Under the pieces are notes generated by a model. The model made no database searches. It was given only the letters and a program-made list of their open reading frames with translations, and was not told the DNA's origin. Shown here piece after piece: positions 1 through 64,000 of a stretch of 64,000 nt of DNA. The position numbers and the translations under genes are program-made. The first letter of the stretch is position 1, and every line of letters starts with the position of its first letter. The stretch comes from an uncultured Planctomycetota bacterium (lineage in GTDB: Bacteria; Planctomycetota; Phycisphaerae; Sedimentisphaerales; UBA12454): positions 1 through 64,000 of the forward strand of contig CAINDG010000013.1 in assembly GCA_903847315.1 (NCBI GenBank), in the 5' to 3' direction.

Positions 1-126
1 CAGGTCAGTGTTTATATTGACCAGGAATACAGCGAGGCTTTTGCTTTTGATTGGGATAGTCAATATAGTTCTTACGTTTCGTTCTCGCAGGAAACGCTGT
101 ATATCCGCGACCCGAACGACCCATAG
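1..126 (+). CDS. C-terminal fragment of a CDS truncated by the window edge (unknown function)
   Basis: Frame 1 is open from base 1 to TAG at 124-126: ...QVSVYIDQEYSEAFAFDWDSQYSSYVSFSQETLYIRDPNDP*. Composition looks coding. Absent from the ORF track because it has no start. Confidence 0.55.
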   Translation, partial: QVSVYIDQEYSEAFAFDWDSQYSSYVSFSQETLYIRDPNDP

Positions 127-149
127 ATATATCCTTCGTGCTTCTTCCG

Positions 150-235
150 TTCTTCGTGGTAACTCTGGAGTATTTAATCAGTGTAATCAGCGATTAAAAC
201 TTTGTGTCTTAGTGTCTTGGTGGCTATTTTACAAA
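150..235 (-). repeat. Dispersed intergenic repeat (GCCACCAAGACACTAAGACACAAAG ... CCACGAAGAACGGAAGAAGCACGAAGG on the minus strand)
   Basis: Reverse complement contains agccaccaagacactaagacacaaag, 23/26 identical to agccacaaaggcactaagacacgaag at ~39943 (+). Confidence 0.6.
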
Positions 236-364
236 CGCGCAATCGCTACTGCGCGCAAAAGCCCAAAAACCTTAAAAACCCCGGAAAAAAATCCGATTTT
301 TTCCAATTTTAAACGAAAATATTCGAAATCTGTGGCAAAAAATGTCCTCTTTTTGACCCAACTT

Positions 365-406
365 GCGCGTTTGGCTGAAGAAACTGCGCTTTTGGCTGAA
401 AAAAAT
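365..406 (+). repeat. Imperfect 21-bp tandem repeat (2 units)
   Basis: gcgcgtttggctgaagaaact followed directly by gcgcttttggctgaaaaaaat. Confidence 0.6.
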
Positions 407-654
407 CGCCATAACCCTTTATTTCTCAAAATAAAATAAGGAGTTATAGCAAATCAGACAACCTAAACACACAACTTATATCATTTTTCACACCTGTACA
501 GACGCAGGCTGTGCGTCTCTATCTTTTCACTTTTAACTTTTCGCCGTTCGCAACGACAGTCTGCAAAGAGATTTATTGTAATTAGTGTTTTACTTGTTAT
601 AATTCTGCGTTTATTGGTTTTTGTGTAATATTCCTTATTTATCAGGATTAAAGC

Positions 655-2136
655 GTGCAGTTTCAGGTTTTTAAAGACGGCAAAATTGTAAAAGACTTTG
701 TGCTTACAGGAGTTACGTTATTTGGCGCCGACAGGATTCCGTTGCGCAGTTCCCGGCACATAGTTTTTAAGGATAACGCAATAGAATGTAAAATGAGGGG
801 TTCCGAACCCGCCGGTTTATCTTTGCTTTGGCCGGTTGAGGGTTTTGGCAATGTGATGTTATATACAACTCGTCTGCCGGAACGTGAGCAGCCATATATA
901 CTTAATGTTGAGCTTGCCCGCGGTAAGCTGATGGAGATTATTACCAAGAAAGAGGATTGGTTGATTTTTGAGCAGACCAATCATTTGGACTACGAAGCCA
1001 AGGAAATCCAGGACCTTTTTATTGAAATGCTCGAAAACATTGGCGAGCCTGCCAAAGCATCTGTAATTGCGGATAAATGCCTTCTCAAGACGCTGCTGTT
1101 CGCAGAGCAGCTTGCCGAACGGTATGCGAATATGCTTTTCGGAGCGAGAATGCAGAATCGCGGCTTTGCCCGCTCCAGTCTGGGTTGCCGAATCGACTCT
1201 TCACGGCTGGACGATAAAGATTATATTAAGGGCGCTTTTGAACTTTTTGCTCATATCACTCTGCCAATCAGTTGGGCCAAAGTCGAAAAAGAAAGAGAAG
1301 AATATGATTTTACCGAAATTGACCATTGTATGGAAATTCTTGGCAAGAAACGGCTGCTCATCAGCGCCGGTCCGCTGCTGAGTTTTTGTCCCGATAGTAT
1401 TCCCGCCTGGCTGCTGAATGGAAAGCACGACTTTGATACCATTCGTGAAGCGAGTTATGATTTTGTTTCAAGGGTCGTAACCAGATACGCGAAATATGTG
1501 CATATATGGCAGGTAATAAGCGGCATAAACGCATATAATTATTTCAAATTTGGTTTCGAGCGCATTCTTGAAATTACCAGGACGGCATGCCTGGCGGCAA
1601 GAGAGGCCGACAATAGAAGCCTTAAAATGATTGATGTCGTTTGTCCATGGGGCGAGTATTACGCTTATGATTCGGATACGATACCGCCGCTGATATATAT
1701 AGATATGGTAACGCAGGCAGGCATAAATTATGACGCAATCGGCGTGCAATTTCTGTTCGGCAAAGACGAGCCGGATATGCACGTTCGCGATATGATGCAG
1801 ATTTCGGCGATGCTCGACCGTTTTATAACGGTTCCCAAGCCGCTGCATATAACGTCCTTCGCTGTGCCGGACAACAACGATACAAAACAGCAGGCGGCTG
1901 AAACAGCAGGCGTATGGCACAAGCCGTGGGACCAGACGATACAAGCGAAATGGATTGAGAGTTTCTGCAGGATTGCCTTCAGCAAACCGTTTGTCAATAC
2001 CATCACCTGCTCGGCTCTTGCGGATAGCGGCGATAAAACAATTGTCGGCGCGGGACTTTTGACCGACGACCTTGAGCCTAAAAAATCGTTTATGGCACTG
2101 GCAAAACTGCAAAAGCAGATTTTACAAAAAGCTTAG
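655..2136 (+). CDS. GH10-like (endo-xylanase-type TIM barrel) protein
   Basis: 493 aa, GTG start; N-terminal beta domain followed by a barrel with motifs such as HIWQVISGINAYNYFKFGFERILEITRTA. Confidence 0.55.
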   Translation: MQFQVFKDGKIVKDFVLTGVTLFGADRIPLRSSRHIVFKDNAIECKMRGSEPAGLSLLWPVEGFGNVMLYTTRLPEREQPYILNVELARGKLMEIITKKEDWLIFEQTNHLDYEAKEIQDLFIEMLENIGEPAKASVIADKCLLKTLLFAEQLAERYANMLFGARMQNRGFARSSLGCRIDSSRLDDKDYIKGAFELFAHITLPISWAKVEKEREEYDFTEIDHCMEILGKKRLLISAGPLLSFCPDSIPAWLLNGKHDFDTIREASYDFVSRVVTRYAKYVHIWQVISGINAYNYFKFGFERILEITRTACLAAREADNRSLKMIDVVCPWGEYYAYDSDTIPPLIYIDMVTQAGINYDAIGVQFLFGKDEPDMHVRDMMQISAMLDRFITVPKPLHITSFAVPDNNDTKQQAAETAGVWHKPWDQTIQAKWIESFCRIAFSKPFVNTITCSALADSGDKTIVGAGLLTDDLEPKKSFMALAKLQKQILQKA

Positions 2137-2157
2137 AGCCGTCAATTTTTACTTTTT

Positions 2158-2493
2158 ATGGATTATCCAAACAAAGACAATCAGCGGACGATTGGAACGA
2201 TGAGGGCGGCTTTTTTTACAGGTCTGGTTTTGTGCGTTTGTTTTGTTTTTCCGATTTTAAGACATTCTGAAAAGATTGCCTTTTCCGAAATCGATAGTAA
2301 ACTTAATCCGAATATCGCTTCTGTTTACGAACTTGCCGAACTGCCGAGCATAGGACCTGCAAAGGCACAGGCAATTACAGAATACCGCCGGGGCAAGGAA
2401 AAAGCCTTTGAAAACGGCAGCGACCTTGAAAAAGTCAAAGGCATCGGAGAAAAAACCGTCGAAAAAATAGAACAATGGCTTGTTTTTGAATAG
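2158..2493 (+). CDS. ComEA-like helix-hairpin-helix protein
   Basis: Signal/TM segment then NPNIASVYELAELPSIGPAKAQAITEYRRGKEKAFENGSDLEKVKGIGEKTVEKIE (tandem HhH). Confidence 0.85.
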   Translation: MDYPNKDNQRTIGTMRAAFFTGLVLCVCFVFPILRHSEKIAFSEIDSKLNPNIASVYELAELPSIGPAKAQAITEYRRGKEKAFENGSDLEKVKGIGEKTVEKIEQWLVFE

Positions 2494-2501
2494 GCAGATA
2501 A

Positions 2502-2996
2502 ATGGCAGACTGGGAAATACACAGACCGTTAGGTACCTGCACAGGAAGCGGCAGGGCAATTGGGCCGAATGAGGAATTTATCGCCACACTCGTTGAAAGC
2601 GGCGGCAAATTTGAGCGCAAAGATTACAGCAGCGAATACTGGACGGCAAATAAACCCGCCGTTTTCTGCTACTGGAAAAGCGTAATGCCGAAACCCGACC
2701 AGAAGAAAAAAATCTTCATAGACAACGATATGCTTCTGGCGTTTTTCGAGAGACTTGCGAGCGAAACCGATGAGGAAAAAGTTAATTTTAGATTTGTCCT
2801 GACCCTTATCCTGATGCGAAAGAGAATTCTTAAATACGATTCATCGAAAACCGAGGACGGCAAAGAAATATGGACCGTTAAAATCGCCGGCAGAGACGAG
2901 ACAGCCCAGGTAATAAATCCGAAACTTACGGAAGACAAGATAGAACAGTTATCCGAACAATTAGGGCAGATACTTCAAGTTGAATTCAATGGTTAA
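2502..2996 (+). CDS. Conserved hypothetical protein
   Basis: 164 aa, tightly spaced between co-oriented genes, hydrophilic globular composition. Confidence 0.7.
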   Translation: MADWEIHRPLGTCTGSGRAIGPNEEFIATLVESGGKFERKDYSSEYWTANKPAVFCYWKSVMPKPDQKKKIFIDNDMLLAFFERLASETDEEKVNFRFVLTLILMRKRILKYDSSKTEDGKEIWTVKIAGRDETAQVINPKLTEDKIEQLSEQLGQILQVEFNG

Positions 2997-3810
2997 CAAA
3001 AATCAAAATTGCCGAATCCGCCAGGGGCGGATGTTTTTTTTATTTTTTATTTTCCTTTTTTCGGGTTGCGCGATGCAGAAACGAAGCTGCCCGCCGATAG
3101 CAGCGACATCACAGGCAGAGGCCATTTTAAAAGAATATTCGGCAGGACTGAAACCATTAAAGGCTACAGGAAACTGCACGCTGAGCTACACAAATGAAAA
3201 GGGCGAAACCTTCGCCCAGTCTTTTCCGGTGAGAATCTGGTTTGAAAGTAATAGGAAATTTTGCCTTTATGGCGATGTGATGTTCGACCCGAGGGGGATA
3301 GGTTTTGCTGTAAACGGAGATGATTACTGGACTTACGCAAAACCGTTCGGGACATATGTTACGGGGAAAGTCAATACGACCAGCGGGGATTATTTTTCCA
3401 ACCCATCAGTATTAGTTGATTTTTTAGAGCCGCTCGGCGGCAACTATTCTGAAATCGTATTGGCAGAGGCAAAGGATGATAGTATCCTGATATGCAGAGA
3501 AGGCCCCGGCTGTATCAGTAAAAAGATTTACATCGGCAGGTGCGGCAGAACTGTAAAGAAAATTGAATATTTTAATTGCGCCGAGAAACCCGCTCTTATT
3601 GTTGAAGCTGATGAATATAAAAACGTAACGGGCGAAAATTTTTCTTTTCCGCGTAAGTTAATTTACAGATATTCCGAAGGTCAGAAAAATGACCGGCACC
3701 TGATGCAGATTAAACTTGATTCGGTACAATACTGGAAGCAGCAGCCGCAGCAGGTCAAGGCGCTGTTTACTCCGCCGGACGCAAATAGCATCAAAAAGGA
3801 GACAAAGTAA
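2980..3810 (+). CDS. Outer-membrane lipoprotein, DUF4292/LolB-like
   Basis: Lipobox FLFSGC; beta-rich body; overlaps the next gene by 1 nt. Confidence 0.65.
   Translation: MNSMVNKNQNCRIRQGRMFFLFFIFLFSGCAMQKRSCPPIAATSQAEAILKEYSAGLKPLKATGNCTLSYTNEKGETFAQSFPVRIWFESNRKFCLYGDVMFDPRGIGFAVNGDDYWTYAKPFGTYVTGKVNTTSGDYFSNPSVLVDFLEPLGGNYSEIVLAEAKDDSILICREGPGCISKKIYIGRCGRTVKKIEYFNCAEKPALIVEADEYKNVTGENFSFPRKLIYRYSEGQKNDRHLMQIKLDSVQYWKQQPQQVKALFTPPDANSIKKETK
3016..3041 (+). terminator. Terminator-like hairpin within the lipoprotein signal-peptide coding region
   Basis: ATCCGCC-AGG-GGCGGAT followed by G and 8 T. Confidence 0.4.
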
Positions 3811-4703
3811 TGGCGAAAAAAAGTCTTAAACAGAAATTATCCGATGGGTTATTGCTCCTCGATGGCGCAATGGGCACACAATTAATGGCTCGCGGGATTG
3901 GGGCTGGCAGATGTAATGAGATGCTCAATATCGAATCGCCAAACCTTATTCTCGATATACACCGCGATTATTTCAATGCCGGAATCGATGCGGTTTATAC
4001 AAATACGTTCGGCGCAAATGAAATTACACTGGCTCGTCATAATTTGGCTGATAAAGCCGAGCAGATAAACCGCGCAGCAGTTGAAATCGCAAGAAAAGCG
4101 GCTGGAAGCGAAAGATACGTTATAGGCGATATAGGGCCTTGCGGCGAATTTTTAAAACCGCTTGGAACTCTTGAGCCGGCAAGACTTAAGGGCGTATATG
4201 CCAAACAGGCAAAGGCGCTTTGCGACGGCGGCGTGGACGGATTTATAGTTGAAACCTTTATGGCAGTTGACGAGGCGAAAGTCGCTGCCCAGGCTGTAAA
4301 ATCTGTTTGTTCTTTGCCGGTATTTGTGTCACTTGCTTTCGATGCGGCCGGAAATGATTTTAGGACAATGATGGGAGCAAGCGTTGAAATGGTTATATCA
4401 GAATTTTCAGCGATAGGAGTTGATGCAATCGGTTTTAACTGCGGTACGTTGAAGATGGAACAATATTTGCAGTTAGCACAGAAGTTCGCAAAATTACTTG
4501 CCGGGAAAAATATTTCACTGATTGCAAAGCCCAATGGCGGAAAGCCGGAATTGGTTAACGGTAAGGCGGTATATAAACTCTCCGATAAGGATTTTGGCGA
4601 CTGGCTCCAAAAGATACATAAAGCAGGGGCGGCATTAGTCGGCGGCTGCTGCGGAACTACGCCAAAACATATCGCAGCGGCAGAAAAGAGATTGAGGCAA
4701 TGA
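3810..4703 (+). CDS. Homocysteine S-methyltransferase (MetH N-terminal domain type)
   Basis: LLDGAMGTQLMARGI, DAVYTNTFGAN, GFNCGT, GGCCGTTPKHIAA Zn motif. Confidence 0.9.
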   Translation: MAKKSLKQKLSDGLLLLDGAMGTQLMARGIGAGRCNEMLNIESPNLILDIHRDYFNAGIDAVYTNTFGANEITLARHNLADKAEQINRAAVEIARKAAGSERYVIGDIGPCGEFLKPLGTLEPARLKGVYAKQAKALCDGGVDGFIVETFMAVDEAKVAAQAVKSVCSLPVFVSLAFDAAGNDFRTMMGASVEMVISEFSAIGVDAIGFNCGTLKMEQYLQLAQKFAKLLAGKNISLIAKPNGGKPELVNGKAVYKLSDKDFGDWLQKIHKAGAALVGGCCGTTPKHIAAAEKRLRQ

Positions 4704-5875
4704 AATCGACAGTACTATCAGTCTTGTTTGTGTTTTTGTTATTTGTTGTGTTGCTTGCCTCGACTGCTCAAGCGGATTCTATGCTTCGAGGAGCATTTTT
4801 CAATCCTAAAGTATCAGGAGGATGGTGGCAGGCGATAGTGTGCTATGATGTATATAGAAATGAAGTGAACAAAGAATTATCCGAGTTGGTTGATAAGACA
4901 GGTATAAATTTTATAGATATACAGGTTTTAATACCACAGACCTTGAAGACACCGAAAGTCCCCCCATCTGACCCGAATGCCCCTATTTCAAGTTGGGCAA
5001 ATATGCGCACAATGAACAATCTGGTTGACTTCCTCGATTATTGTTATAGCAAAAACGTGAGTGTTGAAATAGATTTAGCCAATAATATGTGGATTCCATA
5101 CACTGTTGATCCGAACCACCACATAGCCAACGAAAAATGGTGGCCTGTACCAGATAATGATCCGTGGACAGAATCTATCATCTGGTATACTCAAATAATT
5201 GAATATGTTGAAAAAAATGTTAAAGACAAGAGAGCTATTGTTCTTTGGGATATGTTTGGAAATTATCAATACGGCGGGGCAGAACCAGTTTTGTGGGATA
5301 CTCCATGGAACCCTAAAATAAAGGTATACACTGAAAGATTTGTAAAAAAGGTATGGCCGCATTTCTATAGAGCCGGAGAAAGACCAAAAGGGGCGCCAAT
5401 ATTGCTTCCTATTTTAGCTGGAAAGGAAGCGACGCCAAGTTATAGACTGAGTGGGTTTCGCAACCTTAAGAAATGGCTTGTTTATGACTTAAATATGCCG
5501 CCGGACTATTGGATTATGTCAACTTATGTTAAATCTGATCCTGCCGCGGATGGATTCTACTATCTCAAACACATAGTTGAAATTTTAGGAAGGAAAAACG
5601 CCAATAAAATTATTTCAACTGATTTTAAAGGTCCCGGTCATGAAAATGATGATCCGCCAGGAGTAATTGATAGAAGCAATTTGACCGGTCCGGAAATGTT
5701 ACAATGGCATTTTAATAAAGCCAAAGAATATGGATTTGCCGGATGGTGGTGGTGGGCCTATAGGGATGGTGCTACGCCCAATGGTACTCCTGCTTACTGG
5801 GGCATTAGAGACGACAAGGATAATTGGAGGGAGGATCTTGTAAAAGTTATTGCTCAACAGAAACAAGCCAAATAA
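4700..5875 (+). CDS. Secreted TIM-barrel glycosidase-like protein
   Basis: N-terminal signal peptide; FLDYCYSKNVSVEIDLANN, VLWDMFGNY, FAGWWWWAYRDG typical of GH5/cellulase-like folds. Confidence 0.55.
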   Translation: MKSTVLSVLFVFLLFVVLLASTAQADSMLRGAFFNPKVSGGWWQAIVCYDVYRNEVNKELSELVDKTGINFIDIQVLIPQTLKTPKVPPSDPNAPISSWANMRTMNNLVDFLDYCYSKNVSVEIDLANNMWIPYTVDPNHHIANEKWWPVPDNDPWTESIIWYTQIIEYVEKNVKDKRAIVLWDMFGNYQYGGAEPVLWDTPWNPKIKVYTERFVKKVWPHFYRAGERPKGAPILLPILAGKEATPSYRLSGFRNLKKWLVYDLNMPPDYWIMSTYVKSDPAADGFYYLKHIVEILGRKNANKIISTDFKGPGHENDDPPGVIDRSNLTGPEMLQWHFNKAKEYGFAGWWWWAYRDGATPNGTPAYWGIRDDKDNWREDLVKVIAQQKQAK

Positions 5876-5939
5876 TATTGGCTGGCACGGTCAAAAGTAA
5901 AAAGTCGAAACTGAAAATTTTTTGACAGGGAGATAGAAA

Positions 5940-6008
5940 ATGAATCCCGCACCTTCTCTGAAATCTCGAATTTCTAAAAGATGCGGGCTTTGCAGAATAG
6001 TCGAATAA
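5940..6008 (+). CDS. Putative 22-aa leader peptide MNPAPSLKSRISKRCGLCRIVE*
   Basis: ATG preceded by a GGGAG-like SD (gacagggagatagaaaATG); its 5' codons are one arm of a long-range inverted repeat with the next gene's RBS. Confidence 0.35.
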   Translation: MNPAPSLKSRISKRCGLCRIVE

Positions 6009-6057
6009 TATTTTAATCAGATTCAAAATAAATTGAATAAGAAAGAAGGTGCGGGAT
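5944..6057 (+). promoter_or_regulatory. Candidate anti-RBS helix in the leader of the SYLF gene
   Basis: ATCCCGCACCTTCT (5944-5957) is the exact reverse complement of AGAAGGTGCGGGAT (6044-6057), which covers the SD (AGAAGG) and the AT of the ATG at 6056. Confidence 0.5.
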
Positions 6058-6622
6058 GAAAACGATAGAAATAAGTTTGATATGTTTTTTTGCTTCTATG
6101 CTAATGGTGTGCGGATGCGAGGTTGCGCCAAAGGAACCCGAAGGCAAAGCATCGCTGGCGTCAAAGGCGGATGAAGCTATCGCTATTATGAAGGCAAAAG
6201 ACAAGAGCATCCAGAAATTCTTTGATAAATCCTACGGATACGCTGTGCTGCCGAAGGTTTTTAAGGTTGCTCTTTTGGCGGGCGGGGCTTACGGCAAGGG
6301 CGAAGTCTATGAGCAGGGAACAATGGTCGGCTACTGCGATATAACACAGCTAAGCGGAGGACTATCAGTCGGCGGCGAATTTTTCCGTGAGATAATCTTT
6401 TTCAGGGACAAGAAAGATTTGGACAAGTTCAAGACCGATGAATATGCGTTCTCCGCACAGGTAACAGGCGTAGCTATTGTCTGGGGCGCGGCCGCGAAAA
6501 CGGATTATAAAGATGGTATGGCGGTGTTTATTATGACAGACGCAGGCGTAATGGTTGACGCATCATTAGGCGGCCAGAAGTTCAATTATGAACAGAAGGT
6601 TGTTTTAAAGAAAGTTCAATAA
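6056..6622 (+). CDS. SYLF/Ysc84 lipid-binding domain lipoprotein
   Basis: Lipobox VCGC; KSYGYAVLPKVFKVALLAGGAYGKGEVYEQG; C-terminal GVMVDASLGGQKFNY. Confidence 0.9.
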   Translation: MKTIEISLICFFASMLMVCGCEVAPKEPEGKASLASKADEAIAIMKAKDKSIQKFFDKSYGYAVLPKVFKVALLAGGAYGKGEVYEQGTMVGYCDITQLSGGLSVGGEFFREIIFFRDKKDLDKFKTDEYAFSAQVTGVAIVWGAAAKTDYKDGMAVFIMTDAGVMVDASLGGQKFNYEQKVVLKKVQ

Positions 6623-6629
6623 TAGTTTT

Positions 6630-7931
6630 TTACTTTTTCAGCAGGGCAAGAATGGCGGCGACGGTTTTTTGTGTTGCGCCCTGATTTTCTTTTATGACTT
6701 GCTGGCCGTTGTGGGCGATTTTTCGGGCGAATTGGGGTTCATCAAGGTATTTTTGAACTGTCCGGCAAAGTTTCTTTTCATCTTTTACTTCAATGGCTCC
6801 TTCTGCCAGCAGAAGCGCCTTGACGGCCTCTTTGAAGTTGAAGGTGTGCGGGCCGAATATTGTGCATTTGCCCATCGCGGCCGATTCCATCATATCTGAG
6901 CCGCCCATCGGCACAAGACTTCTGCCGACAAATACGATTGTCGCAAGAGAATAAAATTTTCTCAAATCGCCCATAGTGTCGCCGAGGATTACGGTATTTT
7001 GATTTGCTATTTTTTCCTGAGAATTTTTTATTTGGCCGTATCTTGCCAATTCAAAACCTGATTGCGTGATAAGGTCTGCGACTTCGTCGAACCGTTCAGG
7101 CTTGCGGGGGACAATTGCCAAACGAAGATTGTTGTATTTTGTCTCTTGTTTTAATGTTTTAAATACGTCGAGTATGATTTTTTCTTCCTTTGGTCCTGTG
7201 CCGCCTGCGACCCATAATTGCTGATTTGCGATATTAAGCTGTTCGGCGAGTTTGTCGGCTCCTTCGACTTTTTCGGTTATCTGGGCGGTATCGTATTTTA
7301 AACTGCCGGTGACGATGGTTGTCTTGCTGTGTCCGCCGAGTGCAAGGAAACGCTCGGCATATTCTTTATTCTGTGCAAGGAAGAGCGAGACCTTTTTAAA
7401 AGTGGGTTTTACGAAAAACTTGACAAGGCTGTATCTTGGGAAACTTCTATCGCTGATTCTGCCATTGACAACGACGACGGGGATATTCAGCCGATATGCC
7501 CTTGAAGTGAAATTCGGCCAGACCTCAAGCTCCATCAGCAGGCATATATCCGGCTTTAATCTTTTAAATGCACGATGTACGATGAAAGAAAAATCGAACG
7601 GGAAATAAAACACCTTCAATTCGCTGCCGTACAGTTTGCGGGCCTGTTCTATTCCGGTATCGGTGGTTACGCTGATGATTATTTCGTAATCAGGCAGGTT
7701 TTTTTTAAGCTCAGATACAATTGTTTTTGTTGCGTTGACTTCGCCGACGCTGACGGCGTGAATCCAGATGCATTTTTTATCGGGGAAATTTCGGCGGACT
7801 TTGCCTAATCTTTCGCTCCAGCCCTGTCTGTAACGGTTATGCATAATAACTCTGTACAGGATTTTCGGGCTGATTACGATAAGCGCAAGAAGATAAATAA
7901 AGTCGTTAAGACATTTCATTTTTGACGTCAA
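6630..7931 (-). CDS. waaA: 3-deoxy-D-manno-octulosonic acid transferase
   Basis: IWIHAVSVGEVNAT, RISDRSFPRYSLVKFF, VAGGTGPKEE, GDTMGDLRKFYSLATIVFVGRSLVPMGGSDMMESA. Confidence 0.93.
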   Translation of the reverse strand: MTSKMKCLNDFIYLLALIVISPKILYRVIMHNRYRQGWSERLGKVRRNFPDKKCIWIHAVSVGEVNATKTIVSELKKNLPDYEIIISVTTDTGIEQARKLYGSELKVFYFPFDFSFIVHRAFKRLKPDICLLMELEVWPNFTSRAYRLNIPVVVVNGRISDRSFPRYSLVKFFVKPTFKKVSLFLAQNKEYAERFLALGGHSKTTIVTGSLKYDTAQITEKVEGADKLAEQLNIANQQLWVAGGTGPKEEKIILDVFKTLKQETKYNNLRLAIVPRKPERFDEVADLITQSGFELARYGQIKNSQEKIANQNTVILGDTMGDLRKFYSLATIVFVGRSLVPMGGSDMMESAAMGKCTIFGPHTFNFKEAVKALLLAEGAIEVKDEKKLCRTVQKYLDEPQFARKIAHNGQQVIKENQGATQKTVAAILALLKK

Positions 7932-7949
7932 TTGCCTTTAAAATATAAA

Positions 7950-8023
7950 TGCGCCCGAAGGGATTCGAACCCCTGACCTACGGATTAGAAATCCGTTGCT
8001 CTATCCAGCTGAGCTACGGGCGC
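7950..8023 (-). tRNA. tRNA-Arg (anticodon TCT)
   Basis: Minus strand GCGCCCGTAGCTCAGCTGGATAGAGCAACGGATTTCTAATCCGTAGGTCAGGGGTTCGAATCCCTTCGGGCGCA; complete cloverleaf. Confidence 0.96.
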
Positions 8024-8241
8024 AACAGCCTTTAAGTACTTATAATATAAGCATCTTTCGCTGGTTTTGTCAACTTTTGAAATGGCTAAAAAATATACAA
8101 AAATGTCAATTATCGGCAAAATTGCACCAATTAAAATTTTTACTGGCAAACATTTTTACACATAGTATAATTAGCCGCCTATTTTGAGTATATTAATATA
8201 CCCGAAAATTTTTGTTTTTTTACATGGATGGGCGATATTCA

Positions 8242-9372
8242 ATGACAATGAAAATTTATATCGCAAAAGAAAAACATCCCGGTGAAAACCGGACGGCAAT
8301 GGTGCCGGAAAACGCCGCCAAATTAGTCAAACGTGGAGCAGAGGTAATTATTGAATCCGGAGTTGGCAATGCCTGCGGATATTCAGATGCGGATTACACT
8401 GCTGCCGGTGCGACTGTAGCTGGGAACAATCAAACGGCTTTATCATCTGCGGATATGGTGTTGCGACTTCGCAAGCCGCCGGTCGATGAGATTGGCCGGC
8501 TCAAGCAAGGCAGTGTTCATATTAGTTTTCTCGACCCGTTCAACGAGTCGGAACTTATCCAGAAACTGGCGGCACAGAAAATCAGCGCCATCAGTATGGA
8601 AATGATACCGCGTATCACGCGGGCACAAAAGATGGACGCCCTTACTTCCCAGGCTAACCTGGCAGGTTATGTGGCGGTGATTCTGGCGGCAGACTATCTG
8701 AACCGGATTTTCCCAATGATGACAACCGCCGCCGGCACAATTATGTCGGCCAAAGTGTTTATCATCGGGGCCGGCGTGGCGGGTTTGCAGGCTATCGCCA
8801 CTGCAAAACGGCTTGGCGCCAACATAGACGCCTTCGATACCAGGCCTGTGGTGGCCGAACAGGTGCAGTCGCTGGGCGCAAAATTTGTCAAAATCGACCT
8901 TGGTGAAACCGGCCAGACCAAAGACGGTTATGCCAAGGCGCTGACCGATGAGCAGATAGCCAAGCAGCGGGAAGGAATTAAAAAACTTTGTGCGATGGCA
9001 GATGTGGTTATTACTACGGCACAGGTTTTTGGGAAAAAAGCTCCGATTATCATTACGGCAGATGTTGTGGCCGGAATGAAAAAAGGCAGTGTGATTATAG
9101 ATTTACCAATTGAAAGCGGCGGCAATGTTGAAGGCTCGGTTTTCAATCAGGTTGTCGAAAAGAACGGCGTTAAAATTATCGGCCTGGCAAATCTGCCGGG
9201 GCGAGTGCCTGTTCCCGCCAGTAAGGTTTATTCCACCAACCTGCTCAGTCTTATCGAGGAGTTCTGGAGTAAAGAAGAGAAAAAATTCGTCCTTAAACTC
9301 GATGATGAAATTATCAAGGGCTGCCTGATGACGCACGATGGGCAGATATGCAGTCAGGCGGTTAAGAAATAA
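8242..9372 (+). CDS. pntAA: NAD(P) transhydrogenase subunit alpha, part 1
   Basis: MKIYIAKEKHPGENRTAMVPENAAKLVKRGAEVIIESG; track ORF starts at 8212 but ATG 8242 fits the family start better. Confidence 0.93.
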   Translation: MTMKIYIAKEKHPGENRTAMVPENAAKLVKRGAEVIIESGVGNACGYSDADYTAAGATVAGNNQTALSSADMVLRLRKPPVDEIGRLKQGSVHISFLDPFNESELIQKLAAQKISAISMEMIPRITRAQKMDALTSQANLAGYVAVILAADYLNRIFPMMTTAAGTIMSAKVFIIGAGVAGLQAIATAKRLGANIDAFDTRPVVAEQVQSLGAKFVKIDLGETGQTKDGYAKALTDEQIAKQREGIKKLCAMADVVITTAQVFGKKAPIIITADVVAGMKKGSVIIDLPIESGGNVEGSVFNQVVEKNGVKIIGLANLPGRVPVPASKVYSTNLLSLIEEFWSKEEKKFVLKLDDEIIKGCLMTHDGQICSQAVKK

Positions 9373-9397
9373 CTGGTTAACGATATAAAGGAGTTTT

Positions 9398-9823
9398 GTG
9401 AAACTTTCACTTTTTAAGGGGTTTGCGGCGGTGTTTGCAGTGTTGGCGATAAGCGGCATTGTGAGCGTGGCTGCAGGAGAAACGGTCGGCGAGACGATAC
9501 CGGGCGATGTCCAGCATGCCTCGGTACAGGGGATGGATTACGTCTCGACCCTTTTTGTCTTCGTGCTGGCTACCTTTATAGGATTGGATGTTATCAGGCG
9601 AGTCTCACGGCTGCTGCATACGCCGCTAATGTCGCTAACCAACGCGATTTCGGCAATTGCCGTAGTCGGCTCCATACTTATTGCCGGCCAGTCGCATTCG
9701 GAATATAGGTATAACATTCTGGGGCTGGTTGCCATCGTTGCTTCCGTCAGCAACATCGTCAGCGGATTTCTGATTACCGACCGTATGCTGAAGATGTTCA
9801 AGAAGCGGGAGGGCGGCAAATAA
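9398..9823 (+). CDS. pntAB: NAD(P) transhydrogenase subunit alpha, part 2 (membrane)
   Basis: FVLATFIGLDVIRRVSRLLHTPLMSLTNAISAIAVVGSI. Confidence 0.93.
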   Translation: MKLSLFKGFAAVFAVLAISGIVSVAAGETVGETIPGDVQHASVQGMDYVSTLFVFVLATFIGLDVIRRVSRLLHTPLMSLTNAISAIAVVGSILIAGQSHSEYRYNILGLVAIVASVSNIVSGFLITDRMLKMFKKREGGK

Positions 9824-11220
9824 TGAACACCTGGATCCAAATTGCTTATCTGATTTCTACCGCGCTGTTTATTTTTTCTTTAAAATGGATGAATACTCCT
9901 CAGACGGCGCGTCGCGGTGTGTTCGCCGGTGTCGCGGCGATGCTCGTTGCCGTTATCGGAACATTAATCAATCCTGAGATATTAGCGTCAAACTATAAAT
10001 GGATTGCGATTGCCGTTGTGATTGGTACGGCCATCGGTGTGCCGCTGTCGTGGGTACCGCTTACCGCGGTTCCGCAGCGAACTGCTCTTTCACACGCATT
10101 CGGCGGTTTGGCAGCCGGGCTTGTGGGTGTCGCTGAGTTTTATCTCAGTTTCAGTTCCTCCGGACATGAATTGGGTCACTTTCGCGCTGCGGCACTTTGT
10201 GCCGAAGTGCTTTTGGGATTTTTGACTTTTACCGGCAGTTTGATGGCTGCGGGCAAATTGCAGGAAATTATTCCTACGCGTCCTATCACCTATAAAGGAC
10301 AAAATATCATCAATTTAGGTCTTTTAAGTATTGCCGTCATCGGTTGTGTAGCGCTGTCGATTGACACGAATTATAAGTTCATCTTTCCCGTTATCATTTT
10401 TTTGGCGTTACTGTTCGGCGTCCTGTTGATTATACCAATCGGCGGAGCGGATATGCCGACGGTCATTTCCATGCTGAATGCTTACGCCGGTCTTTCGGCT
10501 GTGGCCATGGGCTTTGTAATGGATAATAAGCTTCTCATCACGGCTGGTGCGCTCGATGGTTCGTCTGGTTTGATTCTTTCAATTATAATGTGCAAGGCGA
10601 TGAATCGCAGTTTTACCAACGTACTGTTTGGGGCGTTCGGCCAGGTGCAGGCTGCCAGTACTGATACGGTTAAAAAGACCGTCAAAAGCGCAACGCCGGA
10701 AGACGCCGCACAAATTATGGAACAGGCCAACAAAGTGGTTATTGTGCCCGGATACGGTATGGCAGTTGCCCAGGCGCAACACCGCGTGCGAGAACTTTAC
10801 GACCAACTCACCAGTCGCGGCATCACTGTTAAATTCGCCATTCATCCTGTGGCGGGACGTATGCCGGGGCATATGAATGTTCTGCTGGCTGAAGCCGATA
10901 TTCCGTACACCGACCTTGTGGAGATGGATGACATCAACCCCGAGATGCCGCAGGTGGACGTCGTGCTTGTGATTGGCGCTAATGACGTGGTAAATCCCGC
11001 CGCCCGCACAAACAAAGGCAGCCCTATTTACGGCATGCCCATTATCAACGCCGACAAAGCTAAATCTTGCCTTGCGATCAAACGAAGTATGAACCCCGGT
11101 TTTGCCGGTATCGAAAACGAGCTTTACTATGCCGACAAGACACTAATGGTTTTCGGCGACGCCAAAGCCGTAGTGGGCGATATAGTTAAATACCTTTCCG
11201 GCGAAGGCGGCGGCCATTAA
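9823..11220 (+). CDS. pntB: NAD(P) transhydrogenase subunit beta
   Basis: GGADMPTVISMLNAYAGLSAVAMGF; IVPGYGMAVAQAQH; FAIHPVAGRMPGHMNVLLAEA. Confidence 0.96.
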   Translation: MNTWIQIAYLISTALFIFSLKWMNTPQTARRGVFAGVAAMLVAVIGTLINPEILASNYKWIAIAVVIGTAIGVPLSWVPLTAVPQRTALSHAFGGLAAGLVGVAEFYLSFSSSGHELGHFRAAALCAEVLLGFLTFTGSLMAAGKLQEIIPTRPITYKGQNIINLGLLSIAVIGCVALSIDTNYKFIFPVIIFLALLFGVLLIIPIGGADMPTVISMLNAYAGLSAVAMGFVMDNKLLITAGALDGSSGLILSIIMCKAMNRSFTNVLFGAFGQVQAASTDTVKKTVKSATPEDAAQIMEQANKVVIVPGYGMAVAQAQHRVRELYDQLTSRGITVKFAIHPVAGRMPGHMNVLLAEADIPYTDLVEMDDINPEMPQVDVVLVIGANDVVNPAARTNKGSPIYGMPIINADKAKSCLAIKRSMNPGFAGIENELYYADKTLMVFGDAKAVVGDIVKYLSGEGGGH

Positions 11221-11248
11221 GTAGGCGATATCAATTTTTCCCCAGCAA

Positions 11249-12571
11249 TTACTGTAATTGTATATGGGTATTTCGCTGGACAAAATTTGTCACAAAGTCA
11301 GCAATAAGTCCCTGACCCTGCATTTCTCCCATACCAAAGGCCATAGCAGGTCGAAAAGGTTTAGGGTCTTTAGCCATTGTTATTTTGACGTTCTCAAATA
11401 ACACATTGTCAATCGGACTTTCGGGCAAACCTAAAAAGACAGAAGCTGCAGATTGAGCATTGTTAGCCGTAATATTTGTTATCTTTATGTTCCTGATATA
11501 AGGCGTAGTTTCTGTGACAGGCTGTGCATTTCGGTCGGAAAGAAACTGGATTTCTTCAGGCCGGGCGCCGCATTCGTAAAATAAATGCATAACTATCGGG
11601 CAGCTCACGCCGTTCATAGTGATATTATTCAGCGTAAGGTTTTCTACGCCGCCGGCTCTTCCTCGCCGGGATTTTATTCTGATGCCGCGATCAGTGCCGT
11701 TAAAAACACAATCGGAGATTTCTATATTTCGAATTCCGCCTGCGGTTTCAGAGCCCATAACAATACTGCCGTGGCCTCGCAGCATTTTGCAATTCTTTGC
11801 GACAACATTTTCGCAGGGTTTATTTACACGTATGCCATCAGCCCCGATGCCGGATTTAAAGACAAGGCAATCATCATTTACATCGAAGAAACAGTCAGAT
11901 ATTTGAACTCCATTGCAGGAATCGATATCCAGCCCATCGCCGTTATTTCCATCACTGGGATTTTGGAATGTCGCATTTTTTATAGTAACATTTTTACAAT
12001 AAAGAATGTGTGTATTCCAGAAAGGGGAGTTGCGGGCCGTAAAACCATCGAGCAGTACATTTGAGCAATTGTTAAATTGGATTAGCGGCGGTCTGAAAAA
12101 GAAAGATTTAATGCCTCCTCCGCCGCAAGCGGACAGGTCAATACCTTTATTAAGTTTTACAAATTCCTTGTCGCGGGCGGTAACTGGTTCTTTAGGACCC
12201 TGCCGACGTGCTTTAAATTCTTTCCACCATGCTTGACCCTGACCGTCAATTATTCCTGGACCTGTGATAGAAACATTTTCCAGGTTTTCGCCGTAAAGGC
12301 AGGGCGAATATCCGAAACACTCTACGCCTTCCCATCTTGATTTAACCGGCGGGTAATCGTCAAAATTACTGCTGAATAATATCAGCGCGTCTTTCTCAAG
12401 ATGCAGGTTTACATTGCTTTTTAAATGAATTGATCCGGTCAGATATTTTCCTGCTGGAACGATTACCTTTCCGCCTTTATCCTTTGCGCATTTCTCGATG
12501 GCTTTAGAAAAAGCTTCTGTATTATTAGTTGTTCCGTTTCCGACAGCCCCGAAATCGCGAATATTTACCAT
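11249..12571 (-). CDS. GH28 polygalacturonase-like glycosidase
   Basis: VNIRDFGAVGNGTTNNTEAF; NGDGLDIDSCNGVQISDC; DDCLVFKSG; GHGSIVMGSE. Confidence 0.92.
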   Translation of the reverse strand: MVNIRDFGAVGNGTTNNTEAFSKAIEKCAKDKGGKVIVPAGKYLTGSIHLKSNVNLHLEKDALILFSSNFDDYPPVKSRWEGVECFGYSPCLYGENLENVSITGPGIIDGQGQAWWKEFKARRQGPKEPVTARDKEFVKLNKGIDLSACGGGGIKSFFFRPPLIQFNNCSNVLLDGFTARNSPFWNTHILYCKNVTIKNATFQNPSDGNNGDGLDIDSCNGVQISDCFFDVNDDCLVFKSGIGADGIRVNKPCENVVAKNCKMLRGHGSIVMGSETAGGIRNIEISDCVFNGTDRGIRIKSRRGRAGGVENLTLNNITMNGVSCPIVMHLFYECGARPEEIQFLSDRNAQPVTETTPYIRNIKITNITANNAQSAASVFLGLPESPIDNVLFENVKITMAKDPKPFRPAMAFGMGEMQGQGLIADFVTNFVQRNTHIQLQ

Positions 12572-12650
12572 TGTTATTCCTCCGTAATTAATTAAATTCG
12601 ATAATCATTCTAAGGAAAATATTGGATTTTGCAAGGGGATTAACGGTTTT

Positions 12651-14732
12651 TTAGGCGACATCAACCAGCATAAGACTGCCGCTGAATTTACGCACAAGTT
12701 CCGTACGGATATTTTTATGCTGAGCCGATGTGAGCATCGGGTCTTTTTCAACCAGTTCAAAAGCGTCTTTTCTTGCCATAGCCAGCAGGTCAGAGTCGTC
12801 GATTATATTTGCGATTTTCAGGTCGGGCAAACCGTGCTGACGCGAACTTAAAAGCTCGCCCGGCCCCCGCAGTTTTAAATCGTGCTCTGCAATTTCAAAG
12901 CCGTCATTGCTGCGTTCCATTATTTCGAGTCTGCTTTTTGCGGTTTCATTTTCAGTCTGCGCGACCAGCAGACAATACGACTTCGAGGAGCTTCTTGCGA
13001 TTCTGCCGCGGAGTTGATGCAATTGCGCAAGGCCGAACCTGTCTGCCTCCTCTATAACCATTATCGTGGCATTTGGAATATCAATTCCGACTTCTATCAG
13101 TACTGTCGAGACAAGGCAGTGAATTTTTCCTTTGCGAAAAGCGTCCATTATTTCCTGTTTATCAGTACCGGACATTTGGCCGTGCAAAAGGCCCACTTTA
13201 AATTCCGGAAAGATATTTTTACTCAGATTTTCGTACTCAGCAATCGCAGCCTTTACATCGCCGTTTTCGCTGTCAACAATTCTCGGATAAACAAAATACG
13301 CCTGTTTTTTTGCCTTTAATCTTTCCCTGATGAATTCGTATGCTTTTGGCAAATCTTTCGGCTGAATATATCTTGTTATTACCTGACCCCTGCCGGGCGG
13401 CGAATGTTTAATGACAGATATATCCAAATCGCCGAAGGCCGTCATCGCAAGCGTTCTCGGTATTGGCGTTGCGGTCATAACAAGACAATGCGGCGTTGTA
13501 TCTTTTCGCAGTCCTGCCCGCTGATGGACGCCGAATTTATGCTGCTCGTCAATGATTACCAGGGCGAGATTCGCAAATTGTATATCTTCCTGCAAAAGAG
13601 CGACAGTACCGACGGCAATATCGGTGTCGCCGGATTTTATATTGTCGATAATTTCCTTTCTTTTGTCTCCGCCAAGACCGCCGGTGATAAGGACTCTCTT
13701 TACGTCGCTGTTTCTTAGATAGCGTTCAATGCTCGTAAAGTGTTGTGCAGCAAGGATTTCCGTTGGTGCCATTATTGCGACCTGCTGTTTATTTGCTATG
13801 GCGACAAGGCCGGCATAAAGCGCAACAACGGTTTTGCCGCTGCCGACGTCGCCCTGCAGGAGACGATTCATCGGAATAGTTTTCACCAGGTCTGCGGAAA
13901 TTTCCTCAATTACTTTGTCCTGGTCTTCTGTGAGCAAAAACGGAAATCTTTTTCTTATCCTGCTGTCGATTTGTTCTGTGCATTTCAGAGAAACGGCTTT
14001 CGCGAAATTTCTGACTTTGTACCGCCGAAGCGCAAGGGCGGTCTGCATCAAAAATAATTCATCATATTTGAGCCTGCGTTTTGCCTCGGCAATTTGCGTT
14101 TCGTCCCCAGGGTTGTGTATCCATTTAAATGCTTTTTGCCGGCTGATTAGATTTGATTTCTTCAGGAAATCGACGTCAAAAAATTCCGGCACAAGTTCTA
14201 TAATCTTATCGAGCGAATCGCTGATTATTTTTCTTAATTGTCCGCTGGACAGGTTCACCGTTGCCGGATAGACCGGTCCGCTGAAACTGTCTGCGATAAT
14301 TTCATCTTCTTCGACAATTACAAATTTAGGATTAGTAAGCTGAAGCTGATGTTTGTAAAGCGAGGCCTTGCCCCAAACGACAAGTTTAACGCCAGGCGTT
14401 ATTTTGTCCTGTAAAAATCTGCCGTGAAACCAGATAATTCTGCATATACCCGTATCATCATTGATATAAGCCTCGAAATACGGCGGTTTTCGCCATGCCT
14501 GCCAGTCGGTGCTTTCGACGATTCCCGCAAGCGTAACGGTATGGTCTGGTTTTAACTGTTCGATTTTGACCGGCGGAGGCGCGAAAAACCATTCTCTGGG
14601 GTAATATTCGAGCAAATCGGCGGCGGTTTTTACGCCGAGCTTATCAAAAACTTCTGCTCTCGCAGGACCTACGCCTTTTAAGAACTGCACCGGCATATCG
14701 AGGCTGATATTATTCGTCGTTTTTTCCGTCAT
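12651..14732 (-). CDS. recG: ATP-dependent DNA helicase RecG
   Basis: LLQGDVGSGKTVVALYA, DEQHKFGVHQR, VMTATPIPRTLAM; start at 14732 (MTEKTTNN) avoids overlap with pcm. Confidence 0.96.
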   Translation of the reverse strand: MTEKTTNNISLDMPVQFLKGVGPARAEVFDKLGVKTAADLLEYYPREWFFAPPPVKIEQLKPDHTVTLAGIVESTDWQAWRKPPYFEAYINDDTGICRIIWFHGRFLQDKITPGVKLVVWGKASLYKHQLQLTNPKFVIVEEDEIIADSFSGPVYPATVNLSSGQLRKIISDSLDKIIELVPEFFDVDFLKKSNLISRQKAFKWIHNPGDETQIAEAKRRLKYDELFLMQTALALRRYKVRNFAKAVSLKCTEQIDSRIRKRFPFLLTEDQDKVIEEISADLVKTIPMNRLLQGDVGSGKTVVALYAGLVAIANKQQVAIMAPTEILAAQHFTSIERYLRNSDVKRVLITGGLGGDKRKEIIDNIKSGDTDIAVGTVALLQEDIQFANLALVIIDEQHKFGVHQRAGLRKDTTPHCLVMTATPIPRTLAMTAFGDLDISVIKHSPPGRGQVITRYIQPKDLPKAYEFIRERLKAKKQAYFVYPRIVDSENGDVKAAIAEYENLSKNIFPEFKVGLLHGQMSGTDKQEIMDAFRKGKIHCLVSTVLIEVGIDIPNATIMVIEEADRFGLAQLHQLRGRIARSSSKSYCLLVAQTENETAKSRLEIMERSNDGFEIAEHDLKLRGPGELLSSRQHGLPDLKIANIIDDSDLLAMARKDAFELVEKDPMLTSAQHKNIRTELVRKFSGSLMLVDVA

Positions 14733-14734
14733 AA

Positions 14735-15397
14735 TTATTCTGCGTAACCGAATTTTCCTATGAGCTTTACAAATCTGCATCCGCAGGCAGTTTTTGATTT
14801 TAAACCATCGGCGGTCTTTTCAATTACCGCGAGCTTCTGTATGTACTCCGCTCCCAGCGGCACAACGGCTATACCGCCGATTTTAAGCTGCTCAACGAGC
14901 GGCGTCGGCATTTCAGGGGCGGCGGCGGTAATTATGATTCTATCAAATTTTTTATCCTCAGGCCAGCCGCAACTGCCGTCGCCGACGAGAAACTTTACAT
15001 TTGTTATGTTTAGTTCCGTTAGTACCTGCTGAGCTTTGCGTGAAAGACTTTCTATTCTTTCGATCGTGAAAACCTCTTTGGCAAGAGTTGCGAGTATCGC
15101 GGTCTGATAACCGCTGCCTGTACCAATTTCGAGAACTTCGCAATTTTTGTCAATCTTCAATTCCTGTGTCATCAAAGCGACAATATAAGGCTGACTTATT
15201 GTCTGGCCGAAGCCGATAGACAGGGGGCCGTCATAATAAGCCTCGCCGAGGTACTCGGCAGGGATAAATTTTTCCCGCGGCATTTCAGTCATTGCCTTCA
15301 AAACGGCAGGGTCGATGATGTTCCGGCTTTTTAGCTGGCCTTTAACCATTGCCCGCCTTTCGGCAGCGAATTTATCCTTTTCATTTGCCTGCTGCAT
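14735..15397 (-). CDS. pcm: Protein-L-isoaspartate O-methyltransferase
   Basis: GQTISQPYIVALMTQEL, EIGTGSGYQTAILA; start likely MQQANEKDKF at 15397. Confidence 0.93.
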   Translation of the reverse strand: MQQANEKDKFAAERRAMVKGQLKSRNIIDPAVLKAMTEMPREKFIPAEYLGEAYYDGPLSIGFGQTISQPYIVALMTQELKIDKNCEVLEIGTGSGYQTAILATLAKEVFTIERIESLSRKAQQVLTELNITNVKFLVGDGSCGWPEDKKFDRIIITAAAPEMPTPLVEQLKIGGIAVVPLGAEYIQKLAVIEKTADGLKSKTACGCRFVKLIGKFGYAE

Positions 15398-15427
15398 AAC
15401 TATAATAATCGCGTTGTTAAATGTATT

Positions 15428-16810
15428 TTGCAAATCAATTTTTACCAGATTGTCGTGAACCAAATAACAAAAAGATTAACAAAACTCGATAGAAAGTATC
15501 TCTGGCATCCATTTACGCAGATGAAACAATGGCTGGCCTGTGAGCCGACCATTATTGAATCGGGCCGAGGATTTTATTTAATCGATACCCGGGGCAATCA
15601 CTATATTGATGGCATAAGCAGCCTGTGGTGCAATGTTCACGGCCATCGGGTAAAAAAAATCGATGATGCGATAAAAAAACAGCTTAGTAAAATCGCCCAT
15701 AGTACACTTTTAGGTCTTGCGCAAACAAAATCAATCGAACTTGCTGAAAAACTTATCGCTATTGCGCCAAAAAATCTCAAAAAAGTTTTTTATTCCGATA
15801 GCGGCGCAACGAGCGTTGAAATCGCGTTGAAAATCGCATATCAGTATTATCATAACAAGGGGCAGAAAAGAAATAAATTTATTGCTCTTGGCCAGTCTTA
15901 TCACGGCGATACAATCGGTTCGGTAAGCGTCGGCGGAATAGAATTGTTTCATTCGATTTTCAAGCCTATGCTTTTTAAGACTTACTTTGTGCCTTCGCCG
16001 TTTCCTTACAGATTTAACGACACTGCGGAACAGTGCAAAAAATTTACACTCGATAAAATTGAAAAACTTTTAAAACAACATTCTAAAAACATCGCAGCGG
16101 TTGTCGTAGAGCCGTTGGTTCAGGGCGCAGCAGGAATAATTGTTCATCCAAAAGGATTTTTAAAAGGCGTTAGAGAACTTACAAAAAAATATGACGTTTT
16201 TTTGATAGCCGATGAAGTCGCTACAGGTTTCGGCAGGACGGGAAAGATGTTTGCCTGCGAAAATGAAGGCGTACAGCCTGATATTATGTGCCTTGCAAAG
16301 GGCATAACTGGCGGCTATCTTCCTTTGGCAGCTACACTTACAACACAGGAGATTTTTGAGGCGTTTTTGGGAAAGCCTGATGAATTTAAGACTTTTTACC
16401 ATGGCCATACATATACAGGCAACGCATTGGCCTGTGCCGCTGCGATTGCTTCGCTTGAACTTTTTAAGGAAAACAAAATCATAGAATCGCTGCCTGCGAA
16501 AATAGATTTGATTGCGGATTATCTTAAAAGGATTTCTGTTCTCGATTTCGTTGGCGATGTTCGTCAGTGCGGTATGATGGCGGGAATTGAAATTGTAAAA
16601 GACAAAAAAACTAAGAAATTTTTCTCTTGTGATAAATTGATTGGCGCAAAGGTCTGTGCCGCAATGCGACCAAAGGGTGTAATGATGCGGCCGCTATCGG
16701 ATGTGATTGTTCTTATGCCGCCGGTGGCGATTGATTTGCCTTTGCTGCGAAAATTATTAGATATTGTTTACGATACAATCAAAAATGATTTGCCGAAAAT
16801 AGTAAAATAA
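15428..16810 (+). CDS. bioA: Adenosylmethionine-8-amino-7-oxononanoate aminotransferase
   Basis: [64 protein letters not shown]. Confidence 0.95.
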
Positions 16811-17538
16811 TGAAATTAAAATTTGCAAAACATAAAGGTTTATTTATCGCCGGCACTGATACCGAGGTCGGCAAAACGCTGATTGCCGGTGCGATTGCTA
16901 AAATTCTTTCGCAGAAAGAAAAAATCGGCGTATTCAAACCTGTCGCAACCGGCTGCAAAAAAACAAAAAAAGGATTAATAAGTGCGGATGCGGAATTTCT
17001 TGCTCATTGCGCCAATAGCGATTTTGGCCTTGATATAATCAATCCTGTAAAATTTAAGATGCCTGCAGCGCCGTTAGCCTGCGAAAGCGTCGAAAACAAA
17101 AAAGTTGACCTTAAAAAGATAACTGCTGCTTACAAACAAATTTGTAGAAAAAGCGATTTCGTCATCATTGAAGGCATCGGCGGGGCCAGAGTGCCTATAA
17201 CAACAGATATTGACGTGTTAAGTCTTGCAAAGGCTTTTAAATTACCTGTTGTAGTGGTCGCAAGGTCGAAACTCGGCACAATAAATCATACACTTTTGAC
17301 TATAGACGCAATTCGGCGTGCAGGACTTTTGCTTGCAGGAGTAATAATTAACGGTTATGATGAAATGACTAAAGACTTCGCGGAAAAAACTAATGCAAAG
17401 CTTATAGCGAAATTAGCCAAAGTCAGAATAATAGCTGTTGTGCCTTATGATAATAAAACCGATATGAAAAAATATATAATCGGTCAAAAGATTTTGAAAG
17501 CTCTGCGAAAAGCTGACTGGCGGAAAATTTTAAAATGA
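16810..17538 (+). CDS. bioD: Dethiobiotin synthetase
   Basis: LFIAGTDTEVGKTLIAGAI; VIIEGIGGARVPI. Confidence 0.93.
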   Translation: MKLKFAKHKGLFIAGTDTEVGKTLIAGAIAKILSQKEKIGVFKPVATGCKKTKKGLISADAEFLAHCANSDFGLDIINPVKFKMPAAPLACESVENKKVDLKKITAAYKQICRKSDFVIIEGIGGARVPITTDIDVLSLAKAFKLPVVVVARSKLGTINHTLLTIDAIRRAGLLLAGVIINGYDEMTKDFAEKTNAKLIAKLAKVRIIAVVPYDNKTDMKKYIIGQKILKALRKADWRKILK

Positions 17539-19160
17539 ACGATAAAGCAATAATATTAAAAAAACCTGAATTAAGACGTTATCTTGTGCCGGTAAATACT
17601 GCTGCGACTCAGCAGTTGTTTACGGATTGCCTGATATTAGGCTCCGGCGTTGCGGGACTTCGCGCAGCGATTGAAGCTGCAAGCGGCGGCTGCGAAGTAG
17701 TGCTCCTCTGCAAAAAAACTCTTCAGGACAGCAATACCTGGAACGCTCAGGGCGGAATCGCGTCGGTGCTCGGCAGCGATGACAGTTTCGCTTCGCATAT
17801 AGAAGATACTTTAACTACGGGCTGCGGCATTAACGACCGTGATACTGTCGAACAAGTTGTAAAAGACGGCCCCGGCCTTGTAAAAGAGCTGCTCAAATGG
17901 GGTGCCGAGTTCGACAAACAGAAGGACGGTTCGATTTCGATTACATTCGAAGGCGGCCATAGTCACGCCCGCGTTGCTCACGCGCTCGGCGACAATACCG
18001 GCAAAGCAATTGCAGAAGCGCTTATAAATAAAGTCAAAAGTCTTGATAAGATAACGCTTATTGAGAATTGTTATGTGACAGACCTTATTACGAGTGACGA
18101 TGGCGACTGTCTCGGGGTAATCAGCCAGAATCAAAAAGGTATGATGGAAATTATCTGGGCAAAGACAACTATCCTTGCCACAGGCGGCGCAGGCAGACTC
18201 TATCGCGAGACAACCAATCCGGAAGGAGCGACCGGCGACGGCCTTGCTATTGCTGTTCGTGCCGGTGCGATTCTGCGGGATATGGAATTTATGCAGTTTC
18301 ATCCCACGACGCTTTATATCGCAGGCGCATCGAGGGCGCTTATAACCGAGACGCTTCGCGGCGAAGGAGCGATTTTGCGAGATGTCAATAATTACGCCTT
18401 TATGGCTGAATATCATCCCGATGCCGAGCTTGCATCCCGCGATATTGTCAGCAGGGCGATTCTGTCACAAATGCTCAAAACGAATGCCACGCATGTTTTT
18501 CTCGATATTCGCCATTTTAAGAAGGATTATTTCGCGAAACGTTTTCCACTTATCAGCGAACTTGTTGAAAGTTTCGATATCGATATAAGCAAAGACCTTA
18601 TTCCCGTTCGTCCAAGTGCTCATTATATGATTGGCGGCGTGAAAACAGACAATCAGGCACGGACGAATATCGCGAATCTTTTTGCCTGCGGCGAGGTCGC
18701 CTCGACTGGTCTGCACGGCGCAAACCGGCTCGGCAGCAATTCGCTGCTGGAGGGTCTGGTCTTCGGCAGAATCGCAGGTCAGGCAGCGGCACAGCAGTGC
18801 GGCAAAGACGGCGTGAGCCTGAAAAAATTCCGTTATGATATACCTCAATCCGACAGAAGCAGACTCGATACCGCCGATGTGCTTAATTCGCTCCGCTCGC
18901 TTATGTGGCGAAACGTCGGCATAACACGCCTTGCAAAGCCGCTTGTGGAATCACAGGAGATTATCAGCTTCTGGCAGCGGTATGTCCTCGACAAGGTTTT
19001 TGATTCTCCGCAGGGCTGGGAATGCCAGAATATGCTGACCGTTTGTTTGATGATGGCAAAAGCGGCGGAGGCGAGAACTGAAAGCAGGGGCGTTCATTTC
19101 CGTAACGATTTTCCGCAAACAGACGATAAGAAATTCAAAACTCATATCGAATTTGCATAA
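17535..19160 (+). CDS. nadB: L-aspartate oxidase
   Basis: LILGSGVAGLRAAIEAA, NAQGGIASVL, MEFMQFHPTTLY, RPSAHYMIGGVKTD, GLHGANRLGSNSLLEGLVFG. Confidence 0.94.
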   Translation: MNDKAIILKKPELRRYLVPVNTAATQQLFTDCLILGSGVAGLRAAIEAASGGCEVVLLCKKTLQDSNTWNAQGGIASVLGSDDSFASHIEDTLTTGCGINDRDTVEQVVKDGPGLVKELLKWGAEFDKQKDGSISITFEGGHSHARVAHALGDNTGKAIAEALINKVKSLDKITLIENCYVTDLITSDDGDCLGVISQNQKGMMEIIWAKTTILATGGAGRLYRETTNPEGATGDGLAIAVRAGAILRDMEFMQFHPTTLYIAGASRALITETLRGEGAILRDVNNYAFMAEYHPDAELASRDIVSRAILSQMLKTNATHVFLDIRHFKKDYFAKRFPLISELVESFDIDISKDLIPVRPSAHYMIGGVKTDNQARTNIANLFACGEVASTGLHGANRLGSNSLLEGLVFGRIAGQAAAQQCGKDGVSLKKFRYDIPQSDRSRLDTADVLNSLRSLMWRNVGITRLAKPLVESQEIISFWQRYVLDKVFDSPQGWECQNMLTVCLMMAKAAEARTESRGVHFRNDFPQTDDKKFKTHIEFA

Positions 19161-19163
19161 AAT

Positions 19164-19475
19164 ATGGCTCAGAAAAAAATAGACATTAAACAGGTAAGAC
19201 AGGTAGCCAAACTGGCCAGGCTGGATTTGAGCGAGGCTGAAATATCGCAGTTTACGGGCCAGCTTAGTGCGATTCTTGAATATGTGGAAAAACTCAATCA
19301 GCTCGATACGGCAAATATCGAGCCGCTGGCGCATTGCCTGCCGATAAATAATTGCCTCAGGGAAGATAATGTAAAACAATCGCTTGGAACGGAGAAAACT
19401 CTTGAAAACGCTCCGGATAAGGATGAGAAGTTTTTCCTTGTACCGAAGATTCTTGAAGATTCCGGGGGGTTTTAA
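19164..19475 (+). CDS. gatC: Asp/Glu-tRNA amidotransferase subunit C
   Basis: VRQVAKLARLDLSEAEISQFTGQLSAILEYVEKLNQLDT. Confidence 0.93.
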   Translation: MAQKKIDIKQVRQVAKLARLDLSEAEISQFTGQLSAILEYVEKLNQLDTANIEPLAHCLPINNCLREDNVKQSLGTEKTLENAPDKDEKFFLVPKILEDSGGF

Positions 19476-19481
19476 AGTTTT

Positions 19482-20954
19482 ATGAGTCAGGAAATTTTAA
19501 AACTTACCTGCCGACAGTTGCGGGACGAAATTGCCAAAGGCGAAATAAAAAGCAGCGATGCTGCTTTAGCCGTTTTTGCGCAGATAGAAAAATATGACGG
19601 CCCAATCGGGGCTTTTCTGAATACTTTCAAACAGGATGCCCTGCAAAAGGCGAAGGAAATTGACGCTAAAATCGCTAAAAGACAAAATATCGGTGCTCTT
19701 GCGGGCGTACCGATAGCTATCAAAGATAATATGTGCACAACATTCGGCACAACAACCTGCGCATCAAAAATACTTGAAAATTTCCGCTCACCATATAATG
19801 CAACAGTAATCGACAAATTACTTGCGGCTGATGCCGTTTTAATCGGCAAGACAAATCTCGATGAATTTGCGATGGGCTCAAGCACGGAAAACTCAGGCCT
19901 TAAAAAGACAGTCAATCCGTGGGACAAAAGCAGAGTTCCCGGCGGAAGCAGCGGCGGCTCGGCGGCGGCAGTGGCGGCACAGATGTGTTTTGCTGCGCTG
20001 GGCAGCGATACGGGCGGCTCTATCAGGCAGCCGGCAAGTTTCTGCGGCGTTGCGGGGCTTAAGCCGACTTACGGCAGAGTTTCACGATATGGTCTTGTTG
20101 CCTATGGCTCAAGTCTCGACCAAATCGGACCTCTGACGAAAAATACCGAAGATTGCGCGTTAATACTGAATGTTATCGCGGGACACGATGAAAAAGACAG
20201 TACAAGCGTTGACGAAAAGATGTCGCCAATGTGTGATTATCTTGCCGGAATTGAGAAGAGCGTAAAAGGTTTAAAAATCGCTGTTGTGCCGCAGTTATTT
20301 GAGGGAGCCGACAGCGAAGTTGTAAATGCCGTTAAAAGCGCGATTGATATTTATAAGAAAAGTGGTGCTGAAATTATTGAAATAAAAATGCCGCATTTCG
20401 AATATTCGATAGCAGCGTATTATTTAATTGCTACCGCTGAAGCCTCCAGCAATCTTGCCAGATATGACGGCGTGCATTACGGCCACAGGACTAAAAATGC
20501 CGGCGATTATATCGAAGTCTATACAAAATCGCGTGCAGAGGCATTCGGCCAGGAAGTCAAAAGGCGCATTATGCTCGGCACTTACGCGCTGTCCAGCGGA
20601 TATTATGACGCTTATTATTTAAAGGCTCTGAAGGTGCGGAATCTTATCCGCAGCGATTTTACAGCCGCTTTTGGAAAAGCCGATTGTATTATGATGCCGA
20701 CAAGCCCGACAACCGCATTTAAAATCGGAGAAAAAACTGCCGACCCGTTGCAGATGTATCTGTCAGATGTTTATACCATTGCTGTTAATCTTGCCGGAGT
20801 GCCGGCCATAAGTATTCCCTGCGGTTTTGATAAAAATAATTTACCTGTCGGCCTGCAAATAATTAGTCCCGCATTCGCGGAAGAAAAGCTGCTGCGTATA
20901 GCGAGAATGTTTGAAAATCAAACGGACTTCCATCAGAGAAGACCTGCGTTATGA
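19482..20954 (+). CDS. gatA: Asp/Glu-tRNA amidotransferase subunit A
   Basis: GVPIAIKDNMCT; PGGSSGGSAAAVAA; DTGGSIRQPASFCGV. Confidence 0.96.
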   Translation: MSQEILKLTCRQLRDEIAKGEIKSSDAALAVFAQIEKYDGPIGAFLNTFKQDALQKAKEIDAKIAKRQNIGALAGVPIAIKDNMCTTFGTTTCASKILENFRSPYNATVIDKLLAADAVLIGKTNLDEFAMGSSTENSGLKKTVNPWDKSRVPGGSSGGSAAAVAAQMCFAALGSDTGGSIRQPASFCGVAGLKPTYGRVSRYGLVAYGSSLDQIGPLTKNTEDCALILNVIAGHDEKDSTSVDEKMSPMCDYLAGIEKSVKGLKIAVVPQLFEGADSEVVNAVKSAIDIYKKSGAEIIEIKMPHFEYSIAAYYLIATAEASSNLARYDGVHYGHRTKNAGDYIEVYTKSRAEAFGQEVKRRIMLGTYALSSGYYDAYYLKALKVRNLIRSDFTAAFGKADCIMMPTSPTTAFKIGEKTADPLQMYLSDVYTIAVNLAGVPAISIPCGFDKNNLPVGLQIISPAFAEEKLLRIARMFENQTDFHQRRPAL

Positions 20955-22417
20955 CGAATATAGATTACAAAATTATTGTTGGACTGGAAATTCACGTGCA
21001 GATGGCCGCGAAAACGAAGATGTTCTGCGGCTGCGAATTGGCATTTGCTGCCGAGCCGAACAGCAAAGTTTGTCCGGTTTGTCTCGGATTGCCGGGTGCG
21101 CTGCCTGTGATGAACAGGAAAGCAGTCGAATTTGCAATCCTTACGGCAACAGCACTTAACTGCAAGGTCGCGGAATTTACCAAATGGGACAGAAAAAGTT
21201 ATTATTACCCCGATTTGCCGAAAAATTATCAGATAAGCCAGTACGATTTGCCGATTGGGTCAAACGGCTTTATAGAAATTCCTGTTCCCGGCGGAGCAAC
21301 AAAAAAAATCCGTATTCGCAGGGTACATCTTGAAGAGGATGCCGGGAAAAATATTCATACCGCAGGACCTTTTTCGCAGGTTGACCTTAACAGGGCCGGC
21401 ACCCCGCTGATGGAAATTGTAACTGAGCCGGATTTAAATAACGCCGAAGAGGTAAAATCTCTGGCGATTGAATTGCAGCGGATTGTGCGATTCCTCGGTG
21501 TTTCAGAAGCGGATATGCAAAAGGGGCATATGCGTTTTGAACCAAATGTTAATCTCCACATTAAAAAAGACAACAACGAGTACAAAACGCCGATTACGGA
21601 AGTTAAAAATCTTAACAGCTTTAAGGCACTTGAAAAAAGTGTGGCATTTGAGGCACGAAGACAGCTCGATAATTTTCTCGAAACCGGCGAATGTTTACAG
21701 AGTGGCAACAAGAAGACCTTCGGCTGGGATGATATAAAAGAGGTTACGGTTCTGCAGAGAGAAAAAGAAGAGGCGCATGATTACCGTTATTTTCCCGACC
21801 CTGACCTTGTGCCGGTGGTAGTAAATGAAAAGTGGCTCAGTCAAATAAATAGCAGAATTTGTGAATTGCCGTTGGGTATGCAAAAACGCTTTGTAAGTGA
21901 TTATAGTTTAAGCGATTATGACGCAGGCGTATTGACATCTGATAAAGCGACAGCGGATTTTTTTGACAGTTCCGTAAAAGCCGGCGGCGATGCAAAAAGG
22001 ATTTGTAATTTTATCACACAGACCGGCCTGAAGATTGCCAATGAAAAAGGATGTAGTGTCGCAGAACTTGGCGTAGAGCCGGACAGGCTCGCGGAACTTG
22101 CGAAAATGGCAGACTCCGGACAGGTAAGTGCGACTGCCGCTGTTACGATTTTTGTGGAAATGACACAAAGCAAAGAACAGCCCGGCCGGATTGCTGAAAA
22201 ACTGAATCTTATACAGAAAAGCGACGCAGGTGAGCTTGAGAAAATTGTTGATGAGGTTATCGCAGCAAATCCGCAGGCAGTTGAGGATGCGAAAAGCGGC
22301 GATAAAAAAAGCAAAAAAGCTCATGGCTTCTTAATGGGGCAGGTAATGCAAAAAACAAAGGGGACAGCAAATCCGCAGGTAGTAGCGAAAATTCTGGCTT
22401 CGAAACTGAAAATTTAA
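20951..22417 (+). CDS. gatB: Asp/Glu-tRNA amidotransferase subunit B
   Basis: VGLEIHVQMAAKTKMFCGC, CPVCLGLPGALPVMN, YYYPDLPKNYQISQYD, C-terminal GatB/YqeY tail. Confidence 0.96.
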   Translation: MTNIDYKIIVGLEIHVQMAAKTKMFCGCELAFAAEPNSKVCPVCLGLPGALPVMNRKAVEFAILTATALNCKVAEFTKWDRKSYYYPDLPKNYQISQYDLPIGSNGFIEIPVPGGATKKIRIRRVHLEEDAGKNIHTAGPFSQVDLNRAGTPLMEIVTEPDLNNAEEVKSLAIELQRIVRFLGVSEADMQKGHMRFEPNVNLHIKKDNNEYKTPITEVKNLNSFKALEKSVAFEARRQLDNFLETGECLQSGNKKTFGWDDIKEVTVLQREKEEAHDYRYFPDPDLVPVVVNEKWLSQINSRICELPLGMQKRFVSDYSLSDYDAGVLTSDKATADFFDSSVKAGGDAKRICNFITQTGLKIANEKGCSVAELGVEPDRLAELAKMADSGQVSATAAVTIFVEMTQSKEQPGRIAEKLNLIQKSDAGELEKIVDEVIAANPQAVEDAKSGDKKSKKAHGFLMGQVMQKTKGTANPQVVAKILASKLKI

Positions 22418-23067
22418 TCTACCGCTTTTTTCTGTAAAACTTTATCTTCGGTACCGTTAAGAATTCTCTTCATATTACTGCGGTGAAGAAATATTACAAG
22501 CGAACATAAAATTACCGCTGCCAAAATCAGCGGCCAGAGGATATTGAAATGCCAATTATTAAGAGTCATCGTGAGAATAATCATTATCACTGGAAAAGCC
22601 GCAGCGGCGATAACGGAACCAAGCGAGATATATTGCCAGATAAGAACTATGGTTGCCCATAACATAAAGACGATAATGCCGGGGATTGCGTAATAGGGCC
22701 AGATGCCCATGACGACGCCGAAACTTGTTGCGACGCCTTTTCCGCCTCTGAATTTAAGATAAAACGGGAAAATATGACCGAGGATTGCAGCAACGCCGAC
22801 CGCCAGCCAAACGGCAAGACTGGCTGATGTGGCAGGTTCTGAAAGGACAAGGAATCGTGCGGCAAAACTCGGCGCAAAGCCTTTAAGAAAATCGAGCAGA
22901 AAGCAAAAGTACGCCCATTTTTTGCCGCAGGCGCGGGCAAGATTGGTTGCGCCCAGATTGCCCGATCCGATTGTGCGGAGGTCCAAACCGTGCGCCTTGG
23001 CAATCAACATCGCAAAAGAGATTGAACCGATAAGATAAGAAATAATAATTAAAACAGCAGCTTTCAT
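22414..23067 (-). CDS. plsY: Acyl-phosphate glycerol-3-phosphate acyltransferase
   Basis: YLIGSISFAMLIA, GSGNLGATNLAR, GHIFPFYLKFRGGKGVATSFG. Confidence 0.95.
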   Translation of the reverse strand: MKAAVLIIISYLIGSISFAMLIAKAHGLDLRTIGSGNLGATNLARACGKKWAYFCFLLDFLKGFAPSFAARFLVLSEPATSASLAVWLAVGVAAILGHIFPFYLKFRGGKGVATSFGVVMGIWPYYAIPGIIVFMLWATIVLIWQYISLGSVIAAAAFPVIMIILTMTLNNWHFNILWPLILAAVILCSLVIFLHRSNMKRILNGTEDKVLQKKAVD

Positions 23068-24266
23068 TTCGGTGTCCTGTTTTTGAGTATCTCATCGTAT
23101 AACGCAAGGAGTTTTTTGCAGTGTGTCTGGATTGAAACCTTCGATTTGATATCATCATCCTGAATCGCCTTTTTTGCGGTGGCAATGGTTTCACTGCTGC
23201 AAAAATATCTCATTGCTTCAGCCAGTGAGTCGATATCGTCCGGCGAATCGAAGATTTTGCCGTGCTTGTCAGCCGTGAACAAATCGACTGCGCCATTATA
23301 TCTGGTTGTTATTACCGGTTTGTCTGCTGCCAGCGATTCGAGTATGAATCTGCTTGACGGGTCGTAATAAGTCGGCAGCACTGCAACATCGGCCACATCA
23401 ATGGGGGTTTGAATATTTGGCGTAGGGCCGAGAAAGATTATTCTATTTTCGATTTGTAATTTGCGAGCAAGCCGGAGGTAACCTGCCGCTGAATCTCTTC
23501 CTGCTATGACCAGATATGGCGGCCTTTTAGTCAGTTTATCCGTCAGGATTTGCATTGCCCTGATAAGAGAATCAAGTCCTTTGAGCCTGAAATTATTTGC
23601 GGCAAAAAAGAAAAGCACAGGTTCATCAGCCTCTTTGAGGTTGAAGTTTGAAAGTATATGCCAGCGAAGTTTATCGCTTCGGGTTTTGTCTGTGTCCCGG
23701 GTCAATTTGATTCCATTGGGTATAACGCGGATTTTTTCGTCCGGCAGATTGTAATATTTCTTGAATTGTGTTTTTACGTATTCGCTCAGCGCAGCGACTA
23801 TAGGACCATTTTCTTTTTTGCACAGTTTCTTTTCGCAATGGGCAAGAATAGTTCTTCTTGTGTTTGCAAAACTGGTAATAAGTTTTAAAAATCTTGTGGC
23901 AGCGTTATTGTAGCTTGCTGCATTGCGGATGGCCGCTTCGGGATAGCTGCCGCCTCTGGGCTGATAAACATCTGCAAAAGCGAAAGGAAGCGTGCTATGG
24001 ATTATATCGTATTGGTTTTCCTCGAGGTGCGCAAGAATCGCTTTTCGAAAATTTCTCAAGGCGATTCGCTTTTGGGTATTGCCGCACAAAACTTTTACTC
24101 GATGAGATTGCATAGCGCCCGTGGCCGCGAGAATTTTTACATCGACATCTAAAAGCGACATTGCCGCTGCAAGCTCGAAAACGCTCTTCTCGGCTCCGCC
24201 TAAAGTTATGTTCGCTCGTTCTGTTATTATCGCAAGTTTCATAATTTTAATTTTCAAACGGCACAA
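23064..24266 (-). CDS. GT4 family glycosyltransferase (WaaG-like)
   Basis: N-terminal MKLAIITERANITLGGAEKSVFELA after an upstream extension; VIPNGIKL; DVAVLPTYYDPSSRFILESLAADKPVITTRYNGA. Confidence 0.88.
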   Translation of the reverse strand: MCRLKIKIMKLAIITERANITLGGAEKSVFELAAAMSLLDVDVKILAATGAMQSHRVKVLCGNTQKRIALRNFRKAILAHLEENQYDIIHSTLPFAFADVYQPRGGSYPEAAIRNAASYNNAATRFLKLITSFANTRRTILAHCEKKLCKKENGPIVAALSEYVKTQFKKYYNLPDEKIRVIPNGIKLTRDTDKTRSDKLRWHILSNFNLKEADEPVLFFFAANNFRLKGLDSLIRAMQILTDKLTKRPPYLVIAGRDSAAGYLRLARKLQIENRIIFLGPTPNIQTPIDVADVAVLPTYYDPSSRFILESLAADKPVITTRYNGAVDLFTADKHGKIFDSPDDIDSLAEAMRYFCSSETIATAKKAIQDDDIKSKVSIQTHCKKLLALYDEILKNRTPK

Positions 24267-26091
24267 CTCTGCCGTGTTTTTTATCGTGCTTTGCCATTAT
24301 TTCAGCTTTTGATTTTATCTTTTTTATAATTATTTTATCGCGCATCGTCAATTTTTTCTTTTCGCAATACGCAAAATAGAACCGCATACGGTCGGTTTTC
24401 GAGAAATATTTTGCTGATGCCGAGTAATAAAGCTGAGCAATGTCCTTTATACGATACTTTTGAGAAAAAACAATGGGCTTAAATACCCTGTTAAGGTCTA
24501 TCAGTGTAAATTGTCCCTGAGAATTGCAGAATATATGACAAAGATATAAATCTCTGTGCCGAAAACCAGTGGCGTGAAATTTTCTTATAAATTCTGCGAG
24601 GTTTTCGATAAAATTTTCTCTTACTACCGGCAGTTTTTCTTCAAGACTGAACGAATCAGGGATTTTTTCGGTTATTACAAAGCTTCTTCTTTCAAACAAG
24701 CCTTCCCATTCCTCGCCATAAGCTATTGTTTTGGCGGTACTTATGCCAAACTTTCGCAGGTTTTCAGCTGGCTCAAAATCGCAGCCCATTGTTGATATTT
24801 TTTTTCGCCTCGTCAGCCAGTTTTTCAATTGTGTTAATTTCGGGATGTTCTGATATCGCTTTAAAAACAGAGTCGTTTTGGGATTATCTGTATCAAACAT
24901 TATTCTTTCGCGAAATTCTGCCAGGTTTGGTTTGGTCAGATTTTTGCCGCGGGAAAAATTAAAAACATCATCCATATTTTGCAGCCCCAGCCGTTTGAAA
25001 CAATCGACAAAATCGCTGCGGACGAAAAAGCTGGGAGCGATATTTACAAATTCATTCGTTTTTTTGCCCCCGGCAAGAATTTTTTCAGCGGTCTTGCAGA
25101 CAATCTCAGCAGTTATAGATTCCATACAATAGTGCCTGTCTTTTTTGCATACAGCTTTATCGCACGGAGCACAGGGAACATCAGCGACGATTTTCGTTTC
25201 GTCGGCACAATTATTTTCAGTCCATTGAGGATTATTCGGCCCGAAAAGCGTTATAACCTTTCGGCCGAGAGCGATAGCGATATGGCGAGGGCCGGTGTCG
25301 TTGGTGATTACAAGCTGAGCAAACGAAAAAAGAGCTTTTAGTTGTCCCAATGTGACAGGATTTTCACCAAGGTTTATAATTGGTTTATTTGCCGAAGAGC
25401 AGATTTTTTCTGCAATTTGTGTTTCCCGTTTGTCGGGACTTACCGAAACGAATACATTGGCTGAGAATTTTTCAACGAGAAAATCAACGACTTTCGCAAA
25501 TCTCTCCTCAGGCCAGAGCTTGCTCGGCCCGAACGCTCCGCCCGGCACGAGGATTACAAGGGGATTTTGGCCATTTAATTTTTTGCCGAACTTCTCAAGA
25601 ACTATTTTTTTATCATTTTCATCGACATAAAGTTCAGTTTTTCTATTTGAGGTGTCACTGTTAAGCCGTGAAGCGATTGTCAGATAATAATCAACCGCTG
25701 AAAGCGGCTTGAAACGGAAAAAGCTGATTTTTGGCGGAACGAGTTTGTCCGTTAGAAAAATACCTCTGCCGTCTCTTGCGTATCCTATGCGAGTTTTGAT
25801 GCCGGCCCAGAATACAGCAAGAGCCGAGGCGAAGGAATTTTTCAGCAAAATTACGGTATTGAAATTATATTTTTTAAGTTCCCCGGCAATTGCAAAGGGA
25901 TTTTTTGACTTGAGAGTTATCCACTCATCGGCAAACGGGCAGCCGGCCAGTACCTCGGCAACGGTTTTGTTTGCGCAGAAAAAGATTTTGTCATTTTTGA
26001 ACAGATTTCTGATGCAGCGAAGCGTCGGCGTTGCCATTACAGCGTCGCCCATTGGTGAAGGCAGCCAGACTAATATATTTTGACAGCTCAT
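24247..26091 (-). CDS. Fusion: lipopolysaccharide heptosyltransferase II (WaaF-like) + WaaP-type LPS core kinase
   Basis: N-term LVWLPSPMGDAVMATPTLR ... TNDTGPRHIAIALGRKVITLFGP; C-term FIRKFHATGFRHRDLYLCHIF...LIDLNRV kinase motifs. Confidence 0.87.
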   Translation of the reverse strand: MSCQNILVWLPSPMGDAVMATPTLRCIRNLFKNDKIFFCANKTVAEVLAGCPFADEWITLKSKNPFAIAGELKKYNFNTVILLKNSFASALAVFWAGIKTRIGYARDGRGIFLTDKLVPPKISFFRFKPLSAVDYYLTIASRLNSDTSNRKTELYVDENDKKIVLEKFGKKLNGQNPLVILVPGGAFGPSKLWPEERFAKVVDFLVEKFSANVFVSVSPDKRETQIAEKICSSANKPIINLGENPVTLGQLKALFSFAQLVITNDTGPRHIAIALGRKVITLFGPNNPQWTENNCADETKIVADVPCAPCDKAVCKKDRHYCMESITAEIVCKTAEKILAGGKKTNEFVNIAPSFFVRSDFVDCFKRLGLQNMDDVFNFSRGKNLTKPNLAEFRERIMFDTDNPKTTLFLKRYQNIPKLTQLKNWLTRRKKISTMGCDFEPAENLRKFGISTAKTIAYGEEWEGLFERRSFVITEKIPDSFSLEEKLPVVRENFIENLAEFIRKFHATGFRHRDLYLCHIFCNSQGQFTLIDLNRVFKPIVFSQKYRIKDIAQLYYSASAKYFSKTDRMRFYFAYCEKKKLTMRDKIIIKKIKSKAEIMAKHDKKHGRVVPFEN

Positions 26092-26106
26092 CGTTCGCCG
26101 GTTCCA

Positions 26107-27102
26107 TCATAGGTCTTTATGCATGACATAAAGCGTTAGTGCTATGAGCTGAAAGACCATTGCAAAGCCGATAGCCGTAAAAACAGCGTCATCTTTCCCA
26201 GTTGGTGATAGTTTATACCATATAGCCACAACGAGACAGAACGCCACAAGGACCTGCAGAATTCCCGCGACAAGTTTCATCGCTGAAAATTCGCTGAACT
26301 GTGCGTTTCTATGATGGCTTTTAAGCAGAAGTTTAATGTCCTCCAGCAATTGCTCTGTTTTGTTGGCTGTTATTTCCGGCGGATTAGAAGTTTCTACCGC
26401 CTGAGGTTGTTCAATCTGAATTTTATCTTCGGGCATCTGCTGTACAGGTGGTTGTTCAGGTTTTACTTCCGGAGCAGTTTGCTGCGGACTTTCGGCCTGT
26501 ATTGTCGGCGGTGGTGCAGACTGCTGCGAAACAGGCTTTCGTGTAAGTTCCCGCTTAACCACGTTGACCGCTTCCCGCAGATTTATTACCTCAAAATCGG
26601 GGTCCGGGTCTGTGGGCTTTTTTACGGGCGGTTTTGTATGTGATTTTATAAGAATTGTCCGGCAGTCCGCCGCTTTTCCCGCGGCAACATCCCTGTAATC
26701 ATTGCCTATCATCCAGGAATTTCTCAGGTCGATTTGCATTTCCTTCGAGGCGGCAAGGAGCATTCCGGGTTTTGGTTTTCGCCAGTCGCTGTCTTTTCGA
26801 TATTTCTGAATCGCTCCATCGGGATGATAAGGACAGTAATATATTCTATCCAAATAGGCATTTTGCTCGGCGAGGAGTTGTTTTAATCTTTCGTGTATCT
26901 GTGCCAGTGCCTGTTCGGTGATAAGGCCGCGGGCGATGCCGGACTGGTTTGAGATAACGATGAGTTTATAGCCCATTTTTCTAAGCTCGACAAGCGCCTG
27001 CGCCACCGCGGGAACAAGCTTTACCTGTTCGGCGCTGTTTATATAGCCGGTATCCTCGATAATCGTATCGTCCCTGTCGAGAAATATTGCTTTATCAGGC
27101 AT
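26107..27102 (-). CDS. gmhB: D-glycero-D-manno-heptose 1,7-bisphosphate phosphatase with Pro/Gln-rich linker and C-terminal TM segments
   Basis: AIFLDRDDTIIEDTGYI; YYCPYHPDG; WMIGNDYRDVAAGKAADCRTILI; tail VAGILQVLVAFCLVVAIWYKL and AVFTAIGFAMVFQLIALTLYVM. Confidence 0.88.
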   Translation of the reverse strand: MPDKAIFLDRDDTIIEDTGYINSAEQVKLVPAVAQALVELRKMGYKLIVISNQSGIARGLITEQALAQIHERLKQLLAEQNAYLDRIYYCPYHPDGAIQKYRKDSDWRKPKPGMLLAASKEMQIDLRNSWMIGNDYRDVAAGKAADCRTILIKSHTKPPVKKPTDPDPDFEVINLREAVNVVKRELTRKPVSQQSAPPPTIQAESPQQTAPEVKPEQPPVQQMPEDKIQIEQPQAVETSNPPEITANKTEQLLEDIKLLLKSHHRNAQFSEFSAMKLVAGILQVLVAFCLVVAIWYKLSPTGKDDAVFTAIGFAMVFQLIALTLYVMHKDL

Positions 27103-27111
27103 AAATGCTTC

Positions 27112-27678
27112 CTAAGTAAACTGTTTCTCCACCAGATTACATATAATATGATAAGCTATTTGATGCATTTCCTGCACAGCGTAAGAATTATCATTTGGCG
27201 CACAAAAACAGACATCCGCGATTTTTTCAAGCTGGCTGTTTATTTTTCCGGTAAAGGCAATAACTTTTGCTCCGCGTTTTTTGGCAAGTTTAGCAGCCTT
27301 TATAACATTTGGACTGTTGCCGCTGGTTGATAATGCCCAGAGGCAGTCCTGTTTTTTTACAAGTCCTTCGACCTGTTTTGCGAAAATATAATCAAAGCCG
27401 TAATCATTGGCGATGGAAGTTATAACCGAACTGTCGGTAGAAAGAGCCACGGCCGGCAGCGATTTTCTGTCTTTCAGAAATCTTCCGATAAGTTCTCCTG
27501 CGATATGCTGAGCGTCGGCTGCGGAACCGCCATTGCCGCAAATATAGATTGTACCGCCTTTTTCAATGCACTTTATTATTGTCTTTGCGGCTTTTTCGAT
27601 TGTTCCGATACCGCTTTGTTCGAGCTTTTCAAGCATTCTGCAATGATCTGTCAGCGTTTTTTTAATAAGTTCTTTCAT
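27112..27678 (-). CDS. gmhA: Phosphoheptose isomerase (SIS domain)
   Basis: GTIYICGNGGSAADAQHIAGELIGRF; ALSTSGNSPNVIKAA. Confidence 0.93.
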   Translation of the reverse strand: MKELIKKTLTDHCRMLEKLEQSGIGTIEKAAKTIIKCIEKGGTIYICGNGGSAADAQHIAGELIGRFLKDRKSLPAVALSTDSSVITSIANDYGFDYIFAKQVEGLVKKQDCLWALSTSGNSPNVIKAAKLAKKRGAKVIAFTGKINSQLEKIADVCFCAPNDNSYAVQEMHQIAYHIICNLVEKQFT

Positions 27679-29174
27679 TTTTTCTTCTCCTTCGTCAGCG
27701 ATTTCATTTTTTCTATGGTGCTGGTGGAGCTTTTTCCTTCTACCAGCGGAGCAAGTATGACTTTCCCGCCGATAGACTCGATAAATTCTCTGCCGACAAC
27801 GCCTTTTTCTGCCCAGTCCTGTCCCTTAACAAGAACATCGGGCCTAACCTTTTTGATTGTATTCAGCGGGTCAGGTTCGTCGAAGATTACGATATAATCA
27901 ATAGTTTCAAGTGCGGAAAGAACCGCAGCCCTGTCGAGTTGGTTGTTAATCGGCCTGTCGGTACCTTTTATGACTTTAACGCTTTTGTCGCTGTTAAGCG
28001 CCAGAACTACTATATCGCCCTGTTTTTTGCAGAAACTAAGAAATTCGATATGTCCTCTGTGCAGAACGTCAAAACAGCCATTGGTGAAAACAATTTTTTG
28101 TTTGAGGCCTTTGTGCCATTTTAGCTGGTTTGTAAGCTGGTCGATACTCTTGAGTTTTGTGCCGCTTTTCTGTTTTCTGCTTATAAGTTCATTTATTATT
28201 TCATCTACGGAAACTGTCGCGGTGCCGAATTTTTCGACTTCAATACCGCCCGCGATATTGCATATTTCAACTGCCATTTTATAATCGACTCCTGCCGCTA
28301 TTGTCACGGCAAGCGCAGCAAGCACCATATCGCCTGCTCCGGTAACATCATAAACTTTTCGCACTACTGTCGGAATATGCTGTTCGATGGAGTTTGTTTT
28401 CAGGTATGCGCCTTCTTTGTCGAGAGTTATTATAACGGCATCGAGATTAAGCTTTTTAATAAGAATCGCCGCTGCTTTGGCGGCATCGTCAATTGTTTTT
28501 ATGTTAATTCCTGATGCTGCGGATGCCTCAAGGCGGTTGGGTGTAATTGCCGAGGCGCCGGCGTATTTTGTAAAGTCCGCTTTTGGAGCAGGGTCAATCA
28601 GAACCTTTTTGCCTGCCGATTTAGCGAGTTTAATCAGGCTCTTGCAGAAGTTTTCCTCAAATAATCCTTTATTGTAGTCCTGCAGACAGACGATATCAAC
28701 CTGCGGCAGCTTCTTTTCGTAAAGGTCGAGAAGTTTTTTATATACCTGGTCGTTCAATAGTTCGTCTTTTTCCTCATCGACTCTTAATAACTGCTGCGGA
28801 TGGATATGCTGAGCAAGGCCGACAAATCTTTGTTTTGTGATTGTGGGCCTGTCTGTGACTTCGACAAGACCTGATATATCAGCACCGATACTTTTAAGCA
28901 GCATTCGGAGTGTTTCTCCGTTTATATCTTTTCCGATCGTTCCCAGGCACAGCGTTTTTGCTCCCAGCGCGGTAAGGTCTGCCGCGACTGAAGCCGCTCC
29001 GCCGGGGCGGTATTCTCTGCTGACGACTTTCAGAACAGGCACAGGCGCTTCGGGGCTTATCCTGAGAGCGTCGCCATAAACATAAACATCGAGCAAAAAA
29101 TCTCCCGCCAGCAGCACCTTTGGTGAGCCGAGGTTCTGAACAATATTTATCAGTTCGTCATACATATTTTGCAA
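27675..29174 (-). CDS. hldE: Bifunctional heptose-7-phosphate kinase/heptose-1-phosphate adenylyltransferase
   Basis: PfkB kinase motifs (PGGAASVAADL, DVTGAGDMVLAAL) plus nucleotidyltransferase FTNGCFDVLHRGHIEFL. Confidence 0.94.
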   Translation of the reverse strand: MQNMYDELINIVQNLGSPKVLLAGDFLLDVYVYGDALRISPEAPVPVLKVVSREYRPGGAASVAADLTALGAKTLCLGTIGKDINGETLRMLLKSIGADISGLVEVTDRPTITKQRFVGLAQHIHPQQLLRVDEEKDELLNDQVYKKLLDLYEKKLPQVDIVCLQDYNKGLFEENFCKSLIKLAKSAGKKVLIDPAPKADFTKYAGASAITPNRLEASAASGINIKTIDDAAKAAAILIKKLNLDAVIITLDKEGAYLKTNSIEQHIPTVVRKVYDVTGAGDMVLAALAVTIAAGVDYKMAVEICNIAGGIEVEKFGTATVSVDEIINELISRKQKSGTKLKSIDQLTNQLKWHKGLKQKIVFTNGCFDVLHRGHIEFLSFCKKQGDIVVLALNSDKSVKVIKGTDRPINNQLDRAAVLSALETIDYIVIFDEPDPLNTIKKVRPDVLVKGQDWAEKGVVGREFIESIGGKVILAPLVEGKSSTSTIEKMKSLTKEKKK

Positions 29175-30246
29175 GAGCCTTATCTATAAGAGCGATAATA
29201 TTTTCCTGTCCGTCAATAAACTCAAGTTCAATCATCAGGGCGGCAAACGGTATTTCAAATTTATCAATACACAAAAGGGCCGTTTTTACCCAGTCCTTAT
29301 GCGTTGTAAGAACGATTTCCGCCTGCTTATACCTGGCGTCTTCATAAATAGCCGCGATATCGGCGTCAGTATATCTGTGGTGGTCATTATATACTTTTGT
29401 ACCCACAATGTTAAGAGCCATATCCGACAAGGTCTGAAAAAATGAATTCGGGTTGCCGATACCGCAAAAGGCGTAAATTTTCCTGCCTGCCAGCTCATTT
29501 AACGGCATTTGGCTGTCTTTTATGAGCTTTATACACAGCGGCTTATGAACCGCGGCGGTGAAAACAATATCAGGTTTAATCTGCGATATTCTTTTTTTAA
29601 TTTCGTCGATTTTTTCCGGGCTGTTCTGATTAGATCGCGTAATTACGACTGCATCTGCTCTTTTGAGCGAATCGAGAGGCTCTCTCAGCAGGCCGGCCGG
29701 CAGAAGTTTTTCGTAGCCGAACGGCTCGGTCGCATCGACAGCGACAATATCGACATCTCTTGCAAGTTTTCGATGCTGAAAACCATCGTCCATAATCAGC
29801 AGTTTCGCGTTATATTCGTTTATCGCTTTTTCAGCGCCGGCTATTCTGTCGGGATTGACTATAATTTTTGTTTCTTCTGCCGCCTTTGCGAGCATCGCAG
29901 GCTCATCGGCGAAAACAGAATCTTTAATTTTATAGCCTCTTGTAAGCACAGCGGTTTTGATATTCCGGTCGGTGAAATAATTACACAGCCAGGCGACCAG
30001 CGGCGTTTTGCCTGTCCCGCCAGTAGTGATATTGCCGATGCTTACCACTGCGGCCGGAACTTTTGCGGTTTTTAAAATTGACTTGTCATAGAGCCGATTT
30101 CGCAAGGTAACGGCAAGGCGGTAGAAAAATGAAAACACGACCAGCATCCATCGCAATAGTCTAAAGCTGAAAGATGGATTTTTTGATGTAACTAATGTTC
30201 TCCAAAAAGTTTCTCTCAAATAATCCCGCCGCAGGCGGCTCCACAA
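29158..30246 (-). CDS. lpxK: Tetraacyldisaccharide 4'-kinase
   Basis: VVSIGNITTGGTGKTPLVAWL; LIMDDGFQHRKLARDVDIVAVD. Confidence 0.93.
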   Translation of the reverse strand: MWSRLRRDYLRETFWRTLVTSKNPSFSFRLLRWMLVVFSFFYRLAVTLRNRLYDKSILKTAKVPAAVVSIGNITTGGTGKTPLVAWLCNYFTDRNIKTAVLTRGYKIKDSVFADEPAMLAKAAEETKIIVNPDRIAGAEKAINEYNAKLLIMDDGFQHRKLARDVDIVAVDATEPFGYEKLLPAGLLREPLDSLKRADAVVITRSNQNSPEKIDEIKKRISQIKPDIVFTAAVHKPLCIKLIKDSQMPLNELAGRKIYAFCGIGNPNSFFQTLSDMALNIVGTKVYNDHHRYTDADIAAIYEDARYKQAEIVLTTHKDWVKTALLCIDKFEIPFAALMIELEFIDGQENIIALIDKALAKYV

Positions 30247-30263
30247 ATTTTAAATTTTCAATT

Positions 30264-31343
30264 TTAACTTTTAATTTTCTTTATTATCGCGTCGGCCATT
30301 TGGCTTGTCCCAACGGCAGTCGGGTCGTTCCTGTCGGCTTTCATATCGTAAGTTACATCTTTGCCCTGTGCAATGACATCTGCGACCGCTTTTTCGAGTT
30401 TGTCTGCTTCTGTTATTTTGCCAATATGGCGAAGCAGCAAAACGCCGGAGAGAATTAACGCACAGGGATTGACTTTATTCTGGCCGGCATATTTGGGTGC
30501 GCTGCCGTGAGTAGCCTCGAAGATTGCGCCTTTGTCGCCGATGTTCGCGCCCGGCGCAACGCCCAGTCCGCCGACGAGACCTGCGCACAGATCGCTGAGA
30601 ATATCGCCGTAAAGGTTCGGCAGAACCAGCACATCATAAAGCTCCGGTTTTTGTATGAGCTGCATACACATATTGTCAACGATGCGGTCTTCAAATTCGA
30701 TGTCGGAGTATTTCTTCGCTATCTCTCTACTAATCTCAAGCCAAAGACCATCGGTGTATTTCATTATGTTTGCTTTGTGAACGCTCGTTACTTTTTTTCT
30801 TTTATTTTTTCTGGCGTATTCGAAGGCGAAACGAACTATCTTTTCCGTTCCTTTTACAGAGATAGGTTTAATGCTTATTCCGGCGTCATTACCGATTTTT
30901 CTTTTATTATGTTTATTCAGCCAGTTGATAAGTTCGATTGTGTCGTCCTTGCCTTTTTCGAATTCGATACCCGCATAAAGGTCTTCAGTATTTTCGCGCA
31001 CAATCACAAGGTCGATATTGGAATATCTGCTTCGCACTCCTTTATAGCTTTTGCAGGGTCTCAGGCAGGCGTAAAGTTCCAGTTCCTGTCTTAAGAAGAC
31101 ATTTATGCTCCTAAACCCTGTTCCAACAGGTGTTGTAATTGGGGCCTTTAAGCCGACGCCGTTTTTTCTTACCGAATCAATAGTTGTCTGCGGCAGAGGC
31201 GTACCGGTTTTAGCCATAATATCGACGCCGGCCTCGGCCAATTCCCATTTTATATCGGAGCCAGTCGCATCAATGCATCTTCTCGCTGCCTCGGCGATTT
31301 CCGGCCCAATGCCATCGCCTGTAATCAGTGTTACGGTTGTCAT
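30264..31343 (-). CDS. Isocitrate/isopropylmalate dehydrogenase family (NAD-dependent isocitrate dehydrogenase-like)
   Basis: [73 protein letters not shown]. Confidence 0.9.
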
Positions 31344-31434
31344 ATCGGAATAGCTCCAGAATTAAAGGTTTCAAAAACGAATATGTTAAGGTAATAGATA
31401 GGCGTTGTCAATAAAGAGTTTAGGCGTTGTTTGC

Positions 31435-31839
31435 CTACCTGGCGGTGGTTAAAAGCCGGATTTCCCGTGCGATTATTTCAGAGATAATCTTCTGTTGCGG
31501 CGAGGCCGGTGCCTGAGACATGGTCTTTATTGACGGGATCTTTGCCGACAAAGGTTGTTGAGTATTGTCTGGAAGGTTTGGCGATTTTCTTTTAAGGGTG
31601 GCGATTTTTCGCTGCTGGGCAAGAATCTGCCGACCGAGGTCAAATGATGGGACATCCGTTGAAAAATCCTTACTATCCGCCTGGCTGATTTTTCCAACTA
31701 TTTGGCTGACGAATTCCTTCTTATCGGTATCCGAAATCGGTTTATTTATATTTTTCGTTATATCCGCGATTGTCGGCATAGGATGGGACAAAACCCTCGA
31801 TTTCTCTATTCTACTTTCATCATTTTTATCGTTTTGCAT
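31435..31839 (-). CDS. Hypothetical protein
   Basis: ORF 31435..31887; more plausible internal start MQNDKNDESRIEK. No recognised domain. Confidence 0.45.
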   Translation of the reverse strand: MQNDKNDESRIEKSRVLSHPMPTIADITKNINKPISDTDKKEFVSQIVGKISQADSKDFSTDVPSFDLGRQILAQQRKIATLKRKSPNLPDNTQQPLSAKIPSIKTMSQAPASPQQKIISEIIAREIRLLTTAR

Positions 31840-31902
31840 AAGAGGGGTATTATACCATAAATCGGGGAAAAAGCAAGAAAGCCGCAAAGCCTCGATGGGT
31901 GG

Positions 31903-33123
31903 TTATTTTTCCGGCCCGATGGAAAATTGCGTGAAATTCGTAAGCGGGAACTGTTCGATGAGATTTTGTATATCTGCCAGTGTCACTTTTTTTATCTGTT
32001 GGATTTCGTCTTCAATCGGTCTGTACCGCCCCAGGTAAACCCAGTTTACGCCCAGTTCGACAAGTCTTCCCATCGGGATTTCATTTTTGATTGTAATGCC
32101 CGACAGTACTTTATTTTTTGCTTTTTGCAACTCAGCAGTGGAGATTTTTTCTTCTTGCAGCGATTTGAAAATCTTTTCGATGATTTGCATTGCTTTCGGG
32201 CTGTTTTTCGACTCGGCCCGGATATAACTGAAGAAAGCGCCCACACCGTCCATCGCCTCGCAGTGCATACCCGCGGTTTCAGCGATAGCGCTGTCAACGA
32301 GCTCCCAGAAGAACCGCGAACCAGTATCGTCTCCGATAATTTTCGCAAGCAGTGTCGCGGCATAAGCCCTTTCGTCCTGGTATGAAACAGTTGGGCTCAT
32401 CAGGCAAATATGCTGACAATTAAGATTTTTTCTTTTGTGATGTTCTTTTTTCGCGGTCCCGGCAAAATATTCGGTTATCCTTTCAGCCTTTTTGGGTTTC
32501 CAGCCGCCGCAAAGGTTTTCTATACAGTCGCAGATTTTTTCAAAGTCGAAATTTCCCGCAACCGCAGCGGTTATATTGTTCGGAGCGTATCTGCTCTCGA
32601 AGTATTCTCTCATTTGTCCGCTTGTCAGAGCCTTTATGCTTTCGACTGTACCAAGCACGCTTTTGGCGCAGGGGTGTTCGCCAAAATGCAATGTTCGACA
32701 GCTGTCCATAACATCGAACTGCGGCAGGTCTTTGTACATCGCTATTTCTTCGAGGATGACATTTTTTTCCATATTAAAATCGTCATCCCTCAACGCCGGC
32801 CGCATAAGCTGACACCACAGTTTTGTAACTTCCGCGAGTTGTTCGGGCAGAATTGCCGCGTAATAAATAGTATTTTCCTCGCTGGTCTGGGCGTTGTAAT
32901 GTGCGCCGAGGTCGTCGAAAGTACGATTGACATCATGAGTTGAAAGTTTGTCTGTGCCTTTAAAGAGCATATGCTCCAGAAAATGGCTCACGCCGTTGAT
33001 TTTATCGGTTTCATCGCGGGAACCTGTCTTTACAAAGAATCCTATTGCCGCCGATTGCGCGTCTTTATTGACTTCCGCGACAATGTTTAAACCATTTGCA
33101 AGTTTTTTATGTTTGAATTCCAT
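31903..33123 (-). CDS. M16 family zinc peptidase
   Basis: GVSHFLEHMLFKGTDKLS (HxxEH); downstream VILEEIAMYKDLP. Confidence 0.93.
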   Translation of the reverse strand: MEFKHKKLANGLNIVAEVNKDAQSAAIGFFVKTGSRDETDKINGVSHFLEHMLFKGTDKLSTHDVNRTFDDLGAHYNAQTSEENTIYYAAILPEQLAEVTKLWCQLMRPALRDDDFNMEKNVILEEIAMYKDLPQFDVMDSCRTLHFGEHPCAKSVLGTVESIKALTSGQMREYFESRYAPNNITAAVAGNFDFEKICDCIENLCGGWKPKKAERITEYFAGTAKKEHHKRKNLNCQHICLMSPTVSYQDERAYAATLLAKIIGDDTGSRFFWELVDSAIAETAGMHCEAMDGVGAFFSYIRAESKNSPKAMQIIEKIFKSLQEEKISTAELQKAKNKVLSGITIKNEIPMGRLVELGVNWVYLGRYRPIEDEIQQIKKVTLADIQNLIEQFPLTNFTQFSIGPEK

Positions 33124-33125
33124 TT

Positions 33126-34358
33126 TTACCCGGGTTTTATTTCTGTCGGCCCTATGGTTACAGAGCAGAATTTTTCAAACGGATTATTTTTCAGATATCC
33201 GAGAATGCTTTTCACGCTGGTTTTTTCTATATTCTGTTTTATTTCCTCAAGGCTGCGGACTTTTCCGAGCATATAGAAATCCGTCGCGGCCGCTCCCGCT
33301 CGTGCTATAGTCGATTCGCTTTGCATTATCAATGCGCTTTGCAGTCCGATTTTTGCACGGTCAAGCTCCTGTTCGCTTATGCCGTCGGCAAGTTTTTTGA
33401 ACTGGGCTATTATCACATCGTAAGTTTCCTGTGCCTTGTCCGGCGTAGTACCGGCGTAACAGCCGATGCCCGCTATTTCTTTAAGGCTGTGATAACTTGC
33501 GCCGACAGCGTAGCAAAGACCTCGTTTTTCCCTGACTTCCGTAAAAAGTCTTGAGCTCATTCCGCCCGAGAGAACAGCGACAGCGACCCTTGCGTTGTAA
33601 TAATCCTCGCTTTGAGGCGTTATGCTGCCTGTCATAATTCCGATATGAACCTGGGCGCCTTCGTGCGGATAATGATGATGGGCAAGCGTTTGCTTTTTTA
33701 CTTTTATATTTTTTGTCTTTTTAAGTTTTTCACCGGCGAAAAGTTTTTCAATTGCCGAACAAAGCTCTTTGAAATCGTATTTTCCCGCGACAGCAAGGAT
33801 GGTTTCGGAAGGATTGAAATTTTCAGAAATTATTTGTTTGGTTTTCTCCGCCGTCAGGTTTTGCAAGTCCTCCTGTTTTCCTGCGGTATTCCTGCCCAGC
33901 GGGTCGGGATAAAAATGCTCCTTCAGCAAAAGCATTATTTTATGCCGCGGGTCGTCTTCAAGGCTTAGTAATCCCTGCAATGCGAGTTGCCTTGAATACT
34001 CGAATTGCTGTCCATCGAGAGTGGGCTTAAGGATGATATCTGCGTAAAGTTCAATTACTTTAAGGAGATTTTCCGCTTCAAGGGCCGCCGACAGACTGAT
34101 ATGTTTTGATTCGACTCCGCTTCCTCGATGCAGGCCAAGTCCGTCGAGCAAATCTGCGAGTTCTCTGCTTGTTTTTCCGCCTGCTCCTCTGAAAATCCAC
34201 TCTTCGATAATCGCGGGCGCTCCGCAGCATCCGTCAGGCGTTAAAGAAGCTCCTGCCGGCAGGAGGAATTCAAACGCTGCCGACTGCACCGCCGCCACAG
34301 GAACACCGATAAGGGTCATTCCGTTGGCAAGTTTGTATATGTCTGTTTTTTCCGGCAT
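33126..34358 (-). CDS. M16 family peptidase-like subunit lacking HxxEH
   Basis: GAPAIIEEWIFRGAGGKTSREL replaces HxxEH; EVREKRGLCYAVGASY C-terminal M16 motif. Confidence 0.87.
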   Translation of the reverse strand: MPEKTDIYKLANGMTLIGVPVAAVQSAAFEFLLPAGASLTPDGCCGAPAIIEEWIFRGAGGKTSRELADLLDGLGLHRGSGVESKHISLSAALEAENLLKVIELYADIILKPTLDGQQFEYSRQLALQGLLSLEDDPRHKIMLLLKEHFYPDPLGRNTAGKQEDLQNLTAEKTKQIISENFNPSETILAVAGKYDFKELCSAIEKLFAGEKLKKTKNIKVKKQTLAHHHYPHEGAQVHIGIMTGSITPQSEDYYNARVAVAVLSGGMSSRLFTEVREKRGLCYAVGASYHSLKEIAGIGCYAGTTPDKAQETYDVIIAQFKKLADGISEQELDRAKIGLQSALIMQSESTIARAGAAATDFYMLGKVRSLEEIKQNIEKTSVKSILGYLKNNPFEKFCSVTIGPTEIKPG

Positions 34359-34536
34359 AAAGAGATTTGCAAAGAATATAAGATTTCCCTCATTTTTGCA
34401 ACCTAAAATAAGATAGTTAATTAACTACTATAACCGGTTCTGTTATTGTTTCATCATCGCGCCGGAAGATAGTGAATACTTTCTTCTAAAGTTTCGTATC
34501 TGTGGAACTACAGAGAAACCCATTCGTAGTTACTAT

Positions 34537-36129
34537 TTATTTGGGATGCGGTTCGGCAGGCTGTTTTAGTTCCAGTATCACGGCATATTTGGGATTAGTC
34601 TCAGCCGCCTTATAATAATTCTCTTTGATCCAGTCTTGTATTTTGGCATCTCTGATAAAATTGACCTCTTCGAAGTCTTTAGTAATAATGAATTTAGGAG
34701 GATTTCTTTTAAGGTCGTCTTTTACGCTTTCAGTTTTCTCTTTAGATGTGTTTGAATATGTATTTATGAAAAGATGGTCGGCTATATAATAATATTTAGT
34801 CGGAGACAACCTTTGGCACATCATATAATATCTTGAAAAAGTCCCGCAGGTCATCCAGATAGTATCTTTTGGGGAACTATGTGCTTTAATATATTCAACT
34901 AACTTGCCGGCGGGTGTTTTCGCTGCAGGCGTCATTAAAGCATCTTTGAATCCCACATACATAGGTTTATCAATCCCGAAAGATAATAGTATAATAATCG
35001 AAATAATGCCTATTCTTGTAACTTTTGATTTTTTCAAAATGCTAAGAAGAAATTCAACGCCGATTACGCTTATTAATATATATGATGTTACCAATTGCAT
35101 ATAATAGTGGCCGTACCCTCTGGCGGCCATCATTGTTGCGTAGAAATCCAAAACGAAGAAAGAGATTACGACTAAATGAAGATATTTATATTTTTTAACG
35201 AAACGCCAGTAGAAAACAGTGATGAAACCGGTTAAAGCAAACAGACTGAGAGTAAGTGTCGTCCCGAAAAGTTTACTATACGCCCATTCAAAATTTTTGA
35301 ATATTCGCATAAATACTGTTAAGTTCTTATTCGACATAGATGTGTAGATACAGTTAAAGCTCAGAACATCAATCCAATCTTTAAAGGCGTTATGGCTTAT
35401 CAGATAAAATAATATAACCGCAAATATCAGAACCGCGCCGCCAATAAAAACAGATGCACGTTTCAAAACATTCATCCGGTTACGGTCTTTATATATAATC
35501 AGATATATGAACCACGGTATAGCAGACAGCAAAAAAGGTTCTTTGGTAAAAAAAGCTGTCGAAAAGAACATCCCCGAAATGAAATTCAAGATATACGAAA
35601 ACCTTTTGGTTTCATTTGACAAAACGACAAAAAGTATACCGCCCATAACGAAAGCCGCACCGTATTCTTCAGTGAAATTGCCATCATCGAATATAACAGG
35701 CCTAAAGAAATGTATAATATAAAATACAGATGCGAATAACGACAACCACATATTCCTGAAAAGCAAATAAACAATAAAAAAAAGAGATACTGCCGCAAAA
35801 ACCGCGAAACAGCGTTCCATCGTTCGTATTGAGTTGATGTCTCTATGCCCGAGAGCCAGGGCAGCCGCATTTAAAAAATGCACCACCGGCGGCTTGTGGT
35901 CCCAAAAATCCTTATAAAGTACCTTGCCTTCGAGAAGAAAAAAACCTCCGCTTGCGAAAACACCGGAATCGTAATGTGCCGGAGTACCTGAGAGGTAATT
36001 TATTGGACGCCAGGCAAGGATAGAAACCAGAATCACTAAAAAAAGTAATAGCGCTATTTTTAAAAATCGCAAAAACTGAGGTTGAAGAAAATAATTAGAA
36101 GAGGACTTTTTCTTCAACATCGATTTCAT
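34537..36129 (-). CDS. GT39/GT-C-like polytopic membrane glycosyltransferase
   Basis: Many TM helices; DSGVFASGGFFLLEGKVLYKDFWDHKPP near the N terminus. Confidence 0.75.
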   Translation of the reverse strand: MKSMLKKKSSSNYFLQPQFLRFLKIALLLFLVILVSILAWRPINYLSGTPAHYDSGVFASGGFFLLEGKVLYKDFWDHKPPVVHFLNAAALALGHRDINSIRTMERCFAVFAAVSLFFIVYLLFRNMWLSLFASVFYIIHFFRPVIFDDGNFTEEYGAAFVMGGILFVVLSNETKRFSYILNFISGMFFSTAFFTKEPFLLSAIPWFIYLIIYKDRNRMNVLKRASVFIGGAVLIFAVILFYLISHNAFKDWIDVLSFNCIYTSMSNKNLTVFMRIFKNFEWAYSKLFGTTLTLSLFALTGFITVFYWRFVKKYKYLHLVVISFFVLDFYATMMAARGYGHYYMQLVTSYILISVIGVEFLLSILKKSKVTRIGIISIIILLSFGIDKPMYVGFKDALMTPAAKTPAGKLVEYIKAHSSPKDTIWMTCGTFSRYYMMCQRLSPTKYYYIADHLFINTYSNTSKEKTESVKDDLKRNPPKFIITKDFEEVNFIRDAKIQDWIKENYYKAAETNPKYAVILELKQPAEPHPK

Positions 36130-36150
36130 AACAGAAATTTCCCTCTAAAC

Positions 36151-39100
36151 TTACGCGACCGCGGCGGATTCTTCTTCCTGCTGCGGCTGATAACTGTCAA
36201 ACGTAACGCTTATCCTCTTGCTGATGCCTTTCTGCTGCATCGTAATTCCGAACAGCACATCGGCAATACTCATCGTGCGTTTGGCGTGCGTGATAATTAC
36301 GAACTGCGAATTCTTTTTGAATTCCTGCACAATCAGGTCGAACCGCTCGTTATTTGTCTCGTCAAGAGCCGCGTCAACTTCGTCCAGGAAGCAGAACGGC
36401 GAAGGCTTTGTCTTGAATATCGCAAACAGCAGGGCAATTGCGGTCATTGTTTTTTCCCCGCCGCTAAGCAGACTTATGCTTCTTGTTTCCTTGCCCGGCG
36501 GGCGGGCGATAATTTCAATACCGCTTTCGAGAATATCTTCAGGCTGTTCGAGGATGACATCCGCTCTGCCGCCGCCGAACAGTTTTCGAAATACCTCCTG
36601 GAAGTTGATTCTTATCTGCTCGAAAGTTACGGCGAATTTATCCATCGATTCTTTATTAAGCTTGCCTATCAATTGCTGGAGCTGATTTTTACTGTTGTTA
36701 AGGTCTTCTATCTGGCTTGTCAAAAAGTCATTTCTCTTTTCAAGTTCTTCCTGCTGCTCGATTGCGTCAACATTGACGTTTCCGAGTCTCTCTATTTTGC
36801 CCCGCAGTTCCGCGATTTCGTCTCTGACAGCGTCCCAGTTGATTTCGCTTACGGTATAATTCTGATATTCGCCGGCCAAATCCATACCAAGTTCTTCTGT
36901 CACCCGCTGTACAAGGTCGGCTGCCCTGACCTGAAGTTGGCCCAGTTCCATTTTAAGCGTATTTATTTGCTGGTCGAGTTCGGCCTGCTTCTGCCTGTCC
37001 TGCTTTAATATTTCCTCGGTCTGCTTGCGATGCTCCAGCATATTTTCGACTTCTTCGTGAAGTTTAACGCTTTGATTATGCGAGGTTTCTTTTTGTGTAA
37101 ACAGCTCGGCAATTTCCGCTTCGGTATTGAAAATATCTTTTTGTCCCTGCTCAATCTGTTCGGTGCAGGCCTTTATATCGTTCTGGACGGATTCGAGCTC
37201 GCCTTTGCCGTGTTCAATCTGAATATTCAGGCCTGCTATTTTCTGCTCGATAGCTTTTTTCTGTTCCTGTCCCTGACCGATAAAGACTTTTAATTCCGTA
37301 AGCTCGGCGCCGTTTTGCTCAAGTGTCCTTTTCTTCTCGGTAAGCTGTGCCTCGAGTTGTTCTATACGTTCCGTCCGCTGTGCGTTTATAGTTTCAAGTT
37401 CCTGTAATTGCTGTTTCGACTGGTATTCTTTTTGAACAGTCTCGGAAATCTGTTTTTCAAGCGTCTGAATTTCGCTCGTCAAAACAGGCTGTTCATCTGA
37501 AAGTCTTTTTATGTTCTGTTCAATTACAGTCAGGTCTGAAGTGACATTTGTTTTTTCCGTATTGGCTTCATAAACGCTTGTCCTGAAATCTTTGCAGAGT
37601 TTTTCGAGATGTTCGTTTTCCCTGACCCCGGCCGCGAGTTTGTCTTCAAGGCTTGATATTTTTACCGAAACCTCTTCCAGTTCGCCTGTCAGTTGCACGA
37701 GCCTGCTCTTTCTTGAAATTAAGCCGACCGTCTTTCCGATAGGTCCGGTGCAATAGCTGCCGTCGCTGTTAAGTATGTCGCCTTCTATAGTTACGAAGCT
37801 GTATCCTGCCGAGCAGAACGAGGCCAGTTCGAATGCCTTTTGGATATTTTCAACGACAATAGTTTTTCCAAGTAACTGCCAGACGAGCTGGGCGTATTCA
37901 TGGTCGAAACTGACGAATTCCACGGCTCTGCCGATAACGCCGGCTGTTTGCGGAATATTCAGGCTTTCGACGAAAGGCTCAAGTCTGTCGGTGCAGATGA
38001 ATTTGACTCTGCCGCCTGCCTGCTGGGCGAGTGATTTATCGTTCAGTACCTGTTCCGTATCGCTGGCAACGACCGCATCGGCTCTGCCTTCCAGCGCCGC
38101 TTCTATCGCGGCAGCGTATTGGGGTTTTGCGCGGACGATATCCGCGATAATACCTTTGATAAATGGTTTATCCTGTATCAGGTTCAGGATTTTCTTGACG
38201 GCGTTGTCGATACCTTCGCGCCTGCTCTCCATATCGGAGATAACTTTTATTTCGCTTTGTATCGCGCTTCGCTGTTCTCTTGCCTGTGCCAGCAGTTCGT
38301 TTGTATTTGCGACGTCTTCGTCAATCTGATTTATCTGCTGTCTTTTGTTTTCGAGTTGCTGCTGAAGCTCGCTGATGACTTTATTTATATCGTCAAGCCT
38401 GGCCTGGTTCTGTGCCTTGCCTCCGAGCAGGGATTCGAACTGTTGTTTGGTCTGACCGACTCTGTCGGCAAGTCTGTCTTTTTGGCCGCTGAGATTATTG
38501 CGATATACGTTTATGCTCTGGATTTCGTTATGAAGCTGTGCGGTGTGCCTGACAATATCTATTATGCCTGTCTTTTCATCCTGCAACTCTGTTTCTGTCT
38601 CAGCGCAGGCAAGATTGATATTTCGTATTTGTTCGCCGAGTTTTTCGAGTTCGCCTGTTTTTTGTTCGAGAATATCGCCGATTTTATCAATTTCGCAAAC
38701 GCTTTGTTTGACCTGATTTTCAAAATCAGCCAATCGCTGCTGAATCTGCCTGATATTTTGCTGTTCGATTTCTTTGCGTTCCTGTGTTTCCTGAATTCTT
38801 TTGCGGAGGAACTCGATTTTCTGCTGCAACTGTTCGATTCTTGCTGTTATAGCGACAAGATTGTTATCGCAGTGGTTGATTTCGTTTTCTTTTTCGATAA
38901 TTTCCGCAGCCAGTGTGCTCAATTTCGCGTCGTTTTGCGATACCTGGGCGACAATGGCCGCTAATTGATTCTGCAATTGGTCAACTTGTGTATTTTTCTG
39001 TGTCGTTTCAGTTTGTATCTGGTGATACTGAGCCAGCGAGAAGGTTACTCGCAGTTCTTTTAGTCTCTGGTTGTATTGCAGGTAGCTTCTTGCCTTGCCT

Positions 39101-39723
39101 GCCTGGAGTTTAATGCTTCTCAATTGTTTTTGTACTTCACCGACAATATCTGCAAGCCGCAGAAGATTTTGTTCTGTATTTTCCAGTCTTCGCAGCGCTT
39201 CTTTTTTTTGCGCCTTATATTTGCTTATCCCCGCCGCTTCCTCGAAAATAAATCTCCTGTCTGTTTTCGAACTCGTCAAAATTTGCGAAATTTGTCCTTG
39301 CTCTATAATAGAGTACGCACGAACGCCGACGCCGGTATCCATAAACATTTCACGGATGTCTTTTAGCCGGCAGATTTTATTGTTGATGAGATATTCACTG
39401 TCGCCGCTGCGGTACAATCTGCGCGTGATGGCAAGTTCGTCCTGCTCGATGCCAAGCGACGCGGCCTGTGAAAAATGCAAACTAACTTCAGCCATTCCCA
39501 TAGCTTTGCGAGCGGCGGAGCCGCTGAAAATTACATCCGCCATCTGGCCGGACCGCAAACTCTTTGTGCTCTGCTCGCCTAATACCCATTTCAAGGCGTC
39601 AACAACGTTGCTTTTGCCGCAACCATTGGGGCCAACTATGGCTGTAATCTGCTGATTAAAACTAAATTCAGTTTTTTCCGCGAAACTCTTAAAGCCGTCC
39701 AAAACAATCTTCTCAAGTCTCAA
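36151..39723 (-). CDS. smc: Chromosome segregation protein SMC
   Basis: Walker A GPNGCGKSNVVDALKWVLGEQ; hinge; LLSGGEKTMTAIALLFAIF; FCFLDEVDAALDETN. Confidence 0.97.
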   Translation of the reverse strand: MRLEKIVLDGFKSFAEKTEFSFNQQITAIVGPNGCGKSNVVDALKWVLGEQSTKSLRSGQMADVIFSGSAARKAMGMAEVSLHFSQAASLGIEQDELAITRRLYRSGDSEYLINNKICRLKDIREMFMDTGVGVRAYSIIEQGQISQILTSSKTDRRFIFEEAAGISKYKAQKKEALRRLENTEQNLLRLADIVGEVQKQLRSIKLQAGKARSYLQYNQRLKELRVTFSLAQYHQIQTETTQKNTQVDQLQNQLAAIVAQVSQNDAKLSTLAAEIIEKENEINHCDNNLVAITARIEQLQQKIEFLRKRIQETQERKEIEQQNIRQIQQRLADFENQVKQSVCEIDKIGDILEQKTGELEKLGEQIRNINLACAETETELQDEKTGIIDIVRHTAQLHNEIQSINVYRNNLSGQKDRLADRVGQTKQQFESLLGGKAQNQARLDDINKVISELQQQLENKRQQINQIDEDVANTNELLAQAREQRSAIQSEIKVISDMESRREGIDNAVKKILNLIQDKPFIKGIIADIVRAKPQYAAAIEAALEGRADAVVASDTEQVLNDKSLAQQAGGRVKFICTDRLEPFVESLNIPQTAGVIGRAVEFVSFDHEYAQLVWQLLGKTIVVENIQKAFELASFCSAGYSFVTIEGDILNSDGSYCTGPIGKTVGLISRKSRLVQLTGELEEVSVKISSLEDKLAAGVRENEHLEKLCKDFRTSVYEANTEKTNVTSDLTVIEQNIKRLSDEQPVLTSEIQTLEKQISETVQKEYQSKQQLQELETINAQRTERIEQLEAQLTEKKRTLEQNGAELTELKVFIGQGQEQKKAIEQKIAGLNIQIEHGKGELESVQNDIKACTEQIEQGQKDIFNTEAEIAELFTQKETSHNQSVKLHEEVENMLEHRKQTEEILKQDRQKQAELDQQINTLKMELGQLQVRAADLVQRVTEELGMDLAGEYQNYTVSEINWDAVRDEIAELRGKIERLGNVNVDAIEQQEELEKRNDFLTSQIEDLNNSKNQLQQLIGKLNKESMDKFAVTFEQIRINFQEVFRKLFGGGRADVILEQPEDILESGIEIIARPPGKETRSISLLSGGEKTMTAIALLFAIFKTKPSPFCFLDEVDAALDETNNERFDLIVQEFKKNSQFVIITHAKRTMSIADVLFGITMQQKGISKRISVTFDSYQPQQEEESAAVA

Positions 39724-39937
39724 AAGATGCCTCCGTGTTCTGTAAGTACAGTAAGAATAAAGAGATATAAAATAGCAAGCGATACTTAGCCTATATTGCC
39801 AAGTTCGGAATACTATACTATATTATCGGTCTTAATGTTAAGAGTTAAATAGGATTTTTTTGCAAAAAAATGAGGAAAATTTGGGAAAAGATAGGAGTTT
39901 TTAGAGGGTTTTGAGGAAATTTTGAGGGTTTTTAATG

Positions 39938-40010
39938 AAATTAGCCACAAAGGCACTAAGACACGAAGAAATTTAGCCACAGAGTTCACAGAACGCACAG
40001 AGGATTTGCT
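39938..40010 (+). repeat. Dispersed intergenic repeat, second copy (GCCACAAAGGCACTAAGACACGAAG ... GCCACAGAGTTCACAGAACGCACAGAGG)
   Basis: Same text as the minus-strand copy at ~150-235; neighbouring GGTTTTT/GGGGTTTT low-complexity sequence also present in both places. Confidence 0.55.
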
Positions 40011-40374
40011 TCAACTAAGCAGTTTGCTTCCTGCGGAACAGCTTAAATTCAAATTTCTAACCTCTTTGGCAAACAAGCTTTCCACGAGGTTTCAAAATCT
40101 GCATTTTTGCTGATTATATCAGCAAAGTTGAAGCAATAAATCTACTACGCAGTTTTGCCTTAAAGCTTTCGTTTTAACCACAAGTTTTACGGATTTTTGG
40201 GGAAAATAGGGGAAAAACATAAGCTTTTTACAGGTTTTTTAGGGGTTTTAAGCGGATGTTTTTTGTTGAGTTTGGGAATAAAAAGAGATAGAATTTTGGT
40301 GCTACATTGAGGATTTGCAGAAAAAGAATAAAAAGCCTTGCTTGGTACTGAGTTCACTTTACATTGGGGTTTAA

Positions 40375-42837
40375 ATGAGTAAGAAACGTCGAGGTAAGAA
40401 AGGGGAAAAATATATAAAACCTGATGAAGTGTTTCAGCAAGGCAGTTTTTCAATGGCTCGTTTTGGAAGACATATCGTTGTGCGAAATCGACGTTCCCAA
40501 AAAGAGCAAGAGGAACATATCAAGCAGATGGTCGAAGAATACCCAAGATTATGTAAACAAATCGATACTCATGTTCAGAAAGTTTGTTCACTAGTCCAAC
40601 AATTTCATCCGCTTCGGTTGCTCCATCGAGGATATTTTCATTATATAAAACAAGTTCATGACAAGCCCTCGGAATTTGACCAAGGACACGATGAACTTGT
40701 GGCTGCAAGAATGGTCGATTATATACAAAGTGTGATTGCCGCTACGCCACAAACAAATATTAATATAGAAAATTTTGATGAAGATTTATGGAAGACGTTA
40801 TTAAATGAAGTCTCAGATTTATATAAAGCAATAGGTCTGCCTTTTCATATTTGTCATTCCGCTGTTCAAAAAACTTCTTTAAAAGATTACGATCCAGATT
40901 TTGATAGTTTTTATGTTCAAGCACAGGTTTTATGGACTTCTGTGCGATGCCATCGATACTTTATACATGATATGCCTCATTTGTATGATTTACTAACCCC
41001 TCATGATGAGGTCTTCCAAGAATTATTCAGTATATCTATTAAGGAGTTTTTAAGAGGCATTGAACAAATTCAGTTTTCTTTATCGGAAGGTTTTGGGAAA
41101 GCTACAAGTGAATTCAAAGAATATGATCAGGAAGTGAAAAAAGCTTTAAGTGAAGCAATTGAGAATGGACAAGAAGAAGAAAAAAGCTTGGAAGACCTGA
41201 TGCAAGAAATTGTTAAAGCAAAAGGATGGGAAAAGCGACACAACTCTATAGTTGGACGTTGTTTCCATCTTGATCTTTTTGACATTCAAAAGGTAACAAA
41301 TCTTCCAAAAGAATTGTTACGCGAGCTTTCTTGGAAACCTGGAGAAGAAACTTCCTTTTTGGCTCCAGGTGAATTTGCCGGCTGGCCGTTACGGTTATGC
41401 CCAATTAATATTCGGCCATTTCTCTGTATAGATGATCGATATTATTGTTTCGACCTTATCAATCTAATGGACGATCTCTATCGTATTGTTGAGAGGTTGA
41501 TTATAAGGTTAAAGCCAAGCTATAGAGATAAATGGAATAGACGCCAAAAAGCTGTTTCTGAAAACTTACCATTTAAATTTTTTGATAAGTTATTGCCAAA
41601 TAATAAAACATATAAGTCAGTTCATTATGAATGCACAACAAATACCTCGCAAAAAGAAGATTGTGAAACAGACGGCATAATTATATATGATGATCATTTA
41701 ATAATAGTTGAGATTAAAGCTGGTGTCTTTACAAGTCATCCGCCAGCTACAAATTTTTTTGACTATATTAAATCAATCAAAGACCTTCTTGAGAAACCAG
41801 CGACACAAGCCAAACGTTTTATAGAATATTTGAACAGTTCAGATCAAGTTAGCATTAATGTTCCTAACACAAGAGAAACTGTTGTTCTTAGAAAAGAACA
41901 ATTTAGACATATCACGGCATGTGTTGTGACGCTTGATAACCTCACGCACTTGGCTGCTCAATCGGACAAATTAAAAACATTAAATGTAAAGATTGATAAC
42001 CCTGTTTGGTGTATGGCGATTGACGATCTAAGAGTATATGCAGATATCTTCGACTCTCCTGTTATTTTCACACATTTCATGGAGGAAAGAATAAGAGCAG
42101 CAAAATCAAATTTATTATCTATATGTGACGAACTTGACCACTTGGGACTTTACTTAAATCACAACCACTATGTTACTTACGCAGAAAATTTATCTTCTTC
42201 TTCCAACATTAGCCACCTTAATTTCCTCGCCTACCGTAAAAATCTTGATATTTATTATCACAACTTAACTATTGACCCTCAAAATGCAGTAAAACCTAAA
42301 CAAAAATACTTAGATGGATGTTTAGAAGACATTGTAAAGTTAATAGGGTTGCAAAGGAAAAATGGTTGTTGCAAAGCGACATCATATCTTTTGGATACGA
42401 CCATAGACACACGCCATGAATTTAATCGGTCGATTTCAAAGGCCTTACTAAGGCAATCTCAGATAAAACGTGTTATTCCATTATCAATGTTAGGCACTAA
42501 GAATATTACTGTTTTTTGCCTTATGCCAGATATATCTCAGCCATCTAAATTATGGATGCGAGATTATACTTGGCAGCGAATTATTATTGGTAATGAAAAC
42601 ACAAGAATGATGCTAATTATTGAATTTGACAAAGAAAATAAGCTAATCAATATAGAATTCTCTTTCCTTTCTAAGAAGGAAATACCAGAAACATATAAGG
42701 CTAATCTTGAACAGAAGATACGAATTAAAGCAACCCAATCTGTTCAAAGAACTCTGGAAGAGAAAGGCAAAATAGGTCGCAACGACCCTTGCCCTTGTGG
42801 CAGCGGCAAGAAATATAAAAAGTGTTGTGGCAAATAA
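40375..42837 (+). CDS. Large SEC-C zinc-finger protein with an internal PD-(D/E)XK/NERD-like nuclease motif
   Basis: 820 aa; CETDGIIIYDDHLIIVEIKAG (D...ExK pattern) mid-protein; C-terminal IGRNDPCPCGSGKKYKKCCGK. Confidence 0.7.
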   Translation: MSKKRRGKKGEKYIKPDEVFQQGSFSMARFGRHIVVRNRRSQKEQEEHIKQMVEEYPRLCKQIDTHVQKVCSLVQQFHPLRLLHRGYFHYIKQVHDKPSEFDQGHDELVAARMVDYIQSVIAATPQTNINIENFDEDLWKTLLNEVSDLYKAIGLPFHICHSAVQKTSLKDYDPDFDSFYVQAQVLWTSVRCHRYFIHDMPHLYDLLTPHDEVFQELFSISIKEFLRGIEQIQFSLSEGFGKATSEFKEYDQEVKKALSEAIENGQEEEKSLEDLMQEIVKAKGWEKRHNSIVGRCFHLDLFDIQKVTNLPKELLRELSWKPGEETSFLAPGEFAGWPLRLCPINIRPFLCIDDRYYCFDLINLMDDLYRIVERLIIRLKPSYRDKWNRRQKAVSENLPFKFFDKLLPNNKTYKSVHYECTTNTSQKEDCETDGIIIYDDHLIIVEIKAGVFTSHPPATNFFDYIKSIKDLLEKPATQAKRFIEYLNSSDQVSINVPNTRETVVLRKEQFRHITACVVTLDNLTHLAAQSDKLKTLNVKIDNPVWCMAIDDLRVYADIFDSPVIFTHFMEERIRAAKSNLLSICDELDHLGLYLNHNHYVTYAENLSSSSNISHLNFLAYRKNLDIYYHNLTIDPQNAVKPKQKYLDGCLEDIVKLIGLQRKNGCCKATSYLLDTTIDTRHEFNRSISKALLRQSQIKRVIPLSMLGTKNITVFCLMPDISQPSKLWMRDYTWQRIIIGNENTRMMLIIEFDKENKLINIEFSFLSKKEIPETYKANLEQKIRIKATQSVQRTLEEKGKIGRNDPCPCGSGKKYKKCCGK

Positions 42838-42981
42838 TAGATATGAAATGATCGAGACTTGATCTACTAAACATTCTTGGTTTTTTGTGCTTTTTCAAGA
42901 CATTCAGCGATTCGCGCGAGATTAGAAAGGTCAACATTTAAGCACTGTAAGAATTGAACAGTGGAAACTCCGCCGAAACGG

Positions 42982-43121
42982 ACCCCAGTTAGATAGTTTT
43001 TGAAAAATGTCAGATAGAGATGCCCTGCTGAAGTAGTTTTGAGTGGTTCGATGAAGCAACATAGAAACACTTCACAGGGTAAACTATCGCCCCGATGGGA
43101 TAGTTGCGACATCCCACGGGG
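42982..43121 (+). repeat. Cluster of palindromes upstream of the GIY-YIG remnant
   Basis: ACCCCAGTTAGATAG; CCCTGCTGAAGT/ACTTCACAGGG; AACTATC/GATAGTT; CCCCGATGGGA/TCCCACGGGG. Confidence 0.6.
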
Positions 43122-43147
43122 TAAACATCTCAATATAGGGAGTATTT

Positions 43148-43409
43148 ATGAATAAATTTTATTATGTGTATGTTTTGATATCGGAAAGACTGCAATTTTT
43201 ATATCGGCATAACAAGCGATATCAAAAAAAGATTAGAGGAGCATAATAGCGGTAAAGTTTCAACAACAAGGAACAGACGTCCATTAAAGCTGATTTACGG
43301 GGAAGGATGCCTGAATCAGCAGGATGCCGCCAAACGAGAAAAATATCTTAAAACAACGTGGGGCAAGAGATATATTAAAAGCAGATTGGAACAATATCTC
43401 AGTGCGTAA
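43148..43409 (+). pseudogene. GIY-YIG endonuclease, frameshifted
   Basis: Frame 1 MNKFYYVYVLISE; after ~43187 the next frame gives DCNFYIGITSDIKKRLEEHNSGKVSTTRNRRPLKLIYGEGCLNQQDAAKREKYLKTTWGKRYIKSRLEQYLSA*. Span is 262 nt (3n+1). Confidence 0.8.
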
Positions 43410-43447
43410 ACAGTCAAAAAAAATAGTGAAATCTTGTATGTTTTTGT

Positions 43448-43475
43448 TTGACTTTTGTTGAAAATATGGTAAAAT
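43448..43475 (+). promoter_or_regulatory. Putative sigma-70 promoter upstream of the HNH-AP2 gene
   Basis: TTGACT - 16 nt - TAAAAT. Confidence 0.4.
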
Positions 43476-43516
43476 ACCGATATAGTTGTGCGAAAAGTTA
43501 ATATTTTACATAAACC

Positions 43517-43537
43517 CTTATTCTTAAATAGAATAAG
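43517..43537 (+). repeat. Perfect small hairpin
   Basis: CTTATTC TTAAATA GAATAAG. Confidence 0.5.
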
Positions 43538-43546
43538 AGAATCTAA

Positions 43547-43602
43547 ACCCCAGTTAGATAGCTAAAGCATCTTCAAGAAGCTAACTAACGCATCTAACGG
43601 GG
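43547..43602 (+). repeat. Palindromic element, second copy of ACCCCAGTTAGATAG
   Basis: CCCCAGTTAGATAG ... CATCTAACGGGG outer stem with inner AGCATCTT/AAGAAGCT; the 15 bp are identical to 42982-42996. Confidence 0.6.
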
Positions 43603-43641
43603 CAAGCAAGTCCCAATTACCAAAAATACAAATTAATTAGA

Positions 43642-43670
43642 GGAACCCCGCCCACAGGTGGCGGGGCTAA
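43642..43670 (+). repeat. Left flanking hairpin of the HNH-AP2 gene
   Basis: GGAA CCCCGCC cacaggt GGCGGGG CTAA. Confidence 0.65.
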
Positions 43671-43692
43671 TCAATTCAGAAGAGGAAATATC

Positions 43693-44346
43693 GTGTCCAA
43701 ATTAAATCTTCAAATCCCGTATCCAACGTTTATCGAAAATATCATCGTATATTTTCTGCTGCGCTATAGAAAAAAGCATTACGGCTTCGCATTTAGGAAA
43801 ATCAAACTTATAGGAGGGAAATTCGCCATCGTTGAACCTGAAGATTATGAAAAAATAAGCCAAGATGCCTGGCAACTTTATGATAACCATTATGGTAAAT
43901 ATTACGCGGTTCGAATTGAGGACTGCAAAATAGTATTTATGCACAGGCAGATTATGGGCCCATTCGACTGCGCTCAGGGTAGACAGAGATTAGTTGTCGA
44001 CCATCGGAACCGAGAGGGATTAGATAACAGAAAGAGCAATCTGCGACTGGCAACGCGGTCTCAAAATAACTGCAACAGGAAACAAATGCCGGGCAGCTCT
44101 AAATACAGAGGAGTAAGCTATTCGAAAAAAAGAAAAAAATGGAGGGCGGCTATAAGCTATAACGGAATATATAAACATTTAGGATATTTCGAAAGTGAAG
44201 AAGAAGCTGCGAGGGCGTATGACGCGGCTGCGAAGATTTATCATGGAGAATTTGCGACATTGAACTTCGCAGAGATAGAAACCCCCTTTAAAATACTCCC
44301 TTCGCTAACGCTTGGGCTCGGAACCCCCGGCAGAGCCGGGGGCTAA
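43693..44346 (+). CDS. HNH (HNH_3-type) endonuclease with C-terminal AP2 DNA-binding domain
   Basis: RLVVDHRNREGLDNRKSNLRLATRSQNNCNR; SKYRGVSYSKKRKKWRAAISYNGIYKHLGYFESEEEAARAYDAAAKIYHGEFATLNF. Confidence 0.9.
   Translation: MSKLNLQIPYPTFIENIIVYFLLRYRKKHYGFAFRKIKLIGGKFAIVEPEDYEKISQDAWQLYDNHYGKYYAVRIEDCKIVFMHRQIMGPFDCAQGRQRLVVDHRNREGLDNRKSNLRLATRSQNNCNRKQMPGSSKYRGVSYSKKRKKWRAAISYNGIYKHLGYFESEEEAARAYDAAAKIYHGEFATLNFAEIETPFKILPSLTLGLGTPGRAGG
43959..43987 (+). repeat. In-frame small repeat insertion encoding PFDCAQGRQ
   Basis: cccattcgactgcgctcagggtagacag between HRQIMG and RLVVDH in the HNH domain. Confidence 0.55.
44320..44346 (+). repeat. Right flanking hairpin of the HNH-AP2 gene; supplies the stop codon
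   Basis: GGAA CCCCCGGC aga GCCGGGGG CTAA, perfect 8-bp stem. Confidence 0.65.
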
Positions 44347-44362
44347 ATAACCACTTTAGGAA

Positions 44363-46015
44363 TTATTTTGAGGCGAGGGGAGACAACGGGCCGGGGACGA
44401 AAACGGCGTCAACCGCTCCTTTATCAACCATCTTTTTCAAAAGCGCAACTATATCGGAATACGGGACGCCCAGGCCGGGACGCTTTTTACTGTCTTCCTG
44501 TTCGGCTTTGTCGCCGAGAAGTTTTATAAGTTCAGCCAATCTGAGCGAACATTTTAACGGGCCCATCAACTCTTTTGTAATGGGATGCTTTCGCATTACC
44601 GAGAGGCGGTCTTCGGTAGGCAGAGAGTTAATAATAATCTGGCCATCGTCCGATTCCACGTAGATGCCCTTTTGGCAGTCAACCGGAGCGCCGAAGAGGA
44701 CGATGCCGGACCGATGACTTCTTGATACGTAAATGGTTTTAGGACTGGTTATAATGACCTGGTCTATATAGAAATCGTCAGCGACAAGGGTTCTGACAAT
44801 AGAGGTGTCATCGTATTTTTTCAGATATTTGTAAGCGTTGTATCTGACGTCGAGATTTTCATCACCGGCAATTCTGTTCATTAGGGAGACGGTATCGGCT
44901 TTGGAAGCGTAATCGCCGATAGTCTGAATTGCAGCGATACGGAAAGGCGATGCGTTGTTCTGCGCATAATCCCTAAGGGATTTCATGCCGCTGCTGTCGC
45001 CGATGACGAGCAGACATTTAGCGGCGGCGAATTTTACCGACTCGTCCTTTGAATCCAGAAGGAGCAGAAGTTTTTGGGAAGCGTTTCTTCCAATGGCCTC
45101 GAGAGCGGTCTGGTATTTCGATTTGTCTTTTTCGGTCTGGAGATTTTTGATAAGCGAGTTTATATGCGCATCTTCGCTGGCGGCGGAAGTAGTAATATAG
45201 AGCGACTTTACGAGTTCTATAAATCTTTCCTTTTTGTCTTTGAATTGTTCAGGGATAGAAAGATAAATTACTTCGGGCGAAGTGGCAGAGGCGACGTCTT
45301 TGCCGAACCGCTGATTTACGCGGTTTCTTACAATAGCGGCGGCCGCGAAATCTGATTTGTAAAATGCCAGAGTAACCTGATAATCCTGCATAGACTTTCC
45401 GCCGCCGAGAACGATACCGCTTCGCGGGTCGGATTTCGCAGTAATGCTGTCGATGTAAACAGGACCAGCGGCGAGGGCAAGAGTTTTTGAAGCCTCGATG
45501 GTTTCTTCGACGCGGGCGACAAATTTGAGCTCACTGGTATAAAGTCTGCCGCCGGCGAGAGAGGTAGTCTGAGTATTCGGAAGAGCCTTTACGGTAATGT
45601 CAAAGGGCTGATATTTCGACGCGCCGGGCGGGATGAACCCTTCAACTGAGACAACGGCGGTGTCGAGACTGTCAATCATAGCGTCAGGATTGACGGCGCC
45701 TTTTGAGCCGACCTGGGTAACGATGTATTGCCGCAGATAATCGCGTATTTTTGGCGGACATTCGGACGAGCCGGTGTTCGGCAGGCCGACTACCAGCCCT
45801 ATGCCTTTTACCGGTATCGGATTGAAGGCGATGACCTCGGCAAGGTCGCCGATGATTTTGTCGAGCTGAACCGGCTGGGCGGTCTCGGCTTTCTTTTCAT
45901 CTTTTTTGGTTTTCTGCTTTTTGCAGTAGCCGTCAGATTGCAGGATGCACAGGAGAAGAGCTAAAACGAGAAAGGCAGAAAAGACGCGTTTTTTTCGGAT
46001 AATTCGATTTTCCAT
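44363..46015 (-). CDS. Flagellar P-ring protein FlgI-like with internal HEAT-like repeats
   Basis: VKGIGLVVGLPNTGSSECPPKIRDYLRQY, VSVEGFIPPGASKYQPFDITVKALPNTQTTSLAGGRLYTSEL, C-term VPYSDIVALLKKMVDKGAVDAVFVPG. Confidence 0.82.
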   Translation of the reverse strand: MENRIIRKKRVFSAFLVLALLLCILQSDGYCKKQKTKKDEKKAETAQPVQLDKIIGDLAEVIAFNPIPVKGIGLVVGLPNTGSSECPPKIRDYLRQYIVTQVGSKGAVNPDAMIDSLDTAVVSVEGFIPPGASKYQPFDITVKALPNTQTTSLAGGRLYTSELKFVARVEETIEASKTLALAAGPVYIDSITAKSDPRSGIVLGGGKSMQDYQVTLAFYKSDFAAAAIVRNRVNQRFGKDVASATSPEVIYLSIPEQFKDKKERFIELVKSLYITTSAASEDAHINSLIKNLQTEKDKSKYQTALEAIGRNASQKLLLLLDSKDESVKFAAAKCLLVIGDSSGMKSLRDYAQNNASPFRIAAIQTIGDYASKADTVSLMNRIAGDENLDVRYNAYKYLKKYDDTSIVRTLVADDFYIDQVIITSPKTIYVSRSHRSGIVLFGAPVDCQKGIYVESDDGQIIINSLPTEDRLSVMRKHPITKELMGPLKCSLRLAELIKLLGDKAEQEDSKKRPGLGVPYSDIVALLKKMVDKGAVDAVFVPGPLSPLASK

Positions 46016-46127
46016 AATCTTGTCCGGTCAATAAAGGTTTTTTTGTAATCCTGAAATGATATTGCCGAGCGGGGATGTAGTCAAGTTTTAATTGGCGATA
46101 GGACGGCGACGGTATTTGGCGTTAAAA

Positions 46128-46589
46128 TTACTTTTTGCCGTATTCGCTAAGCGCACTCAAATGTTTTTTTTCTTCCTGAATGATGGTTTTGAGGACGGCG
46201 GAATCGCTGCCGACGGCAGGGTTCATGCTCGAATAATAGGCGACAGCGTCGGATTCCATCTGCATAGCCATTTTCAGTGCCTTAGTCACATCGCCGCTGA
46301 GCGCAACTTCCTTGACTTCAGCGGCAGTCGGCAGGATTAACTTGTAAAATTTGCCGGCAGTTGCGGCAATCTGGTCTTCGGTCTGTTTAGGGCCGCACTG
46401 TTCGATGGGAAGCGAATGGAACATACGCTCAAAAATCCATAAGTGTTTTTTTTCGTCTTCGGCGAGCTTTGCGGCAAGAGCGGCTATCCTGGCATCGCCA
46501 CAGCCGGCGGCAAGAGACTGGTAAAAAGTTATTCCCAGCCGCTCCATGTGCATCGCAACCTGCAGGGCATAATCCGCTGAATGCGACAT
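46128..46589 (-). CDS. Ferritin-like/rubrerythrin-type diiron protein
   Basis: MHMERLGITFYQSLA; LAEDEKKHLWIFERM; QMESDAVAYYSSM; IIQEEKKHLSAL. Confidence 0.85.
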   Translation of the reverse strand: MSHSADYALQVAMHMERLGITFYQSLAAGCGDARIAALAAKLAEDEKKHLWIFERMFHSLPIEQCGPKQTEDQIAATAGKFYKLILPTAAEVKEVALSGDVTKALKMAMQMESDAVAYYSSMNPAVGSDSAVLKTIIQEEKKHLSALSEYGKK

Positions 46590-46749
46590 ATTTATCTCCT
46601 TATTTTAAGATTAAAAGAAATTATAAGCCCTGAACGAATAAAGAGCAATAGGATATCATTCTGATTTCTTCGCGGCGGTTTCATAAGTTTTTAATTGATT
46701 CGCGACGAACGAAAAATTATTATAACACCGAAAGGAAATCGGCGGAGCG

Positions 46750-47727
46750 ATGAAAGGGATTTTGACTGATACCATCGTGGTCGGAATTGACGAGGCAGGA
46801 CTGGGGCCGATTTTGGGGCCGCTGGTCGTTTCGGCGGCGGTTTTCAGTATGCCGGCAGAGAAAATTTCGGCTGATATGTGGGATGTCCTTTCAGACAGCA
46901 TTTCATCAAACAAAAAACACCTTGCAGGCAGACTCCTTATCTGCGACAGCAAAAAAGCATACAATTCGTCAATCGGCACAGTGCATCTGGAAAAAACAGT
47001 GCTTTCCTGCCTTAAATGTCTTGGCAAAAATCCTTCTTCAGCGGCTGACCTTGTTGAAGTGCTTGGTTCCGACAGCAGTGGGAAACTTGCCGAGTATCCG
47101 TGGTATAAAAATATCGGTCAGCAAAAGATAAACTTCAACGCCGATGAGATTTCTATCTCTGCGGGGGCGTTTGAAAAAAATCTTGGGAAAAACGGGATGA
47201 GCCTGATTGCCCTGAAAAGCTGTTGCCTCGAAGCGGCTCACTATAACGAGCTGATTAGAAAAGTCAGGAATAAATCAACCGTGGTTTTCCAGATTGTATG
47301 CAAACTAATCGACGAGATAATTCACGGCACCGGGCACAAGAATTTAATTTTCAAAATCGACCGGCAGGGCGGCAGAACGCGATACGCCCAGCCGTTAAGG
47401 ACGATGTTTGGCGATATGGAACTTAAAGTTATCAAAGAAGCGGAAAATTTAAGCAGTTACCAGCTCAGCACATCTTATAAGAATGTAAGGATTGATTTTG
47501 AGGTCAGGGCCGACGATATTTATCTGCCGGCAAGCCTTGCGTCAATGGCAAGCAAATATCTTCGCGAACAGTTAATGGTGTCTCTTAATGGATATTTTCT
47601 GGAAAAGTGCAGTAAACTCAAACCGACAGCAGGATATTGGACGGACGGCAAAAGATTTTTAAACGACTTGAAAACAATCGCTCCCCATATTCGATATAAC
47701 CCCAGCCAGCTTATTCGCTGCAGATGA
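46750..47727 (+). CDS. Divergent RNase HII-like (RNase H-fold) protein
   Basis: VVGIDEAGLGPILGPLVVSAAVF and ICDSKKAYNSS match RNase HII motif I and DSKK; later LPASLASMASKYLREQLM. Confidence 0.6.
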   Translation: MKGILTDTIVVGIDEAGLGPILGPLVVSAAVFSMPAEKISADMWDVLSDSISSNKKHLAGRLLICDSKKAYNSSIGTVHLEKTVLSCLKCLGKNPSSAADLVEVLGSDSSGKLAEYPWYKNIGQQKINFNADEISISAGAFEKNLGKNGMSLIALKSCCLEAAHYNELIRKVRNKSTVVFQIVCKLIDEIIHGTGHKNLIFKIDRQGGRTRYAQPLRTMFGDMELKVIKEAENLSSYQLSTSYKNVRIDFEVRADDIYLPASLASMASKYLREQLMVSLNGYFLEKCSKLKPTAGYWTDGKRFLNDLKTIAPHIRYNPSQLIRCR

Positions 47728-47737
47728 TTGACTAATT

Positions 47738-48355
47738 TTAAATTTTTCTCATTAGTCCTACGACTATTCCTGAAATGGTACAATTCTGCGTGTAAATCGG
47801 CTCGTAATCGGGGTTCGAGGGCTGAAGACGGATTCGGTCGGCTTCCCTGTAAAACCTTTTTACGGTAGCGTTTTCGTTATCGACGATAACGGCGACGATT
47901 TTGCCGTTTGGTGCGGTTTGAGCCTTTTTGCAGACGACGTAATCGCCATCGAAAATGCCGTCGCCGGTCATACTGTCGCCCTGAACTTTCAGCGCGAATG
48001 TATCTTCGTTTGAGCCGAATTCGGATTGCAAAGAGATATGCTCGATGTTTTCAATCGCTTCAATCGGCACTCCTGCCGCGATTGTGCCGAGCAGGGGAAT
48101 ACTGTCCGGCTCATTTGCGTCCGTCTGCGATTCAAGCAACCTTTGTGCTTTGGTCGTGAGGCTCAAAGAGCGAGCCCTGCCAGGATTGGCCGAAAGCAAT
48201 TTTTTTTCTTTTAGGCCTTCGACATGTTCGAATACTGTGGTTTTGCTTGTGCCCAATGATTCCGCCAGCTCCTGAAGCGTTATCGAATAGCATCGGTTCT
48301 TTTTGAAGCTGTCGATTAGTTTCAGAACTTGAAACTGGCGGGGCGTCAGACTCAT
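47738..48355 (-). CDS. lexA: LexA repressor
   Basis: MSLTPRQFQVLKLIDSF HTH; LLGTIAAGVPIEAIE cleavage region; LKVQGDSMTGDGIFDGDYVV. The track extends to a TTG at 48373. Confidence 0.93.
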   Translation of the reverse strand: MSLTPRQFQVLKLIDSFKKNRCYSITLQELAESLGTSKTTVFEHVEGLKEKKLLSANPGRARSLSLTTKAQRLLESQTDANEPDSIPLLGTIAAGVPIEAIENIEHISLQSEFGSNEDTFALKVQGDSMTGDGIFDGDYVVCKKAQTAPNGKIVAVIVDNENATVKRFYREADRIRLQPSNPDYEPIYTQNCTISGIVVGLMRKI

Positions 48356-48638
48356 TTGATTTGTTGATGTCAATTTCGTCCTCCAAATCAGCAGTTAATA
48401 GTTCGCCATTTATAGCGAGGTTGATTTTTTCTATCGTGGAACTTTGCAGCAGTTCCTCTGTTATTACCGTGTCGAGCATCTTTGCAATCGCTTTCAGTGC
48501 CGAGCCAATCGGCTGGCGCGACGCTTTCGATTCTACTTTGTAAGGCCAGTCGGTTACGAAATCGCCGCCGGGGCCGAAACGGCAAATAGGAAAGTCTTCA
48601 TCGTTAAATCTGTTGTTCTTATTCATTTTTTTTCTCAC
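48132..48638 (-). CDS. Hypothetical protein overlapping lexA out of frame
   Basis: 168-aa ORF immediately upstream of lexA; its C-terminal ~75 codons lie inside lexA in another frame. Confidence 0.4.
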   Translation of the reverse strand: MRKKMNKNNRFNDEDFPICRFGPGGDFVTDWPYKVESKASRQPIGSALKAIAKMLDTVITEELLQSSTIEKINLAINGELLTADLEDEIDINKSNESDAPPVSSSETNRQLQKEPMLFDNASGAGGIIGHKQNHSIRTCRRPKRKKIAFGQSWQGSLFEPHDQSTKVA

Positions 48639-48925
48639 TTAATTTTTCAGCAAAAGTCTTATCGGCAGAGGGCATAAATTTACCCTAACAAAAACCGAAC
48701 AAAATCAGGAAATTTCTAAAAATTTTTAAAATCGCAGTCCTGCAACGGCCAAGGCAGGTTATATGGGACGAAGGAAGTGAAATTTTAAGATTTAAAATTT
48801 AAGATTTAAAAGGGATAGAAAGATAATTTCGAATCCTTAACCGCTATCTTTTATCGTTTGACCAGGTGTCGCATAGTTAATAAACCATTGTTAGTAGTGC
48901 TGAAATGAGGGTTTATGGGGGCAAC

Positions 48926-48955
48926 TTGACTTCGGGCACCCCCTATGCCTATACT
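48926..48955 (+). promoter_or_regulatory. Sigma-70-type promoter for dnaG-rpoD
   Basis: TTGACT - 18 nt - TATACT. Confidence 0.6.
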
Positions 48956-49035
48956 TATTGCCTTTTATTCCGGTTCGTTGCCAAAAGGATTTCCTGATAT
49001 TTTCTTATATATTCAAGGGATTGGTTTTTTTAAAA

Positions 49036-50820
49036 ATGAGATTGGACCACAGCCAGATAAGCCGAGTGCAAGCGGCTAACGATATAGTCGATGTTATTTC
49101 AGAACACGTCAATTTGACCCGCAAGGGAAAAGAAATGGTGGGGCTTTGTCCGTTCCACGAAGACCACAAGCCGAGTATGAACGTCAATCCGGACAAACAA
49201 ATCTTCAAGTGCTTCGCGTGCAGCGCAGGCGGCGATGTAATCAAATTCGTTCAGATGCGCGAGGGACTGAGCTTCATCCGGGCGGTAGAAAGACTTGCCG
49301 AACGGGCGGGAATAAAAATTACGCTGCCGGAAAGAACGCCCGGCGAACAATCGGATATGGACCCTGCCGATATAGAAAAAGTCAACCGCTGGGCGATGAA
49401 ATACTGGCGGAAAAATCTGCTCGAAAAACCGACGGGAGATAAATGCAGAGAATATGTAACCAGCAGGCAGATGACAGAAAAGACATCGGAAGAATATTCG
49501 CTGGGGTTCGCGACTGAAAAATGGGACGATTTTTTGAACGCGGCGAAAAAGAAAAATATTCCCGAAAAACTGATGCTTGCCGCGGGCCTGGTTGTTTCAA
49601 ATGAGCAGGGGCATTTTTACGACAAGTTCCGCAATCGCCTGATGTTTCCGATAATTGACGCTTCATCGAGAATTGTCGGGTTCGGCGGCAGGACTTTAGG
49701 CGACGACCCCGCGAAATATATGAATTCGCCGACGACTTTAATTTTCGATAAGAGCAACTGCGTTTACGGACTTGATAAAGCACGGCACGAAATCGTCACC
49801 AGCGGAACGGTAGCGGTTGTCGAGGGATATACCGATGTGATTATGGTTCATCAGGCAGGCTGCAGGAATGTGGTTGCGACACTGGGCACAAGTTTTACGG
49901 CAGGGCACGCGAGACTGCTGAGACGATACGCGAAAAATATCGTTTTGATTTTCGACAGCGATACGGCGGGGGCGGCGGCAGCGGAAAGAGCACTGGAAAT
50001 ATGCCTTGCGGAAAGAATAGATATTAAACTGGCGTCGGTGCCGCAGGGAAAAGACCCGTGCGATTATGTACTGGCGGCGGGTGGAGAGGCATTTAAGAAA
50101 ATTATTGAGAACGCAACGGATGTAATGAAGTATCGCTGGGACAGATTGGTGGAAAAATTCGGCAGCAGCGATAATCTGTCCGACAGGCGAGCGGCGACGG
50201 AAGAATATCTGCGCTCGGTGGCGACGGCATCGCGGGGCGGAACGCTTGATACGATAACTTTCGGATTGATAATCAACAGGTTGAGCAAAATATTGCAGAT
50301 ACCCGCTGAAGATATAAGAAGGGAGCTTACCCGCAGAGGCGGGCAGGCAAGACAGGCGGTAATAAACACGATTGATAACGCCAAGGTTTCGAGCGTTGAG
50401 TTTGACGGATTCGGGGCAAAGGCGCAGGCTGAGATAATAGAAGTTCTGCTTAACGAGCCGCGGTTGTTTGAGTCGGCTGCGAAGAAAATCAAGGCAGATG
50501 ATTTCGATATGCCGGTGCTGAAAGAGGCCTGGCGGCTTATCGAACAGGCGTCGGCAGAGGGAGGAGAGTATTCATTAGCTGATTTGCTCGCACAAACGGA
50601 ATCGCAGGACGTATCCAGTTTTATAGTGAAACTGAGCGATAACGGGCAGGATGGCGAGACTTTAAGAAAACGTCTTAGCGGCGCGATAAACGCGATGGAT
50701 GAATATAAGAAGAAAAAAAGCCAAAGCGTCAAAAAAACGGGTGACGATGAAATGCTACGCAGGATTTCGGCTATGAAGTCAAAGCCGGACAGGAGGAACC
50801 CGGGATTAATCAGCAATTAA
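49036..50820 (+). CDS. dnaG: DNA primase
   Basis: CPFHEDHKPSMNVNPDKQIFKCFACSAGGDVIKFV; MFPIIDASSRIVGFGGRTLGDDPAKYMNSP. Track start at 48958 sits just 3' of the -10 box, so ATG 49036 is preferred. Confidence 0.95.
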   Translation: MRLDHSQISRVQAANDIVDVISEHVNLTRKGKEMVGLCPFHEDHKPSMNVNPDKQIFKCFACSAGGDVIKFVQMREGLSFIRAVERLAERAGIKITLPERTPGEQSDMDPADIEKVNRWAMKYWRKNLLEKPTGDKCREYVTSRQMTEKTSEEYSLGFATEKWDDFLNAAKKKNIPEKLMLAAGLVVSNEQGHFYDKFRNRLMFPIIDASSRIVGFGGRTLGDDPAKYMNSPTTLIFDKSNCVYGLDKARHEIVTSGTVAVVEGYTDVIMVHQAGCRNVVATLGTSFTAGHARLLRRYAKNIVLIFDSDTAGAAAAERALEICLAERIDIKLASVPQGKDPCDYVLAAGGEAFKKIIENATDVMKYRWDRLVEKFGSSDNLSDRRAATEEYLRSVATASRGGTLDTITFGLIINRLSKILQIPAEDIRRELTRRGGQARQAVINTIDNAKVSSVEFDGFGAKAQAEIIEVLLNEPRLFESAAKKIKADDFDMPVLKEAWRLIEQASAEGGEYSLADLLAQTESQDVSSFIVKLSDNGQDGETLRKRLSGAINAMDEYKKKKSQSVKKTGDDEMLRRISAMKSKPDRRNPGLISN

Positions 50821-50864
50821 TAGTCAGTAGATAATAGCAGTCGGATTTTTTACAGGGAAAAATT

Positions 50865-52706
50865 GTGGCAAAGAAAAAAACGGAAGTTAAAGGGAAAAAG
50901 AGTCAAAAGCCGCCGGTAAAAGAGGCGGAAAAGAAAATTGAGACGCCACCGGTCGCTGAGGCTGCACAGAATCAGCAGCCGCAACAGGCGCAGCAGCCGG
51001 GAGCGGAGGGAGCGGTTAAAAAAGATGTTATCGAAGAAAAAATAAAGCTCATTATCGAAAAGGCCAAAAAGAAAGGCTATATAACTTATGAGGAAATGAA
51101 TAACGAGCTGCCTGACGAGGCGATATCGGCCACCCGGCTTGAAAGTCTGATTATGACTCTCGACGAGATGGGAATAAGCCTGCTCGACGAGTCCGAGATA
51201 GAAAAGCAGCGGGAGGAAGATGACGAATTCGAGGTCGATGACGCGGTTTTTGCCGATGAGGAAGCAGAAGCGGAAACTGACGATGCAGTGCTTGAAACCG
51301 AACTGGTTGAGGTCGATAGCGGCAGGATAGACGACCCTGTCAGAATGTATCTTACGCAGATGGGCGAGATACCGCTGCTTACGCGTGAACAGGAAATATC
51401 GCTGGCCCGCAAAATTGAGCTTACACGAATGGCATTCAGGCGAAAAGTTCTGGAAAGCGATTATTCGGCGCACTGCGCGATTGAAATTCTTCAGCAGGTG
51501 TTTGATGGCACGCTGCCGTTCGACAGAACGATGAAGATGAGCACTACTGAAAATCTTATACGGTCTGTCGTCAGGAGCAGGCTGCCTGAGAATATTAAGA
51601 CAGCCAACAAACTGCTCGATAAGAATGTAAAGCTTTTCGGTCAATTCCTGCTGACACAGGACGAAACGGAAAAGAAAAGAACAGCAAAGCAGCTGCGGCG
51701 CAACCGCATCAAGATAGCGACCCTTCTTGAGGAGCTCAGTCTTAGGACAAGCAGAATTCAGCCTATGATGAAGAAGCTCGAAGGCATTTTGGCCAAGATG
51801 CGCCAGCTTCAGGGATATATAGCGGCAGGACCTACCGTGGATTACGCCCAGGAAGACATTGACGCGATGAAACAGGAATTCAACGGTATGCAGGAAATGG
51901 TGCTTGAGACGCCGGAGCAGCTTGAAAAACGGCTGCATGCCGTACGGGCGGTTTTCTCGCAGTATGAGCTGGCCAAAAGACAGCTTTCAAGCGGCAACCT
52001 CAGGCTTGTCGTATCAATCGCCAAGAAGTACCGCAACAGGGGCTTGAGTTTTCTGGATATAATCCAGGAAGGCAATACCGGCCTGATGCGCGCGGTCGAT
52101 AAATACGAATACCGCAGAGGCTATAAGTTCAGCACTTATGCGACGTGGTGGATAAGACAGGCGATTACGCGAGCCATTGCCGACCATGCGCGGACAATCA
52201 GAATTCCCGTTCATATGATTGAAACGATGAGCAGGCTGAGAATGGTAAGCAAAGAGCTTCTGCAGAAATTGGGCAGAGAGCCGACGATTGAGGAAATCGC
52301 TACCGAAACGGCATTAAGCGTTTCAGAGGCGCGTCGGGTTTTGAAGATTTCAAAGCATCCGATAAGTCTCGACCGGCCGATAGGCGAAAGCGAAGACAGC
52401 TATTTCGGCGATTTTATCGAAGATGAGTCGGCCGAATCGCCGGTGCAGTCGGCGACGCACGAGATGCTTAAAGAGCGAATCGACGAGATATTAAAGACGC
52501 TGACGTACCGCGAACGCGAAATTATCAAGCTGCGATACGGACTTGGCGACGGATATACCTATACACTCGAAGAGGTCGGCAGGATTTTTAAGGTGACCAG
52601 AGAGCGAGTCAGGCAAGTCGAGGCGAAGGCGATAAGAAAACTTCAGCATCCTGTAAGAAGCAGACGGCTGGAAGGATTTGTCGACCAGCAGGATGTTGTT
52701 TTATAA
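50865..52706 (+). CDS. rpoD: RNA polymerase primary sigma factor (sigma-70)
   Basis: [86 protein letters not shown]; region 4 HTH. Confidence 0.97.
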
Positions 52707-52737
52707 AGAGAAAGATTTGATGCACGAGGCGCGGGGG

Positions 52738-54543
52738 TTAAAATTGGCACAGCCAAAGCGTCTTTTCACCGTTGGGGCCATAAATTTTATGGATTATATG
52801 TCCCGGGAAGTTTTCGAGTTTAGATTCATCCGGATTATCGGTATTTTTCAGTTTTTCAAGCTCCGCGTTTATTTCATCCTGATTTTCAAGTTTTCGAAGT
52901 TTCTCAAGTACCGAAAGCACTACGAATTCGTGCGGCCTTAGAATAAGAAGCACTTTGCCGGGTGCGAATTCCTTTTGTAACACAGCGATTGAAAAATTCG
53001 AGTAATCATACAGGAAATGCATTTTGCCGTACCGTGTATAACAATCCCATTCGCCGCCCGGCGATATAAATTCAGTCGGCTCACTGAACCATTTAACAGG
53101 GTCATAGCCCAGCACTACGGTAGAAATAACGTACGGCATATTAAGGTTATCTGCTGTGATATAAATAGAGTCGAAATCATTGAAGCGAGGTTTTAACCAT
53201 TTGCAGGCCTCTACAAGGTCGGCGTGATACGAATGATAAACGTCCGATCTGCGATTATATTCGCCGTAAAAATGATGAAGGAATCTTGCGTTAAGCCCGA
53301 TGACAAGAGCCGCAAAGACTATTATTGTCGCCCGTAAGTCATTGGGATATTGCCTGTAAATCAGCCTGGCGGCGGCTGCAAGCCCTGCGGCCGACAACAG
53401 CACCAAAGCGCACAAGCCCGGTGTAACTCGCAGTGTGCTTAAAGGCCCACTCCACACGGAACAATCTCCCATCGGATAGACAAGTACAAACGCGGCAAGA
53501 GTTCGCAGGGAAGCTGAGGTTTTGAATTTTTTCAGGACTAAGATTGCCCCGGCAATCATCAGCGGCAGCTCATACCAGTGAAACTGACCGCCGACGGGCG
53601 GGCCCTGAAACAGGAAATGGTCGGCCTGAATGAATAAAAAGTCCAGGCCGAAATGCCTGAAGTAGCGCAGTGGTATATTTTTTAACGAGTCTATCAGACC
53701 TACATTGCCGACCCAGCCGGACTGAAAATTTGCGTGTTTGCCGATGCCTTCGGGATGGAAAATGTGCAGGTAAAGCAGCTGGCCGAAAATAGATGTAAAA
53801 CCAATGATGAATAACGCGACGGCCAGAGCGCCTTTTTTCGTTTTTACGGTTTTCCACCAAAGCGGCAGATTAAACAGAATAATAGCGAAAATACAAACCG
53901 GCACAAAAAGACGAACGGCCTGGTAGCCAAAACAACCGATCCCTGCCAGAATGCCGCTGATGCCGGCGATAACCGGCCGCGGAGTGTCATTTTTATTATT
54001 GCCGACGGGCAAATTGGCCCAGAGCATTCCCGCAAGAGGGATAAGTCCCAGCAGAGGCGTAATTGAAACTTCGTGCCCCCAGCGACTTTGCAGCAGGTGC
54101 CAGGGAGTCATCGCAAGCAATGCCGCGGCGGCAAGACCGGTCTCGGTATCGAATAGTTTTTTCGCGACCCAATAAATCAGCCAGACAGTAAAGACGCCTC
54201 CAAAGGCGGCGGGCAGACGGGTGGTATAAATGTTCAGTCCGCCGATTGCCTGAAAAGGAATCGTTAAATAAGTAAACAGAGTTGGGTTGTTGCCGCCCAG
54301 ACCCCGCATATAGTAAATGGGCCAGGACTGGCCGACATTATCTTTTCCGGTTTTAAGCAGACAATACGCAGGCCAGGCGCTGATGGCTTCGTCCTGATTT
54401 AAGCCCGGCGGCGACTGCTCAAGATTGACAAATCGCAGAACCGCGGCCAGCAATAGAATAACAAAAAGAAGTATTATTGAGTGCCGTTGGAACCAGGTAG
54501 GACAAGTGTTTTTGAGAGCAACAGAATTTGTATCACAATCCAT
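52738..54543 (-). CDS. ArnT/GT39-like membrane glycosyltransferase
   Basis: LNQDEAISAWPAYCLLKTGKD; LPAAFGGVFTVWLIYWVAKKLFD; multiple TM helices. Confidence 0.8.
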   Translation of the reverse strand: MDCDTNSVALKNTCPTWFQRHSIILLFVILLLAAVLRFVNLEQSPPGLNQDEAISAWPAYCLLKTGKDNVGQSWPIYYMRGLGGNNPTLFTYLTIPFQAIGGLNIYTTRLPAAFGGVFTVWLIYWVAKKLFDTETGLAAAALLAMTPWHLLQSRWGHEVSITPLLGLIPLAGMLWANLPVGNNKNDTPRPVIAGISGILAGIGCFGYQAVRLFVPVCIFAIILFNLPLWWKTVKTKKGALAVALFIIGFTSIFGQLLYLHIFHPEGIGKHANFQSGWVGNVGLIDSLKNIPLRYFRHFGLDFLFIQADHFLFQGPPVGGQFHWYELPLMIAGAILVLKKFKTSASLRTLAAFVLVYPMGDCSVWSGPLSTLRVTPGLCALVLLSAAGLAAAARLIYRQYPNDLRATIIVFAALVIGLNARFLHHFYGEYNRRSDVYHSYHADLVEACKWLKPRFNDFDSIYITADNLNMPYVISTVVLGYDPVKWFSEPTEFISPGGEWDCYTRYGKMHFLYDYSNFSIAVLQKEFAPGKVLLILRPHEFVVLSVLEKLRKLENQDEINAELEKLKNTDNPDESKLENFPGHIIHKIYGPNGEKTLWLCQF

Positions 54544-54591
54544 AATAGAAGAAACTGTATAAAGTTAGAGCAAAATCGTCAAGTTTAATTT

Positions 54592-55509
54592 TCAGACCAG
54601 CGGCTCGTAAAAGTTTTCCGGTTTTGCACCGAGAGTATTTGTGAGCGTTCCGATATTTTCGATGGTGCATTCGATTTTGTCGCCGGCCTTTAGAAAATTT
54701 CCCGTCGCCATCGCCACACCTTCGGGCGTTCCTGTTGCGATAATGTCGCCGGGCTGAAGCGTCATCATATAACTTAAAAACGATACTATTTCATAAACGC
54801 CAAAAATCATATCGGAGGTATTTGCGTTCTGGCGAGTTTGGCCGTTGACTTTCAGTGTCATTTGCAAATTCTGCGGGTTTTCAATCTCGTCGGCGGTAAC
54901 GATGCAGGGGCCAAGCGGCAAAAAGCCGTCGGCCCATTTGCCGTTGAGCCAATCGTAAAATTCGTCCCAGGGTCTTTTTTCTCTTGCCGCCTTGAAGGTT
55001 ACGCTGCGTGCCGAAACGTCGTTTGCGATTGTGTAGCCTGCTATGTATTCTTTGACATTTTCGGGGCTGATGCATTTTGCGGTTTTGCCAATGACAATGG
55101 CAAGTTCAATTTCATAGTCGATTTCTTTGCTGTAAACCGGCCAGGGGATGACGCTGTCAGGATGATTTATCACAGTATTTGGTTTGAGAAACGGCCGGGG
55201 GACGGTAGTTTTTCGCGGCGAAGCGGTCAGGCCGAGTTTCAGGCCTGCTTCTATAATATGTTTTGCGTAATTGCCGGCGAGGGCAAGAATTTTGCCCGGG
55301 TCTGGAATGGGAGCCAAAAGCTCTACAGCGGCAGGGTTAATAAAAAAAGTGCTTTTAGCAGCGATGGATTGAATCTTTCTGAGGGTTTCATTTCCACCCG
55401 CAAGTATCTGTTTTACACTTTGAAAATTGCCTGTTAAATCGATAATGCCCCTATAGGTTAGTACGCCGCAGTAAATTTTCGTGTTTTTTTTGAAAGTAAT
55501 CAGCTTCAT
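54592..55509 (-). CDS. Fumarylacetoacetate hydrolase family protein
   Basis: KILALAGNYAKHI; EIDYEIELAIVIGKTAKCI; YTIANDVSARS; GDIIATGTPEGVAM. Confidence 0.92.
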   Translation of the reverse strand: MKLITFKKNTKIYCGVLTYRGIIDLTGNFQSVKQILAGGNETLRKIQSIAAKSTFFINPAAVELLAPIPDPGKILALAGNYAKHIIEAGLKLGLTASPRKTTVPRPFLKPNTVINHPDSVIPWPVYSKEIDYEIELAIVIGKTAKCISPENVKEYIAGYTIANDVSARSVTFKAAREKRPWDEFYDWLNGKWADGFLPLGPCIVTADEIENPQNLQMTLKVNGQTRQNANTSDMIFGVYEIVSFLSYMMTLQPGDIIATGTPEGVAMATGNFLKAGDKIECTIENIGTLTNTLGAKPENFYEPLV

Positions 55510-55601
55510 TTTTTTTAAATTTACCTCAATTTAACGATTTTTTCTTGCTTTTATGGGACTTTGGGATAATTATACATATATATTAACTTTACGGAAGAGT
55601 T

Positions 55602-56321
55602 ATGGCAATAAGAGAGCTGATATCAAGGACGAGCAGATGGCTTTCGGGCAGGAGAGATAATGTCTATGAGCCATTGAGGAAATCCCCCACACTTGACAAT
55701 CCGAATAATCCTTCTGGTATTATCGCCCGCAAAAATGAGCAAATCACCGACCGTACGGAAGCTCTGCAGATGATTCAAAGTTCGTTCGAGCAGCTTGTCG
55801 GGAAACTGGGCGGAATAAACGAACATCTCGACCAACAGGTAAAACAAAACGCTGAGCTTTTAAAACGGATAGACGAAATACCGCAGCTTCTGCAGAATTT
55901 TCCTGAGAGTATGAAAAACCAGAGGATTGTTGTCGATGCGCTGGTTGAGCAGATTAAGTCGCAGGCGCTGAAGAATCAGCAGTTTACCGAGGCGGTCGAG
56001 AAAATACCTGTTGCCGCCGAGAAGCAGACCGATGCGATTTCGGATATGGCTGTACAGCTTGCCGCATCAGCCGATGTCGATGCTCAGCTTACTGAGAACT
56101 TTAGAAAATTTAACAGCATAGTTGATAGATTAAAAGATAATGTTGAAGAGCAATCCGACAGTATAACCCAGATGGGCAAGACGTTTTCCGCAAGCGACAG
56201 ATACCTCAAATATATTCTGAATACGCAGCATAAACGGTTTATGTGGGTTTTTATAGCCGCACTGAGCGTCAGTGTCTTTGCAATTATATCGCTGCTGGTT
56301 GTAATTTTTCTGTTTAAATAA
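55602..56321 (+). CDS. Hypothetical coiled-coil protein with C-terminal TM helix
   Basis: 239 aa; long heptad-like region, terminal WVFIAALSVSVFAIISLLVVIFLF. Confidence 0.7.
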   Translation: MAIRELISRTSRWLSGRRDNVYEPLRKSPTLDNPNNPSGIIARKNEQITDRTEALQMIQSSFEQLVGKLGGINEHLDQQVKQNAELLKRIDEIPQLLQNFPESMKNQRIVVDALVEQIKSQALKNQQFTEAVEKIPVAAEKQTDAISDMAVQLAASADVDAQLTENFRKFNSIVDRLKDNVEEQSDSITQMGKTFSASDRYLKYILNTQHKRFMWVFIAALSVSVFAIISLLVVIFLFK

Positions 56322-56379
56322 ATTTTTCTATTGCCAGGATTTTTTTATTCTGGTATTTTGTGTTTGTTCTTTTGAAAAA

Positions 56380-56545
56380 TAATATCCGGCTACAGAAAAG
56401 GGAACACGGTTGAAATCCGTGACGGTCGCGCCGCTGTAAGCGTTTGTTGCGATATAAGTCGCAAGGCCGAAAGAAGTTGTACCACTGCTTATTTTGAGCG
56501 GGAAGGGTTCTTTCGGTGGACGCAAGTCAGAAAACCTGTTTGTAA
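56380..56545 (+). ncRNA. Cobalamin (B12) riboswitch
   Basis: aaaagggaacacggttgaaatccgtgacggtcgcgccgctgtaag ... ccactgc ... gcgggaaggg ... gacgcAAGTCAGAAAACCTGtt (B12 box 56524-56540). Confidence 0.88.
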
Positions 56546-56625
56546 TCGGTAATTTGTTGAGAGTTCTCGCGTAAGGAACGCCAACGAACATACTGTGTTT
56601 ATGCAGTGTTTTTGTTTTGGATATT

Positions 56626-56666
56626 AAAGCCGCCGTTCCTTTTTCGGGAACGGCGGCTTTTTTTAT
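56626..56666 (+). terminator. Intrinsic terminator downstream of the cobalamin riboswitch
   Basis: AAAGCCGCCGTTCC ... GGAACGGCGGCTTT, 14-bp perfect stem followed by TTTT. Confidence 0.88.
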
Positions 56667-56734
56667 TGGTTTGCCATTAAGACATAAAAGTAAAAAGTTT
56701 TAAAAAATAAAGTTCCACAAAAGCTTAACGCTTT

Positions 56735-56781
56735 TGGTCTGCCGGTTTGCGGCCGCCTGTGGGCGGCCGCAACGAGACCCT
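56735..56781 (+). repeat. Strong GC-rich hairpin between the riboswitch terminator and the PEP-CTERM gene
   Basis: TTGCGGCCGCC TGTG GGCGGCCGCAA (11-bp perfect stem), enclosed by GGTCT...AGACC. Confidence 0.6.
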
Positions 56782-56812
56782 TGTGTTGGCATTGAGAAAT
56801 GGAGAAGAAAAG

Positions 56813-57541
56813 ATGAAGTTTAAAAATTTAATAAGTTTAATTATTGTTTTCGGAATGGTTGATGTGGTTAATGCAAGCATCGCAAATTTTGACGATTTAA
56901 GCCTGGGCGCAAACTCATACTGGAACGGCTCAGACGGAACGGGCGATTTTGTCAGCGGCTCGGCTGTATTTAATAATAACTATGATTCTACCTATCACAG
57001 TTGGGACGGTTGGGCATACTCAAATAAGTCTGATACCACAACGCCGGGATGGACAAATCAGTACAGTGCTATTACAGGGGCGGCACAGAGCGGTTCAAAT
57101 TATGGAATCAATTTTATGGGCTGGGGCGAATCTCCTTCGATGACATTAAGCATCGCGAGCATTATAGAAGGCATTTATGTAACCAATACCACTTATGCTT
57201 ATCTTGCGATGAAAAACGGCGAAGGTCCTGCCACAAAATTCGACGACGAGGACTGGTTTAAATTGACCATTACCGGCAAAGATGAATCAGGTTCATCAAC
57301 CGGCACTATTAATTTCTTTCTTGCTGATGCCGGCCATATAGTCAATACGTGGGAATACGTCAATCTCAGTACACTGGGAGCAATTAAGAGCCTTGAGTTT
57401 AGTCTTAGTTCGAGTGATAACGACCCGGTTTATGGAATGAACACGCCGGCGTATTTCGCAATGGATACGGTTGTGCCTGAGCCGGCAACAATAGTTTTAT
57501 TTTGTATTGGCGGATTATTGCTTCGCAGGAGAAGGAAGTAA
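56813..57541 (+). CDS. DUF4465-like surface protein with PEP-CTERM sorting signal
   Basis: FDDLSLGANSYWNGSDGTGDFVSGSAVFNN...WDGWAYSNKSDTTTPGWTNQYSAITGAAQSGSNYGI; C-term VPEPATIVLFCIGGLLLRRRRK. Native start ATG 56813, not 56747. Confidence 0.8.
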   Translation: MKFKNLISLIIVFGMVDVVNASIANFDDLSLGANSYWNGSDGTGDFVSGSAVFNNNYDSTYHSWDGWAYSNKSDTTTPGWTNQYSAITGAAQSGSNYGINFMGWGESPSMTLSIASIIEGIYVTNTTYAYLAMKNGEGPATKFDDEDWFKLTITGKDESGSSTGTINFFLADAGHIVNTWEYVNLSTLGAIKSLEFSLSSSDNDPVYGMNTPAYFAMDTVVPEPATIVLFCIGGLLLRRRRK

Positions 57542-57603
57542 ATTTTATATGAATCGGGGGCGGAGTTTTAAATAAGACTCCGCCCCGGAAAAAGGGAATT
57601 GAA

Positions 57604-58716
57604 GTGGAGTATAAGCTGCGAACTATTATTGTTATTCTGTTGCTGCTTGTTGCTGGAAAGGCCGATGCTGGGCCTTATACAGAAGCAGGGGTAAACGGCT
57701 ATATCGGCAATGACAACAGACACGCTAATCCGCTTAGCGATTCAGATGCTGTTATCAATCCGGTTTTTCGCGGCTGGGCTACGAGCTTTAAAGATTATCT
57801 GCCTTCGGACAGCCAGTGGTATGGTGGAAACTGGAATGACCCGAACAAAGCATTAGGACCCGCAACCGGCAAACTCGATGACATTGTGAGTCTTGGCGAT
57901 TTGGATAAGACTAAAATTGCTGACGGCTGTAAGCCCGGCCGGATAACGCTTGTTTTTGGAAACCCGCATAATGTTAATGACCTCAATCATATTCGTAATG
58001 TTAAAGGATATGATTTTGTAATATTCGAGAACGGCTACATTTCCGGTTACGATACTTCCGGCGGCTCTGTCGCGGGACAGATGTTTGCGGAATTAGGATA
58101 TGTCGAGGTTTCTTCCGATGGAAATAATTTCGTAAGATTTCCCTCGGTGTCTTTGACCTCAGGGCAAGTCGGGCCATACGGCACTATTGATATTTCAAAT
58201 ATTTATAACCTTGGCGGAAAACATCCTAATTCTTATGGCGTTTGTGTCGGTACGCCGTTCGATTTAAGCGAAATAGCAGATGACCCGAATGTAATTTCCG
58301 GCCTCGTTGATATTAACAATATCTGTTATGTGAGGATTGTCGATATTCCCGGAAGCGGAGATTTTTACGATAATGCGGTAAGGCATATAGATGCCAATAG
58401 CCGGCCGAACTGGCAGTATTATAGTCATAATCACCCCATTTACGATGCATGGCCTACGTGGGGATCGGGCGGTTTTGATTTGGAAGCGGTGGGTGTACTG
58501 AAAGAACAGCAATATTCGGCGGACATCAATTTGGATGGTGTTGTTGATTTTGCTGATTTTTCTCTATTTGCATCAGCTTGGCTGAGTTATTTCGGGGAGG
58601 AAAACTGGATAGGCAGATGTGATTTGGCCCAGCCAAAAGACGGGTTCATAAATTTTAAGGATTTTGCCGTATTTGCCTCTCAATGGCGTAAAGCAGAAAA
58701 CTGGCGAAGACAATAA
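57604..58716 (+). CDS. Secreted cell-surface protein with C-terminal dockerin-type repeats
   Basis: Signal peptide; GPATGKLDDIVSLGD...ITLVFGNPHNVNDLNH...DFVIFENGYISG; ADINLDGVVDFADFSLFASAWL and CDLAQPKDGFINFKDFAVFASQW. Confidence 0.8.
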   Translation: MEYKLRTIIVILLLLVAGKADAGPYTEAGVNGYIGNDNRHANPLSDSDAVINPVFRGWATSFKDYLPSDSQWYGGNWNDPNKALGPATGKLDDIVSLGDLDKTKIADGCKPGRITLVFGNPHNVNDLNHIRNVKGYDFVIFENGYISGYDTSGGSVAGQMFAELGYVEVSSDGNNFVRFPSVSLTSGQVGPYGTIDISNIYNLGGKHPNSYGVCVGTPFDLSEIADDPNVISGLVDINNICYVRIVDIPGSGDFYDNAVRHIDANSRPNWQYYSHNHPIYDAWPTWGSGGFDLEAVGVLKEQQYSADINLDGVVDFADFSLFASAWLSYFGEENWIGRCDLAQPKDGFINFKDFAVFASQWRKAENWRRQ

Positions 58717-58733
58717 TATTGAGTTACCAAAGA

Positions 58734-59545
58734 TGCTTATTAAAAAGAGAAAAGCGTTTAGTCTAGTTGAATTACTGGTGGTAATCTCAATCATAGCTTT
58801 ACTGCTATCAGTATTGATGCCGGTTCTGGCTATGGCAAGATTTCAGGGACGTGCTACGGTATGTAAAAGTAATATCCGCCAACTCTTTCTGGCCAATACC
58901 GGCTATGCTATGGAGAATAATTATTTTTATGTTCCTGCGGCAAGTGATATGTGGCTGCCCTTAGATATGTTTCGCGGCGGATTTCACCGCTGGCATGGCG
59001 TGAGAAAAAAAGCAGATGAGCCGTTTGATCCGCTAAAAGGACCTTTGGCTGGATATTTGGCCGATGGGAAAGTAAAGGAGTGTCCTGAAAAAAACAATTT
59101 CATAAAGGACCAGACAAGCTTTGAAAAGGGTTGCGGAGGCTATGGTTATAATATGACGTATATAGGCAGCCGGTTTGGACAGGTGGGAGTAGAATGGAAT
59201 GAAATGTATGAACAAACAGCCGGGATGTCCGATGTCAAAAGCACAGCCCAAACAATAATGTTTGCAGATTGCGCTTTTATCAATAGCAATCAAAGTCTCA
59301 TTGAATACTCATTCGCAGAACCGCCATTTACCGTTTATGACGGCCAGCTAATAACAAGTTTTTATATGTCGCCGTCTATTCATTTCAGGCACCAAAATAA
59401 AGCTAATGTTGCCTGGGTTGACGGTCATATAAGTTCTGAGATGATGACGAAGGTGAACAAAAAAGATGCAAATTTGACCAGATATGCAAGTTTGCAATTG
59501 GGCTGGTTTGGGCCGCTGGATAACAGCCTGTTCGATTTGAAATAA
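58734..59545 (+). CDS. Type II pseudopilin-like protein (prepilin N-term, H-X9-DG-like C-term)
   Basis: KRKAFSLVELLVVISIIALLLSVLMPVL; C-term SIHFRHQNKANVAWVDGHIS. ATG at 58734 preferred over the track start 58664. Confidence 0.85.
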
Positions 59546-59597
59546 TACAGTTCTAAATCTTCTTTATTTTTCTTCGGAGGTTTTTATAATTGTTCGC

Positions 59598-60356
59598 GTG
59601 AAGAAAATTATAAATTCGACAGGTTTTTTCTTAAAAAATCTGCAGCAGCTTTTCTGGCATAATTACTGCCGATGCTGCAATACGGTTATTGCCGAGGACG
59701 ATAAATATTTCTGTTCCGACTGCTGGTCGCAAATAGGTTTTTGCTTTGTTGACAGTTTCTGCAGGCGGTGCGGCAGGGAAATCAGCTCGATGGGGCATTT
59801 GCCTCAGGGTTGTGCGGATTGTCAGAATGAAAATTTCCATTTCGATTCCATCGCCTGCGCCGGGGTGTATAAATCGCCTTTGAGCAGCCTGATAGTGAGA
59901 TTTAAACTTGCCGACCGGACGCATCTTCTGCCGTTATTGACAGATTTTGCGCAAAGTGCCGTATATAAAGCGGATTTTTTTCAGTCGGTCGATTTTGTAG
60001 TGCCTGTGCCGCTTCACTGGCGAAAAAGATTTCAGCGGGGATTCAATCAGTCCTCGCTTATCGCCAAAAGTTTAAAGTTTACCGGTGCCCGGCTCAATAC
60101 AGACCTTGTTCGGATACGCTATACTCAACAGCAGGCAGAACTTACAGCGGCTGCAAGAAAAAAGAATGTCCGGGGCGCCTTTGCGGTCAGAAAAGGGCAT
60201 AATTTTAAAGACAGAAATATCTGCCTTATCGATGATATCAAGACGACAGGCGCAACCCTTGATGAATGTGCGAAAGTTTTAAAAGACGCCGGCGCAAATA
60301 AGGTTTTCGCGTTTGTACTGGCTGTCGCCGGACAAAGAGAAAATATCTCGGCATAA
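59598..60356 (+). CDS. comF: ComF family phosphoribosyltransferase-like protein
   Basis: CRCCNTVIAEDDKYFCSDCW zinc region; VPVPLHWRKRFQRGFNQSSLIA; ICLIDDIKTTGATLDECAKVLKDAGA. Confidence 0.92.
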   Translation: MKKIINSTGFFLKNLQQLFWHNYCRCCNTVIAEDDKYFCSDCWSQIGFCFVDSFCRRCGREISSMGHLPQGCADCQNENFHFDSIACAGVYKSPLSSLIVRFKLADRTHLLPLLTDFAQSAVYKADFFQSVDFVVPVPLHWRKRFQRGFNQSSLIAKSLKFTGARLNTDLVRIRYTQQQAELTAAARKKNVRGAFAVRKGHNFKDRNICLIDDIKTTGATLDECAKVLKDAGANKVFAFVLAVAGQRENISA

Positions 60357-60455
60357 ATTCGGAGCCAAATAGATTAACTGCTTAATTTATAAAGATTTAG
60401 GATTGATACGCCGATATAAGAATAAAGGCTCTGAAAGTCTAACTATAGGGTTTGG

Positions 60456-62843
60456 ATGAATCGTAAAAAGACGAAAATATTGATAATTTTTACAATTGCT
60501 GCAATGGCGGCGGCTGGTTTTGCGGAACAGGAGGAATTGTCTTCATCGCTGACCGCCAGGGCGTTTTACGATGCCGGTTTCGAGCTTTACACAAACAAGC
60601 CGGCCGATTTTTTTAATCCGAAACAGGCAGTAATTTTTTTCAGCACCGGCCTTAATCTCGATAAGCAGGCGAACTATATTCTGCCGGACATCATTAATCT
60701 TGCGTGGCAGTGCCCCCAGGAAAATCTTTCTGATGTCGTACAGACCGCTCTTAAAGAATACATAGGTAATTCAAGCGACCTTGAAATAACGTCAAAAGCG
60801 GTTCAATATCTTCTTGAAAAACGCAGCAGCAGAGAAGAACGCGAGCAGCTTCTGCAAAAGCTGCTGGATCAATATGGGCAGGAAAATCAGTTTTTCGCAT
60901 CCGACCTGTCGGCTCAGCTCGGTTTTTTAAAGGCGGAAACCGCCGATACCGCCGAGTCGCAAAGATATCTTATGCTGTCGTATGTTTCCAACAAATATGA
61001 CCGTCTTGCGTTCGGCAAACTTGCGGAACTGGCCGAGACCGGCGGCGAAAAGCTGCCGGACATCGTTTATCTTTCGAGTTTACGTTTTGCCGTAAGGGCT
61101 AATCCGCTTGATTTAGAATCAGCCGTTAATTTTGCCAGGGATTCTGAATCGCTCGGCTTGTATTCGCCCGCGGCGGCAGGTTATAAATACTGCGCACAAT
61201 TGTATAATTATTTGAATGCCGGCAAGCCGCTGCCTGCGGAATTTTACAGGCCGTGGATGCTGAATGGTTTCAATTCGCAGGATTATAGTCTATGCCACAA
61301 GATTGCCGAGCAGGTTCGCGGCTATGGCGTTTTCGATGTGATGGTCGAGGCAATTGCAGCAGCCTCCGCCAAAGAAGGCGGAGACATACAGGGTTATCAG
61401 TCTATTATTAATAGTATCAAGGAACGAGCCGGCAAAATTCTTGCAGGACAGATTAAAGCATCTGACGGCGAGATTGAGGATTTCGCGTGGTTTTTCAGCT
61501 TAGCGGCCGAGGCGAATGACGCAAATTCTCAAGATGCTCTTGCCTGGGCGACAAAAGCTTATAGCGATGATAATAATTCGGTCAGTGCAGGTTCGTTTTT
61601 AGCTTATGCCCTGGTTAAAAGTAATCAGCTCGACCTGGCCAAAGCAATGCTTGAGAAAATCGGCACGGGCACACAGACTTCGGCAATCGCCAAGGCGGAA
61701 ATATCGGCTGCCGGCAAGGATGCCAATTCAGCGATAAAGATGTTTAAAACCGTGGTGGATGCGGCACCCGGCACTTTCGAGTCGCGAAAAGCAAAAATCA
61801 GGCTTAAAGAACTTGGTTCTGAATATGTGCCCGCAATCGACCCTGCTGTATTTATAACAGCGTTAAAAAATGACTTCGGCCAGATGTTTTTCGCTGAGTT
61901 TGTTCCGCCTGAAAAGATGATAACAGCGGAGATTAAAACAAGCGGTTCCGCTTTTTCGTATGGAAGCGAGATAAACGCGGAACTGGCAATAAAGAATAAT
62001 TATTCAGAGCCGATGGTTGTCTGCCCTGATGGTATATTCAAGGGTAATGTTCGTGTGGATGTCCGTATAACCGGCGATTTATCCGAACGGATAGATAATT
62101 TTATTGTAAAAACGGTTCGTCCATCGGCTGAAATCAATCCGCATGGGGCTTTATTTGTTCCGCTGCGGTTGGCGACCGGCAGATTGAAAACCATTATGGA
62201 TTGTTATCCCCAGGCGGATTTGAATATGGAAATAACCGTGTACATGGACCCGCAGGTCGGCTCTGATGGACAGATTCGGAATTTTTATGGGATGAAACCT
62301 GCGAAGACGATTCTGAAACGGCGCAAACTTGAACTGAATACTGACTATTTGCAGCAGAGGTTTGATATATTAAAGAAAGGCCAGCAGGGCCAGAAAATAA
62401 AATCGGCTCAGCTTTTCGCCGGGCTTCTTGCCGAACAGCAGAACCTGTCCGGGAAAAAACCGAAATACAAACTTGTATATGTCGAGCCGGAATTGCTCAG
62501 TTCGGCTCTTGCCGTGTGTATGACGGGAGATGACTGGATTTTGAAAGTGCAGACTATGGCGGCGATGCAGAAATTCAAACTCGATTACAGACTTACCGAA
62601 TCCGTGTCGGCACAATTAGATAATCGCTACTGGCCTGTCAGACTTATGGCTATGTTTATTCTTGCTGAAAATCAGCGGCAGGATTTTCTGCCTGTCTTGA
62701 AATGGATGGCGGAGAAAGACGGCAGTTCTGCCGTAAAAGATATGGCTGCGGCATTATCAGCGGGTATAATGGGTATTCCTGATAAAGTTACGGATGTGAA
62801 TGTACCGGCAACTTCCCCGGAAAAACCGGCAGAAAAGAAATAA
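60456..62843 (+). CDS. Hypothetical secreted TPR/HEAT-like repeat protein
   Basis: 795 aa; N-terminal hydrophobic segment, helical repeats, C-terminal armadillo-like region. Confidence 0.7.
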   Translation: MNRKKTKILIIFTIAAMAAAGFAEQEELSSSLTARAFYDAGFELYTNKPADFFNPKQAVIFFSTGLNLDKQANYILPDIINLAWQCPQENLSDVVQTALKEYIGNSSDLEITSKAVQYLLEKRSSREEREQLLQKLLDQYGQENQFFASDLSAQLGFLKAETADTAESQRYLMLSYVSNKYDRLAFGKLAELAETGGEKLPDIVYLSSLRFAVRANPLDLESAVNFARDSESLGLYSPAAAGYKYCAQLYNYLNAGKPLPAEFYRPWMLNGFNSQDYSLCHKIAEQVRGYGVFDVMVEAIAAASAKEGGDIQGYQSIINSIKERAGKILAGQIKASDGEIEDFAWFFSLAAEANDANSQDALAWATKAYSDDNNSVSAGSFLAYALVKSNQLDLAKAMLEKIGTGTQTSAIAKAEISAAGKDANSAIKMFKTVVDAAPGTFESRKAKIRLKELGSEYVPAIDPAVFITALKNDFGQMFFAEFVPPEKMITAEIKTSGSAFSYGSEINAELAIKNNYSEPMVVCPDGIFKGNVRVDVRITGDLSERIDNFIVKTVRPSAEINPHGALFVPLRLATGRLKTIMDCYPQADLNMEITVYMDPQVGSDGQIRNFYGMKPAKTILKRRKLELNTDYLQQRFDILKKGQQGQKIKSAQLFAGLLAEQQNLSGKKPKYKLVYVEPELLSSALAVCMTGDDWILKVQTMAAMQKFKLDYRLTESVSAQLDNRYWPVRLMAMFILAENQRQDFLPVLKWMAEKDGSSAVKDMAAALSAGIMGIPDKVTDVNVPATSPEKPAEKK

Positions 62844-62980
62844 TTTTTCGCGAATAAATAGCGATTATTTCTGTCCGGTATTTGCCTTTCTGCGGATTTT
62901 CGTTTTTAAACCCTCTATTGCACTGGAGTTACAAGCTCTTGTTTTTTATTTTTTTGCCTGTTATTTTAGGGAAAATTTTG

Positions 62981-63009
62981 TTGTCAAATGGGCATTACTT
63001 TTGTACGAT
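62981..63009 (+). promoter_or_regulatory. Putative promoter upstream of ferredoxin
   Basis: TTGTCA - 17 nt - TACGAT. Confidence 0.35.
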
Positions 63010-63072
63010 TCTCCGCCTCAAACTGGTTAAAATGTAAAGCTTTATGGTTGCAATATTTTTGAAAGGTTTTTT

Positions 63073-63246
63073 ATGCCGGCAAAAGTAAATGAAGAAAAAT
63101 GCACAGGCTGCGAAGCATGCGTAGATGCCTGCCCAGCTGAAGCGATAAAAATGGTCGAGGGCAAAGCAGTAGTTGACGCAGAAACTTGCGTAGACTGCGG
63201 TGTTTGTGTTGATGAGTGTCCTGTCGAAGCGATAGAGATGGCATAA
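63073..63246 (+). CDS. 2x[4Fe-4S] ferredoxin, 57 aa
   Basis: MPAKVNEEKCTGCEACVDACPAEAIKMVEGKAVVDAETCVDCGVCVDECPVEAIEMA*; below the ORF track length cutoff. Confidence 0.95.
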   Translation: MPAKVNEEKCTGCEACVDACPAEAIKMVEGKAVVDAETCVDCGVCVDECPVEAIEMA

Positions 63247-63299
63247 TTGTTTTTTCGCAGGCGCAGAAAAAAATTAAGAAAGGAAACAATTTGATATTT

Positions 63300-63374
63300 G
63301 GCCCCATCGTCTAGGCCGGTCTAGGACACCGGGTTTTCAACCCGGCGACAGGGGTTCAAATCCCCTTGGGGCTA
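63300..63374 (+). tRNA. tRNA-Glu (anticodon TTC)
   Basis: GGCCCCATCGTCTAG...GGACACCGGGTTTTCAACCCGGCGACAGGGGTTCAAATCCCCTTGGGGCTA. Confidence 0.94.
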
Positions 63375-63444
63375 TTTTATTTTTGACATTGAAATATGTC
63401 ACTTGTGGGTACAATTGAAAAACGACAGGTAAAGGGTTGATACC

Positions 63445-63894
63445 ATGCCAAATGAGTTTTCTGACAAGCCATCGCAGCAATCACGGGAAGATAACGCCGA
63501 AACCGAATACAAGTACCTTATGCATTATGAAATAGAACTGTTCAAAAGCCGGTGGATAGTATTTACAACGCTGTTATCTGTCAGTTTCGTTATTACCGGC
63601 ATAGGATTGCAGCAGATAGGAGCCAAAGGGCCTGCTCTTCCGTTCAGACTTATTTGTGTGCTGGGAACGGCAGTTTACTTTGTGGGGCTTTTTCATTACT
63701 GGTGGTTTCATAATAAAACCTGCGCCCTGCGCACAAGACTAATAGAGCTGGAAAAGAAATTAGGGTTCCAGATACATCGGTTATTCCAGGAGTCCAAGCC
63801 GAAATTTTTCGGACTTAAACCAAAATTTTATTGGCTTACCTACTCGTTAACAATACTGTATGTGATATTGCTGATTTATATATTGGCGATGTGA
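63445..63894 (+). CDS. Hypothetical membrane protein
   Basis: 149 aa with three predicted TM helices. Confidence 0.65.
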   Translation: MPNEFSDKPSQQSREDNAETEYKYLMHYEIELFKSRWIVFTTLLSVSFVITGIGLQQIGAKGPALPFRLICVLGTAVYFVGLFHYWWFHNKTCALRTRLIELEKKLGFQIHRLFQESKPKFFGLKPKFYWLTYSLTILYVILLIYILAM

Positions 63895-63925
63895 TATGAA
63901 GATAGCAAATAAGACCGCAAAAATA

Positions 63926-63957
63926 AAACAGGCACCTTTTACGGCGCCTGTTTTTTT
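63926..63957 (+). terminator. Intrinsic terminator
   Basis: aaACAGGCaCC tttta cGGcGCCTGTttttttt. Confidence 0.75.
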
Positions 63958-64000
63958 ATGTCTTTGTGTTTAGGGGGAATTATTTGCTTGTTTTACGATA

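Follow-up and report, generated by a model that had tools for sequence, protein, structure and literature searches.

The palindromes that surround a small GIY-YIG gene in the window (the whole 64-kb stretch of planctomycete DNA analysed) are probably non-autonomous, MITE/REP-like derivatives of a tiny element whose sole gene encodes a stand-alone GIY-YIG nuclease; this nuclease would bind the arms and cut, and the unit would rejoin. We put the probability of this reading at about 0.75. The sequences show mobility, defined ends, arm covariation, insertion and nesting, gene-less copies and spread across phyla. The original prediction had seen REP/RAYT-like logic with a GIY-YIG nuclease. The palindromes do behave as modules of a GIY-YIG mobile system, with hairpins upstream of relatives' genes, dispersed and nested copies and ends in common with a compact element, but the 15-mer proposed as the bracket of the unit did not stand.

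Hairpin modules around the GIY-YIG gene

The 15-mer ACCCCAGTTAGATAG occurs in exact copies at 42982-42996 and 43547-43561, on both sides of the GIY-YIG remnant as predicted, and has 2 matches in the 64 kb when up to 2 mismatches are allowed (shuffles had a mean of 0.05, none reaching 2). Rather than bracketing one unit, each copy serves as the left arm of its own module (42983 and 43548). The 15-mer was thus rejected as a unit end and is the left arm of one module type.

The frameshifted GIY-YIG gene has three hairpin modules (CCC..TAG / ..GGGGTAAA) around it (Table 1). Folding as single-stranded DNA gave z-scores of -4.7, -4.6 and -3.2 relative to dinucleotide shuffles, in agreement with the imperfect palindromes described earlier for the 15-mer copies. 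The recurring CA(G/C) motif was also recovered, as CA(C/G)GGGTAAAC-like strings at 43073-43084 (CACAGGGTAAAC) and 43115-43126 (CACGGGGTAAAC). The sequence of the 59-nt module has an identical copy at G000:C13:131528 and a near-identical one at C50:66080.

The gene itself was confirmed as a remnant: it has a one-base frameshift near 43188, its second part matches PF01541 from model position 11 on, and a protein search passes through one TGA. The window genome (2.44 Mb, 97% complete), which the names of its close matches suggest to be of the Phycisphaerae/Sedimentisphaerales type, carries nine small GIY-YIG genes in addition to uvrC. No Y1/RAYT transposase was found in it by a PF01797 search, and a RAYT was rejected as the mover on this basis. 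The plasmid collection contained no relative of the window nuclease.

Table 1. Features of the GIY-YIG locus, in window coordinates
Feature	Position	Strand	Remarks
Left arm CCCCAGTTAGATAG, TTAGAT-type module	42983..42996	+	Without its own right arm within 330 nt
GAGATG, left side of the conserved frame GAGATG[module]CTWWCGCATCTC preceding the GIY-YIG gene	43017..43022	+	Also in L060 and L061
Gene-less 61-bp module CCCTGCTGAAGTAG..ACTTCACAGGGTAAA	43023..43083	+	Fold z -4.7; same position in G043 and G039
Gene-less 36-bp module CCCCGATGGGATAG..ATCCCACGGGGTAAA, inserted in CTATCG^CATCTCA	43090..43125	+	
GIY-YIG nuclease gene, window type, frameshifted	43148..43409	+	69-72% identical to the intact copy G000:C38:139784-140050
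Right arm of the autonomous element, decayed, inside the ORF end: TATCTCAGTGCGTAA, compare TATCTCACGGGGTAA	43395..43409	+	Sequence comparison
Gene-less 59-bp module CCCCAGTTAGATAG..CATCTAACGGGGCAAG	43548..43606	+	Fold z -3.2

Palindromes are also present at a nearby gene of another kind. The window has only two ACCCC..GGGGCTAA palindromes, at 43645-43670 and 44323-44346, and they bracket an HNH_3/AP2 gene (43693-44346; chance 0.02). There are 23 HNH_3 matches in the genome, and similar palindromes adjoin a few of the others (L292, L299, L304, L306), not most.

Module family in the genome

The left-arm pattern CCCYRVTKRRRTAG occurs 40 times in the window genome, and a reversed control pattern not at all. 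Most copies are complete hairpins of 36-61 bp that start with CCC and end in GGGGTAAA or GGGGCAGG. There are five kinds of variable arm, and for 33 of the 40 left arms a right arm that matches follows within 90 nt, where random draw would give 27%. The genome's two window-type GIY-YIG genes (C13 and C38) have ten of the 40 arms within a distance of about 0.6 kb. It had been stated beforehand that palindromes not enriched near GIY-YIG genes, or occurring as generic intergenic repeats, would speak against the idea; this applies in part, as the other 30 modules lie away from the window-type genes, in the manner of REPs.

Several copies are nested. In L022, one module sits inside another as CCCCGGTGAGATAGCCGAAGCGA[CCCCGATGGGATAG..GGGGTAAA]CATCTCACAGGG, and in two separate cases in L029 the insertion ..GACG[CCCC..GGGTAAA]CATCTAACGGGG splits a module that is seen unbroken elsewhere. 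Without the inner module the outer one reads exactly as it does when unbroken, and the target is not duplicated. The 36-bp module of the window (43090-43125) is itself found nested in other copies. The check for empty sites in relatives, suggested with the prediction, was positive: three other species lack this module at the homologous position, namely L060, from another family of the order (CTATCGCATCTCA), and L061 and L087 (CTTACGCATCTCA). Nesting together with exact empty sites therefore indicates mobile units of about 36-61 bp that leave no target duplication.

These data bear on the alternative that the hairpins are RNA-level elements (terminators, attenuators or RNA-processing sites) or generic intergenic repeats that lie near GIY-YIG genes by chance. 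The 30 modules away from window-type genes would fit it. Against it, ten modules cluster at two genes in a 2.4-Mb genome, modules precisely interrupt each other, and the units described below lie within coding genes and have arms almost free of G-T wobble pairs. We regard this alternative as very improbable.

Association with window-type nucleases in other genomes

The cross-genome search proposed earlier found the same hairpins upstream of window-type GIY-YIG genes in other species. In G000, G023, G039, G027 and G043 the modules immediately precede these genes, and the frame GAGATG[module]CTWWCGCATCTCAT is common to several loci of the closest relatives of the window nuclease, defined by at least 65% identity (G023, G039, G043, G027). 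G042 has a hairpin repeat of its own, one copy of which begins at the stop codon of the GIY-YIG gene.

Among 149 genomes of the order, 7 have both the hairpins and a close nuclease, 2 the hairpins only, 13 the nuclease only and 127 neither. Hairpin-rich genomes thus tend to carry a close nuclease (Fisher p = 8e-6, in a test that ignores phylogeny). The hairpin-rich G013 and G088 are nevertheless without a close window-type nuclease.

A compact element as the probable parent

An alignment of the window-type nuclease was scanned against all GTDB species genomes, which gave 342 relatives. The best 80 were analysed; they were picked by similarity to the window nuclease and so represent one clade. 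These best 80 of 342 come from Planctomycetota, Bacteroidota, Rhodothermota, Verrucomicrobiota, Ignavibacteriota, Cloacimonadota, Myxococcota, Acidobacteriota, Neomarinimicrobiota, several Patescibacteria and others. Psychroflexus maritimus, Phaeodactylibacter xiamenensis and Tangfeifania diversioriginum are carriers that exist in culture.

At most of these loci the unit is minimal. The compact element identified in this way is about 280-300 bp long, and its sole gene encodes the stand-alone GIY-YIG nuclease. The left arm, CCC(C/T)GTNARATA, lies shortly 5' of the ATG and takes the forms CCCCGTGAGATA or CCCTGTTAAATA. The right arm, TAYYTNACRGGG-TRA, is made of the final codons of the ORF (..YLTG-stop), written as TAT CTC ACG GGG TGA or as TAT TTA ACA GGG TAA, and the inverted right arm TAYYTNACRGGGTRAA hence doubles as the last codons and stop codon of the nuclease. 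Good arms were present at 60 loci (from the best 80 of 342); the units there have a median length of 292 bp, and 45 of them have a right arm whose end is no more than 5 nt from the stop codon. An arm score of at least 24 was reached at the unit ends in 75% of the 80 loci, compared with 1.2%, 0% and 1.3% when the windows were shifted by 60-150 nt and 0.6% in shuffles. In the planctomycete copies, the simple compact layout is no longer visible.

In 51 units with clear arms, all 11 arm pairs are nearly always Watson-Crick. Pairs 7 (TA in 28, GC in 17 and CG in 6) and 9 (AT in 36 and GC in 15) vary without a single break. Only 1 of the 561 pairs is G-T, and this near absence points to selection on DNA ends, not on RNA. 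Judged from sequence, the autonomous element truly begins with CCC(C/T)G.. and finishes with ..(A/G)GGGTRAA, its right end falling within the 3' end of the ORF. As in MITEs, these ends recur in short dispersed copies, since CCCC..GGGGTAAA ends are common to the modules and the compact GIY-YIG unit.

The left flank of the 51 units favours TTYA but is variable (T36/T44/Y41/A42); the right-hand TRAA, which includes the stop codon, is steadier. Together with the nested cases, these flank preferences suggest cuts 5' of CCC and 3' of GGGTRAA, with TTYA being mostly a target preference. The exact cut sites are not fixed, because the junctions with host genes vary by 1-2 nt.

Insertion sites and movement of the compact element

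Two pairs of copies show movement of the unit alone. L206 and L284, from the same genome, match at 87% identity over exactly 291 bp, beyond which they have nothing in common, and the same-genome pair L236/L242 is 92.6% identical over 326 bp and has only the unit in common. At several loci the host gene resumes on the far side of the unit. Tyrosine recombinase genes are interrupted in L225 (TTMIY^THV), L183 (TTMI^THV), L224 (LRV^KDVDF), L187 (QNQ(A)^ALVFLYREV) and L195 (GHS^), as well as in L191, L199, L205 and L249. Y1 transposase genes are the hosts in L207 (AWCL^MPNHFH), L238, and L189 and L181 (at a conserved QR(N/G)(Y/F) stretch). Other units lie in YhcG (L185, L192, L232), in ORF6N (L196, VNI^KIMRTF), in genes for 23S IVPs (L198, L213, L237), in a HepT-like gene (L209) and, in Patescibacteria, at the secD/secF (L202), atpD/atpC and folD junctions. 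The recombinase, YhcG, ORF6N, IVP, HepT and SecF assignments are backed by Pfam, and the Y1 pieces were assigned by motif only. Moreover, the protein tree of the nucleases mixes phyla, with 33 label changes for a minimum of 20 and a shuffled mean of 46.

An explanation by group I or group II introns was rejected: Rfam detected no such intron in the units of 14 loci, and the one group II match, at L183, lies 1.3 kb outside the unit.

A free-standing homing endonuclease gene is a further alternative, in which the enzyme would cut intact alleles, repair would copy the gene in, and the arms would be by-products of the site. The nuclease does belong to a homing family (GIY-YIG, PF01541), and its domain is weakly similar to group I intron endonucleases (TIGR01453, below the cut-off). 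Some sites recur across lineages: the thioredoxin junction is occupied in both G043 and G031, and TTMIY^THV in both L183 and L225. Like the homing genes of the T4 Seg type, the element is a single small GIY-YIG gene invading genes and junctions. Insertion is however not confined to cognate alleles: the same inverted ends are found at many unrelated sites, both ends covary within each copy, and gene-less copies with these ends are dispersed and nested, none of which is a feature of Seg-type genes. Homing enzymes, in addition, do not recognise their own mobile DNA (PMC1564403). We therefore consider homing unlikely.

Other small GIY-YIG subfamilies

Inverted or direct repeats were also considered as one uniform rule for all small GIY-YIG genes. 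This was rejected, as the arrangements differ by subfamily. In a subfamily from the same order (L001, L140, L118, L128, L106, L123, L137), the gene is flanked by dRS3-like inverted pairs, GTCATTCCCGCG..GCGGGAATCCA before it and TGGATTCCCGC..GCGGGAATGAC after it. The dRS3-like repeat is present in 107 of 149 genomes of the order, and its presence is only weakly tied to the L001-type nuclease (23 of 25 genomes with a close nuclease vs 84 of 124 others); many genomes rich in the repeat are without this nuclease.

Small GIY-YIG genes directly 3' of a tRNA or tmRNA were found at 31 of 103 loci, including tRNA-Asn (L139, L145, L085, L142, L073, L068), tRNA-Ser (L100, L102, L111, L127) and tmRNA (L008). 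Many of them have a partial copy of the tRNA or of the adjacent sequence 3' of the gene, which in one group starts from the stop codon. Six loci (L093, L096, L081, L069, L088, L089) are GIY-YIG units of about 300 bp with the inverted ends ATCCCGCACCTTC or ATCCCGTTAGACC, located mostly at operonic stop/start overlaps (TGA^ATG).

In G043, a gene of a related GIY-YIG type follows a thioredoxin gene as AAAGTGA[ATCCCGCACC..gene..GGTGCGGGA]TGAAAA, and the orthologous empty site, at a 96% identical neighbour in G039, reads AGATGAAAA. Finally, the GIY-YIG genes of L001/L140/L118 and of L106/L109/L121 have a position that is conserved between genera, either upstream of an argJ-like gene or after an rsfS-like gene according to the reading of the flanks. 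Part of the family is thus vertically inherited.

Comparison with known systems

In layout the system resembles REP/REPIN sequences and their RAYT (TnpA-REP). In both, short palindromes with conserved bulges are dispersed through the genome and also flank one nuclease gene, copies that lack the gene far exceed those that bear it, and arrays are nested. The nuclease is however of the GIY-YIG type here, in a genome with no HUH/Y1 transposase; the GTAG-type tetranucleotide at the foot of REP palindromes (PMC8266576) is missing, as the modules start with CCC and have TAG inside the loop side; and the inverted ends of the parent element are built into the gene.

With the IS200/IS605 elements it shares a very small size, palindromic ends, and insertion without target duplication beside a preferred host tetranucleotide on the left (the junctions with host genes varying by 1-2 nt), the right one being carried by the element. 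It differs in that the only gene of the unit encodes a GIY-YIG rather than an HUH (Y1) enzyme, and in ends that are true mutual inverted repeats in a total of about 290 bp. The shared layout, as well as the hairpin-rich genomes that are without a close nuclease, could be taken to mean that the hairpins are moved by another enzyme, such as an IS200/IS605 or RAYT transposase, with the GIY-YIG gene as cargo or neighbour. Two observations make this quite unlikely: a Y1 transposase is absent from the 97% complete genome, and each unit has a single gene, into whose codons the right end is built in many phyla.

The protein itself is of the same single-domain class as UPF0213 and prokaryotic Slx1-like proteins (PDB 1zg2, 1ywl; Slx1 4xlg). 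Stand-alone bacterial GIY-YIG domains are regarded as Slx1-like, vertically inherited repair nucleases (PMC1564403), whereas the gene described here belongs to a mobile unit with defined ends.

Proposed mechanism and significance

We read this as an IS-like mobile element in which a GIY-YIG nuclease takes the role of the transposase, the hairpins of the window being its MITE/REP-like offshoots. The nuclease would recognise and bind the paired arms and cut at the feet of the hairpin or cruciform, 5' of CCC and 3' of GGGTRAA. The freed unit, with or without the gene, would then join a new TTYA-like site, often within another copy. Insertion causes no target duplication and usually follows TTYA; the right TRAA is part of the element, and the left TTYA is mostly supplied by the target. 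The nuclease would act in trans on hairpins that lack the gene, as RAYTs do on REPINs. We infer that catalysis is the work of the GIY-YIG protein, with hairpin or cruciform DNA as its substrate; its relatives include the structure-specific nuclease Slx1 (PMC1564403), a kinship that fits the cutting of branched DNA.

We also lean slightly towards a broader view, in which these units form a class of transposable element in their own right. The whole transposition machinery would consist of a stand-alone GIY-YIG nuclease of about 85 residues, the end of the gene would be the end of an element of about 290 bp, and gene-less REP-like palindromes would be spawned from it. As further branches, the class would take in the other small GIY-YIG subfamilies, namely those with dRS3-like GTCATTCCCGC.. 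brackets and the tRNA-end and operon-junction types.

The open-access literature searched, with subscription papers and preprints outside its scope, contained no description of the element and no paper joining GIY-YIG proteins with REP, RAYT or inverted-repeat elements. Small GIY-YIG genes, presumed to encode repair nucleases, are common in bacterial genomes, as are dispersed palindromes of unknown origin. If a single GIY-YIG domain is indeed able to move DNA that lies between matching palindromic arms, transposition would gain an enzyme class, and few self-contained mobile elements would be as small as this unit of about 290 bp. The model further predicts that entry is common at short TTYA sites within recombinase and transposase genes, and the element would provide a testable source of REP-like repeats in genomes without a RAYT.
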